Part shown: one piece after another, positions 1 through 64,000 of the stretch | Numbering within the stretch: the stretch's first letter is position 1 | Layout of the letters: every line of letters begins with the position of its first letter | Assembly (NCBI GenBank): GCA_020831485.1 | Contig: JAFIGG010000005.1 | Location: 1-64,000, forward strand | DNA length: 64,000 nt | Direction: 5' to 3' | Source: Opitutales bacterium | Lineage (GTDB): Bacteria > Verrucomicrobiota > Verrucomicrobiia > Opitutales > Oceanipulchritudinaceae | The notes under the pieces: generated by a model | What the model saw: only the letters and a program-made list of their open reading frames with translations | The model's database searches: none | Told to the model about the DNA's origin: nothing | Translations under genes and position numbers: made by a program

Positions 1-121
1 CGCCCCCGCGCCGGTAGCGGGGCCTTGGATTGGACGGACGAGGCGTCCGTCCCCCCGGGGAAGGCGCGCCCCCGCGCCGGTAGCGGGGCCTTGGATTGGA
101 CGGACGAGGCGTCCGTCCCCC
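1..121. repeat. Tandem palindromic GC-rich repeat, two copies with 66-bp period
   Basis: A unit of about 55 bases starting at 1 recurs almost unchanged from 67. Each copy holds an inverted repeat with arms GGACGGAC and GTCCGTCC and loop GAGGC (32-52 and 98-118). The core GGACGAGGCGTCC recurs at 10466-10478. It lies upstream of the NhaC gene and has no coding potential. It resembles REP-like extragenic palindromes; the family is not one I can name. Confidence 0.8.
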
Positions 122-185
122 GGAGGGAAGACCTGCACCACATTAATATTTGCGCTCCAGACCCCACTTTCCATTCTGCGTGGGT

Positions 186-1763
186 ATGAACGCTTTGTGG
201 GCCCGTAGTGTATTTGCTGTGCTGGTGGGTGGTACCTTACTTTTGCTTTGGTTTCCGGTTGAGATTCGGGTGCTTTGGCCGAGTGCGGTGGCGCTCGTGT
301 TGGTGTTTGTGACGCGGAAGGTGATGCTGTCGCTGCTGCTGGGTGGTTTTGTGGGCTCGCTGTTGCTGGTGGGGGGCAATCCAGTGCGGGCATTTCTGGA
401 TCTGGTGGAATTTCACCTTTTGCCGCATTTTGGCTCTGGTTGGAAGGTCGGGGCAGTGATTTTCACCCTGTTGATGGGTGGGCTGGTGGCTTTGCTGGAA
501 CGCAGTGGTGGGATGACCGCACTTTTTCAGCGCTGGTTGCATCGTCCCGGGCCGCGGCGGGTTGAGGCGGTCACCTGCATGGGTGGATTGATTTGTTTCT
601 TCGATGGCCTTGCGAATGCATTGATGATTGGACGCCTAATGCAGCCCTTTGCCCGTCAGGCGAAGCTCAGTGCGGCGCGTTTGGCCTATGTGGTGGATAC
701 GACCAGTTCGGCGGTGGCTTGTCTGGCCTTTGTTTCCACCTGGATTGCTTACCAGCTGGCCATGATCCACGAGGGTTATGTGCTGGCTGGAAGGGAAGGG
801 GACAGCCAACCTTACCTGACCTTTTTTCAATCGATTCCCTACAACTACTACTGCTGGTTTGCATTGAGCCTGTTGGCAGTTGTCGTGCTCCGACAGATCC
901 AATGGGGTCCGATGCGGCGCTACACCCGGCCGCCGGTGGTGGGAGGCGCGGATGCGGCTTCGACGCCAGGGATTGACTCATCGCCCTGGCGGGCGCTTGG
1001 GCCGATTGCTGTATTGCTGGTTGGTATTCCGGTGGGCATTTACCTCGATGGTGTCCAGCGGGCTGAATTGAGCGCCTGGCCGATTTCCGCCGAAAGTGTT
1101 TCAATCGCATTTGGTGCGGCGCACACGCCCTTGATCCTGATTGCCGCTTCAGTATTGGCTTCGCTGGTAGCACTGCTATCCTTACCTGTGTCGCAGCGTG
1201 AAGGTTCTGCTGCGGCTTACCTGACGGGCCTTGAGCAGCTGTTTCGCCCGGTTCTAATTTTGATTTCCGCCTGGGTTTTGAGTAGCACCCTGAACCAACT
1301 GGAAGCCGGGGCATTCCTTTCGCAATTGGTTGGCGATCACCTCGCAGTGGATTACCTGCCTCTGGTTGTTTTTCTGGCCGGGGCTCTGATCGCCTTCAGC
1401 ACTGGGACTTCCTGGGGAACGATGGGCCTGCTGATGCCGCTGGCCGTGGCCATGTGTCTGGATCTGCCGGATCTGCCTGCGCACTTGATTCCTGCGGTGG
1501 TTGGTGCCGTATTCAGTGGGGCTGTTTTCGGCGACCACTGTTCGCCCATCAGTGACACAACTATTGTTTCGTCGATAGCCTGTGGCATCGATCCCTTCGA
1601 TCACGTGCGGACTCAGTTACCCTATGCTCTGGTGGCAGCGGCCTGGAGCGTCGCTGCAGGCTTCCTGTTGCTGGTATTTCTTCCTGTGAAACCATTGGTC
1701 CTGCCCATTGGATTGCTGGCCATGGTGAGCCTGTTGCTCTGGCGCAGCCGCAGGCGAAGTTGA
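186..1763 (+). CDS. nhaC: Na+/H+ antiporter, NhaC family
   Basis: Encodes a 525-residue polytopic inner-membrane protein with about 11-13 hydrophobic segments. The conserved C-terminal motifs FSTGTSWGTMG and FGDHCSPISDTT (around residues 415-465) are diagnostic of the NhaC/Na_H_antiporter family, which exchanges external or internal Na+ for H+ or couples ion gradients to organic solutes. An in-frame TTG at 150 would add 12 charged residues; the ATG at 186 gives the normal short N-terminus before the first membrane helix, so I prefer it. The stop overlaps a possible TTG of the next frame, and the downstream lipoprotein gene follows after 53 bases. Substrate cannot be told from sequence; a second family member is at 49706. 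Confidence 0.9.
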   Translation: MNALWARSVFAVLVGGTLLLLWFPVEIRVLWPSAVALVLVFVTRKVMLSLLLGGFVGSLLLVGGNPVRAFLDLVEFHLLPHFGSGWKVGAVIFTLLMGGLVALLERSGGMTALFQRWLHRPGPRRVEAVTCMGGLICFFDGLANALMIGRLMQPFARQAKLSAARLAYVVDTTSSAVACLAFVSTWIAYQLAMIHEGYVLAGREGDSQPYLTFFQSIPYNYYCWFALSLLAVVVLRQIQWGPMRRYTRPPVVGGADAASTPGIDSSPWRALGPIAVLLVGIPVGIYLDGVQRAELSAWPISAESVSIAFGAAHTPLILIAASVLASLVALLSLPVSQREGSAAAYLTGLEQLFRPVLILISAWVLSSTLNQLEAGAFLSQLVGDHLAVDYLPLVVFLAGALIAFSTGTSWGTMGLLMPLAVAMCLDLPDLPAHLIPAVVGAVFSGAVFGDHCSPISDTTIVSSIACGIDPFDHVRTQLPYALVAAAWSVAAGFLLLVFLPVKPLVLPIGLLAMVSLLLWRSRRRS

Positions 1764-1816
1764 TTCTGGTCTTGGCACTGGCAACAAATTCGAATCCGAT
1801 ACTCCAAGTTTTTCTT

Positions 1817-2731
1817 ATGTCCAAAATTTGCCCATTCATTGCGGTTTTTCTGTCGACGATGCTGCTGAGTGCCTGCTTTCAAATGGAGTCGCCTGAGGCG
1901 ATTCCAAAACTGAAGGTCGTGAAGGTCTTGCCGGTGGACAGCGATTTCCCGGTCGAACCCTCGGGCATGGTGATGCACGCGGGGGTGTTGTACGTTGTTT
2001 GTGACAAGACGGACAACCGTATTTTTCGTCTTGAAATTGGTGAAGATCGGGCGCGAATGTGGACTCATCTGCGATTTCGGCCTCCGGCCCGCAGTATGGA
2101 CTACGAAGGCGTGACCATCGATTTGGCAGGGAACTTTTATGTGGTTTCAGAGTATCACCACCGCATTCTGCGGGTGACACCCGCGGGCGATGCCGAGTGG
2201 TATGGACCGAACTTTAAAACCTTTGCTGAACCGGAGGGCATGCTGCGCCGTTTCAACGCCGGCTTGGAGGGCATCACCCTGCTGGACGACGGTAGCTTCC
2301 TTCTGGCTGCGGAGCGCGAGGAGAGGGGATTGATTCGCTGGCATCCGGAGGATGGCGAGGAGGCGTCACCACGGGCTCTTGAGGCCATGCCACAGACCCG
2401 TTTCACGGCGGCCCTGGCGTTCTGGCGGATACCGGACTTCGCCGGATTGGCCCGCGATGGAGATCGTTTGTTCGCCCTATTTCGCAATGCCCACCTGGTT
2501 GTTGAACTCGAGCCCGACGGAGATCTGTTTGCAGAGAGCGACCGCGCCTGGAGCTATGCCCACGTCGAGAATGACCCCCGCTACGCCTATGTCGAAGAAC
2601 GCTTTGGACAGGCCGAAGGCATCGCCGTCAACGGCAATCGGGTCTACCTGATTGTAGATAACAATCAGGGACCGCGGTTGGCCGATCCGGAGGACATTCG
2701 CCCGCTGCTGTATATTCTGGAGTTTCCTTAG
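1817..2731 (+). CDS. Lipoprotein with esterase-like phytase / SdiA-regulated-type beta-propeller
   Basis: 304 residues. The N-terminus MSKICPFIAVFLSTMLLSAC is a clear lipoprotein signal with lipobox LSAC and Cys20, so the product should be a periplasmic or outer-membrane lipoprotein. The body has propeller-like repeats (PSGMVMHAGVLYVVCDKTDN, DYEGVTIDLAGNFYVVSE, LEGITLLDDGSFLLAAER, AEGIAVNGNRVYLIVDNN) typical of the esterase-like phytase and SdiA-regulated families. The function of these proteins is mostly unproven; substrate is unknown here. The start at 1817 is chosen because it begins the signal peptide; the frame is open from a TTG at 1760. It probably shares a transcript with the upstream antiporter. 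Confidence 0.75.
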   Translation: MSKICPFIAVFLSTMLLSACFQMESPEAIPKLKVVKVLPVDSDFPVEPSGMVMHAGVLYVVCDKTDNRIFRLEIGEDRARMWTHLRFRPPARSMDYEGVTIDLAGNFYVVSEYHHRILRVTPAGDAEWYGPNFKTFAEPEGMLRRFNAGLEGITLLDDGSFLLAAEREERGLIRWHPEDGEEASPRALEAMPQTRFTAALAFWRIPDFAGLARDGDRLFALFRNAHLVVELEPDGDLFAESDRAWSYAHVENDPRYAYVEERFGQAEGIAVNGNRVYLIVDNNQGPRLADPEDIRPLLYILEFP

Positions 2732-2745
2732 CCCGGCCTTCCGCA

Positions 2746-2765
2746 CTCGGGACGAGCGCGGCTAC
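2746..2765. repeat. Dispersed repeat copy (CTCGGGACGAGCGCG-type)
   Basis: The 20-base stretch matches 10501-10520 at 19 of 20 positions. A related shorter piece (cgtaggcgcgcgaggag) lies near 63290 in the opposite orientation. All copies are outside or at the very edge of genes, which fits a dispersed extragenic element. Confidence 0.6.
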
Positions 2766-2832
2766 GGGGAGCGCGACTATGTAGAGCGCAATTCGGTTGT
2801 AATCTGCGTATCGATTGCAATGCTGGGGCCAA

Positions 2833-3363
2833 ATGGAAACTGTTGCAACCGAAGCACCGCAGCCGCAGCCAGCCGGGTTCTGGATCCGTGTGGCTGCCTA
2901 TTTGATCGATATTCTTGTGCTCATGGTGCCTGCTGTGGCCTCGCTATTTATTCGTGAGCAGGGGGCTTTGTTTGTGGTGCTTATGCTGATTTTGCTCTAT
3001 AAACCGCTGATGGAAGCCTGGAAGGGTGGGACTGTGGGTAAGCTGGTTCTGGGGATGCGGGTTGTCGCTGCTCAGGACGGCCAGAGAGTTCCCTTTGCGA
3101 CGGCAATGGTGCGCAATGCATTTTTCGTTCTGGCACAGATTCCGAATATCATTCTCCAGTTGAAAATGGCGGAGCAGGGAGTTCCGGTTTTTGATCCGGA
3201 GGCGCAGGAGGAATTCATGCAAGCCTTTCCAATGGTGCGTATGGCTGCACTTGTTTTTTCGGCGCTCGCGATTTCGAGTTGTCTGATGGTTGCCTTTAAC
3301 GATCGACGCATGGCTTTGCATGACCGCATGGCCGACACCCGGGTCTTGAGGGTTGAATCATGA
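2833..3363 (+). CDS. RDD family membrane protein
   Basis: 176 residues. The opening GFWIRVAAYLIDILVLMVP (about 17-35) contains the Arg-Asp pair that names the RDD family. Three hydrophobic segments follow, as does the family motif GGTVGKLVLGMRVV, and the C-terminal HDRMADTRVL is also typical. RDD proteins are inner-membrane proteins of mixed roles, some linked to Na+/H+ exchange or osmotic adaptation. The start at ATG 2833 replaces an upstream TTG at 2815. The stop codon overlaps the ATG of coaC (ATGA), so the genes are translationally coupled in a run that ends with a mechanosensitive channel. Confidence 0.85.
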   Translation: METVATEAPQPQPAGFWIRVAAYLIDILVLMVPAVASLFIREQGALFVVLMLILLYKPLMEAWKGGTVGKLVLGMRVVAAQDGQRVPFATAMVRNAFFVLAQIPNIILQLKMAEQGVPVFDPEAQEEFMQAFPMVRMAALVFSALAISSCLMVAFNDRRMALHDRMADTRVLRVES

Positions 3364-3920
3364 GCTACGCAGGGAAAACCATAATTCTTGGGGTGACCGG
3401 TTCGATCGCCGCCTACAAGGCAGCGGACCTGACCAGTCGTCTGATTCAGAACGGCGCGCAGGTTCACGTGGTAATGACGGAGGCGGCTCGCGAATTCATC
3501 ACGCCTTTGACAATGGGTACGCTCAGTCGGAATCCGGTTGGCGGTGATTTCTGGGAAACGGAATCCAGCTGGCAGCCGGGCCACATCGAGTTGGCGGACA
3601 AGGCCGACCTGCTGCTGGTCGCACCAGCAACGGCTCACACTCTGGCGAAATTTGCCCAGGGTCTGGCTCCGGATCTTTTGTCGAATATCTACCTCGCCAC
3701 CAAAGCGCCGGTTATGATTGCGCCAGCGATGAATGGCAAGATGCTCGACCATCCCGCGACGCAGGCCAATATCGAGATTCTGCGAAGCCGTGGCCATCAG
3801 ATACTCCCGACCGATGAGGGCATGCTCGCCTGCGGTTACAAGGGTGCGGGCAAGCTGGCGGCGGTGGATTACATTGAGCAGCAGGTAGCACAGTTTTTCG
3901 ATGGGCGCTCGACGGTTTGA
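3360..3920 (+). CDS. coaC: Phosphopantothenoylcysteine decarboxylase (CoaC), stand-alone flavoprotein
   Basis: 186 residues of the HFCD flavoprotein fold. It should decarboxylate 4'-phospho-N-pantothenoylcysteine to phosphopantetheine in coenzyme A synthesis, using FMN. Visible are the N-terminal GVTGSIAAYKA, the substrate-binding APAMNGKM (about 122-129) and the catalytic-loop Cys in ACGYKGAGKLA (about 158-168). In most bacteria this domain is fused to the CoaB synthetase (about 400 residues in total); here the protein ends after the flavoprotein domain, so CoaB must be encoded elsewhere if the pathway is complete. Alternative: another HFCD flavoprotein such as an epidermin-type decarboxylase, less likely given the APAMN motif. 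Confidence 0.85.
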   Translation: MSYAGKTIILGVTGSIAAYKAADLTSRLIQNGAQVHVVMTEAAREFITPLTMGTLSRNPVGGDFWETESSWQPGHIELADKADLLLVAPATAHTLAKFAQGLAPDLLSNIYLATKAPVMIAPAMNGKMLDHPATQANIEILRSRGHQILPTDEGMLACGYKGAGKLAAVDYIEQQVAQFFDGRSTV

Positions 3921-4736
3921 ATGACGATGGATAACCAGCAACTTTGGACGCAGTTTTTTCAAGCGGAACCGGATCGGGTCGTGTTCCTACGGCTAGGGCG
4001 TTTCAAGCTTTGGCTGGCGCGGGCGGAACGCGAATGGGCGCTGGCCTTTGCGGAGGGTTCGGATACCGATCTGCATAGCATCAGCCGGGTGCCGATGGAT
4101 GTGGTCCCGGCAGATTTAAAGTGGGTACGCTATGGATTTCGCAAAGCCCCCAATGTTTTCAAAGTGCTGCCGCGGACACCGGACCGGCCCATTGTATTAC
4201 GGCCGCCCGACTTGATCCACCTGCCGCCCGGCGAATCGGTGCCGGTGTGTGCGGTTTTTCCTGCCCGGGTTGCCATACAATTCGGCGAGGGCTCTGGCTG
4301 CGAGACGGACTCTGTACAAACTCAGGTGCTTTCGGATACCTGGTTCGGCAGTCGCGAAGAGGGACACCTTTGTTACGCCATTGAACACCCGGTCGGGGAT
4401 TTTGAGTCCGGGATCGAGGCGCAACCCAACGAGATTGTCTGTCCGGTGCAGATTGAGAATCAGACCAAGGAAGACTTGGTTTTTGAGCGCCTCTGCCTGC
4501 GTACCCGGCATCTTTCTCTGTTTGCGGGACGGAATCACCTCTGGAGCACTCCGGTTCACATTCGCTATACGGAGGGCGATCCTCCTGCCCGCTTCGACTA
4601 CCCGGTTCAGCCTCCGTCGCTTGAGAAGGGTTTGCGGCGGGTTTATCAGGCCGAACAACCCGAAGAAAAGGTGTTTCACCGTTTTGTTTTTGGACGGACT
4701 TTCGGCGCGGACTTTCAGGCCCAGGTACGTAAATGA
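3921..4736 (+). CDS. DUF432-like protein next to MscS channel
   Basis: 271 residues, soluble, no signal peptide or membrane segment. The order of segments (LPPGESVPVCAVFPARVAIQ, EHPVGDFESG, EIVCPVQIENQ) recalls DUF432, a family often encoded beside small mechanosensitive channels; I assign it on pattern and context, not on a search. It starts directly after the coaC stop, and its stop overlaps the ATG of mscS (ATGA at 4733), so the two proteins are made together and may act together. Biochemical function is unknown. A cytoplasmic accessory or regulator of the channel is an inference from gene order only. Confidence 0.55.
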   Translation: MTMDNQQLWTQFFQAEPDRVVFLRLGRFKLWLARAEREWALAFAEGSDTDLHSISRVPMDVVPADLKWVRYGFRKAPNVFKVLPRTPDRPIVLRPPDLIHLPPGESVPVCAVFPARVAIQFGEGSGCETDSVQTQVLSDTWFGSREEGHLCYAIEHPVGDFESGIEAQPNEIVCPVQIENQTKEDLVFERLCLRTRHLSLFAGRNHLWSTPVHIRYTEGDPPARFDYPVQPPSLEKGLRRVYQAEQPEEKVFHRFVFGRTFGADFQAQVRK

Positions 4737-5584
4737 ATTCTCTCCCATTATTTTTTGCCGAAACTTCTGCCAATTGGTCCCATTTTGGACGCGCGGCATT
4801 GTTACTCGTATTTGGTGGAATCTTCCTGTGGTTTTTAAGCGGCGGGACTAAGGCTTTGCTGACCCGCCACGTTTCGTTGCACATCGGTTTGGTAATGCGC
4901 AAGTTGATCCTCTATATCGGGGCCTTTCTACTTCTGGTCGCTTTTCTGTTGCAGCTCGGTTTTGACCTGACAGGCGTGCTGGCGACCGCCGGTATTGCTA
5001 CGGTGGCCATCGGTTTTGCCGCGCAGACGAGTTTGTCGAACCTCATCAGCGGCTTGTTCCTGATCGGCGAAAAGCCCTTTCAAATTGGCGATCTGGTGCG
5101 CGTAGGCGGAACCCTGGGAGTGGTGGACTCGATTGACCTGCTCTCGATCAAGCTGAGAACGCTGGACAATTTGTTCGTGCGTATTCCCAACGAGGAAATG
5201 ATCAAGTCGCAGGTCACAACCGTTACGCGTTATCCGATCCGACGGATGGATTTCGACCTCAAGTTTGCTGTTCGCGAAGAACCTGAGCAGATCGAACAAG
5301 TGCTGCGGGAAGTGGCGCACAGGAATCCGCTGGTCATGGTCGATCCGGAACCTCTGATTCTATTCAACAATATTCAGGACCGGGCGCTGGAATACCGTTT
5401 CGGGGTTTGGTTCGAAAAGACAAACTTTCTCAAGGTTCGGAATTCCCTGCTCAAAGATCTGAAAAAAGCCCTGGATGAGGCCCGCATTGAGCTGCCTTAT
5501 GCCAAAATGGCAATCGACCGGGAATCCCTTATGGAAAAGCCGCCTGTGCCGGAAGCAGCGGATCCGGATGAAGAGGAAGAGTAG
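4733..5584 (+). CDS. mscS: Small-conductance mechanosensitive channel (MscS family)
   Basis: 283 residues, close to the E. coli MscS length. Three hydrophobic segments precede the pore-lining helix with the glycine/alanine pattern GVLATAGIATVAIGFAAQTSLSN (about 82-104). The beta domain follows (FQIGDLVRVGGTLGVVDSIDLLSIKLRTLDN, with VRIPNEEM). The C-terminus ends in a short acidic tail, DPDEEEE. It should open under membrane tension to release solutes on hypo-osmotic shock. It is the last gene of the RDD-coaC-DUF432 run and overlaps the DUF432 stop. A second family member lies at 43881. Confidence 0.9.
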   Translation: MNSLPLFFAETSANWSHFGRAALLLVFGGIFLWFLSGGTKALLTRHVSLHIGLVMRKLILYIGAFLLLVAFLLQLGFDLTGVLATAGIATVAIGFAAQTSLSNLISGLFLIGEKPFQIGDLVRVGGTLGVVDSIDLLSIKLRTLDNLFVRIPNEEMIKSQVTTVTRYPIRRMDFDLKFAVREEPEQIEQVLREVAHRNPLVMVDPEPLILFNNIQDRALEYRFGVWFEKTNFLKVRNSLLKDLKKALDEARIELPYAKMAIDRESLMEKPPVPEAADPDEEEE

Positions 5585-5595
5585 TGCCTGCAGTA

Positions 5596-6582
5596 TCAGG
5601 CGCTCAGGCGTTCAGCGTGAACGCTCCAGATGCGCAGGCTTTGCAGCATGAAATATTCCAGTGCAGCTTCTTCCTTGAGGTGAACTTCCAGCAGACCCGC
5701 GACCCTTTCTAGCTGTTCAATTGAGCGGGTCAGGCAATCGGCAGGGAAGGGGATCTGATGGCTGAGTTCGATGCAGGCCTTGCGGGTTTCCTGTTCAATC
5801 TCGATAAATAGTTGGTTGCGAATGCCCTTGCGGATCCCGGTTTCAAAGGCGATGCGTTCGTCGTCGGTCGCGGATTCCGGTAGGGCATTTTTCTCTGACT
5901 TCAGCGCTGCCTGCGTGGCCTGACCAAGGTGTTGTTCGAAGCGCGCCACCAGACCGTAAATGCCGCAAATGGCGGCCGTCCGGTTGGATCGCTGGCTCAT
6001 CGGCTGGGACAAGCGGGCAATCCAGCTGCGGTAGTCCTGTTTCCAGTCCCGCCAACCCTCATCCTGCAAGCCTTCCGCATGCATCGGGATGCGAAAGTTG
6101 AAACAGCGGCTGCGAATGGTGTCCAGCAGGTCGTAAGGCCGGGTGGTCAACAGGATCAGCATTGTTTGCCGCGGCGGTTCCTCAAGCGTTTTCAGGAAGG
6201 CATTGGCGGCGGCGTCATTCATGCGGTCCGCTTCATGCACAACCGCAATCTTGTAGCCACTTTCGCGGGAGGATTGCTGGAGGTCATGCATCAGCTTGCG
6301 CATGGTGTTGGGTTCGTTGCCACCGCGTTCGCCGATACGGATCTGGCGGGCTTTTTTCGCCGGACGCAGAGTGAAGAAATCCGGATGCCGCTCGGGGTCG
6401 TCCGACTTCAGCAGGTCGGCCGCAATTGCCGAGGCAACTGTGTCCAGATGCTCAAGCTGTTCTCCGTGGAGAAGGATGCCGTGGGCCAGTCGCTGCGATT
6501 GGATGGCCGCCCGGATCACCTGAACCGGTCGGGAATCGCGCAGGGCGGCTGGAAGTTGGTCGATGTGCGGCGTTTCGGTCAT
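5596..6582 (-). CDS. holB: DNA polymerase III subunit delta prime (HolB)
   Basis: 328 residues, AAA+ clamp-loader fold. Conserved pieces are HGILLHGEQ, IAVVHEADRMNDAAANAFLK followed by LEEPP, and the arginine-finger motif TIRSRCFNF. The usual GxxGxGKT P-loop is degenerate (HGEQLEHLDT), as expected for a non-hydrolysing delta prime subunit, and the zinc cysteines are absent. It should be part of the clamp loader that places the beta clamp on DNA. The ATG at 6582 forms a TGATG overlap with the tmk stop; a TTG at 6585 is an alternative. The tmk-holB pairing is common in bacteria and supports the call. Confidence 0.88.
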   Translation of the reverse strand: MTETPHIDQLPAALRDSRPVQVIRAAIQSQRLAHGILLHGEQLEHLDTVASAIAADLLKSDDPERHPDFFTLRPAKKARQIRIGERGGNEPNTMRKLMHDLQQSSRESGYKIAVVHEADRMNDAAANAFLKTLEEPPRQTMLILLTTRPYDLLDTIRSRCFNFRIPMHAEGLQDEGWRDWKQDYRSWIARLSQPMSQRSNRTAAICGIYGLVARFEQHLGQATQAALKSEKNALPESATDDERIAFETGIRKGIRNQLFIEIEQETRKACIELSHQIPFPADCLTRSIEQLERVAGLLEVHLKEEAALEYFMLQSLRIWSVHAERLSA

Positions 6583-7229
6583 CAAACAACGCGTTTGCGC
6601 AGTTCTTTCCAGATTTGGCTGGTGACCTCTTTTTCGCTCAACTCACCATCGACGACCACGAAGCGCTCGGGCATGGCCTTGGCCAGCATCAGGTAGCCAT
6701 TGCGCACCTTCTGATAGAACTCGATGTTTTCGGCCTCCATGCGATCCGGCAAATCGTTGACCCGGTGGCGGATGCGTTCGAAGCCAACCTCAGCTGGGAT
6801 ATCGATGACCACCGTGACGTCGGGAACCACTTCGCCGACAGCAAAGGTGTTGATCAGGTGCACGGGACCAGATTGGATTTTGCGCGCGACCCCCTGATAA
6901 ACAGTGGTCGAATCCATAAAGCGGTCGCAGAGAACGATCTTGCCCTCATCCAGAGCCGGCTGGATCACTTCGCGAACCAGTTGAGCACGGCTTGCGGCGA
7001 ACAGCAGGAGCTCCGTCTCAGGGAACATGTTCACCGATTCCGTGGCGTGCATCAGGATGCGGCGGATTTCTTCGCCAATCGGGGTGCCGCCCGGTTCACG
7101 GGTGACGACCACATCGTAGCCGGCGGATTCAAAATGGCTGGCCATCTGACTGATCTGGGTGGTTTTACCACTGCCTTCGGAGCCTTCGAAGGAAATCAGG
7201 TAGCCCCGGGTGTCATCATTGTCTTTCAT
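6582..7229 (-). CDS. tmk: Thymidylate kinase
   Basis: 215 residues, the usual size. The P-loop FEGSEGSGKTT (about 14-24), the DR(F) motif LCDRFMDSTTVYQG with its substrate-specificity residues, and the REPGGTPIGEEIR segment are all present. It phosphorylates dTMP to dTDP in the cytoplasm. It is co-transcribed with holB (one-base stop/start overlap). A 40-base gap separates it from the upstream PfkB kinase gene on the same strand. Confidence 0.95.
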   Translation of the reverse strand: MKDNDDTRGYLISFEGSEGSGKTTQISQMASHFESAGYDVVVTREPGGTPIGEEIRRILMHATESVNMFPETELLLFAASRAQLVREVIQPALDEGKIVLCDRFMDSTTVYQGVARKIQSGPVHLINTFAVGEVVPDVTVVIDIPAEVGFERIRHRVNDLPDRMEAENIEFYQKVRNGYLMLAKAMPERFVVVDGELSEKEVTSQIWKELRKRVV

Positions 7230-7269
7230 TATGAAAGGTATTTAAGGGGTTTTCTGTCGAACTGTCGAC

Positions 7270-8400
7270 TCAATCAAGCTGACCTTTTTGCCAGCGCTCA
7301 ATGAAATTGGCGGTTTGTTGCAACGATGGGCTTTTGCCCGTGCGCACATACTGGCCGCTGGTGCTGACACCGACCACCAGAGCGGCGACTGGAGACATGC
7401 CCAGTGCCATGGCCGAAGCGAAGCCGGCGTTGAAATGGTCGCCGGCGCCGGTGGTAATTTTTGGGCGCTTGCAGAAGGGGCCTTGAACATACCAGGAGCC
7501 ATCGCGATTGGCACAGGCTGCGCCTTCCCTGGGGTGGATGACGACAGTGCCGATGTCCAGTTGGGAGCGGATCCGGTTAGCAGTCGCCTTCAGGCTGTCC
7601 TCAGTGTTTTCCGGGCTGCCGAGGCCGAGGGCTTCGCTGACCTGGCGGCTTTCGGCGAAATTGAGACCAAGGATTACATGGCCATGGCTACGGAATCTGC
7701 GCATCGTTTGCAGGACTTCCTTGATGTCGCTGGTGGAACGTTTGGCCGGATCGGCCAGGTCGAAAAAGAAGCTTCGTCCCTGTTCATTCGGTCCAAGGTT
7801 CGGCAGCAATTTGTTCAGCAGGTCCTCGAATAGCTCGGTCATGCGCGGGATCATGGTCCAGTTGACGAGGGCAATAAGGTTTGCGCGGTTGAAAACATCG
7901 AATAGCGCTCCCTCACCCATTTCACTGACCATGGCCGCGTAGGTGACATGATCGAGGCCTTCCATCATGCCCAGCATCAGTTTGCCGTCGTCGAATTCCA
8001 GCGCCTGGGTGATCCCCGGTTCGCTGAGGGAAACCGCATTTGTTGCTTTGGCGAATTCTTCGAAAACCGGATGAATTGGCTTGCCCAGGGCACCGATGTA
8101 GCGCACCTGCAACTTTTGTGCGTGCAGGGCATGGGCCATGATTGGACCATTGCCGCCGAGTTTTTCGAGGGATTGATAGAGTTCGAAATTGGCACTGTTG
8201 CCGGCGGCTGCGGTGACGCGTCTGCCGAATTCATCAATTGTTTCGATCGGAATGAATTCGTCGCCGAGTCCGGTGCGTTTGTCGATGACACGGATGATCT
8301 TGTCGACAAAACCATCCAGACCGACCAGGGCGTGGCGTTTACCGGCGTTTGCAGCTTTGTTGGAGATTTCTTCCAACGCTTTGTTGAGTGCTGAAGTCAT
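7270..8400 (-). CDS. PfkB/ribokinase-family carbohydrate kinase
   Basis: 376 residues. The C-terminal signature TTGAGDHFNAGFASAMALG (about 325-343) carries the catalytic Asp and the anion-hole glycines. The N-terminal LVGLDGFVDKI and the GGNGPIMAHAL segment are the substrate-side glycine motif. Family members phosphorylate sugars or nucleosides with ATP; the substrate cannot be read from sequence. The protein is longer than ribokinase (about 310), with extra sequence between residues 120 and 230. It is followed by tmk on the same strand and is divergent from the exbB gene, with 73 bases between. Confidence 0.8.
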   Translation of the reverse strand: MTSALNKALEEISNKAANAGKRHALVGLDGFVDKIIRVIDKRTGLGDEFIPIETIDEFGRRVTAAAGNSANFELYQSLEKLGGNGPIMAHALHAQKLQVRYIGALGKPIHPVFEEFAKATNAVSLSEPGITQALEFDDGKLMLGMMEGLDHVTYAAMVSEMGEGALFDVFNRANLIALVNWTMIPRMTELFEDLLNKLLPNLGPNEQGRSFFFDLADPAKRSTSDIKEVLQTMRRFRSHGHVILGLNFAESRQVSEALGLGSPENTEDSLKATANRIRSQLDIGTVVIHPREGAACANRDGSWYVQGPFCKRPKITTGAGDHFNAGFASAMALGMSPVAALVVGVSTSGQYVRTGKSPSLQQTANFIERWQKGQLD

Positions 8401-8473
8401 AGCTTTATGAAAAATGGGGAATCTATCAGAGTATGGTTGTCTTATGAATAGGTAATGTCCTTATCTTACAAGC

Positions 8474-9148
8474 ATGAACGGCCTTCACACTTTCTTTGTT
8501 ATTGAAGCCAATATGATCCAGGCATTTGGACAATCCAATGCCGCGGGCAAGGCGATTGTCTTTCTCCTGATCATATTCAGTGTATTGGCGTGGACAGTCA
8601 TGTGGGGGAAGAATAAGGAACTCAATCGTCTACGCCATCAGAATCATCTTTTCGAAAAGCGCCTCTCCGCGACGGAGAGTGTGTTGGGGATCGATCCAAA
8701 GATGCCCGGCACCACCGGACCCTATGCCGTTTTGGCGCGGGACGCCTTGAAGGCCTATAAGCGGGCACAGGGAAGCACCTATTCGATTGAACACGTTGAG
8801 AATGCCCTGCAGCGCGCGGTTGCGAGGGGGTCGGTGATGTATGAAGGGCGCATGACGCTGCTCGGTTCGATTGTTTCGGGAGCGCCTTTCCTCGGTTTGC
8901 TCGGCACGGTTTGGGGTGTGATGGATGCCTTTGGCGCGATTGCCGGGGGAGAGGGTGCCAGTATTGCCTCTCTTGCTCCGGGGGTTTCGGGCGCATTGCT
9001 GACCACGGTCGCGGGACTGCTGGTGGCCATTCCGTCGGTTTTCGGCTACAACTACCTGCTGACTCAGGTGAAGATGGGCATCACCGAGTTGGAGAACTTC
9101 GCCAGCAATCTGGCGGACCGGATCGAACTCGAGGCGAAGGAAAACTGA
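8474..9148 (+). CDS. exbB: MotA/TolQ/ExbB proton-channel family protein
   Basis: 224 residues with three membrane segments: one near the N-terminus (about 22-40) and two in the conserved block (LGSIVSGAPFLGLLGTVWGV and LLTTVAGLLVAIPSVFGYNY). The Thr-rich last helix and the GLLGTVWGVMDAF motif are diagnostic of ExbB/TolQ. It forms the proton channel that energises a TonB or TolA protein. ExbD follows 4 bases downstream and a TonB-like protein after it, a complete three-gene unit. ExbB or TolQ identity cannot be settled because no TolB, Pal or TonB-dependent receptor is adjacent. Confidence 0.88.
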   Translation: MNGLHTFFVIEANMIQAFGQSNAAGKAIVFLLIIFSVLAWTVMWGKNKELNRLRHQNHLFEKRLSATESVLGIDPKMPGTTGPYAVLARDALKAYKRAQGSTYSIEHVENALQRAVARGSVMYEGRMTLLGSIVSGAPFLGLLGTVWGVMDAFGAIAGGEGASIASLAPGVSGALLTTVAGLLVAIPSVFGYNYLLTQVKMGITELENFASNLADRIELEAKEN

Positions 9149-9152
9149 TCTT

Positions 9153-9566
9153 ATGGCTCGGTCCTTTCATCGTAAAGAACGCCTTTCGGCGATGTCTGAA
9201 ATCAATGTTACCCCATTGATCGACCTCGCCTTCGCCTTGCTGATCATCTTCATGATCACGGCACCACTACTGGAGCAGACCATTGATATCCGCCTGCCTT
9301 CAGAAACTCCGCGGGCGCAGGAGCAACCCACTGGGGATGTGGTCAGGATTTCCCTCAATGCCGATGGAGAACTCTTCTGGAATCAGGATTCGATCGCCCA
9401 TGACGATCTGGATCAACGGCTTGCGAATCTGCGGGAGATGGGTGATAATCCTGTTATGCGGATCCGTGCCGACGCCCAACTGCCCTATCAGCGGGTGGTC
9501 GATATCATGGATTTGCTGAAACGCTATCAATTGAACCGTATCAGTCTGGAAACCCAGGCGCGGTAA
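9153..9566 (+). CDS. exbD: ExbD/TolR family biopolymer transport protein
   Basis: 137 residues, one N-terminal membrane helix. INVTPLIDLAFALLIIFMIT places the essential helix Asp at residue 24. The periplasmic domain ends with RVVDIMDLLKRYQLNRISLET, a typical ExbD/TolR segment. It should pair with the upstream ExbB to form the proton-driven motor. The start is ATG 9153, directly after the exbB stop; the next gene begins 29 bases downstream. Confidence 0.9.
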   Translation: MARSFHRKERLSAMSEINVTPLIDLAFALLIIFMITAPLLEQTIDIRLPSETPRAQEQPTGDVVRISLNADGELFWNQDSIAHDDLDQRLANLREMGDNPVMRIRADAQLPYQRVVDIMDLLKRYQLNRISLETQAR

Positions 9567-9595
9567 CAACAAATGGGCTTTGACGAAGACAGGCG

Positions 9596-10420
9596 ATGAG
9601 ACGGGACACCAAATCGGCATTCTCAGCTTCGCTGACCTTGCACCTGATGTTCCTTGCCGGGCTGTTCGTCATTCCCTGGTTGTTGAGTCTGCGTGAGGAG
9701 CCACAAGAGCTGTTTTTTGAGCTGGTCACGTTGCCACCCGAGGGAGAGGTCGCTGAAGCGGATCCGCAGCAGCAACCGACGCCTCAGCCGGAAGAGACCG
9801 TTCCAGAGGAATCCTCCCTGCGGGTTCAGGAGCTGGAAGCCCTGGCCGAGTTGCCGGAGATCGATCTGGAACGCCTGCGCGAGCCGGAACCTGAGCCCGA
9901 ACCCGAGCCAGAACCAGCGCCGGCCCCGCGGCCAAGGCCTGCTCCTGCTCCCGAGCCGGAACCGACTCCACCTCAGCGGGTGAGCTACGAAGAATGGCGG
10001 CAGGGGCGCAATCTGCCGAACCAGCAGTCCCAGCCCGCACCGCGTCCGCGTCAGACCGCCCCCCGGCCGCAGATCGATACCCAGGTGCGTGAACGCCTAC
10101 AGAGCGCCCTCTCGGAAATCACCTATGACCGCAGCGATCGTGCCTCATCAGTCACCGATGACCAGATGGCCGCCTACATATCCGCTCTGAGTCAGCGCCT
10201 GCAGACCGCCTTTGAGCCCTCCGGCAACAACTTCGAAACCGAAGTCGAATTTCAGGTGCTGGCGAACGGGCGCTTTGGCAGCATCCGCATCCTGCGCAGT
10301 TCCGGCAATAACGCCTTCGACGAAGCCGTCCGCCGCACCTTCCAGCGCACCCAGCCCCCAGGATCCCCACCTGGGAACAGAGCCTATACCTTTACCCTTA
10401 CTTTCAGGAGCACAGATTGA
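9596..10420 (+). CDS. tonB: TonB/TolA-like energy transducer
   Basis: 274 residues. One N-terminal membrane anchor (LTLHLMFLAGLFVIPWLLSL) is followed by a periplasm-spanning Pro/Glu-rich region with PEPEPEPEPEP and PAPRPRPAPAP runs (about 98-130). A C-terminal domain (about 195-274) carries EVEFQVLANGRFGSIRILRSSG and FDEAVRRTFQ, as in TonB/TolA C-terminal domains. It should transmit proton-motive energy from ExbBD to outer-membrane partners. No receptor gene is within the window, so the partner is unknown. The stop is followed at once by palindromic repeats. Confidence 0.82.
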   Translation: MRRDTKSAFSASLTLHLMFLAGLFVIPWLLSLREEPQELFFELVTLPPEGEVAEADPQQQPTPQPEETVPEESSLRVQELEALAELPEIDLERLREPEPEPEPEPEPAPAPRPRPAPAPEPEPTPPQRVSYEEWRQGRNLPNQQSQPAPRPRQTAPRPQIDTQVRERLQSALSEITYDRSDRASSVTDDQMAAYISALSQRLQTAFEPSGNNFETEVEFQVLANGRFGSIRILRSSGNNAFDEAVRRTFQRTQPPGSPPGNRAYTFTLTFRSTD

Positions 10421-10427
10421 CGTAGGC

Positions 10428-10520
10428 GCAGTGGTTTCCACTGCGCGGCGGGTAATCGGTTGGGCGGACGAGGCGTCCACCCCCCCGAAACCTACGCGCC
10501 CTCGGGACGAGCGCGCCTAC
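10428..10520. repeat. Cluster of three dispersed palindromic repeats
   Basis: Fills the gap between tonB and yjbQ. Part one is a perfect hairpin with arms GCAGTGG and CCACTGC (10428-10444). Part two is the GGACGAGGCGTCC core (10466-10478), shared with 1-121. Part three (10501-10520) matches 2746-2765 and overlaps the stop codon of yjbQ. Part one has a covarying partner at 12829-12845. The convergent arrangement of the flanking genes would let these hairpins serve as terminators; that is inference. Confidence 0.7.
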
Positions 10521-10924
10521 CAGACACTGACAATCAGAGTCCGCGAATGGGGTGCGTCGCGGTGTTCCCAAAGGAAGATGCCTTGCCACGTGCCGAGGAG
10601 TAAGTGGCCTTTGCTGACGGGCAGGGTTTCATTGCTGCGGGTGAGGGCCATCTTGATGTGGCTGGGCATATCGTCGGGGCCTTCGAGCGTGTGGCTGAAA
10701 TCCGGGTCGTCTTCGGGGACAAGGCGGCACAGCCAGCGCTCCAGATCGCGGCGTGCGGAAGGGTCGGCGTTTTCCATCAACACCAGGCTGCAGCTGGTGT
10801 GCAGGCAATGGATGTTGGCCATGCCTTCGCGGATGCCGGAGCGCTGAATCACCGCATCCACCGCATCGGTGAATTCGGTGGTGCCCTGGCCGCGTGACGA
10901 GAGCTTCAGTGTTTCCCTATGCAT
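10517..10924 (-). CDS. yjbQ: YjbQ/UPF0047 family protein
   Basis: 135 residues, the normal size for UPF0047. The conserved histidine-containing segment NIHCLHTSCSLVLMENAD, then PDFSHTLEGPDDMPSHIKM and the terminal GTWQGIFLWEHRD are all present. E. coli YjbQ has weak thiamine-phosphate synthase activity; the cellular role is not settled. The frame is open much further upstream, but the ATG at 10924 gives the family length and overlaps the end of leuA by 8 bases, suggesting coupling with leucine synthesis genes in this genome. Confidence 0.88.
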   Translation of the reverse strand: MHRETLKLSSRGQGTTEFTDAVDAVIQRSGIREGMANIHCLHTSCSLVLMENADPSARRDLERWLCRLVPEDDPDFSHTLEGPDDMPSHIKMALTRSNETLPVSKGHLLLGTWQGIFLWEHRDAPHSRTLIVSVW

Positions 10925-12608
10925 TGGCCAATGGTTCCGTGCTGGCGCGGTTGAATGCGCTGACGACGGCGAGCAGGCTGCCCAGTTCACTGTTGGCTTC
11001 GATGCTTGCCCCCCAGAATGCGCGTTTGTCCTTCTCGCGCTGAATCTGGATGAAGGTGATGGCCTGGGCGCGGGAACCGCGGTTGATCGCCTTCTGCGAG
11101 TAATCGACCAGGCGGAAGTGCTTCCAGCCAGCCCGGCTGATGGCATTGACGAAGGCTGCAATCGGTCCGTTGCCCTTGCCAGTGATCTTGAGTTTTTCGC
11201 CGTTGTGAATGACGTCTGCTGCGATCGACACCTTGTGGAAATCGTTCGGATCGCTGGTCAGATTGTAATAGGTCAACTTGAGCGGTGTATCCTTTTTTAG
11301 ATACTCATCTTCAAAGATGTCGCGGATTTCATTGCTGGTCAACTCAGCGTTGCGGGAATCGGCAGCCGCCGTAGCGACCTGCCCGAATTCGGGATGCATG
11401 AGTTTTGGCATCTCAATGCCATACATCTGCTCCAGCACATAGGCCACGCCGCCTTTTCCGCTCTGACTGTTGATTCGGATTATGGCCTGATAAGTACGGC
11501 CGATGTCCTCGCAATCAATCGACAGATAAGGCACTGCCCATTCCTTGTCCTTCTGCTTTTTGCGCGCGTCCATGCCCTTTTTAATGGCGTCCTGATGGCT
11601 GCCACTAAAGGCGGTGAAGACGAGGTCCCCAGCGTAGGGATGGCGCTCGTGCACCGTCATGCGGGTGCACTTTTCATATATACGGCGAATTTGTGGCAGG
11701 TTGCTGAAGTCCAGCTTCGGGTCGATGCCCTGAGTGTACATGTTCAGAGCGACGCTCACGATGTCGAGATTCCCGGTGCGTTCGCCGTTGCCAAACAGGG
11801 TGCCTTCGACCCGGTCTGCACCAGCCATTAAGCCCAGCTCGGTCGCAGCGACGCCGGTGCCCCGGTCGTTGTGCGTGTGCAGGCTGAGGATAACGCTGTC
11901 TCGGTTCTTGACCTTGCGGGAAAACCATTCGATCTGGTCGGCATGAATGTTCGGTGTGAACAATTCAACGGTTGCCGGCAGGTTCAGGATCAGGGGCTCC
12001 TCTGGAGTCGGTTCAATGACGTCCATCACCGCTTCGCAGACCTCGAGGGCGTAATCCATTTCAGTGTCCGAAAAGCTTTCCGGCGAGTATTGGAAGCGCA
12101 CATTGCAATCCACGCTGTTTTTCAATTCCTTGCACAGACGGGCGCCTTCGGCAGCGATGTTCTTGATCTCATCCTTCGACATATTGAAGGTGACCCGTCG
12201 CTGTAGCGGATTGGTACTGTTATAGAAGTGCACAATCGCATTCGGCGCACCATCAATGGCTTCAAAGGTGCGGCGGATCAGGTGCTCCCGGCACTGAACC
12301 AGGCATTGCACGGTGACGTCCTGTGGGATCCGGTTCCCTTCGATCAATTTCCGCAGGAACTTGAATTCGGTGTCGGATGCGCTGGGAAAGCCGACTTCAA
12401 TCTCCTTGAAGCCGATACCCACGAGCATATCGAAATACTCCAGCTTTTCATCGACGGACATGGGGATCGGCAGGGCCTGATTGCCATCGCGAAGATCGAC
12501 GCTGCACCAGGTCGGGGCCTTCTCGATGCGGCGCGAGGGCCATTGTCGGTCGGGCAAATCAATCACCGGCTGAGGCCGGTATTTGGAAATCGGATGTTTC
12601 TGCATCAT
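10917..12608 (-). CDS. leuA: 2-isopropylmalate synthase, long form (LeuA)
   Basis: 563 residues, the length of the long LeuA class. It should condense acetyl-CoA with 2-oxoisovalerate, the first committed step of leucine synthesis. The N-terminal catalytic domain has WCSVDLRDGNQAL (about 34-46), with the metal-binding Asp, and the HTHNDRGTGVAATE motif. The C-terminal allosteric domain (about 430-563) binds leucine in family members, giving feedback inhibition. The start is ATG 12608, with a second ATG codon directly after. No good Shine-Dalgarno is seen. A 5' leader of about 150 bases carries a putative leucine attenuator. The gene overlaps yjbQ downstream. Confidence 0.93.
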   Translation of the reverse strand: MMQKHPISKYRPQPVIDLPDRQWPSRRIEKAPTWCSVDLRDGNQALPIPMSVDEKLEYFDMLVGIGFKEIEVGFPSASDTEFKFLRKLIEGNRIPQDVTVQCLVQCREHLIRRTFEAIDGAPNAIVHFYNSTNPLQRRVTFNMSKDEIKNIAAEGARLCKELKNSVDCNVRFQYSPESFSDTEMDYALEVCEAVMDVIEPTPEEPLILNLPATVELFTPNIHADQIEWFSRKVKNRDSVILSLHTHNDRGTGVAATELGLMAGADRVEGTLFGNGERTGNLDIVSVALNMYTQGIDPKLDFSNLPQIRRIYEKCTRMTVHERHPYAGDLVFTAFSGSHQDAIKKGMDARKKQKDKEWAVPYLSIDCEDIGRTYQAIIRINSQSGKGGVAYVLEQMYGIEMPKLMHPEFGQVATAAADSRNAELTSNEIRDIFEDEYLKKDTPLKLTYYNLTSDPNDFHKVSIAADVIHNGEKLKITGKGNGPIAAFVNAISRAGWKHFRLVDYSQKAINRGSRAQAITFIQIQREKDKRAFWGASIEANSELGSLLAVVSAFNRASTEPLANA

Positions 12609-12662
12609 AAAGCTTAAAGAAAAAAGGGTTAATTCGGAATCAAAGACAAATAAAAACGCGAT

Positions 12663-12679
12663 TGCCGCCCCTGGCGGCA
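12663..12679 (-). terminator. Putative attenuator terminator in the leuA leader
   Basis: On the minus strand, arms TGCCGCC and GGCGGCA close a three-base loop. After AT-CGCG comes a five-T run (12657-12653), all about 45 bases before the leuA ATG. No gene lies upstream on this strand, so a terminator here only makes sense as a leader element. A second hairpin at 12695-12710 (arms CTCCCC and GGGGAG) overlaps the leader-peptide stop. CCCCTG of that hairpin (12708-12703) can pair instead with CAGGGG of the terminator (12673-12668), which allows mutually exclusive folds. Confidence 0.6.
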
Positions 12680-12701
12680 GGACAGGAAATAGTGCTCCCC
12701 C

Positions 12702-12755
12702 TCAGGGGAGAAGTCGTAGCGTCGCTTCGATTCGAATATGCTTTATGAAAGCCAT
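12702..12755 (-). CDS. leuL: Putative leucine leader peptide
   Basis: An 18-codon frame reading MAFIKHIRIEATLRLLP then TGA. Three of the last five residues are leucine (codons CTA, CTT, CTC), and they lie in or just before the 5' arm of the first leader hairpin. The stop is 22 bases before the terminator hairpin. The predicted transcription start is only about 4 bases upstream of the ATG, so initiation may be leaderless. The layout matches amino-acid attenuators of the leu/his/ilv type. Translation is unproven; a chance ORF of this size is possible, so confidence rests on its position between promoter and terminator. Confidence 0.5.
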   Translation of the reverse strand: MAFIKHIRIEATLRLLP

Positions 12756-12765
12756 CTTCAGGCGA

Positions 12766-12794
12766 AAGATGTTGCCCCTTGTCCCAGCTGTCAA
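12766..12794 (-). promoter_or_regulatory. Putative sigma-70 promoter of the leuA leader
   Basis: A perfect TTGACA (minus strand, 12794-12789) is followed after 17 bases by CATCTT (12771-12766), a weak -10 that keeps the key A and final T. Transcription would start near 12759, just upstream of the putative leader peptide. Confidence 0.4.
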
Positions 12795-12828
12795 GCCCGG
12801 AGAGCGTAGCTGCGGAGGTCACGTAGGT

Positions 12829-12845
12829 GCAGCGGTCTCCGCTGC
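12829..12845. repeat. Dispersed hairpin repeat, covarying copy
   Basis: Arms GCAGCGG and CCGCTGC around TCT, preceded by acgtaggt. Compared with 10428-10444, one T:A pair has become C:G with both arms changed, so the stem is kept. It lies in the 344-base gene-free stretch between leuA (minus) and the erythromycin-esterase-like gene (plus). That gap also holds the leuA leader; the remainder (about 12850-12950) shows nothing else recognisable. Confidence 0.65.
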
Positions 12846-12952
12846 ACAGCATTCGAACGGAAGGCATGGCTTTGAATGATCTTCACCGCTCTGTTGGGAG
12901 CCAGCGTCTCTAGAAGTTGCACGGATCGCTTCCATTTGCTATACGTTGCCGT

Positions 12953-14281
12953 ATGAAGCGATTCTATCTGATCTTGTTGGTGCTGGCCCCCGTGTTGAGT
13001 ATTTCGACCTTCGCTGACATCGAAGGTGCGCTGCGTGAGCGGGCTCAACCTTTGGACGGGGCTGAAAGCCTGAAGCCTCTCGTTGGAGAAATGGCCGAGG
13101 CCAGACTGGTGTTGATGGGGGAAGCCTCGCACGGAACGCATGAATACTATCACTGGCGGGCGGAGATGTCGCGGCAGTTGATTCAGAAAGGCGAGGTGGG
13201 CTTCATCGCTTTCGAGGGGGACTTCGATGCTTTTGAAAAGTTGGACCGCTATGTGCGCCTGCGCGAGGGAGCGGGGGAGAGTGCCCGGGAGGTTTTGCTG
13301 ACCTTTAATCGCTGGCCGCGCTGGATGTGGGCCAATGAGGACATGGAAGCCTTTGTTGAATGGGTGCGGGACTACAATGCCGAACGTCCGTTTGAGGAAC
13401 GGGTGGCCTTGGTCGGCAAGGATGTCTACGGCATTTGGAATTCGCTGGACCGGCTTATGAAGCATATTGAGAACGAAAAACCGGAGCGCCACAGCTATTG
13501 GGAAACACAACTGGGGCCTCTGCTGCAGAATGTTGATGACCCCCACAGCTACATTCGGTCGGCCTTGACGGGTCGCCGGGACAGTGCCCGCTCCGGCGCG
13601 GAAGCCATATACCAAAAGTTTAAGGAGGGCTGGTCCGAGTCACTGCAAGGGAAAGAGCGTATGGATCGCTTTGCGCTTTACCAGCACGCCCATGTGGTGA
13701 AGAGCGGCGAAGCGCATTACCGTGCATCTGCTGCACCCGGCAATGCGGGTTGGAACCGCCGGGCACAGCACATGCATGAAACTGTGCAAGCCCTTTTGGC
13801 CAAACACGGCGAGGACCGCAGAGGCATCGTGTGGGCCCACAATACCCATATCGGTGATGCCCGGGCAACTGAAATGGCCCGGCAGGAAATGGTGAATATC
13901 GGCCAGTTGTCGCGCGAGACGCTGGGGACGGACAAGGTTTTCGCTGTCGGCTTTTCAACCTACAAGGGGACCGTGCTCGCGGGGCGTCAGTGGCAGGGCG
14001 AACGTGAGTTGATGCAGGTGCCCGAAGCAGAGCGCACCAGCATGGATGCGGAGTTGCAAAGGCTGGGGCTCGGTGACGTCTGGCTAATCTGGGGAGCGCG
14101 CGAAGAGCTTCCACGCGAGTTGCGAGCCCGCTGGTATACCCACCGAGCAATCGGCGTCGTTTATAATCCCGAGACAGAGCGCCAGGGGAACTATGTCCGG
14201 ACAATTTTCCCGGACCGGTACAACGCGCTGATTTTTATTGAGGAGAGCCGGGCCCTGACACCGCTTCATTCGAGCGAGTAA
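12953..14281 (+). CDS. Erythromycin esterase family protein, exported
   Basis: 442 residues. The start at 12953 gives a signal peptide, MKRFYLILLVLAPVLSISTF, then A. The mature part carries the family landmarks: MGEASHGTHEYYHWRAEM (about 55-72), the FEGDF motif, LVGKDVYGIWNS, and AHNTHIGDARA with the conserved histidine. Characterised relatives (EreA/EreB) hydrolyse macrolide lactones, but most family members have unknown substrates. With a signal peptide and no resistance context this one should not be called a resistance gene. It is transcribed divergently from leuA, and its 3' end faces infC (convergent, 13 bases apart). Confidence 0.82.
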   Translation: MKRFYLILLVLAPVLSISTFADIEGALRERAQPLDGAESLKPLVGEMAEARLVLMGEASHGTHEYYHWRAEMSRQLIQKGEVGFIAFEGDFDAFEKLDRYVRLREGAGESAREVLLTFNRWPRWMWANEDMEAFVEWVRDYNAERPFEERVALVGKDVYGIWNSLDRLMKHIENEKPERHSYWETQLGPLLQNVDDPHSYIRSALTGRRDSARSGAEAIYQKFKEGWSESLQGKERMDRFALYQHAHVVKSGEAHYRASAAPGNAGWNRRAQHMHETVQALLAKHGEDRRGIVWAHNTHIGDARATEMARQEMVNIGQLSRETLGTDKVFAVGFSTYKGTVLAGRQWQGERELMQVPEAERTSMDAELQRLGLGDVWLIWGAREELPRELRARWYTHRAIGVVYNPETERQGNYVRTIFPDRYNALIFIEESRALTPLHSSE

Positions 14282-14294
14282 AACGCCGAATCAA

Positions 14295-14966
14295 TCAATC
14301 TTCGGACTCTTCTTCGTCCTCGTCATCCTCGTCCTCGTCGTCGTCATCATCATCATCATCGTGATCGGTGTTGACGTTGTCGTTGTATTTGAGGGTGCGC
14401 TTATTGCCAGGCAGCGGCGACAGGAACATGTTGATGTGGCGACCACTCAGCTTGGGTTCAGTGTCTGCCGTTCCCACGTGTGCCAGATCAGTGGCTGCGC
14501 GGCGAACGACGTTCATACCCAGCTCTTTATGCTCCATTTCGCGGCCACGGAACATCAGCGAAAGCTTGAGCTTATTGCCTTTGTAGAGAAACTCCTCTCC
14601 ACGGCGCAATTTGGTCATGTAATCGTGTTCTTCAATGCGGACACGGAACTTAACTTCCTTCACCTTGGAAGATGAAGAGGCGCGCGCCTTGGTCTCCTTC
14701 TGCTTCTTGGAGAGCTCATACATGTACTTGCCGAAATCGAGAATCCGACAAACCGGGGGACGGGCGCTGGCAGAGATTTCAACCAGATCCAATCCGGTAG
14801 CCTTGGCAGCCCTCAGAGCGTCATCCCGCGAGACTACGCCGATCTGCTTACCGTCGATGCCAATAAGGCGAACTTCTCTAGCGCGGATGCGCTCGTTTTT
14901 ACGTACTTTTTCCTCGCGGCCTCTTCTGCCACGGAATCGACCACCTGGTCCGGATTGTTTTGCCAT
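14295..14966 (-). CDS. infC: Translation initiation factor IF-3
   Basis: 223 residues. The N-domain (ERIRAREVRLIGIDGKQIGV), linker and C-domain (VKEVKFRVRIEEHDYMTKLR, KLSLMFRGREM) are all intact. IF-3 binds the 30S subunit and checks initiator tRNA and start codon. Two oddities: the start is ATG rather than the autoregulatory ATT of many bacteria, and the C-terminus carries a roughly 25-residue tail almost wholly of Asp and Glu, encoded by a GAT/GAC/GAG-rich tract at 14295-14370. The usual downstream rpmI and rplT are absent; the next gene downstream is convergent. Confidence 0.95.
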   Translation of the reverse strand: MAKQSGPGGRFRGRRGREEKVRKNERIRAREVRLIGIDGKQIGVVSRDDALRAAKATGLDLVEISASARPPVCRILDFGKYMYELSKKQKETKARASSSSKVKEVKFRVRIEEHDYMTKLRRGEEFLYKGNKLKLSLMFRGREMEHKELGMNVVRRAATDLAHVGTADTEPKLSGRHINMFLSPLPGNKRTLKYNDNVNTDHDDDDDDDDEDEDDEDEEESED

Positions 14967-14995
14967 GTATGCGTTTGGGATTTCTTTTGGATTTG

Positions 14996-15013
14996 TTTAC
15001 TGATTTCAGTAAA
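14996..15013. promoter_or_regulatory. Perfect inverted repeat in the infC 5' leader
   Basis: Arms TTTACTGA and TCAGTAAA with a TT spacer, 30 bases upstream of the infC ATG in the intergenic region shared with the divergent kinase gene. It could be an operator or a short RNA hairpin; no trans-acting partner can be named. Confidence 0.45.
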
Positions 15014-15129
15014 TTCTCGGCCAATTAAGCAGCTTGGTTTCCGCTTGGCAACACCTTTTCCTTGAGCCATCTCCCAGGTACCTAAAGCATTGACCTTTCA
15101 GTCTGGAAGTCTCAGAACATGAGGCTATT

Positions 15130-17148
15130 ATGAGCAATCATCTGCATGAGGGATATGTGTTGGGGGATTACCGGATCATCCGATTGCTGGGGGCCGGGGC
15201 GATGGGTGAAGTCTACGAGGCGGAGCAAAAACACCTCGGGCGTCACTATGCGGTAAAGGTTCTGCCGGCAGAGCATGGGGAGGATCCTTCTTTTCGCGAA
15301 CGCTTCCGCAGTGAGGCGCGATTGCTGGCTTCGCTGGAGCACCCGAATGTGGTTGGGATTCACAATGCGGGTGAAAGTGAGGGCCGATTCTTTCTGGTAA
15401 TGGAGTTGCTGGAACCTTTCAACGAGGCTCAAAAAGGCCCGCTGGAACTGCCTGCAGTTCAGCGGATGATCGGCCAGGTCCTTTCTGCCCTTACATACGC
15501 GCACCGCCAAGGGGTCATTCACAGGGATCTAAAACCCGCCAATTTGCTGCGTACCAGTGACGGTCAACTGAAGGTGGCTGACTTCGGTGTGGCCAAAGTG
15601 CTGGGGGAGTCCTTTGTGCAGTCAATTGTTCAGGAAACCATTCGGCGAACACGTATGAGCGATGCGGCAACGGTCGTGGAGGGTGCTTCGAACAGCGCCC
15701 CAGACTACGTCGGCACCCTGCAGTACATGGCCCCGGAGGTGCTCGATGGGCAGCCGGCGGATGCGCGCAGTGACTTATATGCTGTGGGCGTAATGGCATA
15801 TGAATGGCTGACTGGTCGCAAGCCGGTTGGCCGTTATAAGGACGCCAGCCGCCTGCTGCAGGGTCTCGATCCTGCCTGGGACGCTTGGTTGGACGCGATG
15901 ATGGCAGCGGAAGTTGAAGAGCGGATTGAGAATGCCGACGAGGCCTTGCGTCAGCTTTCGGCTTTGCCGCTTGCTGCTCCGGCATCGAGCGCGCCCATTG
16001 CCGCGCCCACAATCGCACCCACTACGCAAAAAGCGTCTGCGGTCAAAAGTCCGAAGCGGATAAAACCCAGCAAAGAGGAGCGTAAACAGATATCCAAGCG
16101 CGTTTCGCATCTGTATTGGCGGTCCCCATGGGCCTACATTGGAATCGCTTTCTCGCTGGTTGGATTGGTTTTGTTTTTCTCCTCGGGCCTTATGCTCGCT
16201 CTGGTACCTGTCTACATTGGCTTGACAGTGGGCTTTATCTCGCAGTTGCGCTTTCAGTCGATGGCCAAGGCGGAATGGCGCGCCAGCCTGCCCGAGGATT
16301 TCAAGCTCGAATCGACTCCCACCGTTAAACGGGAACCCACAAAAGGACGAAGCTTGTTGCGGTTTGTGGGCGTGGTCGCGGTTGTGGGCTTGTTGGTATT
16401 CGGGGTCTACTATTATTGGGCAGATACGAACAGCTATTTGAGTGATCCTCCCGACAGTAATAGCTATTTTTCCAGCGAAGCCGAGGAGCCCCAGCCGCAA
16501 CCTGAAATTGAAGCAGAGGTCATGGAGGAAATTAGCGAGTCAGCCGAAGCCCTTTTCTGGGAGGGCGCCACGCATCGTTACTGGTATGAAAATCTGGAGA
16601 CTGCAGCCGATTATTTTCGGGAGGCTGCCTCGCAGGGGCACTATTTGGCAAGGGCCGAACTTGCCCTTGTTATTGCTTACCTGGAGTCAGGCAAAGAGGA
16701 ACCGGACTACACGGAGGCCTACCATCTGGCGGAGGCAAATCTGGCGAAGATTGAAACTCAGGCCGCTCTTGGATCTGTACATGACCAAGTGGTTTTGTCG
16801 CAGCTTTATGGTCTATTTCTGATAGATATCGACGACTACGCTGCTTACAATCTGACCGTCGACTGGGCAGTGGAGGCTGCGGGGAATGGTTACTATCTTG
16901 GGGAATTTCTGCTGGGAAACTACTACTTTACGGACACCTTCCTCGAAAGGGATTTCGATGAGTCTTTCCGATGGTATTTGAAGGCAGCCAACAAGGGTCA
17001 CACTTATTCACAAATGAGTATCGGTGTCTTTTACGAGTATGGTTTTGGTGTCGAGGTGGACATCGATGAGGCCAAACGCTGGTACCAGCGCGCTGCAGAC
17101 CAAGGTTACACTCGCGCTGCAGACCACCTCGCGGCGATGCAGGACTAG
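15130..17148 (+). CDS. Membrane Ser/Thr protein kinase with C-terminal Sel1 repeats
   Basis: 672 residues. A Hanks-type kinase domain covers about 14-275: glycine loop GAGAMGEVYE (21-30), Lys43 in AVKV, HRDLKPAN from 131, DFG at 151-153 and APE at 201-203, so it should be active. Pro/Ala-rich linker, then two hydrophobic stretches (about 334-370) and a third (about 409-430) that anchor it. The distal part (about 480-672) holds Sel1-type repeats such as ESFRWYLKAANKGHTYSQMS and EAKRWYQRAADQGYTRAADH. The repeats probably bind partner proteins; their side of the membrane depends on the number of helices. GAGG ends 5 bases before the ATG. It is divergent from infC. Confidence 0.88.
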   Translation: MSNHLHEGYVLGDYRIIRLLGAGAMGEVYEAEQKHLGRHYAVKVLPAEHGEDPSFRERFRSEARLLASLEHPNVVGIHNAGESEGRFFLVMELLEPFNEAQKGPLELPAVQRMIGQVLSALTYAHRQGVIHRDLKPANLLRTSDGQLKVADFGVAKVLGESFVQSIVQETIRRTRMSDAATVVEGASNSAPDYVGTLQYMAPEVLDGQPADARSDLYAVGVMAYEWLTGRKPVGRYKDASRLLQGLDPAWDAWLDAMMAAEVEERIENADEALRQLSALPLAAPASSAPIAAPTIAPTTQKASAVKSPKRIKPSKEERKQISKRVSHLYWRSPWAYIGIAFSLVGLVLFFSSGLMLALVPVYIGLTVGFISQLRFQSMAKAEWRASLPEDFKLESTPTVKREPTKGRSLLRFVGVVAVVGLLVFGVYYYWADTNSYLSDPPDSNSYFSSEAEEPQPQPEIEAEVMEEISESAEALFWEGATHRYWYENLETAADYFREAASQGHYLARAELALVIAYLESGKEEPDYTEAYHLAEANLAKIETQAALGSVHDQVVLSQLYGLFLIDIDDYAAYNLTVDWAVEAAGNGYYLGEFLLGNYYFTDTFLERDFDESFRWYLKAANKGHTYSQMSIGVFYEYGFGVEVDIDEAKRWYQRAADQGYTRAADHLAAMQD

Positions 17149-17163
17149 TGGTCGCACCACTAG
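17145..17163. terminator. Bidirectional hairpin between convergent genes
   Basis: Perfect 8-bp stem, arms CTAGTGGT and ACCACTAG with loop CGC. It includes the TAG stop of the kinase gene and ends 4 bases before the stop of the converging pilus-cluster gene. There is no long T run. A similar string (ggggtcgcaccactta) occurs near 53240, so this may be another dispersed element used as a terminator. Confidence 0.5.
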
Positions 17164-17166
17164 GCC

Positions 17167-18942
17167 TTACCAATTTTTGCGGGCAAAATCGGCGACTCCG
17201 TAGATGATGAATGGATTTGCCGGGTCTGCAAAGATATCACCGTAGATCGTTGCATAAGCACCGATACCATAGTAATCGGAGGGGAAAGACAGATCCCCGG
17301 GAGTTAGAATGGTTCCGAACCACTCTCGTATGCTATTGTGCGTTGTAATGGTGAAGTTGCCGTGGATTTCCCAATAGACCCTGCGGGCAAATTCTTTTGC
17401 GGTTTCATAGTCAAGGTTTGAAATCCGGGTATAATTGATCCCATCTGTGGAAATCTCGACGGCCCCGGAAAATCTTACGTTTTCTTCGACGAAGACGCTG
17501 ATGAGCCCCGGTCCGGACAGGTCCAATCGCAGGGTCTGTCCCCATCGGGCTCCATCAATAGAGCGAAAGACATAACAGCCTGGTTGATCGATATGATCGC
17601 ATTGAGCCGCGGTCAGCGTCAAGGTTGTGGCACCGCCAATGAATAGATCGCCATAGATGCCCGGCGATAGCGTTACATTGCTGCTTTGTGGGATGGAAAT
17701 TGAATCACTGCTTGGTGAGAAATCCTGGAGTTTTGGGTCCGGGGGAAGCGGCGGACAACCTTCGGGTAGCTGTGGAAACCAGGGTGCCTTGCGTGGGGGA
17801 ATTGGCTGAAATACGGAATCCGGATGGAGGTGATTGGTGTTTCCGCCTGCATACGAATGCCCCTGGATATCATTGGCAGAAGGACCCCAGCCGCTGTCTA
17901 TTTCTAGCTTCTGGCCGGCATGGATTTCACCTGCAACGGTCGTTGGGCCCTGTAAGAAAACATTACCTGCAGTGAAAATATCGCCGCCTATTCGAGTTCC
18001 GACCACCAGCAGCTTACCATGAGCATGGACTTCCCCCCCGATCAGAGTATTGCTGGAAGCTGTCAGCACGTCCGCCCCGGAAAAAATTGAACCTCCAACT
18101 TGTCCGCTCGAAGAAAGGGAAACCACACCGCCCGCATGAACATTGCCGTCGACTCGACTGTGTTCCCGGATAATGACATCCCCGGTTGCATATAGATCGC
18201 CGAATATGAATGTGTAGGATTCCATCAGAACATCCCCAAAAACATAGGCATTGCCGGCAATAGAAGTTCCGGCAGAGCGCATGGTAAGGTCGCCATCCAG
18301 AGTGCAGACATAGCCGAGTACTTTGGCAGAGCTCTCCATTAGGATATTGCCCTCAGAGACAAGATTACCAGTGATTTCGATGGCGGATGCGGACAGTCGA
18401 ATGGATGTGCCAAAAACCGATCCGTCAACCTTGGATCCGGATGGGAAATTGATCGTTCCTCCGCTAATGACGTAATCGGATCGATTGAGACCTGTCCCAC
18501 TGGGAGGGGCTGCTTGAGGGCATCCGGGGACAGGGGCGAGGGCTTCTGCATGGGACTCCAGGCGTGAACCCGGACGAATCGTTGCGGTCGATCGCAGCCA
18601 AAGCCCTCCGAGATGATTGATGAGGGAAACTTCAACTTGTTCGCCAGGTTCGTATTGAATGGTAATTGTGTCGCCGGGATCCAATAATCGACTGCCGATT
18701 GAGCAGTAATGCCATTCGCCGTGTCTCAACCCGGATTCTGCCAGCAGTTGTGCGCGATTGGATGCAGTGCTCACGAGGTCTGTATCTGTGGAACTTATGC
18801 TGAGCGATATGACGGTAACGGACAAAACCCCTGTCACCAGCAGAACAGCTATGAGATAAAGCAGAGCAGACCCACTGCGTGCCTTGCAGGGAAAGGTCGC
18901 CGTGGATGCCGTACAAAAAGAACACTTTGTTTGAAAGTTCAT
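17167..18942 (-). CDS. PilX-like N-terminus fused to bactofilin-like beta-helix protein
   Basis: 591 residues, last gene of the pilus operon. An N-terminal hydrophobic helix (SGSALLYLIAVLLVTGVLSV, about 23-42) and LLAESGLRHG (about 67-76) resemble PilX-type pilus assembly proteins. From about 150 to 345 the chain becomes short repeats of the form hxGxhxxxGxVxh (KVDGSVFG, IAGNAYVFGDV, RVDGNVHAGG, IGGDIFTAGNVF), as in bactofilins and other polymer-forming right-handed beta-helices. A further beta-rich domain (about 400-591) contains GTILTPG and GDIFA. Its ATG overlaps the previous stop (ATGA). It probably forms a large surface or pilus-tip component; no enzymatic motif is visible. The exact role is unknown. 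Confidence 0.7.
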   Translation of the reverse strand: MNFQTKCSFCTASTATFPCKARSGSALLYLIAVLLVTGVLSVTVISLSISSTDTDLVSTASNRAQLLAESGLRHGEWHYCSIGSRLLDPGDTITIQYEPGEQVEVSLINHLGGLWLRSTATIRPGSRLESHAEALAPVPGCPQAAPPSGTGLNRSDYVISGGTINFPSGSKVDGSVFGTSIRLSASAIEITGNLVSEGNILMESSAKVLGYVCTLDGDLTMRSAGTSIAGNAYVFGDVLMESYTFIFGDLYATGDVIIREHSRVDGNVHAGGVVSLSSSGQVGGSIFSGADVLTASSNTLIGGEVHAHGKLLVVGTRIGGDIFTAGNVFLQGPTTVAGEIHAGQKLEIDSGWGPSANDIQGHSYAGGNTNHLHPDSVFQPIPPRKAPWFPQLPEGCPPLPPDPKLQDFSPSSDSISIPQSSNVTLSPGIYGDLFIGGATTLTLTAAQCDHIDQPGCYVFRSIDGARWGQTLRLDLSGPGLISVFVEENVRFSGAVEISTDGINYTRISNLDYETAKEFARRVYWEIHGNFTITTHNSIREWFGTILTPGDLSFPSDYYGIGAYATIYGDIFADPANPFIIYGVADFARKNW

Positions 18943-19385
18943 CGGGGGTAGATACGTGTATGAAGAGTATTCATTGTAGTGCCTGTCTGTAGTTTTACTT
19001 CAATCGAATCGGATGTTGTTGTTTCGCTGACGGCGAAAAATCTTACCCGATCTATCAAAGTATACCCGTTCAGGCGCAGGTCACCACCAGGCTCGCCTTG
19101 CCAGGATAAGGAATTGACCCCGGATGCTATGCGCCCGGGATGGATCGAAACCCATTCGATACGACGATCTTCGTCCGTTATCTGTATACTGCTCCAGTTC
19201 GCTGATGTCAGTTCCTTGACGATCCTTGAAAGGGCAATGTCGGCTTTTTGATTATCTGCAGCTGCATTCCTTTCCAAGCCGTAGCGTTGGACTGAGGTGC
19301 CAAGCATCAGACCGACGATCGCAGAAACAATACCAAGCAGCACGAGCGAGGCAATAACTTCGATGAGTGTGAATCCACGTTTCAT
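18939..19385 (-). CDS. Minor pseudopilin, PilW-like
   Basis: 148 residues. The type III signal peptide is very short: MKRG/FTLIEVIASLVLLG, with cleavage after Gly4 and the key Glu at +5. One hydrophobic helix is followed by a small beta domain (VSIHPGRIASGVNSLSWQGE). Prepilin peptidase should process it before assembly. It is translationally coupled at both ends: ATGA with the previous gene (stop at 19382) and with the beta-helix gene (ATG at 18942). Its position suggests a PilW- or GspJ-type minor pilin. Confidence 0.8.
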   Translation of the reverse strand: MKRGFTLIEVIASLVLLGIVSAIVGLMLGTSVQRYGLERNAAADNQKADIALSRIVKELTSANWSSIQITDEDRRIEWVSIHPGRIASGVNSLSWQGEPGGDLRLNGYTLIDRVRFFAVSETTTSDSIEVKLQTGTTMNTLHTRIYPR

Positions 19386-19807
19386 TCTTCTGTAGAGCCT
19401 GAAATATAGAAATTGTAGTGAAGTCCCGTGTTTACATCCTCAAGAGTGACGCGGAGGTGGTTGGGAGGAGTCGATTCGGGGATTGCATTGTATTGAGCGA
19501 ACCCAAATTCATTGTATTCAATCCATTCGAAGCTCAAAGTATAGTTGGGCTTTGAATCGTATCGGCTTGCAATCTGGTCAGGCACGGTGGAATCCAGCTG
19601 GTTGCTGAAGTCAGCCATTATCTGCACGGCTTCAGATCGGAGTCCGTAGATTGAGAGCAGTCGATTGGATCCCTCCACGGTTGCCCGTAGTCCGGAAATC
19701 CATATTGGTAACAGTAGAACTGCAACCACTGATAGAATAAGCAAAGTCGCAATAATTTCCATCAGGGTAAATCCATTGCGTGATTCAAGTTTTACCGATC
19801 CGTTCAT
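19382..19807 (-). CDS. Minor pseudopilin, PilV/GspI-like
   Basis: 141 residues from ATG 19807, whose first bases overlap the previous stop (ATGA); an in-frame ATG at 19816 is an alternative. The prepilin motif is RNG/FTLMEIIATLLILS, with the +5 Glu present. The C-terminal part is beta-rich and has no cysteine pair. The frame is open much further upstream, but that part lies antiparallel in frame over the preceding pseudopilin and is rejected. Likely one of the tip minor pilins. Confidence 0.78.
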   Translation of the reverse strand: MNGSVKLESRNGFTLMEIIATLLILSVVAVLLLPIWISGLRATVEGSNRLLSIYGLRSEAVQIMADFSNQLDSTVPDQIASRYDSKPNYTLSFEWIEYNEFGFAQYNAIPESTPPNHLRVTLEDVNTGLHYNFYISGSTEE

Positions 19808-20286
19808 CGGATCCATCCGGTTTCTTGTGTGATCACAAGGTTCTGGCTTTTGCTTCCCTGTTGCAGAGTGACAACGACGCTTTGAGTGGCTCCGGAAGGT
19901 CGACCCCACTGATCGAATTCTACGGTTAATTCGGATGCCTGGATGCCGCCCTTGAAAGTACGGGCATTTTCTTTTGATCCGGGGATACGGATGGCTGTAT
20001 TTTCGGGATTCTCTATTCGGTATTCCCGGCCGTTGTTGAAAATCACCAGACGCCATGGCCTGATATCGGCAAGTGCCCTGGCTTGAGTGTAACGCAGATG
20101 GGAAGCGAAGATATCTGCTTCCGTTGAAAGGTCATTGTTTGAGCGGTTGAAGCTCGCAAAACCGATGGCGGAAAGAATGCCGAGCAGGGCCAGGACCGCG
20201 ACGGCTTCGATCAGTGTAAATCCCTTACAGCTGCTGAAAAGCTTCGGTGCCAGTTGGCGTTTCCGAACCTGTAACAAAGGGGCCAT
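19804..20286 (-). CDS. GspH/FimT-like minor pseudopilin
   Basis: 160 residues. A leader of about 20 residues with several basic residues leads to CKG/FTLIEAVAVLALLGILS, with Glu at +5. The globular part has FASHLRYTQARALADIRPWR and VEFDQWGRPSGATQSVVV, the pattern of GspH/FimT (family DxxGRP-like turn). ATG 20286 avoids the 20-base overlap that a TTG at 20310 would make with the FmdB-like gene. It begins the run of minor pilins. Confidence 0.85.
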   Translation of the reverse strand: MAPLLQVRKRQLAPKLFSSCKGFTLIEAVAVLALLGILSAIGFASFNRSNNDLSTEADIFASHLRYTQARALADIRPWRLVIFNNGREYRIENPENTAIRIPGSKENARTFKGGIQASELTVEFDQWGRPSGATQSVVVTLQQGSKSQNLVITQETGWIR

Positions 20287-20290
20287 CGGC

Positions 20291-20599
20291 TCATTTGTAA
20301 GGGTTGTCAAAGGAGACCGGCCCGCCCTTTCCTGTTACCCGGTGATAACGTCCTGTTTGTTTATCCCGTTCATATTTGGTGAAGCCGGATCGCTCCAGCG
20401 TTTCGTTTGCCTGCAATTGTTTTTCGCTGCCGGGCGTATGGCAGGAAGAAACGTAAGGAGCCTGGATGACACGCCGCACCGGTAGATCCGAATTCTTGGG
20501 ATGATGTGTCAACGGCGCCTCATTTATGGATTGGCACAGCTCAAAACGATGGCGATGGCAATCGATCGGGTTGAGGGTTTCATAAACGTATACTGGCAT
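20291..20599 (-). CDS. FmdB-type small protein with degenerate zinc ribbon
   Basis: 102 residues. The N-terminus follows the FmdB/CxxC_CxxC_SSSS zinc-ribbon plan (MPVYVYETL..., HRFELCQSINEAPLTHHPKN, LPVRRVIQAPYVS), but the CxxC pairs are lost. The first pair reads CHRH and the second reads HHPK. FmdB-type domains occur as small putative regulators; cysteine-poor variants are known in related phyla. The rest is polar, with GSEKQLQANETLERSGFTKY. It sits inside the pilus operon just before the FimT-like gene, 4 bases apart, so it is likely co-expressed. Whether it still binds metal is doubtful. Confidence 0.65.
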   Translation of the reverse strand: MPVYVYETLNPIDCHRHRFELCQSINEAPLTHHPKNSDLPVRRVIQAPYVSSCHTPGSEKQLQANETLERSGFTKYERDKQTGRYHRVTGKGGPVSFDNPYK

Positions 20600-20635
20600 A
20601 CAGGTGAAGTGGTTCAGGTTGGAATCTAATCGAAT

Positions 20636-21517
20636 TCAGGCACTGCCGAGAGCGTGCTTCAGGTCGTGTGATCGCTTTGAACAATTGTCCTTTCTGTACT
20701 GAGGATCCCAAATCAAGTGATCTGCTTCGAATGCGCCGGGTTCACTTGGCATCAATTGCAACTTCTTCTTCAATGCCAATGGGTATTCACCTGCGGTTTC
20801 GGCCTTGCTGAAAAATTCCTTGAGCATTTGTTCGCGTTCTTCGTCCCAGGACTTCTTGCTGTCTTTTACCTCGGCAGCCTTCGTTCGTGTCATTTCTATC
20901 CGTTCGAGGAGGGACTCCATCTGACTGCGTAGGGACTGTAGTTGATCCATGCTGTGAGCATTCGCTGTTCCATTGCCTTCGGCTGTGCCAATGGATCCGG
21001 GAATACTGACAGTGCCACCGGACTTCATCATTGAACGGGCAATTGCTATGCTTTGTGGGACTGTAGACAGGGTTCCCTTACCGGTTTGCTGAAAGAGTTG
21101 GTTTAAACGAAGTTCAAGGAAATCGAAATCGAGAGGGAAGGAATGGGCATCAAAGGTCTTCAATCGCATCAATGTCATAACCTCCTCAATTTCCAGATCA
21201 GGGCGAAAATAGATCAGGTGGGCTTGACTGTTTGTTGCCCGAATTTGGCGAGCCTGCTTCAAGCCCTGTTCCCTGTCTTCCGCAAGCAATGCGATGACAT
21301 CAAAGCTTGTTTGGATAAGTGCCTGACGCGCTTCGTCGATCGAAAAAACCTCACAAGTTAGACGTCCAGGCCCGGCAAACAATGCACTGATTGCTTTCAA
21401 TGTCGTTGAGGCCGGACCTACAATTAAGACTTTAACTTCACCCAGCTGGGATTGTGAAGTAGTGTCGGTGGCTTGGCCGTTGCTTGGCTGGGGGGCTGGC
21501 GAGTGGACTGTATTCAT
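20636..21517 (-). CDS. Degenerate receiver-domain-like protein in pilus operon
   Basis: 293 residues, cytoplasmic by composition. Residues about 27-135 follow a response-regulator fold order (KVLIVGPASTTLKAISALF, FDVIALLAED, AHLIYFRPDLEIEEVMTLMR, DAHSFPLDFDFLELRLNQLF). The acidic pair of strand 1 is missing, so normal phosphorylation is unlikely. A helical, charged C-terminal half follows (SMDQLQSLRSQMESLLERI, a likely coiled coil at about 190-240). It lies between the PilC-like platform gene and the FmdB-like gene. No close family is recognised. It may be an adaptor between the pilus motor and regulation; this is inference. Confidence 0.55.
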   Translation of the reverse strand: MNTVHSPAPQPSNGQATDTTSQSQLGEVKVLIVGPASTTLKAISALFAGPGRLTCEVFSIDEARQALIQTSFDVIALLAEDREQGLKQARQIRATNSQAHLIYFRPDLEIEEVMTLMRLKTFDAHSFPLDFDFLELRLNQLFQQTGKGTLSTVPQSIAIARSMMKSGGTVSIPGSIGTAEGNGTANAHSMDQLQSLRSQMESLLERIEMTRTKAAEVKDSKKSWDEEREQMLKEFFSKAETAGEYPLALKKKLQLMPSEPGAFEADHLIWDPQYRKDNCSKRSHDLKHALGSA

Positions 21518-21545
21518 TGTTCGGATTGGGTTAAATGTTGAAATT

Positions 21546-22799
21546 CTATTGTTGAGCCATCTGGCTCAATTCCCACATGGGCATGTATATGGCCAGGGCA
21601 AAAAAAGCTACGATGCCGGTTAAGGTTACGATCAGAATGGGACCAATTGCGTCGGTCATCTTTTTGATCGTCATATTGACCTCTGTATCATAGTGATCAG
21701 AAACTTCTCTAAGCATCTCGTCGAGGCGTCCGGTCTCCTCTCCAATGGCGATCATATTCACGAAGAGGGGAGGGAAGTAGCGGCCCCTTCTAAGCGGTCC
21801 GGAAATGCCCTGGCCGCTCTTCAAGGACTCCTGAATCTGTTCGAATTCGGCTGCGATGGCTGAGTTTCCGATAATATTACGCAGGATCCCAAGCGTTTCC
21901 AGGATCATGACACCATTGGCTTGAAGGATCGCAAATACACTCGCAAAGCGCGACATGGAAGCCTTGATCATTACTTCCCTGATGATCGGCATGCCGAGGA
22001 TGAGCCGGTCTATTTGCAGTCGGGTACCTGCGTTTTTCCAGGCCCAGCGGACGCCAAAAACGAGCATGATGACAGCAGCCACGAGCAGAACGGAATAGTC
22101 CACCATAAAGTTGCTCAACGCGATGCACATCCGGGTCGGAAGTGGAAGCACCAGATCCGAACCTTCAAAGAATCCGACAAAGCGGGGGATGACAAATGAA
22201 AGCATGATGACAAATGTCACCACGAGGGCAAAAACAACCATCATCGGGTAGCGCATGGCTGTGTTGATCTCACTTTTAATCTTCGCTTCGTGTTCGATCA
22301 GATAAAGGAGTCGGTCAAGGACTTTGGGTAGAGCCCCGCTCAATTCACCAGCCTGGACAACGCTGCGGTAGAGCATCGAGAAAACCTTCGGATGGCTGGC
22401 CATAGCCTTTGACAGGCTGCTGCCGGCCTTGATTTCTTCGACTACCTTACCTACCACTTTGCGGAAGAACTGGTCCGTCGTCTGGTTGTGAATAATTTCC
22501 AGTGCTTGCGTAATCGGTATGCCCACTTTCACCATCGTAGCCATTTGCTTGGTGAACAGGAGGAGATCACGGGTGGATATTGACTTTTTTGAGATCAGTC
22601 TTGCTATCAGCGAGGAATTGTCGGCGCTTGTCGCAGGTTCTTTGGCGTTGCTGGATCTGTTATGGCTTTGTTTAACTTCAACCGGTGCCAAGCCCTGTTT
22701 TGCCAGGCGTTCGTTTAATTCATCCTGGGAATGGGCATGCAGGCTGCCTTTTATGAGCTTCCCGTTTGAATCAATGGCTTTGTAGTTGAAGTTTGGCAT
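21546..22799 (-). CDS. pilC: Type IV pilus/T2SS inner-membrane platform protein (PilC/GspF)
   Basis: 417 residues from ATG 22799 (MPNFNYKAIDSNGKLIKGSL is the standard GspF start). A GTG at 22823 would add eight residues. Two T2SSF domains repeat the LLLFTKQMATMVKVGIPITQAL and MSRFASVFAILQANGVMILETL pattern, each followed by membrane segments. The C-terminus has DAIGPILIVTLTGIVAFFALAIYMPMW. It anchors the assembly ATPase under the pilus. The PilB gene ends directly upstream. Confidence 0.93.
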   Translation of the reverse strand: MPNFNYKAIDSNGKLIKGSLHAHSQDELNERLAKQGLAPVEVKQSHNRSSNAKEPATSADNSSLIARLISKKSISTRDLLLFTKQMATMVKVGIPITQALEIIHNQTTDQFFRKVVGKVVEEIKAGSSLSKAMASHPKVFSMLYRSVVQAGELSGALPKVLDRLLYLIEHEAKIKSEINTAMRYPMMVVFALVVTFVIMLSFVIPRFVGFFEGSDLVLPLPTRMCIALSNFMVDYSVLLVAAVIMLVFGVRWAWKNAGTRLQIDRLILGMPIIREVMIKASMSRFASVFAILQANGVMILETLGILRNIIGNSAIAAEFEQIQESLKSGQGISGPLRRGRYFPPLFVNMIAIGEETGRLDEMLREVSDHYDTEVNMTIKKMTDAIGPILIVTLTGIVAFFALAIYMPMWELSQMAQQ

Positions 22800-22823
22800 T
22801 TCTAGTTTCGGCTGTGAGGGCAC

Positions 22824-24569
22824 CTACACCATGACAATGGATGCGCCCTCCTCAAAAGTGGTGAGACCTTGGCGGATTTTGGAAACGGCATCGTCGTAGA
22901 GATTGTAAAAGCCGCCGGCCTGATTGGCGGCGTTGCGCACCTGAGCTTCGGAAGCCCGGTTAAGGATAAGATCCCGGATTGACGGGTTCATCATAAGAAC
23001 TTCATAGATTCCGAGGCGACCGCGGTAACCAATATGATTGCATTCCTCGCAGCCCCTGGCTTCGAGAAAATGGTCTCCACTGTTCGGTTGGACATTCCAG
23101 TGCTTGAGGGTTTCTGCAGTGGGCTGGCTCGGTTGAGCACAAACAGGGCATAGGCGTCGAATCAGGCGTTGCGCCATGACGGTGTTGAGAACTGAAGAGA
23201 CCAGGAAGGGTTCAATCCCCATGTCCATCAACCGCGTGATGGCTCCAATTGAATCGTTGGTGTGGAGAGTGCTCAACACAAGGTGTCCGGTCAGTGCTGC
23301 CTGGACCGCAATTCGGCCAGTCTCGAGATCACGGATCTCGCCGACCATTATAATGTCGGGATCTTGCCGTAGAATCGACTTCAACGAACTGGCAAAAGTT
23401 GAACCTGCCCGGGTATTTAGTTCTACCTGGCGGATACGCGGAATGCGGTATTCGACTGGATCCTCAACTGTGATGATGTTGACATCTGGCTGGTTGAGGA
23501 GGGCCAGAATCGAGTAAAGCGTTGTCGTTTTTCCGCTGCCGGTGGGTCCCGTGTTAAGGAATAGCCCATGAGGCATTTGAATTGACGATCGAATTTTGGC
23601 GGCGTCCTCCGAACGGACTCCTAGTTTGTCAAGCTGGAGGACCAGAGAACTTGCATCGAGCAGGCGTAATACCAGGTTTTCGCCGTTGACCGTAGGGATC
23701 GAAGAGACGCGGATATTGATTTCCCGATCACCAACGTTGGCGGAGAAACGGCCGTCTTGTGGAATCCGGGTGACAGCTATATCCATGCGGGCCAGAATCT
23801 TGATTCGGGAGATCACGGAACTCTGCATTACCTTTGCCAGAGCTGGGAAGTCCTTGAGGCTGCCATCCACCCGCATACGAATCTGCACATGCTCTTTTTC
23901 CGGAGATATGTGCAGATCGCTGGCGCCTTCCTGAACCGCCTGAACCAGCAGCCAATTGACAAAACGTACTGCGGTTTGGCCTTCTTCTGTATCCATCCAT
24001 TCCCGCATGTCATCATCGTCCACAGGCACATCTTCGACCTCACCGTCTGACGATCCGAAGCTAATGTGCTGCATTTGCCGATTGCCAAACTGGCTTTTGT
24101 TGAAATCCTCGGATGTGTGATCGACCGTCTGACTGCCTGCATAAAGGGCTCCGGCAAGTTCTTTTAGTTGGGCCGCAGAACAAACTACGGGTTCAATCTC
24201 GCAGTGCATGAACTCATGAGCCTGGTCGATGGAAACGACATCCATAGGGTCCGTCATCGCTACCAACAGGACATCGTTTTCGCGCCCCAACGGAACCATT
24301 CTCCAACGAATGGCATTTTCCGGCGGGATAACACTGGCCATTGTCGGATCGAGATAAAAGACATCCGAATGGTAGCGCCGGAGCCTCAACTCACGGCAGA
24401 GAACTTCGATTAAATCGTTTTCCCGGATAATACCTTCCCGCACCAAAAGGGATCCAATGAATTCTCCATGCGCAACCTTTTTGGACATTTCAACAGCACG
24501 GGTGAGGGCAGCCTCATTGATGAGTTCTCCCTCCACGAGGTATTCCAGAAGCCTGTCCGATATTTTCAT
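22824..24569 (-). CDS. pilB: Type IV pilus/T2SS assembly ATPase (PilB/GspE)
   Basis: 581 residues from ATG 24569; an in-frame TTG at 24632 overlapping the secretin stop is less likely. N-terminal MshEN/T2SSE_N domain, then the ATPase domain with Walker A GPTGSGKTTTLYS (from about 341), Asp box and Walker B (IIMVGEIRDLETG), and the His box. The zinc-binding tetracysteine is intact: C474, C477 (CPVC), C507 and C510 (CEEC). It powers pilus extension or secretion. It lies between secretin and platform genes in the conserved order. Confidence 0.94.
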   Translation of the reverse strand: MKISDRLLEYLVEGELINEAALTRAVEMSKKVAHGEFIGSLLVREGIIRENDLIEVLCRELRLRRYHSDVFYLDPTMASVIPPENAIRWRMVPLGRENDVLLVAMTDPMDVVSIDQAHEFMHCEIEPVVCSAAQLKELAGALYAGSQTVDHTSEDFNKSQFGNRQMQHISFGSSDGEVEDVPVDDDDMREWMDTEEGQTAVRFVNWLLVQAVQEGASDLHISPEKEHVQIRMRVDGSLKDFPALAKVMQSSVISRIKILARMDIAVTRIPQDGRFSANVGDREINIRVSSIPTVNGENLVLRLLDASSLVLQLDKLGVRSEDAAKIRSSIQMPHGLFLNTGPTGSGKTTTLYSILALLNQPDVNIITVEDPVEYRIPRIRQVELNTRAGSTFASSLKSILRQDPDIIMVGEIRDLETGRIAVQAALTGHLVLSTLHTNDSIGAITRLMDMGIEPFLVSSVLNTVMAQRLIRRLCPVCAQPSQPTAETLKHWNVQPNSGDHFLEARGCEECNHIGYRGRLGIYEVLMMNPSIRDLILNRASEAQVRNAANQAGGFYNLYDDAVSKIRQGLTTFEEGASIVMV

Positions 24570-24628
24570 GGGATTCAGCGGTCGATCAATTTGATGATCG
24601 CTTGAGAAGGTTGAAGATCGTCTGCATA

Positions 24629-26263
24629 TCAATTGGATTCATTTTGAATTGCAGGTGAGGGAGGAAAGTTACCGATGACTCCGTTGTAAGGCAGGACATG
24701 CGGAGTGATGAAAATAAGGGTGTCTGTCATGGAATCGCGCGTACCACGGCTTTTAAACAGATTACCAAAGCCAGGAATTTCTTTGAGGAAAGGGATCCCT
24801 GATGTGTTGCTACTGGAGCTCTCCGTTGAGAGACCACCGATAACGGTTGTCTGGCCATCGGCCAGATAGAGCGTTGTCGTCGCACTCCGGGTGGATATGG
24901 GTACTTGAATAGTATCGGCAATAACAACCGCCTTGGAATCATCAAACTCATCCTTACTTGTCAGGATGCGCATCTTGATCCATTCGCCATCGATCACCTG
25001 GGGCGTAACTTCAAGCCGGAGCAGCGCTTTTTTGAATTCTACGGATACAGTTGCATTGCTGCCAGTTCCGGAAACACTTTGAAAGGGTCGTTCTTCGCCG
25101 CTTTCAATGATGGCCGTTTGTTTATCAAGAGTTGTTATGGAAGGGCTGGATACGATCTGCAGGTCCCCATCCCGCTGCAAGGCAGTCAGCTGAGCTTGCA
25201 GGAGACTGCGGGTGCCTTCGCGGGCAGCTCCCAAGGCAAAGCCGGCATTATTTGCAGTGAAATCGGGGGCGGGGAAATTGGAATTGTATCCTTGTTCAAA
25301 ATTGCCCGCAGTGTGCGGACTGGTTCCAACCACAGTGTTGCCGCGACGACTGAAGGCCCCCCATTGCAATCCCAGGTCACGCGCTGTCTCTTTGTTTGTC
25401 TGAACGATATGAGCTTCGATAAGGATCTGGTAAGTCGGTTGATCGAGAGCCTCGGCAAGTTTGCGGATTCGCTCTACATTTTGTGGGGCAGCGTGGATAA
25501 TCAGCAGATTACTGTCGGCGTCGGCGTAGACGGTCGAGCGAAAGGCGGAAGCACTTCCATCTCTGCCTTCTTCGCCGTTTCCAGTCGGGCTGATGTTGAG
25601 ATTGGCGAGCACACTCTGAATGGTTCGCGCCATGTTTTCACTGTTGGCATAGCGAACTCTGAACACATCCAGAACCGGGGGTTCGCTGTCAGCCCGCTTT
25701 TGAGTAGCGGCGGCACGGGCACGGCGCACATCTTCGATTGCGATCTGGCGGTTAATATCTTCCCGCGCCAATACGCGCAGGATGCCGTTGGACCAATCAT
25801 AGGTCAATCCATGTGCCTCAACCAGAGACAGGAAGAGTGATTTCCAGGTTGTCTCAGCGTAGAGATTGACCCGAATTGGCCCTGAAACATTTTCAGACAG
25901 GATCATATTGATTTCACCGGCTTCGGCCAACATCCGCAGAAAAACAGCTAGGTCGACTTCACGGCGCATGACGATTTCCCTGACAGGTGTTTCCGGTAAC
26001 GCTGGTTCCGTTACTGCTTCTTCAACTGGTATCTCATCGGTCCGCTGGTCTTGCAAATCAATCTGAAAATGGTTCAGGCTAGGCTGAGGTAGCGCGCGTC
26101 CGGCCGAAGCTTGTGCCATCTCAGTCCATTCTGAGGAGCGGTCTGTGCCGCTGTCAGGCGTGGTAGTGCAGCCGACTGGCAGCAATGCCATTAGAGTGGC
26201 AGCAAGGCACTTGAAGGCGATGCGCGAGGCTGTTTGTGACTGAAATGGTAAAGGTGAGCTCAT
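24629..26263 (-). CDS. pilQ: Secretin, PilQ/MshL/GspD type, lipoprotein
   Basis: 544 residues. Lipobox LLPVGC with Cys32, so the secretin is lipidated. A short N-terminal STN-like domain (about 105-165: VDLAVFLRMLAEAGEINMIL) is followed by one NolW-type N domain (about 195-275) and the secretin channel with QILIEAHIVQTNKETARDLGLQWG, VEFKKALLRLEVTPQV and the terminal DTLIFITPHVLP. It should form the outer-membrane pore through which the pilus passes. The single N domain makes it closer to MshL/PilQ than to GspD. It is preceded by the PilP-like gene. Confidence 0.92.
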   Translation of the reverse strand: MSSPLPFQSQTASRIAFKCLAATLMALLPVGCTTTPDSGTDRSSEWTEMAQASAGRALPQPSLNHFQIDLQDQRTDEIPVEEAVTEPALPETPVREIVMRREVDLAVFLRMLAEAGEINMILSENVSGPIRVNLYAETTWKSLFLSLVEAHGLTYDWSNGILRVLAREDINRQIAIEDVRRARAAATQKRADSEPPVLDVFRVRYANSENMARTIQSVLANLNISPTGNGEEGRDGSASAFRSTVYADADSNLLIIHAAPQNVERIRKLAEALDQPTYQILIEAHIVQTNKETARDLGLQWGAFSRRGNTVVGTSPHTAGNFEQGYNSNFPAPDFTANNAGFALGAAREGTRSLLQAQLTALQRDGDLQIVSSPSITTLDKQTAIIESGEERPFQSVSGTGSNATVSVEFKKALLRLEVTPQVIDGEWIKMRILTSKDEFDDSKAVVIADTIQVPISTRSATTTLYLADGQTTVIGGLSTESSSSNTSGIPFLKEIPGFGNLFKSRGTRDSMTDTLIFITPHVLPYNGVIGNFPPSPAIQNESN

Positions 26264-26272
26264 GGATTTAGA

Positions 26273-26761
26273 TCAGTTATCTGGCTCAAGGTTGAGGGTC
26301 ACGCGTTCATGGCCACTGCCACGCACCAGTTGCACCTGGTCGTGTTGGATTTCAACAACCCGGTAGTCGGCACCGTTGAGTTCTTCACCAACTCGGTATT
26401 CAACGCCGTCGATGATTGCGAAGACAAGGTCGGCAATCCTGAAGAAGCCGACATATTTGGGAAGGGCTTCCGCCGTTCGTCGGGAGCCGGCACGTTCCCG
26501 GATTTCCCGATACTCTTCCGGGCTGACAAAGGGATTCTGGCTCGAATGACCAATTTCGCTGACAAGGTTCAGCATGTGTCTGTCCAGATTGGTCAGTTGT
26601 CCTGCTTGAACGACGGTTCGAAGCTCGTTAACCACATCAGTTGGAACGGATCGGTTGTCGCTGTGTTCGGATGGAAAAAGGATCTCAGGGAGCTCAACGA
26701 CGGCTGCCCAAGCAACCGCGGCTCCGCAAATACCTAGGATGACTTTTTCTCTCGTGTTCAT
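26273..26761 (-). CDS. PilP/GspC-like inner-membrane linker protein
   Basis: 162 residues from ATG 26761, which overlaps the previous stop (ATGA); an ATG at 26785 is possible. One N-terminal membrane helix (VILGICGAAVAWAAVVELPE), a linker, and a small C-terminal beta domain (FFRIADLVFAIIDGVEYRVG, YRVVEIQHDQVQLV) in the style of PilP/GspC HR domains that contact the secretin. Sequence similarity to known PilP is weak, so the call rests on order (after PilO-like, before secretin) and architecture. Confidence 0.65.
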   Translation of the reverse strand: MNTREKVILGICGAAVAWAAVVELPEILFPSEHSDNRSVPTDVVNELRTVVQAGQLTNLDRHMLNLVSEIGHSSQNPFVSPEEYREIRERAGSRRTAEALPKYVGFFRIADLVFAIIDGVEYRVGEELNGADYRVVEIQHDQVQLVRGSGHERVTLNLEPDN

Positions 26762-27297
26762 TCCATCCGGAGCCAAGCGGCCCATTTAATCTGCTTGTGA
26801 TTTTCTTCAACTGAAATTGAGAGGCTTTCGATGTGGCCGAGAAACCCGGCGCTTTCAAAATCGACGAGAAACTGCTGGATTTGAGAAAAGCTTCCTGATG
26901 CCTGCGCCTGCGCCCGTTGGAGACCGTCGCGTGAGCCTGCCGCACCTGCTTGGGGAGAGGCCGAGTGGATCTGAATCCCGGAGTCTGGAGATAGGCTTTG
27001 AAAACGGTCTGAAAGGTTTGCGAGCTCGCTGACAGGGAGTTTGTCTGGCACTGTCTCAGCTACCTCCCATGAAAGGCCCGCAAGCCGGCCGGTAAATTGT
27101 GAGTAGACCGGTGCAAAGGTTCGTTGCTGTTGGATGTCGTACTGCAGCCTGTCAATTCGCGCCCTTTCCTGGTTCAACTCAACCCACTGGGGGACGATCA
27201 TCAGGGCGATGATGCAGACACTGGCAGCAAGTAGAATCAAGCTGGAGATAGCACTTGATCGGGTTGAGTGGTCAGCGTTTACGGCTTGTTTGCGCAT
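26758..27297 (-). CDS. pilO: PilO/GspM-like alignment-complex protein
   Basis: 179 residues. An N-terminal membrane helix (ISSLILLAASVCIIALMIVP, about 17-36) is followed by a short coiled coil (LNQERARIDRLQYDIQQQ) and a ferredoxin-like periplasmic domain ending with FSQIQQFLVDFESAGFLGHI, the typical PilO signature region. With the PilM-PilN fusion upstream it forms the inner-membrane alignment complex that links motor and secretin. Confidence 0.8.
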   Translation of the reverse strand: MRKQAVNADHSTRSSAISSLILLAASVCIIALMIVPQWVELNQERARIDRLQYDIQQQRTFAPVYSQFTGRLAGLSWEVAETVPDKLPVSELANLSDRFQSLSPDSGIQIHSASPQAGAAGSRDGLQRAQAQASGSFSQIQQFLVDFESAGFLGHIESLSISVEENHKQIKWAAWLRME

Positions 27298-27314
27298 GAA
27301 TTGAATAATGGCGG

Positions 27315-29012
27315 TTATCCGGAAGAGGGCATAAAGCCAGTGGTCGGAACGATCCGAATGGTAAAGTAATTATGAGTTTCACTGCGCCGTTCGGCATTGC
27401 GTAATTCTTCGTCAATATCGACCTGAGTGATCAACGGCGAAGACCTCAGGCTGGAGGTATACAGAGCTAGCACTGAGTCGGTAGCCTGGTCTGTGCGCTC
27501 AATCAGGCCCTGGATGCGGATACTCCCATCTGCGGATTGTGAGCGGTTGCGGCTCTGTGCGCGTGGTTGGCCAAAACTAATCTCCGTCAATACGATACCC
27601 GCTGGGACAAGATTGCTTATTTCAACGATCAGGGCGGATGCCTGATGGCGTTCAGCCGCAGCTTTTAGCTCTCGTTGTCGTTGCTGAAGCTCAGTTGCAG
27701 TATCACGCAGAACGGTTTCACTGACGCGTGGATCGAATCCACTCACGGTTTGTTCGAGTGCCTTGCGTTCGGTCTTAAAGCCCGCTAGAATTTGATACTG
27801 CCAGAAGCCACAGACAGCGGAGATGGCCAGCACTGCAGCAGTTGAAATGAGGGTGATGCGCCCAATCAGTTGGTGCCTTTGTGCCGTCTGACGGTCTTTA
27901 AAAGTATGGAGAAAATTGATGGTTTGGTCTGGAGCCGAAAGTGCCAGACCAAGGGCCAGGTTATAAGGAATCCGTTCTTCGGCTTTTTCCGGAACCTGAG
28001 AATCTTCAGCGATGAATGCCGGAGCCATCGGATCAAAGGGAATAATGTCTACATCCAACCTTTGGTTGAGGTAATCGCGGATTGCTTTGTTGGTCGCTAC
28101 AAGACCAAAGGTGTAAACAGTATCCACCGAGCCAGGCGTTTTGTGGTTCCGGTGAAAAAATTCAATTGTTTGCTCTACATGCCGAGCCAGGCGTTCGAGA
28201 GGACGGCGCAAAGCGTCAATGTAGTATTTATCAGTAATCGCCCCTGATTGACCGGCATCGGATGCTTCGTCGCTGACTCCCGAAATCCAATCCATGATCT
28301 CGCGATTTAATGGTGCGTCGACTAGGGCTTTGTCTGCAGCCTCACTCATCTGATTCAGCCCGGCTGGAATGTTGCGTGTGAGTGCAGTGAAGCCCAGGTG
28401 GCTAAGGCCGACCTGGGTGGCATCCATGTCAGTGATGGATACTGCAACCGGTGCCGGTTCTGCATCAATCCACCCGCTGCGGATGAAATTGTTGAATGCG
28501 CTCATGGGCAGGCTGATTCCGGAGAGTGGGAAGCCTGCCTGGTTAAACAGATCGCGGGTTTGGTCCAGATGCTGCCGAGAGGCGAGGTAGGCGGTGATAT
28601 GGGTTACCGGAGCCTTTTCTTCGTCGCCACTGGTAACGACCTCGTAGTCAAGAACCCACTCACTTTCTTCAAATGGGTTCTCTCGTTTTACTGCCCAGAA
28701 CACAGCTGCACCGAGCTGTTTGGAATCCATTTTCGGTAATTGCAGATGAAAAGTCCGCACCTGCTGGGCCTGCAGGGTTGTCCAGACTTCAAAAACAGAT
28801 GCATCTTCGAGAAAAGACTGTAATTCTTCGGCAAGAATCCGGCTGTAGGATTCGTTTTCAGTCTGCAGGGGTTGAGCCAGACTATGGGTTCGCCAGGCAA
28901 GGATTCTGGGTCGTTTCGCTTCCGTCCGAAGGACTTTGACCATGCGAATCACATGCGGATGGATATCAACTCCAACTACAAGCGTATTACCCGTCTTGGA
29001 GTGTTTATTCAT
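27315..29012 (-). CDS. PilM-PilN fusion protein (GspL-like)
   Basis: 565 residues. The first about 370 have an actin-like PilM fold (NTLVVGVDIHPHVIRMVKVL, VSITDMDATQVGLSHLG, LERLARHVEQTIEFFHRNH, PYNLALGLALS). A membrane helix at about 380-402 then leads to a PilN-like periplasmic part with coiled coil (TATELQQRQRELKAAAERHQ) and VEISNLVPAGIVLTEISFG. In most species PilM and PilN are separate genes; GspL of type II systems is similarly fused. It recruits the ATPase and platform. It is first in the machinery part of the cluster, downstream of a strong hairpin after the pilin gene. Confidence 0.82.
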   Translation of the reverse strand: MNKHSKTGNTLVVGVDIHPHVIRMVKVLRTEAKRPRILAWRTHSLAQPLQTENESYSRILAEELQSFLEDASVFEVWTTLQAQQVRTFHLQLPKMDSKQLGAAVFWAVKRENPFEESEWVLDYEVVTSGDEEKAPVTHITAYLASRQHLDQTRDLFNQAGFPLSGISLPMSAFNNFIRSGWIDAEPAPVAVSITDMDATQVGLSHLGFTALTRNIPAGLNQMSEAADKALVDAPLNREIMDWISGVSDEASDAGQSGAITDKYYIDALRRPLERLARHVEQTIEFFHRNHKTPGSVDTVYTFGLVATNKAIRDYLNQRLDVDIIPFDPMAPAFIAEDSQVPEKAEERIPYNLALGLALSAPDQTINFLHTFKDRQTAQRHQLIGRITLISTAAVLAISAVCGFWQYQILAGFKTERKALEQTVSGFDPRVSETVLRDTATELQQRQRELKAAAERHQASALIVEISNLVPAGIVLTEISFGQPRAQSRNRSQSADGSIRIQGLIERTDQATDSVLALYTSSLRSSPLITQVDIDEELRNAERRSETHNYFTIRIVPTTGFMPSSG

Positions 29013-29084
29013 TGTAGGGGTTAGGGGTAGAAGGTTTGAGCGGAATGCAAGGGCTGGGGGCTACGTGTATGTGTGGTTTAAGAA

Positions 29085-29128
29085 GTTTCAGTTCAACCGC
29101 CCGGATTCTCCGGGCGGTTGCCTGAAAC
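29085..29128 (-). terminator. Long hairpin between pilin and pilMN genes
   Basis: A perfect 12-bp stem (arms CAACCGCCCGGA and TCCGGGCGGTTG, loop TTC) is extended by a further 7 bp (GTTTCAG with CTGAAAC) across a small internal bulge. It lies 28 bases past the pilin stop and 73 bases before the pilMN start. On the minus strand only TTCTT follows, so it may be a leaky terminator or an RNA-stability element that sets a high pilin to machinery ratio. Confidence 0.7.
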
Positions 29129-29155
29129 AGGAAATCAATCCGTAGAAGAATTCAT

Positions 29156-29599
29156 TTATGGATCGGGGGTGGTTGCTTCTGTCCAAACTGCAGGGCCGTC
29201 ATTGTTGGCAGCGGTCCGGGTTAAGACAACAGGGTTGCCTCCATCGAACACAAGTGTTCCGCCGGTTGCTTCGGGGCCATCTGTCCATGAATAGGAGGCT
29301 CCAATGTTTGCTGCATCGGTAGCTGTAACTATGTCCGCATCGGTTACACTGCCTGCGTTGGCGATCATCTGCTGTGACCAGACCAGGGATTCGCGGCCGT
29401 TGAGTTCGGCGATTCCTGCCTGAACAGCACGGACGCGGGCGTCGTCGGCCATGTTGATGTAGCGTGGAACCGCTACGGCAGCAAGGATGCCGAGCAAGAC
29501 CAGTACAGCAATGATTTCAATTAGGGTGAAACCAGCTTTACGGCGGATGTTTTTGGATTTTGAAGGAGCCTGTGACAGCTCAAGCGTGGTTTTTTTCAT
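29156..29599 (-). CDS. Major type IV pilin / pseudopilin
   Basis: 147 residues. A basic leader of 23 residues ends KAG/FTLIEIIAVLVLLGILAAVAVPRYINMADD, the full class with Glu at +5 and the hydrophobic assembly helix. A Thr/Ala-rich globular part of about 90 residues has no cysteine pair. It stands alone ahead of the machinery genes, with its own AT-rich upstream region and a strong hairpin after it, which suggests it is the abundant subunit. A T-rich stretch lies just before the ATG on the plus strand's complement. Confidence 0.88.
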   Translation of the reverse strand: MKKTTLELSQAPSKSKNIRRKAGFTLIEIIAVLVLLGILAAVAVPRYINMADDARVRAVQAGIAELNGRESLVWSQQMIANAGSVTDADIVTATDAANIGASYSWTDGPEATGGTLVFDGGNPVVLTRTAANNDGPAVWTEATTPDP

Positions 29600-29917
29600 G
29601 GTTTTTCAGTGTTTGAGGGTAATCAAATTGTAGGTAATGAAACCTACTTGAGTTTTGTGAAATTGTATTAAAACTAAATTCTCTGAATAACACCTAAAGT
29701 TATAAAAATAGAACCCGTAGGTGTCGTTTAGCAGTACCTGAGGTATATATTTATGGTGTTTGCATTTGTGGAGGTATACTCCGATATTATTTGGATAAGG
29801 CTGTCTGTTATCGATTGTCCAGAGCATAAATGCGCAGTCATGTTTTATCTTTTACAAGTAGGAATATTAGGCTATCCATATACAGGAATTACTCCATATG
29901 TATCGGGTTATATCTAT
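29600..29917. promoter_or_regulatory. AT-rich divergent intergenic region upstream of pilin
   Basis: 318 bases, markedly more AT-rich than anything around it. It separates the pilin gene (minus) from the half-VOC gene (plus). An inverted repeat with arms GTAGGT and ACCTAC (29630-29647) lies in the pilin leader. I see no convincing sigma-54 or sigma-70 pair. A frame open from 29753 crosses it but has no protein-like features and is taken as noncoding. Confidence 0.5.
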
Positions 29918-30286
29918 ATGAACCAAGAATCCAGTAGCAGGCAGATGCCGTTTCTTCAGGTTGCGTTTGTTGTTCCGGATTTGGAACAAGCGGTTGCCTT
30001 TTATGCCAAAGAACTCGACCTCAATCGCAGTGAAGAGTCCGCAACTATGGCCCCGGATTGTCAAAAATCGGTGGTGCTTATCTCTGATCTGTTGCGAATT
30101 GAACTGTTGGCGGAGGAAGCGATGGATGGGGTTCCTCTTGGCTTATACAAGTTGGATCCTGAAGCCAGTGCTGTGCTTCCAGAGTCTTCGAGTGATGATT
30201 CCGAGACTGCAGCTAATAAGCCTAGGCTGGATCAGGCGAAGAAGAATGAACTGCTCAGAAAGCTGAAAAAGCTTGGAAGCTTTTAG
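29918..30286 (+). CDS. Small half-glyoxalase (VOC-like) protein
   Basis: 122 residues from ATG 29918. Residues about 10-66 (MPFLQVAFVVPDLEQAVAFY then AKELDL, with CQKSVVLISDLLRIELLAEE) follow a single beta-alpha-beta-beta-beta module of the vicinal-oxygen-chelate fold. The remaining half is acidic then lysine-rich (AKKNELLRKLKKLGSF) with no second module. Dimerisation would be needed to build a VOC site; the metal ligands are not evident. Its 3' end overlaps the 3' end of pilT by 32 bases (convergent). ATG 29945 is an alternative start. Function unknown. Confidence 0.55.
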   Translation: MNQESSSRQMPFLQVAFVVPDLEQAVAFYAKELDLNRSEESATMAPDCQKSVVLISDLLRIELLAEEAMDGVPLGLYKLDPEASAVLPESSSDDSETAANKPRLDQAKKNELLRKLKKLGSF

Positions 30287-31403
30287 CCGAGTCTGGCTTT
30301 GCATTTTCCCGAGGCTGCGCTTTATCGCGGATGTAGCTTTCGAAAACGGAACGATGGTTGGCCCAGTTGAGGGCTTCAGTGTAATCGACGATGCCTTGAT
30401 TGACCTGTCGCGCTAGAGCCAGTTCAAGCGGGCACATACCGCCATCAATGGATGAACACAAAGTGGGGTATATCTGGTGGATTTCACCTTCGCGGATGTG
30501 TGTGCGGACTGCTGCATTGGCGAGGAGAATCTCTCTAGCTGCGGCCCGGCCTTCACCGCTGGCGCAGGGGATGAGAACTTGGCCAACAACCGCTTGCAGA
30601 CAGGAGGCCAATTGTGCACGTACCATGCTTTGCTGCGCAGAGGGAAATACATCAATAATGCGGTGTAGCGTATGAGCTACGTCCGGAGTATGCAGCGTGG
30701 AGAAGACCAGGTGGCCTGTTTCTGCAGCTGTAAGGGCCAGGGCTATGGTTTCCAGGTCGCGCATTTCGCCGACAAAAATGATGTTCGGGTTGGCTCGCAG
30801 GGCGGACCGCAGTGCGGACGCAAAAGAGTGAGTGTGGCTGTCGATCTCGCGCTGAGTGACTCGGCAGGTTCCTTCCTCGAAGTAGTATTCGATAGGGTCT
30901 TCGATCGTCAGGATGTGCTTCGAATGCCGGCTGTTAATTGCATTGATGAGGCTGGCAACGGTCGTTGATTTACCCATTCCAGTTGCTCCGGTCACCAACA
31001 CCAAACCGCCTGGCAGGTCCTTTAAATCGATCAATGATGGTTCCAGCGATATCGCTTCAGGCGTTGGGGCGTGCTGGGGAATCATGCGAAAGACAGCAGC
31101 CAGGCCAAAGCGCTGGTAGTGCATGTTGACCCGAAGCCGGACCTGGCTTTCTTGCGTAGAGACCTGAAGGCCGAAGTCGATTTCCATATCTGCTTCCAGG
31201 CGTTTGCGCTGCTGGTCCGAGAGAAGTCCGAGCAGCATTTGCTCTGTTTCTTCAGCCGACAGAACCGGCAGTTTTCCGGGAGCGATGGTCACAGTGCCAT
31301 CAATCCGCATCGATGGTGATTTTCTGCAGACCACATGAACATCCGAAGCTCTCAGGTTTACGGCTAATGAAATGAGTTCCTCAAAGTAGGGTGTCACGGT
31401 CAT
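30255..31403 (-). CDS. pilT: Pilus retraction ATPase PilT
   Basis: 382 residues. N-terminal PAS-like domain (LRASDVHVV, RIDGTVTIAP), P-loop GATGMGKSTT (139-148), Walker B IIFVGEMRDLETI (about 208-220), and the AIRNLIRE-like region replaced by a divergent C-terminus. It should retract pili, giving twitching or uptake. It lies on the same strand upstream of the pilin gene but is separated from it by the convergent half-VOC gene, so it is probably its own transcript. The last 30 residues (from about 350) are charged and not conserved. Confidence 0.9.
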   Translation of the reverse strand: MTVTPYFEELISLAVNLRASDVHVVCRKSPSMRIDGTVTIAPGKLPVLSAEETEQMLLGLLSDQQRKRLEADMEIDFGLQVSTQESQVRLRVNMHYQRFGLAAVFRMIPQHAPTPEAISLEPSLIDLKDLPGGLVLVTGATGMGKSTTVASLINAINSRHSKHILTIEDPIEYYFEEGTCRVTQREIDSHTHSFASALRSALRANPNIIFVGEMRDLETIALALTAAETGHLVFSTLHTPDVAHTLHRIIDVFPSAQQSMVRAQLASCLQAVVGQVLIPCASGEGRAAAREILLANAAVRTHIREGEIHQIYPTLCSSIDGGMCPLELALARQVNQGIVDYTEALNWANHRSVFESYIRDKAQPRENAKPDSAKSFQAFSAF

Positions 31404-31550
31404 GGGAGATCGAATGGGCGGATGACGGCGCTGTGGTTGTGTAAGCAGCCGGTTTCTGGGATACCGTTAGCGGTATAAGAAAGATCCTTAGGTTTCGTTT
31501 ATTATTGAACCTTGTTAAAAAAATCGAGTTTTTTCATGCAGTACTGCTGT

Positions 31551-31979
31551 CTACTGGATTTCTTCGACGGCCTTAACTTTGCCGCCTTCAAAAACTACCC
31601 GCAGCACATCCTGACTCCGTCCGCCGGTCGATATGCCAACTCCGGTTCCAATGGAGGAGCTACCACCTCCGCGGGAACCGCCAACGCCAAAGCTAAGGCC
31701 AGGGCTGGAACGGGTGTAAACATAAACGGTTTGTTCGCTGTCCTCGGTGCGACGGGTTTCAACCCGACTGGGGTCGCCGATTGCCATGCGGACCTGGTCG
31801 GCGTCGAAGCCGGGCTCGACACGGCCTTCCTCGATGGCGGTCTGGACTTCTGCGGGATATGAGTCGAACAGATCCTGATTCTTGGAAATACGGGCCTGCG
31901 GACTCTGGGTTGCACAGCCGAAAAGGAAGACGGAGAGGATGCCGAGGGTTGCGAGTCGAAGTGAAAGTGGAGCAATCAT
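31551..31979 (-). CDS. Small lipoprotein with SmpA/BamE-like segment
   Basis: 142 residues. Lipobox LFGC (Cys22) after a hydrophobic signal. The segment IEEGRVEPGFDADQVRMAIG then DPSRVETR resembles the SmpA/BamE motif, in which a helix is followed by G-P. A Gly/Ser-rich stretch follows (GVGGSRGGGSSSIGTG), then VLRVVFEGGKVKAVE. An envelope assembly role is a guess from that motif. It is preceded by the slyD terminator and followed by 147 bases before pilT in which I see nothing but AT-rich sequence. Confidence 0.65.
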   Translation of the reverse strand: MIAPLSLRLATLGILSVFLFGCATQSPQARISKNQDLFDSYPAEVQTAIEEGRVEPGFDADQVRMAIGDPSRVETRRTEDSEQTVYVYTRSSPGLSFGVGGSRGGGSSSIGTGVGISTGGRSQDVLRVVFEGGKVKAVEEIQ

Positions 31980-31996
31980 GCGACCAATAAAACGAA

Positions 31997-32031
31997 AGAG
32001 GCCGCCTTTCGCAAATGAAAGTGCGGCCTCT
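31997..32031 (-). terminator. Rho-independent terminator after slyD
   Basis: The outer stem has arms AGAGGCCGC and GCGGCCTCT. The inner stem has arms CTTTC and GAAAG. On the minus strand it is followed by TTTCGTTTTATT. It lies about 60 bases past the slyD stop and just before the lipoprotein start. Confidence 0.8.
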
Positions 32032-32091
32032 GAAATTGAATTTACAGGAAATTAGCTGTAGTTCCGGTCTTGTTCCTGTGGCAGCCGAAGT

Positions 32092-32559
32092 TTATTGCCC
32101 CGGTTGGGCGGCTTGAGCCAGCTCTTCTTCGGTCGCTTCGCGGACTTCCGCGATCTTGACGTCGAAATTCAGGTTCTGGCCTGCGAGCGGATGGTTGCCG
32201 TCGACAGTTACCTTGTCACCATCGATCTGGGTGATGCGAACGGTGATGGGTCCCTGACCCGTCTGTGCGGTGAACTGCATGCCGACCTGAAGGTTGTCAA
32301 CGCCCTGGAACTGGCTGCTGGGCACTTCCTGCTTCAAGGCCGCATGGTGCTCGCCGTAGCCCTCTTCCGGTGGGACTTTGACGCTGACTTCATCGCCGGT
32401 TTGCTTGCCATCGAGTGCATTCTCGAGGCCGGGCACAATTCGTCCGTGGCCATGAAGGTAGGCCAGCGGCTGTTCGGGCTGGGATTCATCGATGACATTG
32501 CTGTCATCGTCGGTGAGCCGATATTCAATCGACACGATCTTATCTTTACTGATCTGCAT
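32092..32559 (-). CDS. slyD: FKBP-type peptidyl-prolyl isomerase, SlyD family
   Basis: 155 residues from ATG 32559; the open frame upstream to 32712 is not protein-like. The FKBP part has DESQPEQPLAYLHGHGRIVP followed by GLENALDG, then the inserted IF chaperone flap (YGEHHAALKQEVPSSQF, about 70-125), then DGNHPLAGQNLNFDVKIAEV. The histidine/cysteine-rich metal-binding tail of E. coli SlyD is absent. It should catalyse proline isomerisation and act as a folding chaperone in the cytoplasm. It is followed by a strong terminator. Confidence 0.92.
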   Translation of the reverse strand: MQISKDKIVSIEYRLTDDDSNVIDESQPEQPLAYLHGHGRIVPGLENALDGKQTGDEVSVKVPPEEGYGEHHAALKQEVPSSQFQGVDNLQVGMQFTAQTGQGPITVRITQIDGDKVTVDGNHPLAGQNLNFDVKIAEVREATEEELAQAAQPGQ

Positions 32560-32703
32560 AGTTGCTTGCTTCAAGAATTCTTGTTTTAATGAGCGAGAGG
32601 GAACCGTAGCATACTGGGGCGATATCCCCAAGCGTCTTTCCCCAAAAAATTGCCGGACGGGTGTATAAACGGCACAGCAACACTGGTCGGCAGCGCAAAG
32701 TAG

Positions 32704-32791
32704 ACCCTGCATTCATGCAGGGTACGGCGTGGATTGGAGAGATCGGCTTGATCCCCGGGTCCCCACGCTGAAAGCGAGGGGCTACTTTTTT
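32704..32791 (+). other. Two strong hairpins and a T-run upstream of the DUF2851 gene
   Basis: Hairpin one has arms ACCCTGCAT and ATGCAGGGT (32704-32723). Hairpin two has CCCC-CGCT pairing with AGCG-GGGG (32761-32781), followed by CTAC and six T (32786-32791), as in an intrinsic terminator on the plus strand. No plus-strand gene lies upstream within 250 bases. It could be the end of an unannotated small RNA, a leader attenuator, or a dispersed repeat. Confidence 0.45.
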
Positions 32792-32827
32792 ATTGCTCCC
32801 AGGAATACCTTAAATAACGTTTTAAAG

Positions 32828-34036
32828 ATGAGTATTAAGGTTGCCGAAATTCAGGGTTGGTATGGGCCTTTGGCTTTGTCGGAACGCTTTATCCAGATGC
32901 TGTGGGCCGAGCAGCCTTGGCGAAAGGAGCCTTTGCGGCTCTGGAATGGTGAATCCCTGCGGGTCTTGTCGCCGGGGCTCTGGAACCATGGTGCGGGACC
33001 GGACTTCCGCAAGGCACGCCTGGAACTGAATGGGCAAAGCCTGCTCGGTGATGTTGAGATCCACCTATATCCCGAAGATTGGCGACGTCATGGGCATGAT
33101 CAGGCCCCGGAGTTCGCCGGAGTGGTCCTGCACGTTTGTGTGTTTCCACCGGTGCAACCAGATCTGGCCTGTGTCACGGCTGCTGGACAGGAACTGCCGC
33201 TGTGGCTGATGGCGCCGTATTTGCCCGAAGACCTTGAGCATCTGGTGGACCACTTCAGGGAGGACGAGCGACACCATTGGCGCATGAGCCTTCAGGATGC
33301 CTTCGGTCAACGCACTGAAGCGGAAACCTTTGAGCGCTTCGCTCGGCTGGCCGGGGACCGCTTTAGCGCGAAAGTGGCCTTTGCCGATTGGTTGGTGCGG
33401 CGGGATGGCTGGGAACAGGCTTGTCACGAACTCCTTCTGGGCTACCTCGGCATGCCGGGCAATCGGGCCGCGATGCTGGCCTGCGCCCAGCACTTCAGCT
33501 GGCAGGTTATGGCTGCTCCGGATTTCTCGATTGCGGGTGCGGTGGACCTGTTTGCCAACAAATGGCGTCGGCAAGCAATGCGCCCGGCCAATAGACCGTC
33601 GCTGCGCCTGCAACAATACCGTCGCCTGCTGCAGGAACGTGGAAATTGGATGCAAGCCTGGCAAGGCTTCCAATGGAGTTACGGGCTGCCAAAGCTCGAG
33701 CCTGAACAGGGAAACTTTAGGAAGCTGAACGGACTCAATGAGCTGAGGGACTGGATACGTTCCGATCTATGGGCAAAAGTCTGGACAGGATCGCGCTTCG
33801 ACAGTCTGGTGGTCGATGTGCTGATGCCGCTGAAGCAGAGCCAGTCACAGAGCTTTGACTGGTTTCCCGTTTGGTTCAACTGGTGGGCGGGCGACTGGCC
33901 GGACAGCTATCCGCTGGCAGTTAATGAAATCCGTCTACCCAGCCCATTGCGTCGCAACGGTTACTTTCAGGGTTTGTTTGAATGGATCCTGAACTGGCAA
34001 AACAACGGCGCCTTGAATTCAATCGATTCGAAATGA
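32828..34036 (+). CDS. DUF2851 family protein
   Basis: 402 residues from ATG 32828. The N-terminal SERFIQMLWAEQPW, the LRVLSPGLWNHGAGPDFRKA block and GDVEIHLYPEDWRRHGHDQA with HVCVFPP are hallmark segments of DUF2851, a conserved cytoplasmic family of Verrucomicrobiota, Bacteroidota and relatives. The acidic and histidine residues in GPDF...EIH...W..HGHD resemble a nuclease-type active site, but no activity is established. It is a single gene between the hairpins at 32704-32791 and clpB. Confidence 0.8.
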   Translation: MSIKVAEIQGWYGPLALSERFIQMLWAEQPWRKEPLRLWNGESLRVLSPGLWNHGAGPDFRKARLELNGQSLLGDVEIHLYPEDWRRHGHDQAPEFAGVVLHVCVFPPVQPDLACVTAAGQELPLWLMAPYLPEDLEHLVDHFREDERHHWRMSLQDAFGQRTEAETFERFARLAGDRFSAKVAFADWLVRRDGWEQACHELLLGYLGMPGNRAAMLACAQHFSWQVMAAPDFSIAGAVDLFANKWRRQAMRPANRPSLRLQQYRRLLQERGNWMQAWQGFQWSYGLPKLEPEQGNFRKLNGLNELRDWIRSDLWAKVWTGSRFDSLVVDVLMPLKQSQSQSFDWFPVWFNWWAGDWPDSYPLAVNEIRLPSPLRRNGYFQGLFEWILNWQNNGALNSIDSK

Positions 34037-34129
34037 GCGCGCCATTTTGGCGCACTAAAGCGGGCGGCGCCCACCCGTTGACTCAGTTTGAGCTGAGGGG
34101 AATCATCGATCAATACCGAATTCGGTCTT

Positions 34130-34158
34130 TTGTAGTTGCCTTAAGTCTCTTGTAATAA
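34130..34158 (+). promoter_or_regulatory. clpB: Putative sigma-70 promoter of clpB
   Basis: TTGTAG at 34130-34135 and TAATAA at 34153-34158 are spaced by 17 bases, about 90 bases before the clpB ATG. No CIRCE element and no sigma-32 consensus is seen in the 215-base gap. A small hairpin, GCGCCA-TTT-TGGCGC (about 34041-34055), follows the DUF2851 stop. Confidence 0.4.
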
Positions 34159-34251
34159 GTGCCTTAGAAATTAGGATGTGGGTTTCGTTTAGACTTAATG
34201 GCAGGCGTTGGCTTCGTTAGGAATTGGCCCGTTCCATGCAGGAGGATGGGT

Positions 34252-36861
34252 ATGCAAATCGATCCACAACGTTTTACCGAAAAGGCCCAAAGCGCATTGA
34301 TCGAGTCTCAATCGGAGGCCCGGCGGCGGCATCACCAGCAAGTGGATGCCTGGCACCTGCTGCACGCATTGCTGGCGCAGGAGAACGGCATCTTTTCATC
34401 GGTTCTGAAGAAGATGGACATTACGCCGTCGGCTGTGCAGCTCGCCGTCGAGCGGCAGTTGAGTCGCCTGCCTGCCGTTACCGGCTCGGTCGAAGCTGAC
34501 CGGGTTTATGTGACGGAGGCCTACCAGAAGGTTTTGACCGGTGCCGAGGCGGAGGCGGTTAAGCTTAAGGATGACTTCATTGCAGTGGAGCACCTGGGCC
34601 TCGCCTTGATTCAGCTCGACCGACCGGATGAATTAAAGCGCTTTTTTGCGTCCTTTGAGATCACCATCGAGCGCTTTCAAAAGGCCCTTCAGGCCGTGCG
34701 TGGCAATCAACGTGTTACCAGCAGCAATCCGGAAGCGACTTACGAAGCTTTAAGCAAATACGGTATCGATCTGGTGGAGGCCTGCCGCAAGGGCAAGATG
34801 GATCCCGTGATCGGGCGCGACGACGAGATTCGCAGGGTTATCCGCATCCTTTCGCGCAAAACCAAGAACAACCCTGTACTGATCGGCGATCCGGGGGTTG
34901 GTAAAACCGCCATTGTCGAGGGCTTGGCCCAGCGCATTGTGCGTGGGGATGTGCCAGAGGGACTGAAGGAAAAGACAATCTTTTCACTGGACATGGGTTC
35001 ATTGATCGCCGGCGCGAAATACCGGGGTGAATTTGAAGAGCGCCTTAAGGCGGTGCTGCAGGAGATCAAAGCCGCCGAGGGGCGTATTCTGCTCTTTATC
35101 GACGAACTTCACACCATTGTCGGCGCGGGCCGCACGGAGGGGGCCATGGATGCGGGCAACCTTTTGAAACCGATGCTCGCGCGTGGCGAATTGCACTGTA
35201 TCGGAGCGACCACGCTTGATGAATACCGTAAGCACATCGAAAAGGATGCAGCGTTGGAACGTCGTTTCCAGACCGTGATCGTCAGTCAACCGTCGGTGGA
35301 AGATACTATTTCCATTCTGCGCGGTTTGCGGGAGCGGTTTGAAATTCACCACGGAGTGCGGATTACCGACAATGCGCTGGTGAATGCCGCAACACTTTCG
35401 CACCGCTATATCACTTCGCGTTTTCTGCCTGACAAAGCCATTGACCTGGTCGACGAGGCTGCCGCAATGATCCGCACGGAAATGGATTCGATGCCGCAGG
35501 AGCTTGACCAGCTTTCCCGCCGTGTGATGCAGCTTGAGATCGAGGAGGCCGCCCTGAAAAAAGAAAAGGACGAGGCCTCGCAGAGCCGGCTGGAAGAGCT
35601 GCGCAAAGAACTGACCAACCTGCGCGAAGACATGCGTGGATTGAAGGAGCAGTGGGAAAGCGAGAAAAAGGGCAGTGAAGACCTGCGCCATTTAAAGGAG
35701 CAGATCGAGCAGACGCGTCAGGAAATGGAGAAGGCCGAGCGGGCCTACGACTTGAATCGTGCTGCCCAGTTGCGGCATGGAACCTTACCGGATCTGGAGC
35801 GGCAATTGCAACAAGCCCAGCAGCAGGCGCAGGCGCAGTCTGACAAGGCTCGCCTAGTCAAAGAAGAAGTCACCGACGAGGAAATCGGCGAGATCATCAG
35901 TCGCTGGACCGGTATTCCTTTGTCGCGTCTGTTGGAAGGAGAGCGCGAGAAGCTGCTGCGCCTCGAGGACATCCTGCACGAACGGGTCGTGGGTCAGGAA
36001 GAAGGTGTGCGGGTGGTCAGCGAAGCTATCCTGCGTTCCCGCGCGGGCATCAAGGATCCACGCCGTCCGATTGGTTCCTTCCTGTTCCTTGGGCCGACTG
36101 GCGTCGGCAAGACCGAGTTGGCGAAGACCTTGGCTGCGACCCTGTTTGACAGTGAGGACAACATCATCCGCCTCGACATGTCGGAATACATGGAGAAACA
36201 CAGTGTGTCGCGACTGATCGGTGCCCCTCCGGGCTACGTGGGTTATGATGAGGGTGGTCAGCTGACTGAGTCGGTGCGCCGCAAACCCTATTCGGTGATC
36301 CTCTTCGATGAGATCGAAAAGGCGCATCCGGATGTGTTCAATGTGTTGCTGCAGATCATGGACGATGGCCGCATCACGGACAGCCATGGGCATACGGTGG
36401 ATTTCAAGAACACCGTAATTATACTGACCTCGAATATTGGCAGCCGCTACCTGCTCGAGGGCGTTACTGGTGATGAAATACCGGACAGTGTGCGCGAATC
36501 CGTGATGAGCGAGTTGCGTCAAGCCTTCCGTCCGGAGTTTCTAAATCGTCTAGATGACACGATCTTGTTTAAACCCCTGAGCCTTGAGCACATTGAATCG
36601 ATTGTCAGCCTGTTGTTGGCCGATGTGAATCGCCGTCTCGCCGAGCGGAATATTCTGGTCAGCCTGGATACTGAGGCCTTGAAGTGGGTTGCAGAGAAAG
36701 GATACGATCCGGTCTACGGTGCCCGCCCGCTGAAACGTTTTCTGCAGAAACAGGTAGAAAATCCATTGGCCCGGGGTCTGATTCAGGGAAGCGTGCAAGA
36801 CGGTAGCGCGATTCAGTTCCGTTTGAATGCTGCGGGAGATGCCTTGGAGTTGGCGATTTAA
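34252..36861 (+). CDS. clpB: ATP-dependent disaggregase ClpB
   Basis: 869 residues from ATG 34252, placed 6 bases after GGAGG (34241-34245); the further upstream ATG at 34246 abuts that site. N-domain, first AAA module with Walker A GDPGVGKT (212-219) and LLFIDELHT (about 279-287), the long M-domain coiled coil (about 395-525), second AAA module with GPTGVGKTE (from 614), and the arginine-finger and D2-small domain. ClpB works with DnaK to extract proteins from aggregates after heat stress. It seems monocistronic, with the polysaccharide genes starting 51 bases later. Confidence 0.96.
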
Positions 36862-36912
36862 GCATTGCACATACGGTTCAATTTGGGAGCTTTGATAGCT
36901 CCTTCGGACCGT

Positions 36913-38769
36913 ATGTCTGCTTACCGATTCAGCATCCTCACCTTTGGCTCGGCCCTGGTAGCCCTGGTCAGCCTTTGGCTGTCGTATCAACTGCGCTACG
37001 ATTTTCGAGTGCCGACTGCGGTGATGGAGGACCTTTGGGTTTTGATGCTGTGGCTGATTCCGGTCAAACTGCTTTTTCTGAGCCTGTTTGGCCAATTGGA
37101 CGCATTGCCGGGGTTTTTGGGCTGGGCCGACGTGAAGCGCATTGCTGCTGCAATGGGTATTGTGGCGGTTTTGCTCTTGGTGCTGAACATCGCCTCCGGA
37201 GGCATTGGCTACTGGGCACCCCCGCGCAGCGTCGCAGTGATCGACGCCTTGTTTTCGTCGGCTGGGCTGCTTGGTTTTCGCCTGTTCTTAAACCGGATGC
37301 ACTCAGGTGTATCGGAGCTGATTCCCGGTCAACTGGAATACATGCCGGTGGCCGTGATCGGAGCGGGGGAGGCGGGTGCCTTGTTTGCACAGGCTCTACA
37401 GCGCACCCACCACAACCGGCGCCGCGTCGTGTGTTTTCTCGATGACGACGCCCGCAAGTGGGGTTCAACCCTGCTCGGAATTCCGGTCTTGGGCGGCCCG
37501 GAAAAATTACCGGCGCTGCAGGAAAAATATGGATTCCGTTCCGTTGTTATAGCGATCCCCTCGGCCCGGCAGAAGCGCATCCGTGAACTGGTGCGGCTCG
37601 GTACAGATAATCATTGCCGAATTGAAATCCTGCCCAACCTGGCCGATTTGAATGCGGGGATCAGCCGTATTACGGACCTGCACCAGCCGCAAATTGAAGA
37701 TGTGCTTGGACGTCCTGAAATAGATTTGAATACGGACTCCATTCGCGAGAGTATTGCGGGCAAGGTGGTATTGGTAACGGGAGCCGGTGGCTCGATTGGG
37801 TCCGAGCTTGCGATTCAAATTGCCGCCGCGGCCCCGGCCCTGCTCGTTTTGATCGAGCGCAACGAGCCCTCCCTCTACACAACGGAATCACTTTTGCGGA
37901 AGCAGTTCCCGCAGCTGGAGCTGCGGCCCCGCCTGCTGGACCTCCGCGACGCAAAAGGATTGGAGTCGGCCTTTAAGCAGGATCAGCCGGAGTTGGTTTT
38001 TCACGCAGCCGCACACAAACATGTTCCCATTACGGAACGGGAACCGGTCGAAACCCTGCGCAACAATACTTTTGTGACCCGTGATCTGGTGCAGCTGGCT
38101 TTGCGCTCGGGTGTGGGCCGCTTTGTGTTCGTCTCGACGGACAAGGCGGTGAATCCAGTCAACCTATTGGGCCTGAGCAAGTTCCTCGGAGAATCCTGCG
38201 TGCGCGCCGCGGCGCTTGCAGCTGCTGAGGTGGGTGGTTTCTCCATCTTTGCGTCGGTTCGCTTTGGCAATGTACTCGGCTCGTCGGGTTCCGTCATTCC
38301 TTTGTTCAAGCAGCAGATTGCTCAGGGCGGTCCGGTGACGGTGACCGATCCCGAGGCAACGCGCTATTTCATGACTTTGAGCGAAGCGGTTGGTCTGGTT
38401 TTGCAGTGCGGTGCCATGGCTGAGGGTGGCGAGACCTTCGTGCTTGATATGGGTGAGCCGGTGAACATTTATGAGCTGGCCAGGCAGATGATTCAACTCA
38501 GCGGTTATGAGCCGGAAGTGGACATTCAGATTCAGAGCATCGGGTTGCGTCCGGGTGAGAAATTGCATGAGGATTTGTATCCAGTCCCGGAAGCCAGGGA
38601 ATCCACTTCGAACGCCCATATTTTCAAAGCGCGGGAAGCGCCGATTGCCCTGGAGCCGCTGGAAGCTCTCTTGCGCGAGCTGGAGGAAGAGCTTGAGCGC
38701 GATCCCAAAGGATTGAGGGATTGGCTGACTCAAAGGTTGCCAACGCAAGGCGGGATAGGGGATAACTGA
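36913..38769 (+). CDS. Membrane nucleotide-sugar epimerase/dehydratase (CapD/FlaA1/WbpM family)
   Basis: 618 residues from ATG 36913 (a TTG at 36865 is unlikely). Four N-terminal membrane helices, a first Rossmann-like domain (VAVIGAGEAGALFAQAL), then the SDR catalytic domain with VTGAGGSIGSEL (about 283-294), HAAAHKHVPI, and VSTDKAVNPVNLLGLSK. These enzymes make 4-keto-6-deoxy UDP-sugars for surface glycans. In the catalytic segment the SDR Tyr is replaced in this family by Met; here the position before GLSK is Leu, a further change. It is followed closely by an O-antigen ligase-like gene. Confidence 0.88.
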   Translation: MSAYRFSILTFGSALVALVSLWLSYQLRYDFRVPTAVMEDLWVLMLWLIPVKLLFLSLFGQLDALPGFLGWADVKRIAAAMGIVAVLLLVLNIASGGIGYWAPPRSVAVIDALFSSAGLLGFRLFLNRMHSGVSELIPGQLEYMPVAVIGAGEAGALFAQALQRTHHNRRRVVCFLDDDARKWGSTLLGIPVLGGPEKLPALQEKYGFRSVVIAIPSARQKRIRELVRLGTDNHCRIEILPNLADLNAGISRITDLHQPQIEDVLGRPEIDLNTDSIRESIAGKVVLVTGAGGSIGSELAIQIAAAAPALLVLIERNEPSLYTTESLLRKQFPQLELRPRLLDLRDAKGLESAFKQDQPELVFHAAAHKHVPITEREPVETLRNNTFVTRDLVQLALRSGVGRFVFVSTDKAVNPVNLLGLSKFLGESCVRAAALAAAEVGGFSIFASVRFGNVLGSSGSVIPLFKQQIAQGGPVTVTDPEATRYFMTLSEAVGLVLQCGAMAEGGETFVLDMGEPVNIYELARQMIQLSGYEPEVDIQIQSIGLRPGEKLHEDLYPVPEARESTSNAHIFKAREAPIALEPLEALLRELEEELERDPKGLRDWLTQRLPTQGGIGDN

Positions 38770-38774
38770 AAACC

Positions 38775-40337
38775 ATGCCGAGCCTCGAACAGTTTCGTCA
38801 AATGACGGGTGGCCAGGGCGCCGATTCCAGCCAGAATTGGAAACCACCGGTCGCATTGCGTGAGCGCCTGATTGTGGGTGCATTGCTGCTGCAGTTTCTG
38901 TGGCTGGCAATCTGTATGGGCGGCGTCAATCTGTGGGCACAGCATACTTCCGTCGCAATTGCCGTAGTCACATTTTTGCTGTTGGCAATCCCCTTGCCGG
39001 GAGAGGCTGAGAATCCTTTGTCCCGACAGCCCCGGGCAGTGCTGCTCCGGCTGCTGAAATTCCCACCTTTCTGGCTGGGCTTTGGATTGATTACCTACGT
39101 TTGGATCCAGTCCTGGAATGTAGAGTGGGCATACACTTTTGTACCGCCCGGCACTGGGCGCATGATCCGCCAGGACTACATTGAGTGGTTGCCCAGTGGC
39201 ATTATTGCACCTCTGGAGCAGTCGAATCCATACCGGGGGATGCTCTATCTGATGGTTCCCTGGCTTAGCATTTGTTGTCTTTGGGCGGGGGTGCAGTCGC
39301 GCCGCGCTCTGAACTTCCTGCTTCAGGCAGTTGCGGTCATTTTCGTGGTCTGGGGCATCGCGGCCCTCTATCAGCACTATACGGGGATGAATCAGATTCT
39401 CGGCATTTGGGATACGCATCCGCGCAAGGCCAATTCATCGGTGCCGTTCTGGGGCACCCTGGTGAATGAAAACCATGGAGCTTTCTTCCTCGTTCTGGGC
39501 ACCGGTCTATGTCAGGCGCTGTTTCTTGGAGGGCTGGCCAGGGCTGCGCGGGAGTTTCGTTTCGGCGGCTGGTACCTTCTGCACTTTGGCTTTGCCCTGA
39601 TGCTTTCCTTCGCCGCGGCGCAGGCCGAGTCCCGGGGTGCGACCGGCATGGTCGTCGTGCTATGGTTTGGTTTTCTGGTTATTTGCAGCTATTTTTTTGT
39701 GCGCTTCTACGCCTTGAAGGGGGCGCTGTTTCCGATAGGCATTCTGTCTGTTTTCCTGCTCTTTGCGTTTATTTCGGTCGCCAATCCAGATCGCTATGAA
39801 CGCCTTAAGCGCAGTTATGAGCGCACCGTCAGCCTATCGGATAATCCTGAGCTGGAGGGGCGCTATTACATGCTGAAAGTCACCAACGCCATGATCTCCG
39901 ATCGGCCCTGGCTTGGTTATGGTGCTGGCAGTTTTCGCTACCTTCACCTGCGCTACGCAGGACCCTACGCGGAGCTTGCGCCCACTTACCGCGTCCGGGT
40001 TGTGGACTCGGAGACTGGACGACGGGTATGGCGAAGCCAACCCTTCTGGTTCCGCCAGGCCCATCTGGACCTCAGTGAATTTGTCATTGAGTTGGGGATT
40101 ATCGGCTGCTCGTTCATTGTCCTGGCCTGGTTGTGGGCTCTGGGGGTTTTTCTCCGCTACTGGCGCTATGTGGACTATGGGCAAATTGCCCTGCTTTGGG
40201 CGGGGTTTGTGCTAATTCTAGGGGCGGCCTGGGAGTTTCATTTTCGTGCTCCCTTGCTTCCATTTACCTGGACGCTATTGATGATTCTCGCGGTCAAAAT
40301 TGTCTGGTTGCGAGTACCCGCCAGGGAATCGCGCTGA
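38775..40337 (+). CDS. O-antigen ligase / polymerase family membrane protein
   Basis: 520 residues with about 10-12 hydrophobic segments and a large periplasmic loop (about 350-435) containing RYYMLKVTNAMISDRPWLGY and GAGSF, the Wzy_C (PF04932) signature region with GxGxGxF pattern. Such proteins ligate or polymerise lipopolysaccharide or exopolysaccharide repeat units. It begins 5 bases after the CapD-type gene, so the two are one operon with the ABC exporter behind. WaaL versus Wzy cannot be decided from sequence. Confidence 0.8.
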   Translation: MPSLEQFRQMTGGQGADSSQNWKPPVALRERLIVGALLLQFLWLAICMGGVNLWAQHTSVAIAVVTFLLLAIPLPGEAENPLSRQPRAVLLRLLKFPPFWLGFGLITYVWIQSWNVEWAYTFVPPGTGRMIRQDYIEWLPSGIIAPLEQSNPYRGMLYLMVPWLSICCLWAGVQSRRALNFLLQAVAVIFVVWGIAALYQHYTGMNQILGIWDTHPRKANSSVPFWGTLVNENHGAFFLVLGTGLCQALFLGGLARAAREFRFGGWYLLHFGFALMLSFAAAQAESRGATGMVVVLWFGFLVICSYFFVRFYALKGALFPIGILSVFLLFAFISVANPDRYERLKRSYERTVSLSDNPELEGRYYMLKVTNAMISDRPWLGYGAGSFRYLHLRYAGPYAELAPTYRVRVVDSETGRRVWRSQPFWFRQAHLDLSEFVIELGIIGCSFIVLAWLWALGVFLRYWRYVDYGQIALLWAGFVLILGAAWEFHFRAPLLPFTWTLLMILAVKIVWLRVPARESR

Positions 40338-40405
40338 AGGGAATGACCCAACTACAGCCCGTATCTTGACAATGCCGGTGGGCTGACCGAAGCTCACCAT
40401 TTCGC

Positions 40406-42142
40406 ATGAAAGTCATCTGGCGCGTATCCCAATACCTTTTTCGTTACCGGGCTTTGTTTTTGCTGACGCAATTATTTGCGATCGGCATGACACTGCTGGC
40501 AATTGCTATTCCGAAGGCGATTGAGGGCATTCTCAGCCGAGTCATGGAGACCGGTGAAATTGCCGGGCTCCTGTCCGGGGTGCTGGTGGTCGCCGCGCTG
40601 TATTTCGGCAGTGAGCTGTTCAATGGTCTGCGCATCGTGGTCAATAATGTCCTCGAACAACGGGTTTTGCTGGATATGCGCCGGGACCTGCACCAGAAGT
40701 TGCTCAACCTGCCGGTCTCTTTCTACGATCAACGCAAGAGCGGTGAGATCTCTTCGCGCGTGATTGAAGACGTTATGGCCGTCGAACGGGCACTGTTGGA
40801 CGGGACTGAAATGGGCGGCCGGGCCTTGGTGATGATTCTCGGTGTCAGTGTGGTTCTGTTTTTGACTGAGCCTTTTCTGGCCTGGTTTGTCTTTTTGCCG
40901 GTGCCCATTCTTCTGATTCTCGGTTACTTTTATGCCAAGGGTTCCCGCTATTACTGGAAGCGTGTGCGGGAAGCGGCGGGCGATCTGAACAGCCTTCTGG
41001 TTGAAGACATTCAGGGCAACCGCTTGATTCAGACCTTTGGCCTGCAGGAGCGTGAGAGCCGCCGTTTCGACGCGAAGGCCGAGTCGCTGCGCACGCGCAC
41101 CCTGGCCGCCATGTTTCGCTGGGCAACCTACAATCCGGGCACGACCTTCCTTACAAACATGGGCATTGTGGCCGTTATCGGCGTCGGCGGATATCTGCTG
41201 CTGACCCAGCCCGATCGCTTCGGCTTCCCTCAACTGGTAGCCTTTGTGCTCTATGCCAACATGCTTTACCGCCCGATCGGTGAGCTGCATGGCATCAATC
41301 ACATGCTGGCGGCGGGCAAGGCTTCGGGTGAACGGGTTTTTGAGATTCTCGATGCACGTGTGGATGTTGCCGAGGACCCGAATCCAGTCGATTTTCCGGC
41401 AGGTCCGGTGGAAATAACTTACGAGAAGGTCGGCTTCCAGTATCCGGAACGGCCGGAGATTCTCACGGATTTCAACCTCAATCTGCCTGCGGGTCGGGTA
41501 ACGGCTCTGGTCGGTCACACGGGTGCCGGCAAAAGCACGATCGCAAACCTGGCCCTGCGGGCATACGATGCAACCGATGGCGCGGTGCGTATCAATGGGA
41601 CAGACATTCGCAAAGTACGCCTGAAGGACTTGCACGAGCGGGTAGGGCACGTTGCCCAGGATCCTTTTTTGTTTGAAGGAACCGTGCTCGACAACCTGAC
41701 CCTGGCACGGGAGGATGCCACTGACGCCCAGATCGAAGCGGCGCTCAATGGAGCCTGTGCCTGGGATTTTGTCCAGAAATTGCCCGATGGCATCGATACC
41801 AACATCGGCGAAAAGGGCATCCGCCTGTCCCAGGGTGAAAAACAACGCCTGACCATTGCCCGGGTCTTATTGAAGAATCCGCCCTTTGTCATTCTGGATG
41901 AAGCAACGGCCAGTGTGGACACGATTACCGAACGTCAGATTCAGGAAGCCTTGGAGAATCTTATGCAGGCGCGCACCGTTCTCATTATCGCCCACCGCTT
42001 GTCGACGGTCCGCAAGGCCGATCAGATAGTGGTCCTTGATCAAGGCGCGATTGTTGAGCAGGGATCTCACGATGGGCTGTTGGAAAAAGATGGCTATTAC
42101 AGCCGATTGTGGAATTATCAGAACGATCTGATCCCCACCTGA
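40406..42142 (+). CDS. MsbA-like ABC exporter (fused permease-ATPase)
   Basis: 578 residues. An N-terminal six-helix exporter domain (about 15-310) with the coupling segment RRDLHQKLLNLPVSFYDQRK is followed by an ATPase domain with Walker A GHTGAGKST (about 368-376), Q-loop HVAQDPFLFEGTV, signature LSQGEKQRL, Walker B FVILDEATASVD and the H-loop IAHRL. It should work as a homodimer. Its place after polysaccharide genes suggests lipid-linked glycan or lipid A export (MsbA); multidrug export is the alternative. A 57-residue membrane protein follows 3 bases later. Confidence 0.9.
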   Translation: MKVIWRVSQYLFRYRALFLLTQLFAIGMTLLAIAIPKAIEGILSRVMETGEIAGLLSGVLVVAALYFGSELFNGLRIVVNNVLEQRVLLDMRRDLHQKLLNLPVSFYDQRKSGEISSRVIEDVMAVERALLDGTEMGGRALVMILGVSVVLFLTEPFLAWFVFLPVPILLILGYFYAKGSRYYWKRVREAAGDLNSLLVEDIQGNRLIQTFGLQERESRRFDAKAESLRTRTLAAMFRWATYNPGTTFLTNMGIVAVIGVGGYLLLTQPDRFGFPQLVAFVLYANMLYRPIGELHGINHMLAAGKASGERVFEILDARVDVAEDPNPVDFPAGPVEITYEKVGFQYPERPEILTDFNLNLPAGRVTALVGHTGAGKSTIANLALRAYDATDGAVRINGTDIRKVRLKDLHERVGHVAQDPFLFEGTVLDNLTLAREDATDAQIEAALNGACAWDFVQKLPDGIDTNIGEKGIRLSQGEKQRLTIARVLLKNPPFVILDEATASVDTITERQIQEALENLMQARTVLIIAHRLSTVRKADQIVVLDQGAIVEQGSHDGLLEKDGYYSRLWNYQNDLIPT

Positions 42143-42145
42143 TTT

Positions 42146-42319
42146 ATGAAGCAGCAAGCACGAATACTCGCTATTTGTTCAGCCATCGCCCTGGTTGTCG
42201 CACCTATCGTCGCAATGGCGGGTGCCTTTGAAATCAACTTCCTTTTGATCGGATTGACATTGTTCATCGCAGGTGCATTGGGCCTTTACGCCAGCATGCG
42301 TCGGCTCGGCGATGATTAA
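42146..42319 (+). CDS. 57-residue two-helix membrane protein
   Basis: A short frame from ATG 42146 to TAA 42319, 3 bases after the ABC exporter stop. It begins MKQQARILAICSAIALVV, and the rest forms two hydrophobic helices (about 7-25 and 31-48) ending in MRRLGDD: a basic N-terminus, hairpin membrane topology and a charged tail. No family recognised. Position, regular membrane pattern and lack of any competing frame argue that it is real and translationally linked to the exporter, perhaps as a small regulatory subunit. Confidence 0.6.
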   Translation: MKQQARILAICSAIALVVAPIVAMAGAFEINFLLIGLTLFIAGALGLYASMRRLGDD

Positions 42320-42426
42320 AGGCAGCGGAGGCAATCAGTTGCCTCTACAAGAAAGGAGCTCCGAGACCTGGCATTGAACCGGTCCGGGAGCTCCCTTGGC
42401 AGAAAGCTTTGGCTGCCAGTGTAGGT

Positions 42427-43404
42427 CTACTGCACTTTAGCTCGAAGACCGTTCCATGTCTCGGCAGGCAGCTTTGCGCCAATCGTGGATACAACGGCTG
42501 CACCCAGTAAGGCTCCATAGTGTGCGCAGACTTCCGGCGTGCGCCCGCGCAGGCGGCCGAAAAGGAAGCCTGCCGCCCAGTAATCGCCGGCGCCTGTTGT
42601 ATCAACGGCTTTGATACCTTGGATCGCCTGGGTGTGAATGACTTTTTCGTCGCTTGCAATCCACGCGCCATCCTTGCCAACCTTGACAGCCGCGACGTCC
42701 ACATACTTGCCAAGCAACTGCGCATGCACCTCTGGCTTGGAAACACTGTCCTGGGCGAAGGCTTTGGCTTCATCTTCATTGGCAAAGACCAGGTCGATAT
42801 ATTCGCTGAGGATTTCAGGTAAGCTGTCCCGGGAAGCCTCGACGACTTCGAAGGAAGCCAAGTCCAGACTGATGGTGCAGCCGGCGGCTTTGGCTTGTTT
42901 CAAAACAGCCAGCATCAGGTCGCGGTTGAAGAGTAGATAGCCTTCAACGTGAACGTGCTTAACCTTGGCGAAATCCTCTGGCTTGACCTCTTCTGGTGCC
43001 AAAGTCATTGCGGCGCCGAGGTCCGTGCGCATAGTGCGCTCGGAATCGGGAGTGATCAGAGAAACGCAGCGGCCATTGGCCTGGTCTCCAACCTTGAAAC
43101 GGCTGCCGTCACCGCCAGCGTTTACAAAGGCCTCGCGGTAGAAACTGCCGTATGAGTCATTTCCGATCTTTCCGAGGAAAGCAGTTTTCGCTCCCAATTC
43201 CGCCAAGGCAAAAGTGGTGTTGCCGGAAGATCCCCCGGCAGCCTGAACGGCGTTGCCTTTGAGTTTGGATACCAACTGATCCAGTTGGTCGGCGTTTACG
43301 AGGACCATGCCTCCTTTGTCTCCGTCGATCTGTGCGACAAATGATTCGTCAACTTCGGCGAGAATGTCGACGACTGGTGATCCTATTCCTAAGATATCTA
43401 TCAT
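42427..43404 (-). CDS. Adenosine kinase-like PfkB/ribokinase family kinase
   Basis: 325 residues. AAGGSSGNTTFALAELGAKT followed by AFLGKIGNDSYG (about 56-87) is the first PfkB signature in the form typical of adenosine kinases. DTTGAGDYWAAGFLFG (about 269-284) holds the catalytic Asp and anion hole. It should phosphorylate adenosine or a related nucleoside or sugar with ATP. It shares the strand with the DUF6941 gene just upstream (3 bases). Substrate not proven. Confidence 0.85.
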   Translation of the reverse strand: MIDILGIGSPVVDILAEVDESFVAQIDGDKGGMVLVNADQLDQLVSKLKGNAVQAAGGSSGNTTFALAELGAKTAFLGKIGNDSYGSFYREAFVNAGGDGSRFKVGDQANGRCVSLITPDSERTMRTDLGAAMTLAPEEVKPEDFAKVKHVHVEGYLLFNRDLMLAVLKQAKAAGCTISLDLASFEVVEASRDSLPEILSEYIDLVFANEDEAKAFAQDSVSKPEVHAQLLGKYVDVAAVKVGKDGAWIASDEKVIHTQAIQGIKAVDTTGAGDYWAAGFLFGRLRGRTPEVCAHYGALLGAAVVSTIGAKLPAETWNGLRAKVQ

Positions 43405-43407
43405 AAT

Positions 43408-43794
43408 TTATGGATGGTTGACCCCGAGGTTTGTTACGAGAATGGGGTCATTATCAATCTCAACCGTCACCACATAATTTCCAGCAGCGGTGAACGGGAG
43501 ATTTCGAATTTCATTTATAAGGTTAATCTTGTGCAGGGGGTTCTTCGATTCAAATTCCCGCTCAAGAATTTTTTGCGAACTCTCCATATCCGGACCAAAT
43601 GTGATCCGCAGCTGATGTTTCCCGGGCTTGACATCGGTCAGGGTGAGAAACCAGACCATGCGCGGGTGTTTGGCTGGGAATTGGCGAACACGGATATTGG
43701 AGAAGCAGCCCATGATGTAGTGCTTCCCGGTAGCCGGGTCGATGTGAACCGAGTCACACATCAACCAGCATAAAACTTGTGGTTTGACTGCCAT
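43408..43794 (-). CDS. DUF6941 family protein
   Basis: 128 residues from ATG 43794 (MAVKPQVLCWLMCDSVHIDP). The pattern of an N-terminal CDSVHIDPATGKHYIMGCFS, followed by FLTLTDVKPGKHQLRITF and a last strand pair, matches the small beta-sandwich family DUF6941. No function is known. The stop is 3 bases before the adenosine-kinase-like gene, so both are probably on one transcript. The upstream extension to 43845 lacks protein-like features. Confidence 0.65.
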   Translation of the reverse strand: MAVKPQVLCWLMCDSVHIDPATGKHYIMGCFSNIRVRQFPAKHPRMVWFLTLTDVKPGKHQLRITFGPDMESSQKILEREFESKNPLHKINLINEIRNLPFTAAGNYVVTVEIDNDPILVTNLGVNHP

Positions 43795-43880
43795 GGCAGC
43801 AATCTGCCAGCTCGCTGAAGATTGCCAAGGGTAAAAAGATTGCAATTGAGTTTCAGCCTGAACCCGTGCAAGGTTCCGAG

Positions 43881-44723
43881 ATGCTGAGCAGTAGTTTCTG
43901 GACAGAGCCGTATCGGATCGGGGAAGTGAGTTTCACTCCGCTATCGCTCTTGATTGGGTTTACTTTGTTGACCGTCCTGGTTCTGGTTCAGGCACTGATC
44001 AAGCGCTTGCTCACACACCGGGTGTTTCCTCGTTTCGGAATTCAACTGGGACTTGCGAATGCCTATGCCACCTTGCTCGGCTATGCAGTCCTGATCATTG
44101 GTTTAACCGTCATCACTCCTGTGGCCCTTCAGGGAATCAACTGGGCGACCTTCTCGGTGATGCTGGGTGCGATCTCTTTTGGCGTGGGCTTTGGATTGCG
44201 CAATGTGGCGGACAACTTTGTCAGTGGGCTGATCATCCTGCTGGAGAGGCCAATCAAGGTCGGCGACCGGGTCGACGTGGACGGCTACGAGGGCGTTATC
44301 GTGAATATTCTGGCTCGCAGCACTACCATTCGGACCAATGACAACATCGACGTCATTATTCCAAATTCCCGCTTTATATCCGAGTCGGTGACCAATTGGA
44401 GCCACAACGATGACAAGGTCCGCTTTAAGATGCCGATTGGCGTGCACTACAAAAGCGATCCCTTTGAAGTTGAGAAAGTTCTCTTGCAAGCAGCGAACCA
44501 GTGTCCGGATGTTTTGCCACAACCCGCTCCCTCCGTGCGCTTCATCGCGTTTGGGGATTCATCCTTGAATTTTGAGTTGCGTGTCTGGAGCACTTCATTG
44601 ATGCACAAGCCACGGGCATTTATCAGCCAGGTCAATTTTACAGTCTGGAAACATCTGCGGGACGCAGGCATCCAGGTGCCTTATCCGCAACGAGACCTCT
44701 ACATTAAGGAAATGCCGAAATGA
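43881..44723 (+). CDS. Mechanosensitive channel, MscS family (second copy)
   Basis: 280 residues from ATG 43881; a GTG at 43866 is an alternative. Two or three membrane segments lead to the pore helix WATFSVMLGAISFGVGFGLR followed by NVADNFVSG (about 97-125), with the Gly/Ala-rich face replaced by a GxxxFGVGFG pattern as in the YnaI/MscK-like branch. The beta domain follows (KVGDRVDVDGYEGVIVNILA, IPNSRF). The stop overlaps the ATG of the next gene (ATGA). It releases osmolytes on hypo-osmotic shock; distinct from the copy at 4733 in its pore sequence. Confidence 0.88.
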   Translation: MLSSSFWTEPYRIGEVSFTPLSLLIGFTLLTVLVLVQALIKRLLTHRVFPRFGIQLGLANAYATLLGYAVLIIGLTVITPVALQGINWATFSVMLGAISFGVGFGLRNVADNFVSGLIILLERPIKVGDRVDVDGYEGVIVNILARSTTIRTNDNIDVIIPNSRFISESVTNWSHNDDKVRFKMPIGVHYKSDPFEVEKVLLQAANQCPDVLPQPAPSVRFIAFGDSSLNFELRVWSTSLMHKPRAFISQVNFTVWKHLRDAGIQVPYPQRDLYIKEMPK

Positions 44724-46081
44724 AACGCAGCCGACTGACACCACTTGCGCTGGGGCTAACCTGGTTATTTTCTCTGGGGCTGGTTTTTGTGCTGGGCCTG
44801 TTTCTGGCCTTTGCCTTTCACCTGGACCCCGACCATAGCCGTGACGACGACAGTCTGGAGTTGCGGCAGTTGGGCATCGTGATCGAGCGCCTGCTGGATG
44901 AACCGCTGGACTATGGAGAGATGATGTCGATGGCGAATCGGGATCGCTTTCCCGATCAGCTGGAGCGTGCCTTGACGATCCTTCTGAACGAACACGGGGT
45001 CTTTCGGCGCGAGCGTAGCCTGGAATACATCGCTGAAGGTGTCCCGGCGCGTAAACGGATTTCCGGGGTGCAGTTTCTTCTGGATCAGCCCTCCAGCGTG
45101 AATCGCGACATGGCCCTGCGAATCTTTTTTGAGCAATGGGGGCGTACGGACGGCCGCAGCGCGCTGGCGATGGCCAACCGGGTGGAAGACCCGTTTGAGC
45201 GGGAACCCTACATAAACGCAGTGCTGGCGGGCTGGGGGCAGACTCGTCCTCGTGACGCCTGGCAATGGCTGCGTCAGAATGAAGGTGCAGAAGCCGGGAC
45301 ACGGATGACTGAATTGATCTGGCAGATTACCCGCTACCATCCGGACGATGCGCTGTCGATGTTGCACCAGCTGCCGGAAGACCACCGGGTTGCAGACGCG
45401 GCCTGGCTTTCCTTTGCCGATGGATTGATGCAGGCGTTGCCGCCGGAGGATGCATTGAATTGGGTAGGTGAATTACCTTCGGGTTGGTTGCAGCTTGAAA
45501 TGGTTCGCATGGTGGGCGAAGCCATGAGCGCGCGCTCCCCCCGGGCAGCCCTTGTCTGGATTGAAGATGAGGCACCGGAAGGGCTGGCGGAAATTCTCAC
45601 GGAAACTGTGGTTCGGAGCTGGGCTCAGGACGAACCGGAGGCGGTCATGAACTGGTTGGAGCGAAGCCCCGCTGGAGCCGAGCGCAGGGCAATGATTCAA
45701 TTGGCCGCCGATAGTTGGGTTTCCGCCCGCGGCCCCGTGCCTCTCTCGCAGTGGCTGAACTCTCAGCCGGCAAGTTCCGACTGGGACGCGGCCATCGAAG
45801 TATTGGTGGTCGAAGTCATGGACCGGAATCCGCAGGCAGCCTTGAGCTGGGCACAGGTGATCAGCAATCCGGACAGCCGTGTGTATTATGAAATGCTGGT
45901 TGCCCGCAGTTGGATTTTGCGCGATCCGGACACGGCGCTTGCGGCACTGGAGGAGCAGTTGTCCACTGAAGAAGCCCGCGCTTTAGTTCTCGGGCGTATC
46001 TCGACTCCCGTGGAATCCGAAGTGCTGCCGAGTATGGACCCGGAATACACCATTGAGCTGGAAGAGCCTGAGGTGGATTAA
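44720..46081 (+). CDS. Membrane-anchored repeat protein of unknown function
   Basis: 453 residues. One N-terminal membrane helix (LALGLTWLFSLGLVFVLGLF, about 9-29) is followed by about eleven helical repeats of 30-35 residues with a recurring RSPRAALVWIEDEAP / DEPEAVMNWLERSP / RNPQAALSWAQVI core (A-x-x-W at fixed spacing). The product looks like an alpha-solenoid scaffold facing the periplasm. Similar repeat proteins are widespread in Verrucomicrobiota without assigned function. It is translationally coupled to the MscS gene upstream (ATGA), so a functional link with the channel is possible. Confidence 0.65.
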   Translation: MKRSRLTPLALGLTWLFSLGLVFVLGLFLAFAFHLDPDHSRDDDSLELRQLGIVIERLLDEPLDYGEMMSMANRDRFPDQLERALTILLNEHGVFRRERSLEYIAEGVPARKRISGVQFLLDQPSSVNRDMALRIFFEQWGRTDGRSALAMANRVEDPFEREPYINAVLAGWGQTRPRDAWQWLRQNEGAEAGTRMTELIWQITRYHPDDALSMLHQLPEDHRVADAAWLSFADGLMQALPPEDALNWVGELPSGWLQLEMVRMVGEAMSARSPRAALVWIEDEAPEGLAEILTETVVRSWAQDEPEAVMNWLERSPAGAERRAMIQLAADSWVSARGPVPLSQWLNSQPASSDWDAAIEVLVVEVMDRNPQAALSWAQVISNPDSRVYYEMLVARSWILRDPDTALAALEEQLSTEEARALVLGRISTPVESEVLPSMDPEYTIELEEPEVD

Positions 46082-46110
46082 GGCAAGCCTGACAGGTCGC
46101 TCATGCAAGC

Positions 46111-47253
46111 TCAATAGCGCCGCATGTCGGGCTCGATTTCGTTTGCCCAGGCATCAATGCCACCACTCATGCTTTGGGCCTTCTCGAATCCCCATTGGCG
46201 CAGATATTGGGTAGCCCGCAGGCTGCGCATGCCGTGGTGGCAGTAAACCACCAGTGGCTGACTCTTATCCAGTTCCGTGAGCCGGTGTGGGATTTCCTTC
46301 ATCGGGATGGGATGAGCGCCTTCGATCTTGCAGATATCGCGTTCAAAGGCCTCGCGGACATCGAGCAGATGAGCGCCGGCATCACGTTTTCGTTTGGATT
46401 CAGCAACGCTGATTTCCATTGGTAATTCAGAATCACTCATAGGTTTGGGTTCGGGCACTTCGCAGGCCCATTCATAGTTTTCCGCTTGAATGGATTGGAT
46501 GCCCGCATGCTCTCCGCAGAGCGGGCAGTCGGGATCGGGTTTGATGGAAACTTCCTGAAAGCGGGTGCGCAGCGCATCGTAGACCAGAAGGCGACCCAGG
46601 GGTGCTTTGCCGCAGCGGGTAATCCACTTGATGGCTTCCATCGCCTGGAGCGAGCCAATGATGCCCGGCAAGGCACCCAGGACGCCGGCTTCCGCACAGT
46701 TTGGCACGGTGCCCGGCTCAGGCATTTGAGGGAACAGGCAACGGTAGCAGGGGGAACCTTCGGCGGGATGGAAAACGGTCAGCTGTCCTTCGAATTGGAA
46801 AATGCTGCCGTAAACCAGCGGTTTGCCGGCAAAGTAGGCCGCGTCGTTGTTCAGGTAACGGGTGGGGAAATTGTCGCTGCCGTCTACGATGATATCGTAT
46901 TCGCGAAATAGATCGACTGCGTTGTCCACCGTGACGCCTTCCGCATGGGCACGGATTTCAATCTCCGGGTTGACGCTCTGCAGGCGCTCGCGCGCACTAT
47001 CGATCTTGGGACGACCGACAGACTCTGTGCCGTGTAGCACCTGGCGGTGCAGATTCGTCAGGTCGACTTTGTCGAAATCACAGATACCCAGGGTCCCGAC
47101 TCCAGCCGCTGCCAGATATAGGCTTGCCGGACTGCCGAGGCCGCCCATGCCGATAACAAGCACCCTGGACCGTTTGAGACGGTCCTGGCCTTCGGTGCCA
47201 AAATCCGGGAGTATTATCTGCCGACTGTATCGCGTCGCTTCTTCAGGTGTCAT
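46111..47253 (-). CDS. moeB: MoeB/ThiF adenylyltransferase with C-terminal rhodanese (MoeZ/MOCS3-like)
   Basis: 380 residues. The E1-like domain has GMGGLGS (35-41), the zinc cysteines C169, C172, C243 and C246, and the catalytic C186 in VPNCAEAGVLG. The rhodanese domain (about 280-380) has the active-site C338 in YCHHGMRS. It adenylates the C-terminal Gly of a ubiquitin-like sulfur carrier (MoaD or ThiS) and can pass persulfide sulfur to it, serving molybdopterin, thiamine or tRNA thiolation. No MoaD or ThiS gene is nearby, so the pathway is open. It lies 8 bases downstream of lexA. Confidence 0.9.
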   Translation of the reverse strand: MTPEEATRYSRQIILPDFGTEGQDRLKRSRVLVIGMGGLGSPASLYLAAAGVGTLGICDFDKVDLTNLHRQVLHGTESVGRPKIDSARERLQSVNPEIEIRAHAEGVTVDNAVDLFREYDIIVDGSDNFPTRYLNNDAAYFAGKPLVYGSIFQFEGQLTVFHPAEGSPCYRCLFPQMPEPGTVPNCAEAGVLGALPGIIGSLQAMEAIKWITRCGKAPLGRLLVYDALRTRFQEVSIKPDPDCPLCGEHAGIQSIQAENYEWACEVPEPKPMSDSELPMEISVAESKRKRDAGAHLLDVREAFERDICKIEGAHPIPMKEIPHRLTELDKSQPLVVYCHHGMRSLRATQYLRQWGFEKAQSMSGGIDAWANEIEPDMRRY

Positions 47254-47261
47254 TCCCTCTA

Positions 47262-47897
47262 TTAAAGATGGCGAACCACCGCGCGCGCAACCCCTTGGAT
47301 CACTAATTCTGAAACTGGATACAATTCCGGGTAGTCGGGGTTCTCCGCCTTGAGGTATGGGGAGTCGTCCGAGCGCTGAATAAAACGTTTCAGGGTGGTT
47401 TCACCGTCGATCAGAGCCGCGACGATATCCCGATCCCGGGGTAGGCATTGCTCAATGATTACCGTGTCCCCGTCATGGATGCCCGCATTGACCATGCTCT
47501 CTCCGCGCACACGAAGGGCAAAGGAGCGCCGTGAGTGACGGATTCCGGCAGTTTCCGCGTCGATTTGCATGCGGCCGATCTCGCCACCTGTCTCAACCCC
47601 GTCCGGATATCCCGCCGCGATAGCGCCATAAAGTGGAATGTCGATTACATTGATTGCGTTGGCAGGAATGGAGTCGTCTTCGAGCTCGCAATTGATGCGG
47701 AAGGTTCGCGCCTGTCCGGCAACCCGACTGATGTAACCCTTCTTCTCCAGCGCCCGAAGGTGCCCCATAACGGCGTTGGTACTCTTAAAACCGAAGTGCC
47801 GTTCGATTTCCCGGAAGCTCGGCCAAGTGCCGTTTTCCCGCATATGCAACTGGATATATCCCAGCACTTCTTCCTGCCGATACGTCAATGCCTTCAT
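47262..47897 (-). CDS. lexA: SOS repressor LexA
   Basis: 211 residues from ATG 47897; a TTG at 47906 would start within the promoter. The winged helix (about 1-65) has the recognition segment FREIERHFGFKSTNAVMGHL. Self-cleavage site A95-G96 (IAAGYPDG), Ser134 (RGESMVNAG) and Lys170 (TTLKRF) complete the catalytic set. RecA filaments trigger self-cleavage and SOS induction. A palindrome overlaps its own promoter, pointing to autoregulation. moeB follows 8 bases on. Confidence 0.95.
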   Translation of the reverse strand: MKALTYRQEEVLGYIQLHMRENGTWPSFREIERHFGFKSTNAVMGHLRALEKKGYISRVAGQARTFRINCELEDDSIPANAINVIDIPLYGAIAAGYPDGVETGGEIGRMQIDAETAGIRHSRRSFALRVRGESMVNAGIHDGDTVIIEQCLPRDRDIVAALIDGETTLKRFIQRSDDSPYLKAENPDYPELYPVSELVIQGVARAVVRHL

Positions 47898-47907
47898 GGT
47901 AGCCAAA

Positions 47908-47937
47908 CGTATACAATGTATAGTTGTTCACCGTCAA
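47908..47937 (-). promoter_or_regulatory. lexA: lexA promoter with overlapping palindromic operator
   Basis: On the minus strand TTGACG (47937-47932) and TATACG (47913-47908) are 18 bases apart, ending 10 bases before the ATG. The palindrome TATACA-T-TGTATA (47910-47922) covers the spacer end and the -10, where a repressor would block RNA polymerase. This is likely the LexA box in this organism; its sequence differs from the E. coli CTGT-N8-ACAG and from a TGTTC-type box. Confidence 0.65.
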
Positions 47938-48018
47938 GCGGAAAGATTGGATAATTGGAGTAGTGGATGGATGGAGGGGTGGAAGATGGGATTCTACCTT
48001 CGGGAGCACTTTGAAGAC

Positions 48019-48405
48019 TTATAACCGCGCTCGAATTCTGTCGTAGAATTGACGGGAGAGGGTTTCGTCGCCAAATATACCCACGCGGATGGACAGGTTG
48101 GTGGTACGGTCGGTTGCGTGCTTGAGGTTGACTTCCACTTTACGGTCTGTGGCGGTTCGGAAAATGTATTTTGCGGAGGTCTGATCCTTGGCGTCGGAGA
48201 CAGCGATCAGCTCCAGATCGCGTGCGGCCCGCTGGACTGCGTTGCCTGTGCGGTCAATGTTGGATTCAACAACCGCCTGCAAATCGCCACGGATGTAGGC
48301 CACCGTCCCTGCCGCCGCGCCACCGGCCAGCACAGCAACACAGCCAGTAAGGCTGAGCATTGTGAGAAGGAGTGATAGCTGAGTCAGAGCGGACGAGGTT
48401 TTCAT
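48019..48405 (-). CDS. DUF3568 family lipoprotein
   Basis: 128 residues from ATG 48405. Signal with lipobox LTGC (Cys22), then AVLAGGAAAGTVAYIRGDLQ and TDRTTNLSIRVGIFGDETLS, the two conserved blocks of DUF3568. Probably a periplasmic or outer-membrane lipoprotein; no function is known. It is followed after about 120 bases by lexA on the same strand and is divergent from the DmpA-type peptidase gene. Confidence 0.75.
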   Translation of the reverse strand: MKTSSALTQLSLLLTMLSLTGCVAVLAGGAAAGTVAYIRGDLQAVVESNIDRTGNAVQRAARDLELIAVSDAKDQTSAKYIFRTATDRKVEVNLKHATDRTTNLSIRVGIFGDETLSRQFYDRIRARL

Positions 48406-48545
48406 GATGAAAAATTTGTAGCCAAAGAAATTCAGTGTCAAATCCCCCGATCGGGCTTTTTGATTAATTTTGTGTAAAATTCAGGGGGTCTGTGCGGGTT
48501 TGTTTAATGAGTTGATTTGCAGGTCCTTATCCTTAGCTTGCTGGC

Positions 48546-49709
48546 ATGTTTCGCTGCTTTTCTCTTATCACTGTCTGGGTTACGCTCTTTGGGCTTTCGT
48601 CGTTGCTGGCCGAGCCGCGTGCCCGGGATCTGGGGGTTCCCTTCAGCGGTGAGCCTGGACCTTTGAATGCAATCACCGATGTGCCGGGTGTCCGGGTTGG
48701 TCACCAGACCTTAATCCGCGGCGAGGGGGACTGGATTCCCGGCGAGGGACCGGTCCGAACGGGTGTTACGGCGATCCTTCCAACGGGCATGGATTATCGC
48801 CCCGTCTTCGCCGGCTGGTCCACGCTCAACGGCAATGGCGAAATGACCGGGGCAATCTGGATTGAGGAATCCGGCTTTCTGGAGGAGCCGATTCTGTTGA
48901 CGAGCACGCACAGTGTTGGAGCCGTGGCGGATGCGTCGATCGCCTGGCGACGGGAGCGGGGCTATCACGATGCTGAGGACGGTTTCAGCTGGGCTTCTCT
49001 GCCGGTCGTGGCGGAAACCTGGGATGGTCGCCTTAACGACATGCACGGTTCTCACATAAGCCGCGAAGATGTTTTTGCGGCATTGGACGGTGCAGCCCCC
49101 GGTCCCGTTGAAGAGGGTAATGTGGGTGGTGGAACAGGCATGGTGGCCCATCGTTTCAAGGCGGGTATCGGCACGGCTTCGCGGGTGGTGGAGGGTGGTT
49201 ATACCCTTGGTGTCTTGGTCCAAGCAAACTATGGGCGGCGGGAGGATCTTACTATTGCCGGAGTTCCGGTGGGTCGGGAGATCTCGAACTACATGCCTGA
49301 ATTGATGATGACCTCCCAGGAAGGGAATTCGATTATTGTGATCATTGCCACCGATGCGCCCCTGCTGCCGCATCAGCTGAAGCGGATTTCCCGTCGGGCA
49401 ACTGTCGGGCTTGCGCGCCTGGGAGGATTTGGCGCAAATTCTTCCGGGGATATCTTTCTGGCTTTTTCTACCGCAGAAGCAGAGCGCTCGGACAAAGACG
49501 ATGTCTGGCAGGTTCCGATGCTGGAAAATACAGCGATTGACGGATTATTTATAGCCACTGCCGAAGCAACGGAGGAAGCGATTGTGAATGCATTGGTGGC
49601 GGCGGAAACAATGACGGGGATCAATGATAACCGGGTTTACGCCATCCCGCATGAGCGCCTGCAATCGGTGTTGCGGGACTATCGCCGCCTGGAGGAAGTG
49701 GCTCAGTGA
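48546..49709 (+). CDS. P1 family autoproteolytic aminopeptidase (DmpA/BapA type)
   Basis: 387 residues with a signal peptide ending near residue 22 (SSLLA/EPRARDL). The Ntn-like DmpA fold is shown by GPLNAITDVPGVRVGH, EEGNVGGGTGMVAHRFKAGI, and the processing segment EGNSIIVIIATDAPL. Ser262 there is the expected new N-terminal nucleophile after cleavage, as in BapA/DmpA. The SSGD loop (299-302) also matches. Relatives cleave D-amino acid or beta-amino acid N-termini from small peptides. The export signal places it in the periplasm. The next gene, an NhaC transporter, overlaps it by 4 bases. Confidence 0.85.
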   Translation: MFRCFSLITVWVTLFGLSSLLAEPRARDLGVPFSGEPGPLNAITDVPGVRVGHQTLIRGEGDWIPGEGPVRTGVTAILPTGMDYRPVFAGWSTLNGNGEMTGAIWIEESGFLEEPILLTSTHSVGAVADASIAWRRERGYHDAEDGFSWASLPVVAETWDGRLNDMHGSHISREDVFAALDGAAPGPVEEGNVGGGTGMVAHRFKAGIGTASRVVEGGYTLGVLVQANYGRREDLTIAGVPVGREISNYMPELMMTSQEGNSIIVIIATDAPLLPHQLKRISRRATVGLARLGGFGANSSGDIFLAFSTAEAERSDKDDVWQVPMLENTAIDGLFIATAEATEEAIVNALVAAETMTGINDNRVYAIPHERLQSVLRDYRRLEEVAQ

Positions 49710-51142
49710 CCATGGCAAAAGGCAAGCTGCCTTCGGTCCGGATCGCGATGATTCCGGTGCTGGCGCTCCTGCTGCTGATGTCGCTGGCAATTCTAGTCTT
49801 TAAGCAGGATCCACACATTCCATTGCTGCTGGCTTCCGTTGTTACCGCAGTTATCGCCCGCAAACAGGGATACAGCTGGCAGGATCTGGAAGTGGGTTTG
49901 CTGAAGGGTATTGAGGTCGGCTTAAAAGCGGTTCTGATTCTGATGGTTATCGGCATCCTGATCGCAGTGTGGATCGCTTCGGGCGTGGGGCCTTATCTGA
50001 TTTATCTTGGACTGGAATTGCTGCATCCTTCGGTTTTCCTACTTGCGACTTGTCTCATCTGCGCTGTGGTATCGCTGTCTACGGGCAGTTCATGGACAAC
50101 CGCTGGCACAGTCGGCGTCGCTTTGATGGGAGTCGGAGCCGGGCTCGACCTACCGCTGGCCATGGTTGCTGGTGCAGTTGTATCCGGTGCCTACTTTGGG
50201 GATAAAATGTCGCCGTTGTCGGATTCAACCAACCTTGCCCCGGCGGTCAATGGGGTCGACTTGTTTGTCCACATACGGCACATGTTCGGCACTACTTTCC
50301 CTGCCTTTGGGATTGCGCTGTTACTGTATGCGTTGACTGGTCTATTCCTTTCCCCAGGTCCCACCGAGGCTGGCAATGTTGAATCCATTCAGGTGGCACT
50401 TGCGTCGACCTATCATTTGAGTCCCTTGCTTTTGCTGGCGCCGCTGACAGTTGTCGTCCTGAGTTTGCGCCGGTTCTCGGCTTTGCCAGTGCTGGCGGCT
50501 TCGGCTGGTGTTGGCGCCGTTCTGGCCGTCGCATTACAGGGGGTTGGTCCTGGCGAGATAGTTGGCATTGCCCACTATGGATTCGTTTCCGAGACGGGTC
50601 ACGGCGAGGTGGATGCATTGCTCAGTGGAGGTGGCCTTGACGCCATGATGTTCGCCGTATCCCTGATTCTCTGTGCACTGGCTTTTGGCGGCATTATGGA
50701 GCGGTCGAGAATGATGGAAAGCCTTGCGGAGGCCATACTCTCTCGGGTGCGCAATCGTGGTGACCTTACCGGGGCGACGGTCCTTACCTGTGTGGGCCTG
50801 AATGTGACGGTACCTGATCAGTATTTGGCTATTATACTGCCAGGGCGTATGTATCAGTCTGCCTATCAACGGATGAAGTTGCATCCCAAAAACCTCTCCC
50901 GGACGGTTGAGGATGCCGGGACCATGACCTCGCCCCTTATCCCCTGGAACACCTGTGGGGCGACCATGATGGTTGTTCTTGGTGTTTCGCCATTTGTCTA
51001 TTTGCCCTACGCTTTTTTCAATCTGCTGACGCCTATCGTGGCAATTCTCTGGAGCTACCTTGGCGTTTTTCAGGCAGAACTTGAAAGCCATTCACCTGCT
51101 TCTTCCCGTGAATCCTGCCTTGATTCAGAGGGCTCTCCTTGA
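49706..51142 (+). CDS. nhaC: Na+/H+ antiporter, NhaC family (second copy)
   Basis: 478 residues, about 11 membrane segments. The signature region reads VVSLSTGSSWTTAGTVGVAL and GAYFGDKMSPLSDSTNLAPA. The repeat half ends with GATMMVVLGVSPFVYLPYAF. The GTG start at 49706 overlaps the peptidase stop (GTGA); ATG at 49712 would also serve. Family members exchange Na+ for H+ or carry organic anions or amines. The coupling to a periplasmic aminopeptidase suggests uptake of an amino acid or peptide product driven by sodium; this is inference. Confidence 0.9.
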   Translation: MTMAKGKLPSVRIAMIPVLALLLLMSLAILVFKQDPHIPLLLASVVTAVIARKQGYSWQDLEVGLLKGIEVGLKAVLILMVIGILIAVWIASGVGPYLIYLGLELLHPSVFLLATCLICAVVSLSTGSSWTTAGTVGVALMGVGAGLDLPLAMVAGAVVSGAYFGDKMSPLSDSTNLAPAVNGVDLFVHIRHMFGTTFPAFGIALLLYALTGLFLSPGPTEAGNVESIQVALASTYHLSPLLLLAPLTVVVLSLRRFSALPVLAASAGVGAVLAVALQGVGPGEIVGIAHYGFVSETGHGEVDALLSGGGLDAMMFAVSLILCALAFGGIMERSRMMESLAEAILSRVRNRGDLTGATVLTCVGLNVTVPDQYLAIILPGRMYQSAYQRMKLHPKNLSRTVEDAGTMTSPLIPWNTCGATMMVVLGVSPFVYLPYAFFNLLTPIVAILWSYLGVFQAELESHSPASSRESCLDSEGSP

Positions 51143-51155
51143 TAAACAGCGGACA

Positions 51156-51614
51156 ATGAAAAAATTCCTCATGTTACTGCTTCCTTTGTTTGTACTGCCG
51201 GGTTGCGAAACCATTCCTGAGCCATCGCCCATGACTGCCCAAGAACGCACCGTCCGCCTAATAGCGGAGAGCACTCGAACAGTGGTCATACCCAAAGAAC
51301 TGAAGTTTTACGATAATGAGGAGCCGGCCCGCGGAATCCATCTGCCTCCGGGCGAATATTTGCTCGAAGCTGAAGACGACGAGTATTACTACTACCTGGC
51401 CCCGGAGCGGATTAGCTTCCGCATGATGATACGGACCATCGTTGCGGACGAGCAAAACCTTCCCGGCGGATTGATGCTCAGCAAAGAACCGCGGAGGAAC
51501 AACCCGGCAGCTATCTATCTTCAGGCGAGCGGAACGATGCGAATCCTGACCTGGAAACTCGACCAACGCTTTATGAACCGGGAGGGTGAGGACTGGTCGC
51601 GGTCGGGGAATTGA
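51156..51614 (+). CDS. Small lipoprotein of unknown function
   Basis: 152 residues from ATG 51156. MKKFLMLLLPLFVLPGC gives a canonical lipobox with Cys17. The body is beta-rich (IPKELKFYDNEEPARGIHLP, PGEYLLEAEDDEYYYYLAPE) and suggests a small surface-type domain. No family recognised. It begins 13 bases after the NhaC stop and may be its co-transcribed partner. The frame is open from 51060 but the upstream part overlaps nhaC. Confidence 0.6.
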   Translation: MKKFLMLLLPLFVLPGCETIPEPSPMTAQERTVRLIAESTRTVVIPKELKFYDNEEPARGIHLPPGEYLLEAEDDEYYYYLAPERISFRMMIRTIVADEQNLPGGLMLSKEPRRNNPAAIYLQASGTMRILTWKLDQRFMNREGEDWSRSGN

Positions 51615-51668
51615 GATGGAGCTACGGTTGTCCGGATGGATCGTCGACGTGGTTGCTGGAAAATTAAT

Positions 51669-52043
<375 letters not shown>

Positions 52044-52046
52044 CGG

Positions 52047-53183
52047 TCAGTTTGCTTCCTGTTCCTGATCCTCATCCTCTTCTTTAACCGCATATTGTTG
52101 CAGAGGAGGCTGGAGGATTTCGAGCTCAAAACGCTTGCCCCGGAGGTCAACGCTGAGGCCGCCTTTTTCGATAGAATCTGTTTCGATCAAAACTGAGCCA
52201 ATTGGAGCATTCAGAATGGGAGAGTGGCTACCGGACAAGACCCGACCGACTTCGCGATCTCCCTGAAGGACGGTCGCCCCTTCGCGGGCGATACGGCGGT
52301 CTTTCATGCGAAAATACGCTACCTTGCGCTTCAGGCCCTGATCCTTGTTCGATTTGAGTTTGGCTTTACCGTTGAAGTCCGGCTCCTTTGCCAGTTTCAC
52401 GACCCAGCTGAGACCGGCCGTGAGAGGATCGATCTCCTCGCTCAATTCGTGTCCATACAGCGGGTAACCGGCTTCAAGGCGAAGGCTGTCTCTGGCACCC
52501 AGACCGCAGAGTGCGATGCCGTGGGGAATGCCCGCTGTCAGCAATGTTTCGGCAAAAATTTCAGCACTCTCCGCAGGGATGTAAATCTCGAATCCATCTT
52601 CGCCAGTGTAACCAGTGCGGCTCGCGATAACGGGAATACCGGACCATTCCCGCTCAATAAAGTGGAAGCGCTTCAAAGGCTTCAGGTCCGGCCAGGTCAG
52701 CACCATACTGGTAATCGTTTCTGCCTTTGGACCCTGCAGGGCGATCAAGCCATAGGCGTCGGAAACGTCGTTTACCTCACAGTCGAAATCCCCGGCGACC
52801 TTTTGCATCCACTCGAAATCCTTGTCCCGATTGGAGGCATTGACACACAGAAAGTATTTGTCGTCACCCCGGCAGTAGACAATCAGGTCATCGATCGGTT
52901 TCCCCTCCCCATCGCACATCACATTATACTGCGCCTGACCGACTTTTACCCGGTCAATGTCGTTGGTGACCAGCTTCTGCAGAAAGGCCTTTGCTTCGGG
53001 TCCTTCCACCGTAATTTCTCCCATGTGCGAGACATCGAACATCCCGGCATTTTCGCGCACGGCGCGGTGCTCTTCCAGAATGGACGAGTATTGAATCGGC
53101 ATGTTCCAGCCGGCAAAGGGTCCCATGCGGGCGCGGTGGCGCTCGTGGAATCTCCAGAGAGGCGTTGGTTTCAAATCAGACAT
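52047..53183 (-). CDS. gcvT: Aminomethyltransferase, glycine cleavage T protein (GcvT)
   Basis: 378 residues from ATG 53183. Folate-binding GcvT landmarks are MPIQYSSILEEHRAVRENAG then MFDVSHMGE, LVTNDID, ASRTGYTGEDGFEIYIP and LGARDSLRLEAGYPLYGHEL. It transfers the aminomethyl group from lipoyl-GcvH to tetrahydrofolate, releasing ammonia. The C-terminus adds an acidic tail, EEDEDQEQEAN. The KGCYxGQ motif of the related Fe-S factor YgfZ is absent, so GcvT is favoured. gcvH and gcvP are not in the window. Confidence 0.93.
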   Translation of the reverse strand: MSDLKPTPLWRFHERHRARMGPFAGWNMPIQYSSILEEHRAVRENAGMFDVSHMGEITVEGPEAKAFLQKLVTNDIDRVKVGQAQYNVMCDGEGKPIDDLIVYCRGDDKYFLCVNASNRDKDFEWMQKVAGDFDCEVNDVSDAYGLIALQGPKAETITSMVLTWPDLKPLKRFHFIEREWSGIPVIASRTGYTGEDGFEIYIPAESAEIFAETLLTAGIPHGIALCGLGARDSLRLEAGYPLYGHELSEEIDPLTAGLSWVVKLAKEPDFNGKAKLKSNKDQGLKRKVAYFRMKDRRIAREGATVLQGDREVGRVLSGSHSPILNAPIGSVLIETDSIEKGGLSVDLRGKRFELEILQPPLQQYAVKEEDEDQEQEAN

Positions 53184-53311
53184 ACCGCGCAACCTGCCAC
53201 GAACTCCCCAGTTTATCAATCATGAATCCTCGTTCAATGGGGTCGCACCACTTAGCGTAAACCAGAATCCGTGTCGTAAGCCGAAATGAGTTCATCAAAT
53301 CTGGTTTCCCA

Positions 53312-54127
53312 ATGACTGACACCGTTGTCCACCTGCGCACCCGGTATTATCAGCAATTCGACGCCGATCCTTGCCTGCAAGTTCCCGCCGAATCCTTTGG
53401 CGGCTGGAAAACGGCGCAACTGCCTCTGGATTTGAAGCGCAGTGCGCTGGTTGTTATGCACGCCTGGGATTACGGCTCAGCGGAAAGCTTCCCCGGCTGG
53501 CGCCGAGTGGTCGAATACATCCCACGTGCAGAACGGATTTGTAAGGAGGTCTTACCGGACTTATTACGCAGCGTTAGGTCCTCGCCCATGCAGGTTTTCC
53601 ACGTCGTAAGTGAAGGCGATTACTACCGGGACTATCCCGGCTTCAAGCAGGCAAAATCTTTGGTGCCAGGCACCCCAAAAAAGACGAAGTCCATCGATCC
53701 AGGCGAGGTGTATTCTCAGTTGAAGGCATTTCGATCTAAGGCGGTTTATGTCGGCGAAGGCAATCAAGTGGATGTCCAAGCAGGCTTTGCCCGCCTCGAT
53801 TTTGCAGCAGAGGCCCGGCCGCTGGATGACGAAGGCATAGCGGAAGATGCTGACCAGCTTCTGGCGCTGTGTCGCGAGCACCAGGTGGACCACTTGATCT
53901 ACGTCGGTTTTGCGCTCAATTGGTGTCTCTTGCAATCGCCTGGTGGAATGGTGGACATGCGCCGCCATGGCCTGCTGTGCTCAACTATTCCTGAAGCCGT
54001 CACAGCGGTTGAAAATAAGGAGTCTGCGCGCAGGGAAGGGGAGAAGATGAGCGCTCTTTGGCGGGTCGCCCTGGAGTATGGGTTTGTGTATGCCCTAGCC
54101 GATTTCAGCGAAGCTCTGAAACCGTAG
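53312..54127 (+). CDS. Isochorismatase-like cysteine hydrolase
   Basis: 271 residues. The N-terminal SALVVMHAWDYGS carries the Asp-containing strand of the fold. The later VDHLIYVGFALNWCLLQSPG block has the catalytic Cys in a GFALNWC context, followed by the MRRHGLLCSTIPEAVTAVE strand. Members hydrolyse amides or vinyl ethers (nicotinamidase, isochorismatase, ureidoglycolate-type). Substrate unknown. It is divergent from gcvT. Confidence 0.75.
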   Translation: MTDTVVHLRTRYYQQFDADPCLQVPAESFGGWKTAQLPLDLKRSALVVMHAWDYGSAESFPGWRRVVEYIPRAERICKEVLPDLLRSVRSSPMQVFHVVSEGDYYRDYPGFKQAKSLVPGTPKKTKSIDPGEVYSQLKAFRSKAVYVGEGNQVDVQAGFARLDFAAEARPLDDEGIAEDADQLLALCREHQVDHLIYVGFALNWCLLQSPGGMVDMRRHGLLCSTIPEAVTAVENKESARREGEKMSALWRVALEYGFVYALADFSEALKP

Positions 54128-54233
54128 ATCTGACAGTCAACTCTTTTTGCAGTGTTGTGCCCTTGCGGCTTGGTCGGGGTGAGTTATTGAAGGGATGCAA
54201 GTTCTGGAAGCTTTAACCCCACTCATTCTATTC

Positions 54234-56111
54234 ATGTTCTACCCTTCTTTGCTCCGCCGTCCCTTCGTTTCAGTTATCACTGCCTTGCTCGCTCTCTGCG
54301 CCGGCCTTTCCGCGCAGATGCAGGTCGAAGCCCTGCAACGGGGCCTTATAGCAATTCAGCAAGAAGATGGCTTCTACCTGAGCTGGCGCCTGCTGGGCAC
54401 CGAACCCTACGAGACCGCCTTCAATGTTTATCGCGACGGTGAACTCCTGAACGAAGAGCCGTTGTCAGGTGCCACTATTTTTATGGATGACGAAGGTTCT
54501 GCTGAGAGCCACTATACGGTGAATGCAGTCATCGACGGAGCCGAAGTCGATGCCAGCGAACCGGCGCGGATGATTCTGAACACCGAGGGCGCAAATGCCG
54601 GCTATTTTGACATTCCGCTACAGCGCCCGGAGACCGGGCCGCAGGGTGGCAGCTACTCGCCGAATGACGCCAGTGCGGGTGACCTGAACGGCGACGGGCA
54701 CTATGAGATTGTTCTGATGTGGGAACCCTCCAATGCCAGGGACAATGCACACCGCGGGATTACCGACAATGTGCTGCTGGACGCCTATACGCTGGATGGC
54801 GAGCTGCTCTGGCGGATCGACCTCGGGCCGAACATTCGTGCCGGCGCCCACTACACACAGTTTATGGTTTATGACTTCGATGGCAACGGCCGTTCCGAGA
54901 TAATGGTCAAGACGGCGCCGGGCACTGTTGATGGCGAAGGCAACTTTATCGCCAAAGGTCCGGCCGCAGATGCTGACCATTCTGCCATCTACCGCAATAG
55001 AGCGGGATACATCATCGAAGGACCCGAATACTTGACTGTGTTCGATGGCCTTTCGGGTGCGGAACTGGATACGGCTGAATACTTTCCCGTGCGAGGCGAT
55101 GTGTCGGCCTGGGGCGATAGCCATGGCAATCGGGTCGATCGCTTCAATGCGGCGGTGGCCTACCTCGATGGAGAACGTCCGAGTGCGGTTTTTCAGCGGG
55201 GATATTACACCCGGCTGACCATGGCCGCCTGGGATTGGCGCGATGGCAAACTGACGTGTCGCTGGACCTTTGACTCCGATGAGCCTGGTAATGAAAGCTA
55301 CTACGGGCAGGGGAACCATCAGCTTTCCGTAGCAGATGTAAACAACAACGGCCGTCACGATATCATCACCGGACCGGCGGTGATCGGCAGCGATGGCCAA
55401 GGCCTGCACAATGTGGCCGAGACCATTAACCCGGACGGGCACGGCGATGCCCTGCATGTGACCCAAATGATCAAGGGCGATCCAACGCCGTATATCTTCA
55501 TGCCCTTCGAGGGCGCCGGCGGATTGGCTTTGCGCCCGGGGAATTCTGCGGAATACCTCTGGTATTTTCACGAGGGCGTGGATCATGGCCGGGGCGTGGC
55601 CGCCGAGCTGGATCCGGAAATGCCCGGATTCCACTTCTGGGGTTCCGGTGAGGCCGGTTCCAACTTGTTTAATTTCAATGGTGAGCGGGTTGGCAATTCA
55701 CCTTCTTCGGTCAACCATGTAATCTGGTGGAACGGCGAACTGAGCCGGGAACTGCTGAACCGCAATACCATCGAGCAATGGCACATTCGCGAAAACCGAC
55801 CAACCCGCCTGTTGACGGCCGAAGGTGCCAGCTCAATCAATGGCACAAAGGCAAATCCCAACCTTCAAGCCGACTTGTTCGGCGATTGGCGCGAGGAAGT
55901 GATTTTCAATCTGAACGATACCCATTTGCGGGTATACACCACCACGATGCCCACCGAGTACCGACTGCCGACCTTGATGCACGATCCGGTATATCGGGTG
56001 GCCATTGCCTGGCAAAACTCCTCTTACAATCAGCCGCCACACCCGGGCTATTATATCGCTACGGATATGCTTTTTCCGCCGCCTCCTCTGAATGTGAAAA
56101 CCCCTGAGTAG
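54234..56111 (+). CDS. Rhamnogalacturonan lyase, PL11 family, exported
   Basis: 625 residues from ATG 54234 with signal MFYPSLLRRPFVSVITALL followed by ALCAGLSAQ. The eight-bladed propeller of PL11 is visible through Ca2+-binding DLNGDGHYEIV and YDFDGNGRSEIMVKTAPGT, and WGDSHGNRVDRFNAA, VADVNNNGRHDIITG. It should cleave the rhamnose-galacturonic acid bonds of pectin backbone by beta-elimination outside the cytoplasm. No other pectin genes are adjacent except possibly the sodium symporter at 57980. A TTG-rich upstream start at 54195 is rejected. Confidence 0.9.
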   Translation: MFYPSLLRRPFVSVITALLALCAGLSAQMQVEALQRGLIAIQQEDGFYLSWRLLGTEPYETAFNVYRDGELLNEEPLSGATIFMDDEGSAESHYTVNAVIDGAEVDASEPARMILNTEGANAGYFDIPLQRPETGPQGGSYSPNDASAGDLNGDGHYEIVLMWEPSNARDNAHRGITDNVLLDAYTLDGELLWRIDLGPNIRAGAHYTQFMVYDFDGNGRSEIMVKTAPGTVDGEGNFIAKGPAADADHSAIYRNRAGYIIEGPEYLTVFDGLSGAELDTAEYFPVRGDVSAWGDSHGNRVDRFNAAVAYLDGERPSAVFQRGYYTRLTMAAWDWRDGKLTCRWTFDSDEPGNESYYGQGNHQLSVADVNNNGRHDIITGPAVIGSDGQGLHNVAETINPDGHGDALHVTQMIKGDPTPYIFMPFEGAGGLALRPGNSAEYLWYFHEGVDHGRGVAAELDPEMPGFHFWGSGEAGSNLFNFNGERVGNSPSSVNHVIWWNGELSRELLNRNTIEQWHIRENRPTRLLTAEGASSINGTKANPNLQADLFGDWREEVIFNLNDTHLRVYTTTMPTEYRLPTLMHDPVYRVAIAWQNSSYNQPPHPGYYIATDMLFPPPPLNVKTPE

Positions 56112-56192
56112 ATTTTGCAGGACAATCAACCTGAGGGCCGATCAAGGAACGGCGCTTGAATTCAAGGCTCAGCCTGCTTTATTGTTCAGGCA

Positions 56193-57146
56193 ATGAATTC
56201 AAGTGCCAAGGCGCGTAAGGTCGGAGTCGAGCTGGAACTGGGCGGCCTGGACCTCTCTACCATAGTGCAGCGGGTGCAAGCCGCTGTCGGCGGTGAGCAT
56301 GAGCCCGTGAGTTTGTATGAGTCGCGGGTAACAGGGACCTCGGTTGGCGATATGCGGGTCGAGCTGGATGCAATTCTGTTTCGGGAATTCAAGCTCAGGG
56401 GTTTTTTAAAGGGATTGCGGCTGGAAAAAGTAAAGGCAGACCTGGGTGCTCAGGTCGAAAAAGCCATGGCAACTGAGGCCCGGCGTTTCGTTCCCTTCGA
56501 GCTGGTTTTTGATCCGATTGAAACGGACAGGATAAAGGAACTGGAGGCGGTGCGCGAATCGCTATTCCTGGGCGCGGAGGGTACCGGGGCCTCGGTCTTT
56601 AATGCTTTTGGACTGCATTTCAATCCGGAACTTGATCCGTTGGATGCAAGTATTGTTTTGAAATACCTTCAGGCTTTTTTGATTCTATATGAGGAGTTGA
56701 AAGATCTTCATGGGATTGATTCAACCCGGCGAATCAGTCCGTTTATAGACCCTTATCCCAAAAGGTATGTCCGTAAGGTATTGAATGCTAACTACAGACC
56801 GGATATCGAGACCTTGATCGATGACTACCTGGATGACAACCCGACCAGGAACCGACCTCTGGACCTGCTCCCGATTTTTTGTCACCTTGATGAAGAGCGG
56901 GTTCGCATGCGGCTGCCGGATGAGAAAATCAGCAAGCGCCCAACGCTGCATTACCGCTTGCCGGATTGCCGGATCGATGAACCCGGCTGGACGATCAGTG
57001 GCGAGTGGGAGGTGTGGCTGCGAGTCGAACAACTGGCGAATAATCCACGTGCTCTATACGAGCGCCTGCGCAGTGAACACCGCCGATTGAAACATCCTTG
57101 GCGGTCGACCATCCTTGCGTGGGTTAAAAAGTTGAAATTCCGATGA
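56193..57146 (+). CDS. Amidoligase family protein (glutamine-synthetase-like fold)
   Basis: 317 residues, cytoplasmic. Features of the COOH-NH2 ligase family related to glutamine synthetase are the first strand KVGVELELGG with acidic metal ligands (E13, E15), FGLHFNPELD (about 139-148) and NRPLDLLPIF (about 220-229). Such enzymes are predicted to join carboxylates to amines with ATP, forming gamma-glutamyl or peptide-like products. The substrate is unknown. The stop overlaps the ATG of a class-I glutamine amidotransferase-type gene (ATGA at 57143). This pairing recurs across bacteria and suggests a synthesis/hydrolysis cycle. Confidence 0.78.
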   Translation: MNSSAKARKVGVELELGGLDLSTIVQRVQAAVGGEHEPVSLYESRVTGTSVGDMRVELDAILFREFKLRGFLKGLRLEKVKADLGAQVEKAMATEARRFVPFELVFDPIETDRIKELEAVRESLFLGAEGTGASVFNAFGLHFNPELDPLDASIVLKYLQAFLILYEELKDLHGIDSTRRISPFIDPYPKRYVRKVLNANYRPDIETLIDDYLDDNPTRNRPLDLLPIFCHLDEERVRMRLPDEKISKRPTLHYRLPDCRIDEPGWTISGEWEVWLRVEQLANNPRALYERLRSEHRRLKHPWRSTILAWVKKLKFR

Positions 57147-57922
57147 CGAAAAAACGAGCAATAGTTGCAATAACCGGTCCAGATAGAGGTGGTTTCCCCG
57201 CCTGGTTTCTGACAGCCCTGGCGGTTCGACGCGCAGGTGGCAAACCTTTGCGCCTGCGTCCGGGCAAGCATGCGGAAGCCGCGGAATTGCCAAAATTCGA
57301 GGCCCTGATCATTGGAGGTGGAGCGGATATCGCTCCGGAGCGGGCGCGCATTCCACTGCGGGAGCTGTTCCCCAAACAGGATCCCCAGGACCGCGGTAAG
57401 GGTCGCCGCATTGGTTGGCTGCTCGCGCCGTTCTTTTTGATTCTGCGTAGGATTTTCGCGGTTAAGCACTCCGGCCTTGATCCGGCTCGCGATGCCTTTG
57501 AAGAACGCTGTTTGAAACAGGCGCTCGAGAAGAATTTGCCGGTGCTTGGAATATGCCGGGGCGCTCAGTTTATTAATGTTCATTTCGGCGGCAGCCTGCA
57601 CGCGGAATTGTCGGGATTCTATGGCGAACACGGAAATCCGGATTCGGTTTACCCTCGGAAGCGTGTGCATCTGCAGTCCGACACGCTCTTGCGTAGCTTA
57701 CTTAACCGCGACAGCCTCAAAGTAAACAGCTTCCACCGCCAGGCCGTCGACCAATTGGGAGAAGGCGTGAAGGTCTCTGCCCAGGATGAGGCGAAGGTGA
57801 TTCAGGCTATCGAGGTTGAAAACCACCCGTTCATCATCGGTGTTCAGTGGCATCCTGAGTACCTGCCGACATTAAACAGTCAGCAGCGTTTATTCCGAAG
57901 TTTGATTGCGGCAACTGGCTAA
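57143..57922 (+). CDS. Gamma-glutamyl hydrolase/class I glutamine amidotransferase (peptidase C26)
   Basis: 259 residues. Nucleophile C138 in LGICRGAQ, then H237 and E239 in GVQWHPEY, complete the triad. DPARDAFE (113-120) is the PuuD-type segment. It resembles gamma-glutamyl-GABA hydrolases. An unusual insertion at about 85-106 (GKGRRIGWLLAPFFLILRRI) is hydrophobic and amphipathic, perhaps a membrane contact. It is coupled to the amidoligase by a 4-base overlap. The sodium/solute symporter follows after 57 bases. Confidence 0.85.
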   Translation: MTKKRAIVAITGPDRGGFPAWFLTALAVRRAGGKPLRLRPGKHAEAAELPKFEALIIGGGADIAPERARIPLRELFPKQDPQDRGKGRRIGWLLAPFFLILRRIFAVKHSGLDPARDAFEERCLKQALEKNLPVLGICRGAQFINVHFGGSLHAELSGFYGEHGNPDSVYPRKRVHLQSDTLLRSLLNRDSLKVNSFHRQAVDQLGEGVKVSAQDEAKVIQAIEVENHPFIIGVQWHPEYLPTLNSQQRLFRSLIAATG

Positions 57923-57979
57923 CCGGCGCTTGGAGGTTGCCTTTGTCTGACGGTTCTGTATGGGTCTTCAGATCGATCA

Positions 57980-59563
57980 ATGGGTAATTTTGAAGTCACT
58001 TGGATTGATATAACCGTAGTGGTCCTTTATCTGATTGGCGCTCTGGCCGTCGGATTGTATGTCAGTCGCAAAACACAGGATTCGGAAGGGTATTTCCTGG
58101 CCGGTCGCCGTTTGCTGTGGCCCCTGGTGGGTTTGTCACTGTATGCGTCGAACATGTCGGGCAGTTCCTTTGTCGGCCTTGCCGGCAGCGGCTATCACAG
58201 TGGCATTGCGGTTTACAATTATGAGTGGGTGGCGACGGTCATTCTGATCTTTTTTGTCTTTTTCGTGTTGCCGTTTTATATCCGCTCGCGGGTATTCACC
58301 ATGCCGGAGTTTCTGCAGAAGCGTTTCGACCGGCGCTCGCGGGTAATCTTTTCGGGCTTTACCCTTTTTGCGAATCTCTTCATCGATGCGGCCGCCGGTC
58401 TGTATGCGGGTGGGGTGGTGATGTCGGTGATGTATCCGGAGGTTCCTATTTGGATCCCAATTGCAATGATGGGAGTACTCGCTGGCCTGTATACTATATT
58501 CGGCGGATTGTCGGCCGTGGTGATTACGGACTCGATTCAGGCGGTCGTCCTGATTCTCGGTGCGATTCTTATTTCCGTCATCGCTTTCAGCCAGATTGAC
58601 AGCTGGGAGCAGGTTGTGCAGGCGGCTCCGGAAAATGGCATGCGACTTATTCTGCCTGCAGACGATGCCTTCCTGCCTTGGCCGGGATTGTTTACGGGGG
58701 TTTTTATCATCGGCTTTTACTTCTGGGCGACCAATCAATTCATTGTTCAGCGCACTCTCGGCGCCAAGGACCTGAACCACGGTCGCTGGGGTGCCTTGTT
58801 CGCCGGATTGCTCAAGCTGCCGGTCCTTTTTCTGATGGTGCTGCCCGGCACCATTGCGCTGGTTCTTTATCCAGACCTGCCGAGTCCGGATCTGGTTTTT
58901 CCAACACTGACTTTTGACCTCTTGCCCGTCGGCCTGCGCGGCTTCATTCTCGCCGCCATGATTGCGGCCATCATGTCGAGCATCGACTCGACCCTGAATT
59001 CGGCCTCAACCTTGGTGACCATGGACTTTGTCAAACACCACCGCCCTCAGGTCAGTCAAAAAACCCTGGTGCGGATCGGACGAATTGTCACCGGGGTGTT
59101 CATGATTTTTGCAGTCCTGTGGGCCCCACAGATCACCCAGTTCCCGACTCTCTGGCAATACCTGCAATCCATTCTGGCGTACATCACGCCACCTGTGGTT
59201 GTTTGCTTTTTGGCCGGCCTGTTCTGGGTCCGTGCCAACAAGGATGGTGCCTTTCTGACCCTCGCAATTGGCGTCCCGCTCGGGGTAATCGGATTTTTCG
59301 CCAACGAGATATTCGGCCTCATGCAAATTCATTTTCTCTACGCCTGTTTTGCCCTCTTTATTTTCAATGCCGTCGTGATGGCAGTAGTGAGCCTTTCAAC
59401 TCCCCGCCCGGCAGCGGATGTCATTAAGAACTATACCTGGAGCCTCCAAACCTACCGTGAGGAAACCGAAGACCTCCGAGGCCTTCCCTGGTGGCAAAAC
59501 TACCGCTACCAGGCACTGGTCCTGCTTTCCCTGACCATCGCGATTGTCGCCTGGTTCTGGTAA
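57980..59563 (+). CDS. Sodium/solute symporter (SSS/SGLT family)
   Basis: 527 residues, 13-14 membrane segments. The SSS core is seen in GYFLAGRRLLWPLVGLSLYA followed by SNMSGSSFVGLAGSGYHSG, in SGFTLFANLFIDAAAG, and in AAMIAAIMSSIDSTLNSAST followed by LVTMD, with the Na+-site serines of helix 8. Substrates of the family range from sugars to amino acids and vitamins. Its place after the amidoligase cassette suggests import of a precursor or product, though pectin-derived sugars from the PL11 lyase are another option. Confidence 0.9.
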   Translation: MGNFEVTWIDITVVVLYLIGALAVGLYVSRKTQDSEGYFLAGRRLLWPLVGLSLYASNMSGSSFVGLAGSGYHSGIAVYNYEWVATVILIFFVFFVLPFYIRSRVFTMPEFLQKRFDRRSRVIFSGFTLFANLFIDAAAGLYAGGVVMSVMYPEVPIWIPIAMMGVLAGLYTIFGGLSAVVITDSIQAVVLILGAILISVIAFSQIDSWEQVVQAAPENGMRLILPADDAFLPWPGLFTGVFIIGFYFWATNQFIVQRTLGAKDLNHGRWGALFAGLLKLPVLFLMVLPGTIALVLYPDLPSPDLVFPTLTFDLLPVGLRGFILAAMIAAIMSSIDSTLNSASTLVTMDFVKHHRPQVSQKTLVRIGRIVTGVFMIFAVLWAPQITQFPTLWQYLQSILAYITPPVVVCFLAGLFWVRANKDGAFLTLAIGVPLGVIGFFANEIFGLMQIHFLYACFALFIFNAVVMAVVSLSTPRPAADVIKNYTWSLQTYREETEDLRGLPWWQNYRYQALVLLSLTIAIVAWFW

Positions 59564-59637
59564 TAGCGATTCCCGCATGCCGCACACACGCGCTTTTGGT
59601 TGTAGCTCTAAGTTTCTGACTTTAAGCTGTTTACAAA

Positions 59638-59729
<92 letters not shown>

Positions 59730-59744
59730 GAAGGGAAAGTTGGT

Positions 59745-59774
59745 CATAAAGTAGAGTTGTTTGGTTTTGGTCAA
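59745..59774 (-). promoter_or_regulatory. Putative promoter of tRNA-Ser
   Basis: TTGACC (59774-59769, minus strand) and a weak TTTATG (59750-59745) are spaced by 18 bases. They lie directly upstream of the tRNA and close to the stop of the minus-strand glycoside hydrolase gene. Confidence 0.35.
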
Positions 59775-59798
59775 GCCTGCATCCCTGAAAACACATAT

Positions 59799-61160
59799 TC
59801 ATCGAAATCGAAATGCGAACAGGTCCGCTTCGGTCATTGAGACCCGGATGCGGATGGTTTTGCCTGCGATATCGGAAAGATTGGAGCCGACTTTCCATGG
59901 GACGAGTTGATCGATGGCATCGCCAGTCATCCAATCAGAGCTAAAAAGTATTTCGCCATCTTCTGGTGAATCGGAGGCGTCGAGGATTTCAATTTGCAGT
60001 CTGCCGGCTGCGGAAGTGCTGAAATTGATTTCGAGTGAATTACCGTCGAAGTTGAAAGGTTTGCTGAGCCAGAAACCCTCGTTTGCGCCTGCACGCAGCG
60101 AGATGAAGCCATCGGTGCGCAGGGTGTAGCGGTTGCCGTTGCGGTGGTAGAAGCTGATTTCATCGGGGCCGGTGGGGACGACATTCAATGCCAGGTAATT
60201 CGCCCGGTTGCCCCAATGTGCTGGATCCCTGCCGGGGCGGATGAAGGCTTCTTCGAAGAGCCTGGTGTAGCTCAGTGCTCCTGCTCGCTTCGCCATGAAA
60301 AGGATGTCTGTTGAATTGCCCCTGTCTGGCATGAATCGGGTGGGCAGAGCTATATAGATATGGGGCGCACGAAAATACGGCTGAGTATTACTGGTGTAGA
60401 GGTGCTCACCGGGCCGATTTGGATCCAGTGATACGGGCTCGCTCCAGTGAATGAAATCTTCGGAATAGCTGCGGCTGATTGTTCGCAATGAACCGTGTTG
60501 ACTGTCCCAGCTGCGGAAGTAGCAGACATACTGTTTTTCCACAACGCACCAGAAGGCCACATTGTGGGAATCGAAGGCGAAGTCGTCCATTGTCAGAATC
60601 GGATCCTCCTGCAGGCGCTCCCAGTGAATTCCGTCCGGCGATGCATAGGCATAGAGGCCGCCGGTTGGGTGAACGCCCGCAATTGCCTTGTAGCGCTGCG
60701 CTGGATCAGCCTGTGGATTTCGGTCCAGAAAAGGCGAGAAATTATGGCACCTTCCATCCTTATCCTGGGTCAGGATAACATTCCGTCCTTTCGAACTTTC
60801 CACTGAACTCAGCCCAAGATCCGGAAAGCGCCAGTGGATCCCATCGTCACTCTCTGCGTAGGCGTAGACTTCACCCCAGTTGCCGTCGTAGAATTCCCCT
60901 TCGTAGTCAGTCCGGTAGTCCCGGTAATAGGCCCGGTATAGCCCATCATCCAGAATGACTGTCGTGTACAAGGCCGGCAAAGCGCTCTTTGCCGCCATTG
61001 GCTCCGCTCTGGGTTCATGCAGATGGAAGGCCAGGCCCTCCATTGATTCTATCAGGCGATCGTCGACGAATAGCTCCCGACGATCGCCAAGCTCAATAGA
61101 ATCTGCAAGCCCCACAATTGGGACCATGCCACACAAGACCCTTAACAGACTGCATTTCAT
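59799..61160 (-). CDS. Exported glycoside-hydrolase-like five-bladed propeller protein
   Basis: 453 residues with a signal peptide (MKCSLLRVLCGMVPIVGLADS). Repeats such as YAYAESDDGIHWRFPDLG, YAYASPDGIHWERL and SYSEDFIHWSEPVSLDP are propeller blades in the style of GH32/GH43-related proteins, common in Verrucomicrobiota and Planctomycetota. ELFVDDRLIESMEGLAFHLH at the start of the mature part is a frequent opening of this group. The C-terminal beta domain (about 355-453) may bind sugar. Catalytic acids cannot be fixed by eye. A hairpin sits at the start codon. Confidence 0.7.
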   Translation of the reverse strand: MKCSLLRVLCGMVPIVGLADSIELGDRRELFVDDRLIESMEGLAFHLHEPRAEPMAAKSALPALYTTVILDDGLYRAYYRDYRTDYEGEFYDGNWGEVYAYAESDDGIHWRFPDLGLSSVESSKGRNVILTQDKDGRCHNFSPFLDRNPQADPAQRYKAIAGVHPTGGLYAYASPDGIHWERLQEDPILTMDDFAFDSHNVAFWCVVEKQYVCYFRSWDSQHGSLRTISRSYSEDFIHWSEPVSLDPNRPGEHLYTSNTQPYFRAPHIYIALPTRFMPDRGNSTDILFMAKRAGALSYTRLFEEAFIRPGRDPAHWGNRANYLALNVVPTGPDEISFYHRNGNRYTLRTDGFISLRAGANEGFWLSKPFNFDGNSLEINFSTSAAGRLQIEILDASDSPEDGEILFSSDWMTGDAIDQLVPWKVGSNLSDIAGKTIRIRVSMTEADLFAFRFR

Positions 61161-61201
61161 TCGGCAATTCTGGCACTGTCAATGTGCCCGCCAATGCCGA
61201 A
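61160..61201. promoter_or_regulatory. Hairpin abutting the glycoside hydrolase start codon
   Basis: Outer arms TTCGGCA and TGCCGAA (61160-61166, 61195-61201) enclose an inner GGCAC/GTGCC stem. On the minus strand its 3' end touches the ATG at 61160, so it would occupy the ribosome-binding site. It lies 41 or more bases past the hflC stop and could also be the hflC terminator. Confidence 0.45.
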
Positions 61202-61246
61202 AAGCTGGTATTTGGCTATGCGGTAAACTGGATCTGTTCGAAAGAC

Positions 61247-62290
61247 TTAGTTCGTCATTTCCTTTTCCGGCAGTCGTTTTATCAGCTCATAGAGCGGAGT
61301 TTCGGTGCTGAGGATCAGGGTTGTGTTCTCGCCGAGAGTCTTGTCGTAGGCTTCCAGGCTGCGCAGGAGCTGGTAGAAGATCGGGTCCTGATTGTAGGCT
61401 TCGGCGTAGATCGCGATGGATTCACCTTCGGCGCTACCGCGGATACGGGCGGCGCGTTCGATGGCTCCACTCTCAATGATCGAGAGTTCGCGTTCCATCT
61501 CACCAAGGCGTTGTTCGGCCCGTTGTTGACCACCCGAGCGGAAACCGGCGGCGATCTTCTGCAACTCTGCGTTCATCTGCGCGTAGACATTGGATTCGAT
61601 CTCGCGGATGTAGCCCAGCTGTTTGATCAGAACGTCTTCCAGGTGAATACCCAGACCCACTTGCTCAAGACGGCGACGTGCTTCGGCCAGAATACCTTCC
61701 AGGACGATTGGGCGGCCGGCTTCATAGCGGCCATCGCTCCTTTGGCGCAAACGCGGCAGGTCGGCTCCGAGGGTCGCCAGTTCGTCGGCGGAGATAATTT
61801 CTTCCTCGTCGTCGGCGGAAATGACCTTGGCCATGTCGTCATGACCTTGGTCGAGAATCCGGTTGGAACTGCGGACCACCTCATAGAGGTCGTATTTGGC
61901 GATTTCGTCCTTGATGGCACCTTCGATGATACCGTTGAGGCGGCTGTCCGCCTGATTCATCGTGCGAATGGTTTCGCGGAAACGGCGGGCATCGGAGATG
62001 CGCCAACGGGCGGTGACGTCGACATTGATGGTCCGGCGGTCACGGGTAATAGTCGTAGTCTGGCTGCCATCCCAGCGCTGCAGGCGTTTGTCAAAGGTCT
62101 GGACCTTATGCCAGGGTAGTTTGAAGTAGAGTCCGGCCTCGGTTCTCGGTTCGCCTTGAACCTCACCAAACTGGGTGATGATGGCCTGTTCCCACTCATT
62201 GAGAGTGAATACGCAGAATTTAAACACGACAACAGTCAGGCCGATAAGGCCGATCAGTAAAACTAACAGTGCGGATCCGGAGCGGTTCAT
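61247..62290 (-). CDS. hflC: HflC, SPFH-domain regulator of FtsH
   Basis: 347 residues. N-terminal membrane anchor (LLVLLIGLIGLTVVVFKFCV, about 8-28), then the SPFH/band-7 domain (FTLNEWEQAIITQFGEVQGE, EAGLYFKLPW, RRTINVDVTARWRISD) and a helical coiled segment with EIESNVYAQMNAELQKIAAG. With HflK it forms the periplasmic cage around FtsH and controls membrane protein turnover. The ATG at 62290 overlaps the hflK stop (ATGA). The C-terminus (LILSTETPLYELIKRLPE) is typical. Confidence 0.93.
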   Translation of the reverse strand: MNRSGSALLVLLIGLIGLTVVVFKFCVFTLNEWEQAIITQFGEVQGEPRTEAGLYFKLPWHKVQTFDKRLQRWDGSQTTTITRDRRTINVDVTARWRISDARRFRETIRTMNQADSRLNGIIEGAIKDEIAKYDLYEVVRSSNRILDQGHDDMAKVISADDEEEIISADELATLGADLPRLRQRSDGRYEAGRPIVLEGILAEARRRLEQVGLGIHLEDVLIKQLGYIREIESNVYAQMNAELQKIAAGFRSGGQQRAEQRLGEMERELSIIESGAIERAARIRGSAEGESIAIYAEAYNQDPIFYQLLRSLEAYDKTLGENTTLILSTETPLYELIKRLPEKEMTN

Positions 62291-63231
62291 TGCGCACCTC
62301 CTTTCAAGTTGAGCATGGGCAGCAGCGAGGACACATCATCATCGATGATAATCACTTCCTTCACGTGAGGTATTCGGGCCTCCAACCTTTCGAGGTAGAG
62401 CCTGCGGGCTGTCACATCCGGTGACAGGCGATAGCTTTCGAGCATCTGCAGGAAGCGGTCCGATTCACCTCGGGCGGTGCGGATGCGCCGTTCGCGGTAA
62501 CCTTCGGCCTCAAGCACGGTTCGTTCGGCCATACCGCGTGCGCGCGGAACCCGCGTCTGGTATTCCCGCGAGGCTTCCTCAACAAAACGCACTGCGTCCT
62601 GCTCGGCTTTGTTCAGGTCATTGAACGCACTGCGAACCTGCTCGGGTGGGCTGACAAAGATCAAATTCACTTCATTGATGCGGACACCCATTTCGAACTG
62701 GTCCACATAATCCTGGATCAACTCCCGGGCTCTTACCTGAATCTCGGCACGGCCGATGGTGAGAATCGGGATGCTGGCGCGGTCGCCCATGACTTCACGC
62801 ATGACCGATTGGGAAATATCGCGCAGGGTCTCAACGGGATCCCGCACATTGAACAGGTAGTCCGCGGGGTTTTCACGGGAGAACTGGACGTCGAAACCGG
62901 CGAGCACAATGTTCAGGTCACCGGTCAGCATGGACGATTCGTCTTCATAAGACCCACGTGTGCCGCGGCCGCGGTAGCCAAACTCCTGAACATCCACAAC
63001 GCGCGTAGGCACTTTGTAGACATTGTCGACGGGATAGGGGAGTTTGAAGTGCAGGCCGGGTCCAACGGTGTCTATGTGGCGTCCAAAACGCAGCACAACC
63101 GCTTCCTCCTCGGCATCCACCTGGTAGAACATGCTGCCGCCAAAGAGCAGCACCAGAAGGAGAACACCGATCCAAAGATACTTCAGGATCGGAATCTCCA
63201 GAACCTCGTTATTGGGTAAAGGAATGCGCAT
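62287..63231 (-). CDS. hflK: HflK, SPFH-domain regulator of FtsH
   Basis: 314 residues, shorter than E. coli HflK (about 420), because the glycine-rich cytoplasmic N-terminus is missing. Membrane anchor YLWIGVLLLVLLFGGSMFYQ (about 14-33), then AEEEAVVLRFGRHIDTVGPG then LHFKLPYPVD, the band-7 domain and EASREYQTRVPRARGMAERT in the helical part. It pairs with HflC, with which it overlaps by 4 bases. Upstream is the large secreted protein gene. Confidence 0.93.
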   Translation of the reverse strand: MRIPLPNNEVLEIPILKYLWIGVLLLVLLFGGSMFYQVDAEEEAVVLRFGRHIDTVGPGLHFKLPYPVDNVYKVPTRVVDVQEFGYRGRGTRGSYEDESSMLTGDLNIVLAGFDVQFSRENPADYLFNVRDPVETLRDISQSVMREVMGDRASIPILTIGRAEIQVRARELIQDYVDQFEMGVRINEVNLIFVSPPEQVRSAFNDLNKAEQDAVRFVEEASREYQTRVPRARGMAERTVLEAEGYRERRIRTARGESDRFLQMLESYRLSPDVTARRLYLERLEARIPHVKEVIIIDDDVSSLLPMLNLKGGAQ

Positions 63232-63312
63232 AGAAGGATGACCGTAGAAGCGGTGCCCTCAGGCGCAAGCGCAATCGGGAAATCCCGAAGACGTAGGCGC
63301 GCGAGGAGGTTT

Positions 63313-64000
63313 TTACTCCGGTGGCAGGCTATAGACTGCGCGGAAGAACTCAGCCGCTTCGTCGATCGGTAGCTCGATCTCAATCCAGCTGTCTTCTGGC
63401 CCAACAGTGAGGGGGGTGTGGTGTGGATTGTTCGCGAACAGAGTGTCCGACTGTTCGATGCGAAATGCACCCTCAGCAACGACAGGATCGAGGCGCAGAA
63501 GAACGGTTCGTTCGACCAGGTCGATGGCTTCAACCGTCAGTTTGAGTCGCGAGGCCGGATCGGTGGGGTCGGTTCCGAGGTAAAACTCAACCAGATTGAT
63601 CAAGCCATCGCCATCGGCGTCGACATCCGGGGCTGCCAGTGGGTTGTCTTCTGCCTCAGGCCCGAAATAGTTCTCCTGCCATTCGCTGTAGCCGGCGGGT
63701 TCTTCGGACGGGGAGCGAATGGTGAAGACTGCAGTTTCCGAACCCTGGAAATTCTGCTCATCGATGTTGGCTTCGACGTTGTAGGTTCCCGGATCGCTTG
63801 GCGCGCTCTCTTCGCCATCAAACTCCAGCAGCACATTTAAATTGGGCGGTTCGGTCAGGACAATGGGTAGCAGGGGCGCGCCGTCGAACAACTGGACCAG
63901 ATCCAGAAAACGAATTGTGGCCGCCACTGGACTGACATTCACCAGAGCGGAGTTGCTGAGGCCGCTTTCGATAACGGGCTCTGAATTGTTCGCAGCAAAG
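63313..64000 (-). CDS. C-terminal part of a large secreted repeat protein (5' end outside window)
   Basis: The frame runs open past the right edge, so only the last about 228 residues are seen; the first internal GTG (63942) is not its start. Visible are an MBG-like segment (PGTYNVEANIDEQNFQGSET then AVFTI), then a calcium-binding thrombospondin-3-type stretch (DVDADGDGLINLVEFYLGTD then PTDPASR), and a final beta domain. This is the usual C-terminal layout of big exported proteins in Verrucomicrobiota. No sorting signal such as PEP-CTERM is found at the end. Function unknown. The 3' gap to hflK holds a small hairpin (CGGGAAATCCCG) and a dispersed repeat piece. Confidence 0.65.
   Translation of the reverse strand, partial: FAANNSEPVIESGLSNSALVNVSPVAATIRFLDLVQLFDGAPLLPIVLTEPPNLNVLLEFDGEESAPSDPGTYNVEANIDEQNFQGSETAVFTIRSPSEEPAGYSEWQENYFGPEAEDNPLAAPDVDADGDGLINLVEFYLGTDPTDPASRLKLTVEAIDLVERTVLLRLDPVVAEGAFRIEQSDTLFANNPHHTPLTVGPEDSWIEIELPIDEAAEFFRAVYSLPPE

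Follow-up and report, generated by a model that had tools for sequence, protein, structure and literature searches.

In enterobacteria, leuA is preceded by leuL, a short leader ORF in which rare Leu codons are clustered, with hairpins after it. In the actinobacterial LEU element, a run of Leu codons pairs with the Shine–Dalgarno box of leuA within a pseudoknot, and mutagenesis in Streptomyces was inconsistent with classical attenuation (PMC1262725). A literature search revealed no description of such a leader in Verrucomicrobiota, which is consistent with the preliminary description of the present locus, whose author knew of no case in this phylum; the search did not cover the broad 2010 survey of Lopatovskaya et al. 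(cited in PMC4833913), and priority is uncertain. Here, the leuA leader was analyzed in a window of 64,000 nt from an Opitutales bacterium (contig JAFIGG010000005.1). The comparison of sequences indicates that leuA is probably controlled by a leucine leader peptide, and this reading is well supported because Leu-rich ORFs are found in relatives, the control codons are rare, the distance to the promoter is kept, and a comparable leader precedes ilvB.

Leader elements upstream of leuA

The leuA gene is located at 12608-10917 on the minus strand, as are all leader elements, and its product is a 2-isopropylmalate synthase of the yeast/actinobacterial type (TIGR00970, 759.8 bits, above the cut-off). 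Because the divergent neighbor gene starts near 12917 on the plus strand, the leuA promoter is placed between the two genes. The elements of the leader are as follows.

12794-12789, minus strand: perfect −35 box TTGACA; CTTGACA is kept at the same position in 75 leaders.
12771-12766, minus strand: weak putative −10 element CATCTT, with 3/6 consensus matches and a spacer of 17.
About 12758, minus strand: predicted transcription start, with a predicted 5′ UTR of ~3 nt.
12755-12702, minus strand: leader ORF of 17 codons, from the ATG at 12755 to the TGA at 12702, encoding MAFIKHIRIEATLRLLP; similar LLP or LRL leaders occur in relatives.
12748-12740, minus strand: TCATAAAGC, a perfect 9-bp complement of GCTTTATGA (duplex p = 0.0066, including the helix between 12737-12725 and 12645-12632).
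12710-12695, minus strand: hairpin 1 (P1), CTCCCC-TGAG-GGGGAG, −9.9 kcal/mol; the same hairpin occurs in several families of the order.
12679-12663, minus strand: hairpin 2 (H2), TGCCGCC-AGG-GGCGGCA, −13.0 kcal/mol; f1 and f11 relatives have a GC hairpin at this position.
12656-12652, minus strand: T5 run, 6 nt (ATCGCG) past hairpin 2.
12613-12605, minus strand: leuA start-codon region GCTTTATGA, predicted by folding to be able to pair with the leader ORF.

The preliminary description had reported a perfect TTGACA box ahead of leuA, a 17-residue ORF ending in LRLLP, and a hairpin whose 5′ arm is built from the last codons of the ORF (Leu-Leu-Pro), and all three are present. The competing pairing of CCCCTG with CAGGGG that it had proposed is also possible, in a long alternative hairpin of −20.3 compared with −22.9 for both hairpins together. 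Its terminator-like hairpin with a T5 run was borne out in part: hairpin 2 and the T5 run exist, but a 6-nt gap separates the run from the stem. The 5′ arm of hairpin 1 consists of the Leu-Pro codons CTC CCC, and the stop codon lies in its loop. The Leu codons of the ORF are CTA, CTT, and CTC, of which CTA and CTT are rare in the leuA gene of the window. The minimum free energy of the whole leader was significant against chance (p = 0.002). The ORF alone is unremarkable, with three Leu in its last five sense codons and a Leu density below the threshold of the survey described below. By sequence inspection, no Shine–Dalgarno-like sequence was seen ahead of the leuA of the window. A search of the leader against Rfam, with gathering and relaxed thresholds, returned nothing relevant, and a T-box or known riboswitch was rejected as its identity for lack of an Rfam match.

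Leu-rich leader ORFs across Verrucomicrobiota

Genomes from the same family, from the order, and from the phylum, together with 80 named records (including Puniceicoccaceae, Pelagicoccus, Coraliomargarita, Persicirhabdus, and others), supplied the leuA genes, and 222 leuA upstream regions were compared after removal of duplicates. A leader was scored when an ORF of 8 to 45 codons starting with ATG contained at least 4 Leu within 10 residues and lay no more than 330 nt from leuA. Such an ORF was present in 45% of the 222 regions, which share descent so that the counts are non-independent events, compared with 5.1% of dinucleotide shuffles; the leaders still form several kinds in many families. 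The controls with Ser and Arg differed little from their shuffles (8.1 versus 6.5% and 11.3 versus 8.1%, respectively), and the excess for Ala and Gly (10.4 versus 3.5% and 7.7 versus 2.0%) was far below that for Leu. When the same Leu test was applied to the regions upstream of trpE and hisG in the family, 0 of 17 and 0 of 14 were positive, and a search for tryptophan and histidine leaders ahead of these two genes yielded none.

Five kinds of leader were distinguished. Kind A leaders (the window, f1, f5, f8, f11, f15, f20, and f21) end in LLP at a CTCCCC/GGGGAG hairpin. LLRLTKLDxLLLG characterizes kind B (Pelagicoccus and DG1235), and LLLGLATR characterizes kind C (Verrucomicrobiales-like, f29). 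Kind D leaders (f14) contain ALRLT/S, with a covarying hairpin directly after the ORF, and kind E leaders, with LLLGLLLLAGND, belong to distant members of the phylum (f39 and f46, another class by kinship). A CGACTTA segment (Arg-Leu codons) is nearly invariant and common to kinds B and D (L214, L215, L223, L228, and other f14 leaders); its counterpart in the window is CGACTTC. A leader-like ORF before leuA in family f17, beginning WIFDGRN, was excluded, as it was judged to be the end of the upstream gene.

These relatives support the earlier view of a Verrucomicrobiota-type genome with a leucine leader peptide at leuA. The test set in advance, that relatives should not lack the ORF or its Leu codons, was mostly passed; the exception is that no Leu-rich ORF was present in about half of the regions overall or in about half of the f1 genomes for which DNA upstream of leuA was available. 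In family members that lack the leader (L006, L007, L009, L010, L013, and others), TTGACA is found 36 to 44 nt from the leuA ATG itself, a spacing that suggests that the attenuator was lost and that the leuA mRNA is leaderless.

Codon use, promoter spacing, and covariation

The codons CTT and CTA account for 49% of the Leu codons in the leaders compared with 18% in the leuA genes; in the leuA of the window, CTG, CTT, and CTA make up 51%, 2%, and 5% of the Leu codons, respectively. In 75 leaders, the ATG lies 34 to 45 nt from the first base of TTGAC, CTTGACA is conserved, and T is favored at position +28. From this distance, the 5′ UTR is predicted as given above, and the leader mRNA is therefore expected to be nearly leaderless. 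The almost leaderless leader peptide of the preliminary description thus reappears in relatives, and the position of the promoter points to a conserved trait.

The hairpin of the kind D (Opitutaceae-type) leaders contains six pairs with two-sided changes (11 such cells compared with 2.7 when shuffled, 0/500), and covariation offers weak support for the kind B hairpin. In the kind A leaders of f11, no covariation of hairpin 1 beyond that of shuffles was detected, and these hairpins vary too little to be informative; z-scores from dinucleotide shuffles likewise have little power for so short a hairpin. Among the Pelagicoccus-type leaders, the segment after hairpin 1 reads AGGGGC or GGACGCA (L100, L102, L112, and L121 versus L061, L137, L142, and L151). 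As read by eye, its partner 30 to 40 nt before leuA seems switched as well (GCCCCT or TGCGTC), possibly in compensation.

A Val-rich leader precedes ilvB in the same genome

The ilvB gene of the same genome (51314-53038, G000:C59, L281) is preceded by the Val-rich leader VVVVPVVVVSVV. In its sequence, MNLVHSIATVVVVPVVVVSVVSC, the Val codons GTCGTCGTCAGC pair with GCTGACGGGCGA as one arm of a hairpin, and TGGATTTTTG, with a T5 run, comes next. The ilvB leaders of relatives in the family are V-rich and continue into perfect intrinsic terminators, such as CCCCCGCTGGTAAGACCGGCGGGGGTTTTTTG in L287. Given these Val leaders and terminators, control of branched-chain amino acid genes by leader peptides is very probable in the family of the window.

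Termination and switch tests

For the switch test, the RNA free of the ribosome was folded at each codon position, with the loop of the candidate terminator as the 3′ limit. The fraction of the terminator 5′ arm held by upstream RNA was recorded, and shuffles of the upstream sequence served as the control. Equilibrium folding with the complete terminator was dropped as a switch test, because the terminator nearly always wins. For hairpin 2 of the window, the arm was held at 0.27 with the ribosome on the Leu codons versus 0.16 at the stop, and averaged over the three Leu codons this is no significant switch relative to shuffles (p = 0.54). The held fraction reached 0.65 to 0.70 only when the ribosome had stalled no further than CTA, the first Leu codon, and was 0.02 to 0.20 once the ribosome had passed it. 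The other f1 leuA leaders showed no significant switch either (p 0.14–0.80). Six leuA leaders from more distant members carry a strong terminator (five are of kind E, and the sixth, L258, comes from another family). A switch was predicted in every one of them, with p values of 0.000 to 0.047, and the arm was held at 0.67 to 0.97 with the ribosome on the Leu codons and at 0.03 to 0.44 with the ribosome at the stop. Five leaders of f39 and f46 (L245, L246, L252, L260, and L265) have the appearance of textbook leuA attenuators, with a Leu run, an antiterminator, and a strong terminator. For the ilvB leaders of the family, L276 gave p = 0.013 and the other three gave p values of 0.09 to 0.20.

A terminator pattern scan reported none in the leader of the window, and hairpin 2 with its offset T5 run is, judged by its sequence, a poor intrinsic terminator; clear terminators occur in some relatives. 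Across the leaders, terminators were scored in 52% compared with 30% of shuffles, a modest excess from a generic score that finds many matches in shuffles too. A T-rich run comes after hairpin 1 in f20, f5, and L203 (L052, L053, L174, L203, and L034); in the window, this hairpin is followed by CACTATTTCC, with no U-run. Of the traits of leader-peptide attenuators, a short ORF rich in codons for the product, rare control codons, and control codons within a hairpin arm were all found. The ribosome-position-dependent antiterminator was not found in the window, and this result counts against the classical subtype only, because not every leader-peptide system has an antiterminator.

How the leader might control leuA

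Transcription would start a few bases ahead of the leader ATG, and the mRNA on which ribosomes load would be nearly leaderless. Under a shortage of leucyl-tRNA, the ribosome would stall at CTA, CTT, or CTC, the codons that make up or adjoin the 5′ arm of hairpin 1, and the stalled ribosome would alter the downstream RNA fold and raise leuA expression. With ample leucine, the ribosome would reach the stop codon in the loop and depart, and a repressive fold would form. That the sensor ORF and its Leu codons exist and are conserved is well supported by the comparison of leaders, and we infer that the leader responds to leucine in the proposed direction. The repressive fold of the window has roughly an even chance of ending transcription, through hairpin 2 or hairpin 1; it may instead, with less likelihood, mask the start codon of leuA in a duplex with the leader ORF, and an action of another sort, for example through Rho, is rather unlikely.

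The leucine attenuator of the preliminary description is supported as leader-peptide control, but hairpin 2 as a classical switchable terminator is not supported in the window, given the failed switch and the offset U-run. Classical transcription attenuation, in which hairpin 2 and the T5 run terminate and hairpin 1 or the CCCCTG/CAGGGG fold competes, is a tentative reading that falls somewhat short of an even chance. It is favored by the strength of hairpin 2, by the nearly iso-energetic alternative fold, by the release of the hairpin 2 arm beyond the first Leu codon, and by the textbook versions among distant members of the phylum; within the same family, L016 carries a hairpin with A-TTTTT. 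However, the T5 run begins 6 nt past the stem, the switch averaged over the Leu codons is no better than that of shuffles, and U-runs past hairpin 2 are not conserved in f1 and f11. A terminator formed by hairpin 1 itself, which holds the control codons and has the stop codon in its loop and whose formation a stalled ribosome would prevent, would agree with the T-rich runs after hairpin 1 in f20, L203, and f5 and with the same layout in the ilvB leader of this genome, but the missing U-run in the window makes it improbable here.

If the leader ORF does pair with the start of leuA, translational control is suggested. Codons 3 to 6 of the ORF, not the Leu codons, would form the perfect 9-bp duplex UCAUAAAGC:GCUUUAUGA over the start codon. 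A second helix of 13 bp with one bulge would join ATTCGAATCGAAG (12737-12725) to CTTTGATTCCGAAT (12645-12632), so that the beginning of the leader ORF would cover the leuA region between −45 and the start codon until a translating or stalled ribosome opened the pairing. Among 114 leaders, none had a more extreme pairing (z = −4.7, with 33 of 5000 shuffles as good), but the pairing was picked after the fact, from one genome of its genus, and the leaders on average show little of it (mean z of −0.26, 9% below −2). With the LEU element as a precedent (PMC1262725), translational control of leuA is conceivable but doubtful. Chance, with an ordinary short ORF and GC hairpins that happen to lie in a promoter region of 190 nt, would fit the window ORF taken by itself, which is short and has three Leu; it is highly improbable at this locus given the motif kept across many families, the rare-codon bias, the fixed promoter distance, and the Val leader at ilvB, and the same comparisons make a chance origin of the leaders of the phylum very unlikely.

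A speculative and rather unlikely generalization of leucine leader-peptide control is that Verrucomicrobiota have one leaderless leucine-reading ORF at leuA whose output was exchanged repeatedly, with an antiterminator and terminator in distant members, a Leu-codon terminator in some families, and sequestration of the start codon in the lineage of the window. If true, a single sensor would be combined with interchangeable transcriptional and translational outputs.

Comparison with known systems

The mechanism would be a textbook one, and its apparent wide occurrence in Verrucomicrobiota is the new part. Leader-peptide control of branched-chain genes would be extended to a large, little-studied phylum, where ~110 candidate leaders are spread over many families and ilvB has a parallel leader. 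Leaders with clear terminators, with codon-overlapping hairpins, and with no clear terminator, together with regions that have no leader, offer a natural series for the gain, change, and loss of attenuators, and the nearly leaderless leader ORF is a conserved, testable feature.

The window shares with the enterobacterial leu attenuator (leuL; Rfam leucine leader) an ORF with rare Leu codons before leuA and hairpins after it; it differs in having no Rfam match, another peptide, a nearly leaderless start, and a terminator and antiterminator that are only candidates. The LEU element is similar in its Leu-codon ORF before leuA, in leader RNA that can pair with the translation start of leuA, and in the lack of a clear terminator, whereas in the window codons 3 to 6 would pair with the start codon, rather than the Leu codons with the Shine–Dalgarno box. 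The ilv-leu attenuator of Staphylococcus aureus likewise has a Leu/Ile leader peptide ahead of branched-chain genes, but it controls ilvD and has a ribosome binding site and a terminator 52 nt past the stop (PMC5794164). The actinobacterial ilvB leaders (PMC1262725; ilvB-II, PMC10272879; Mycobacterium tuberculosis ilvB1, PMC13236596) resemble the window in codons that overlap a hairpin and in branched-chain control. They have U-run terminators, which the leuA leader of the window does not clearly have, and the ilvB leader of the same genome is of the same kind as these actinobacterial leaders.
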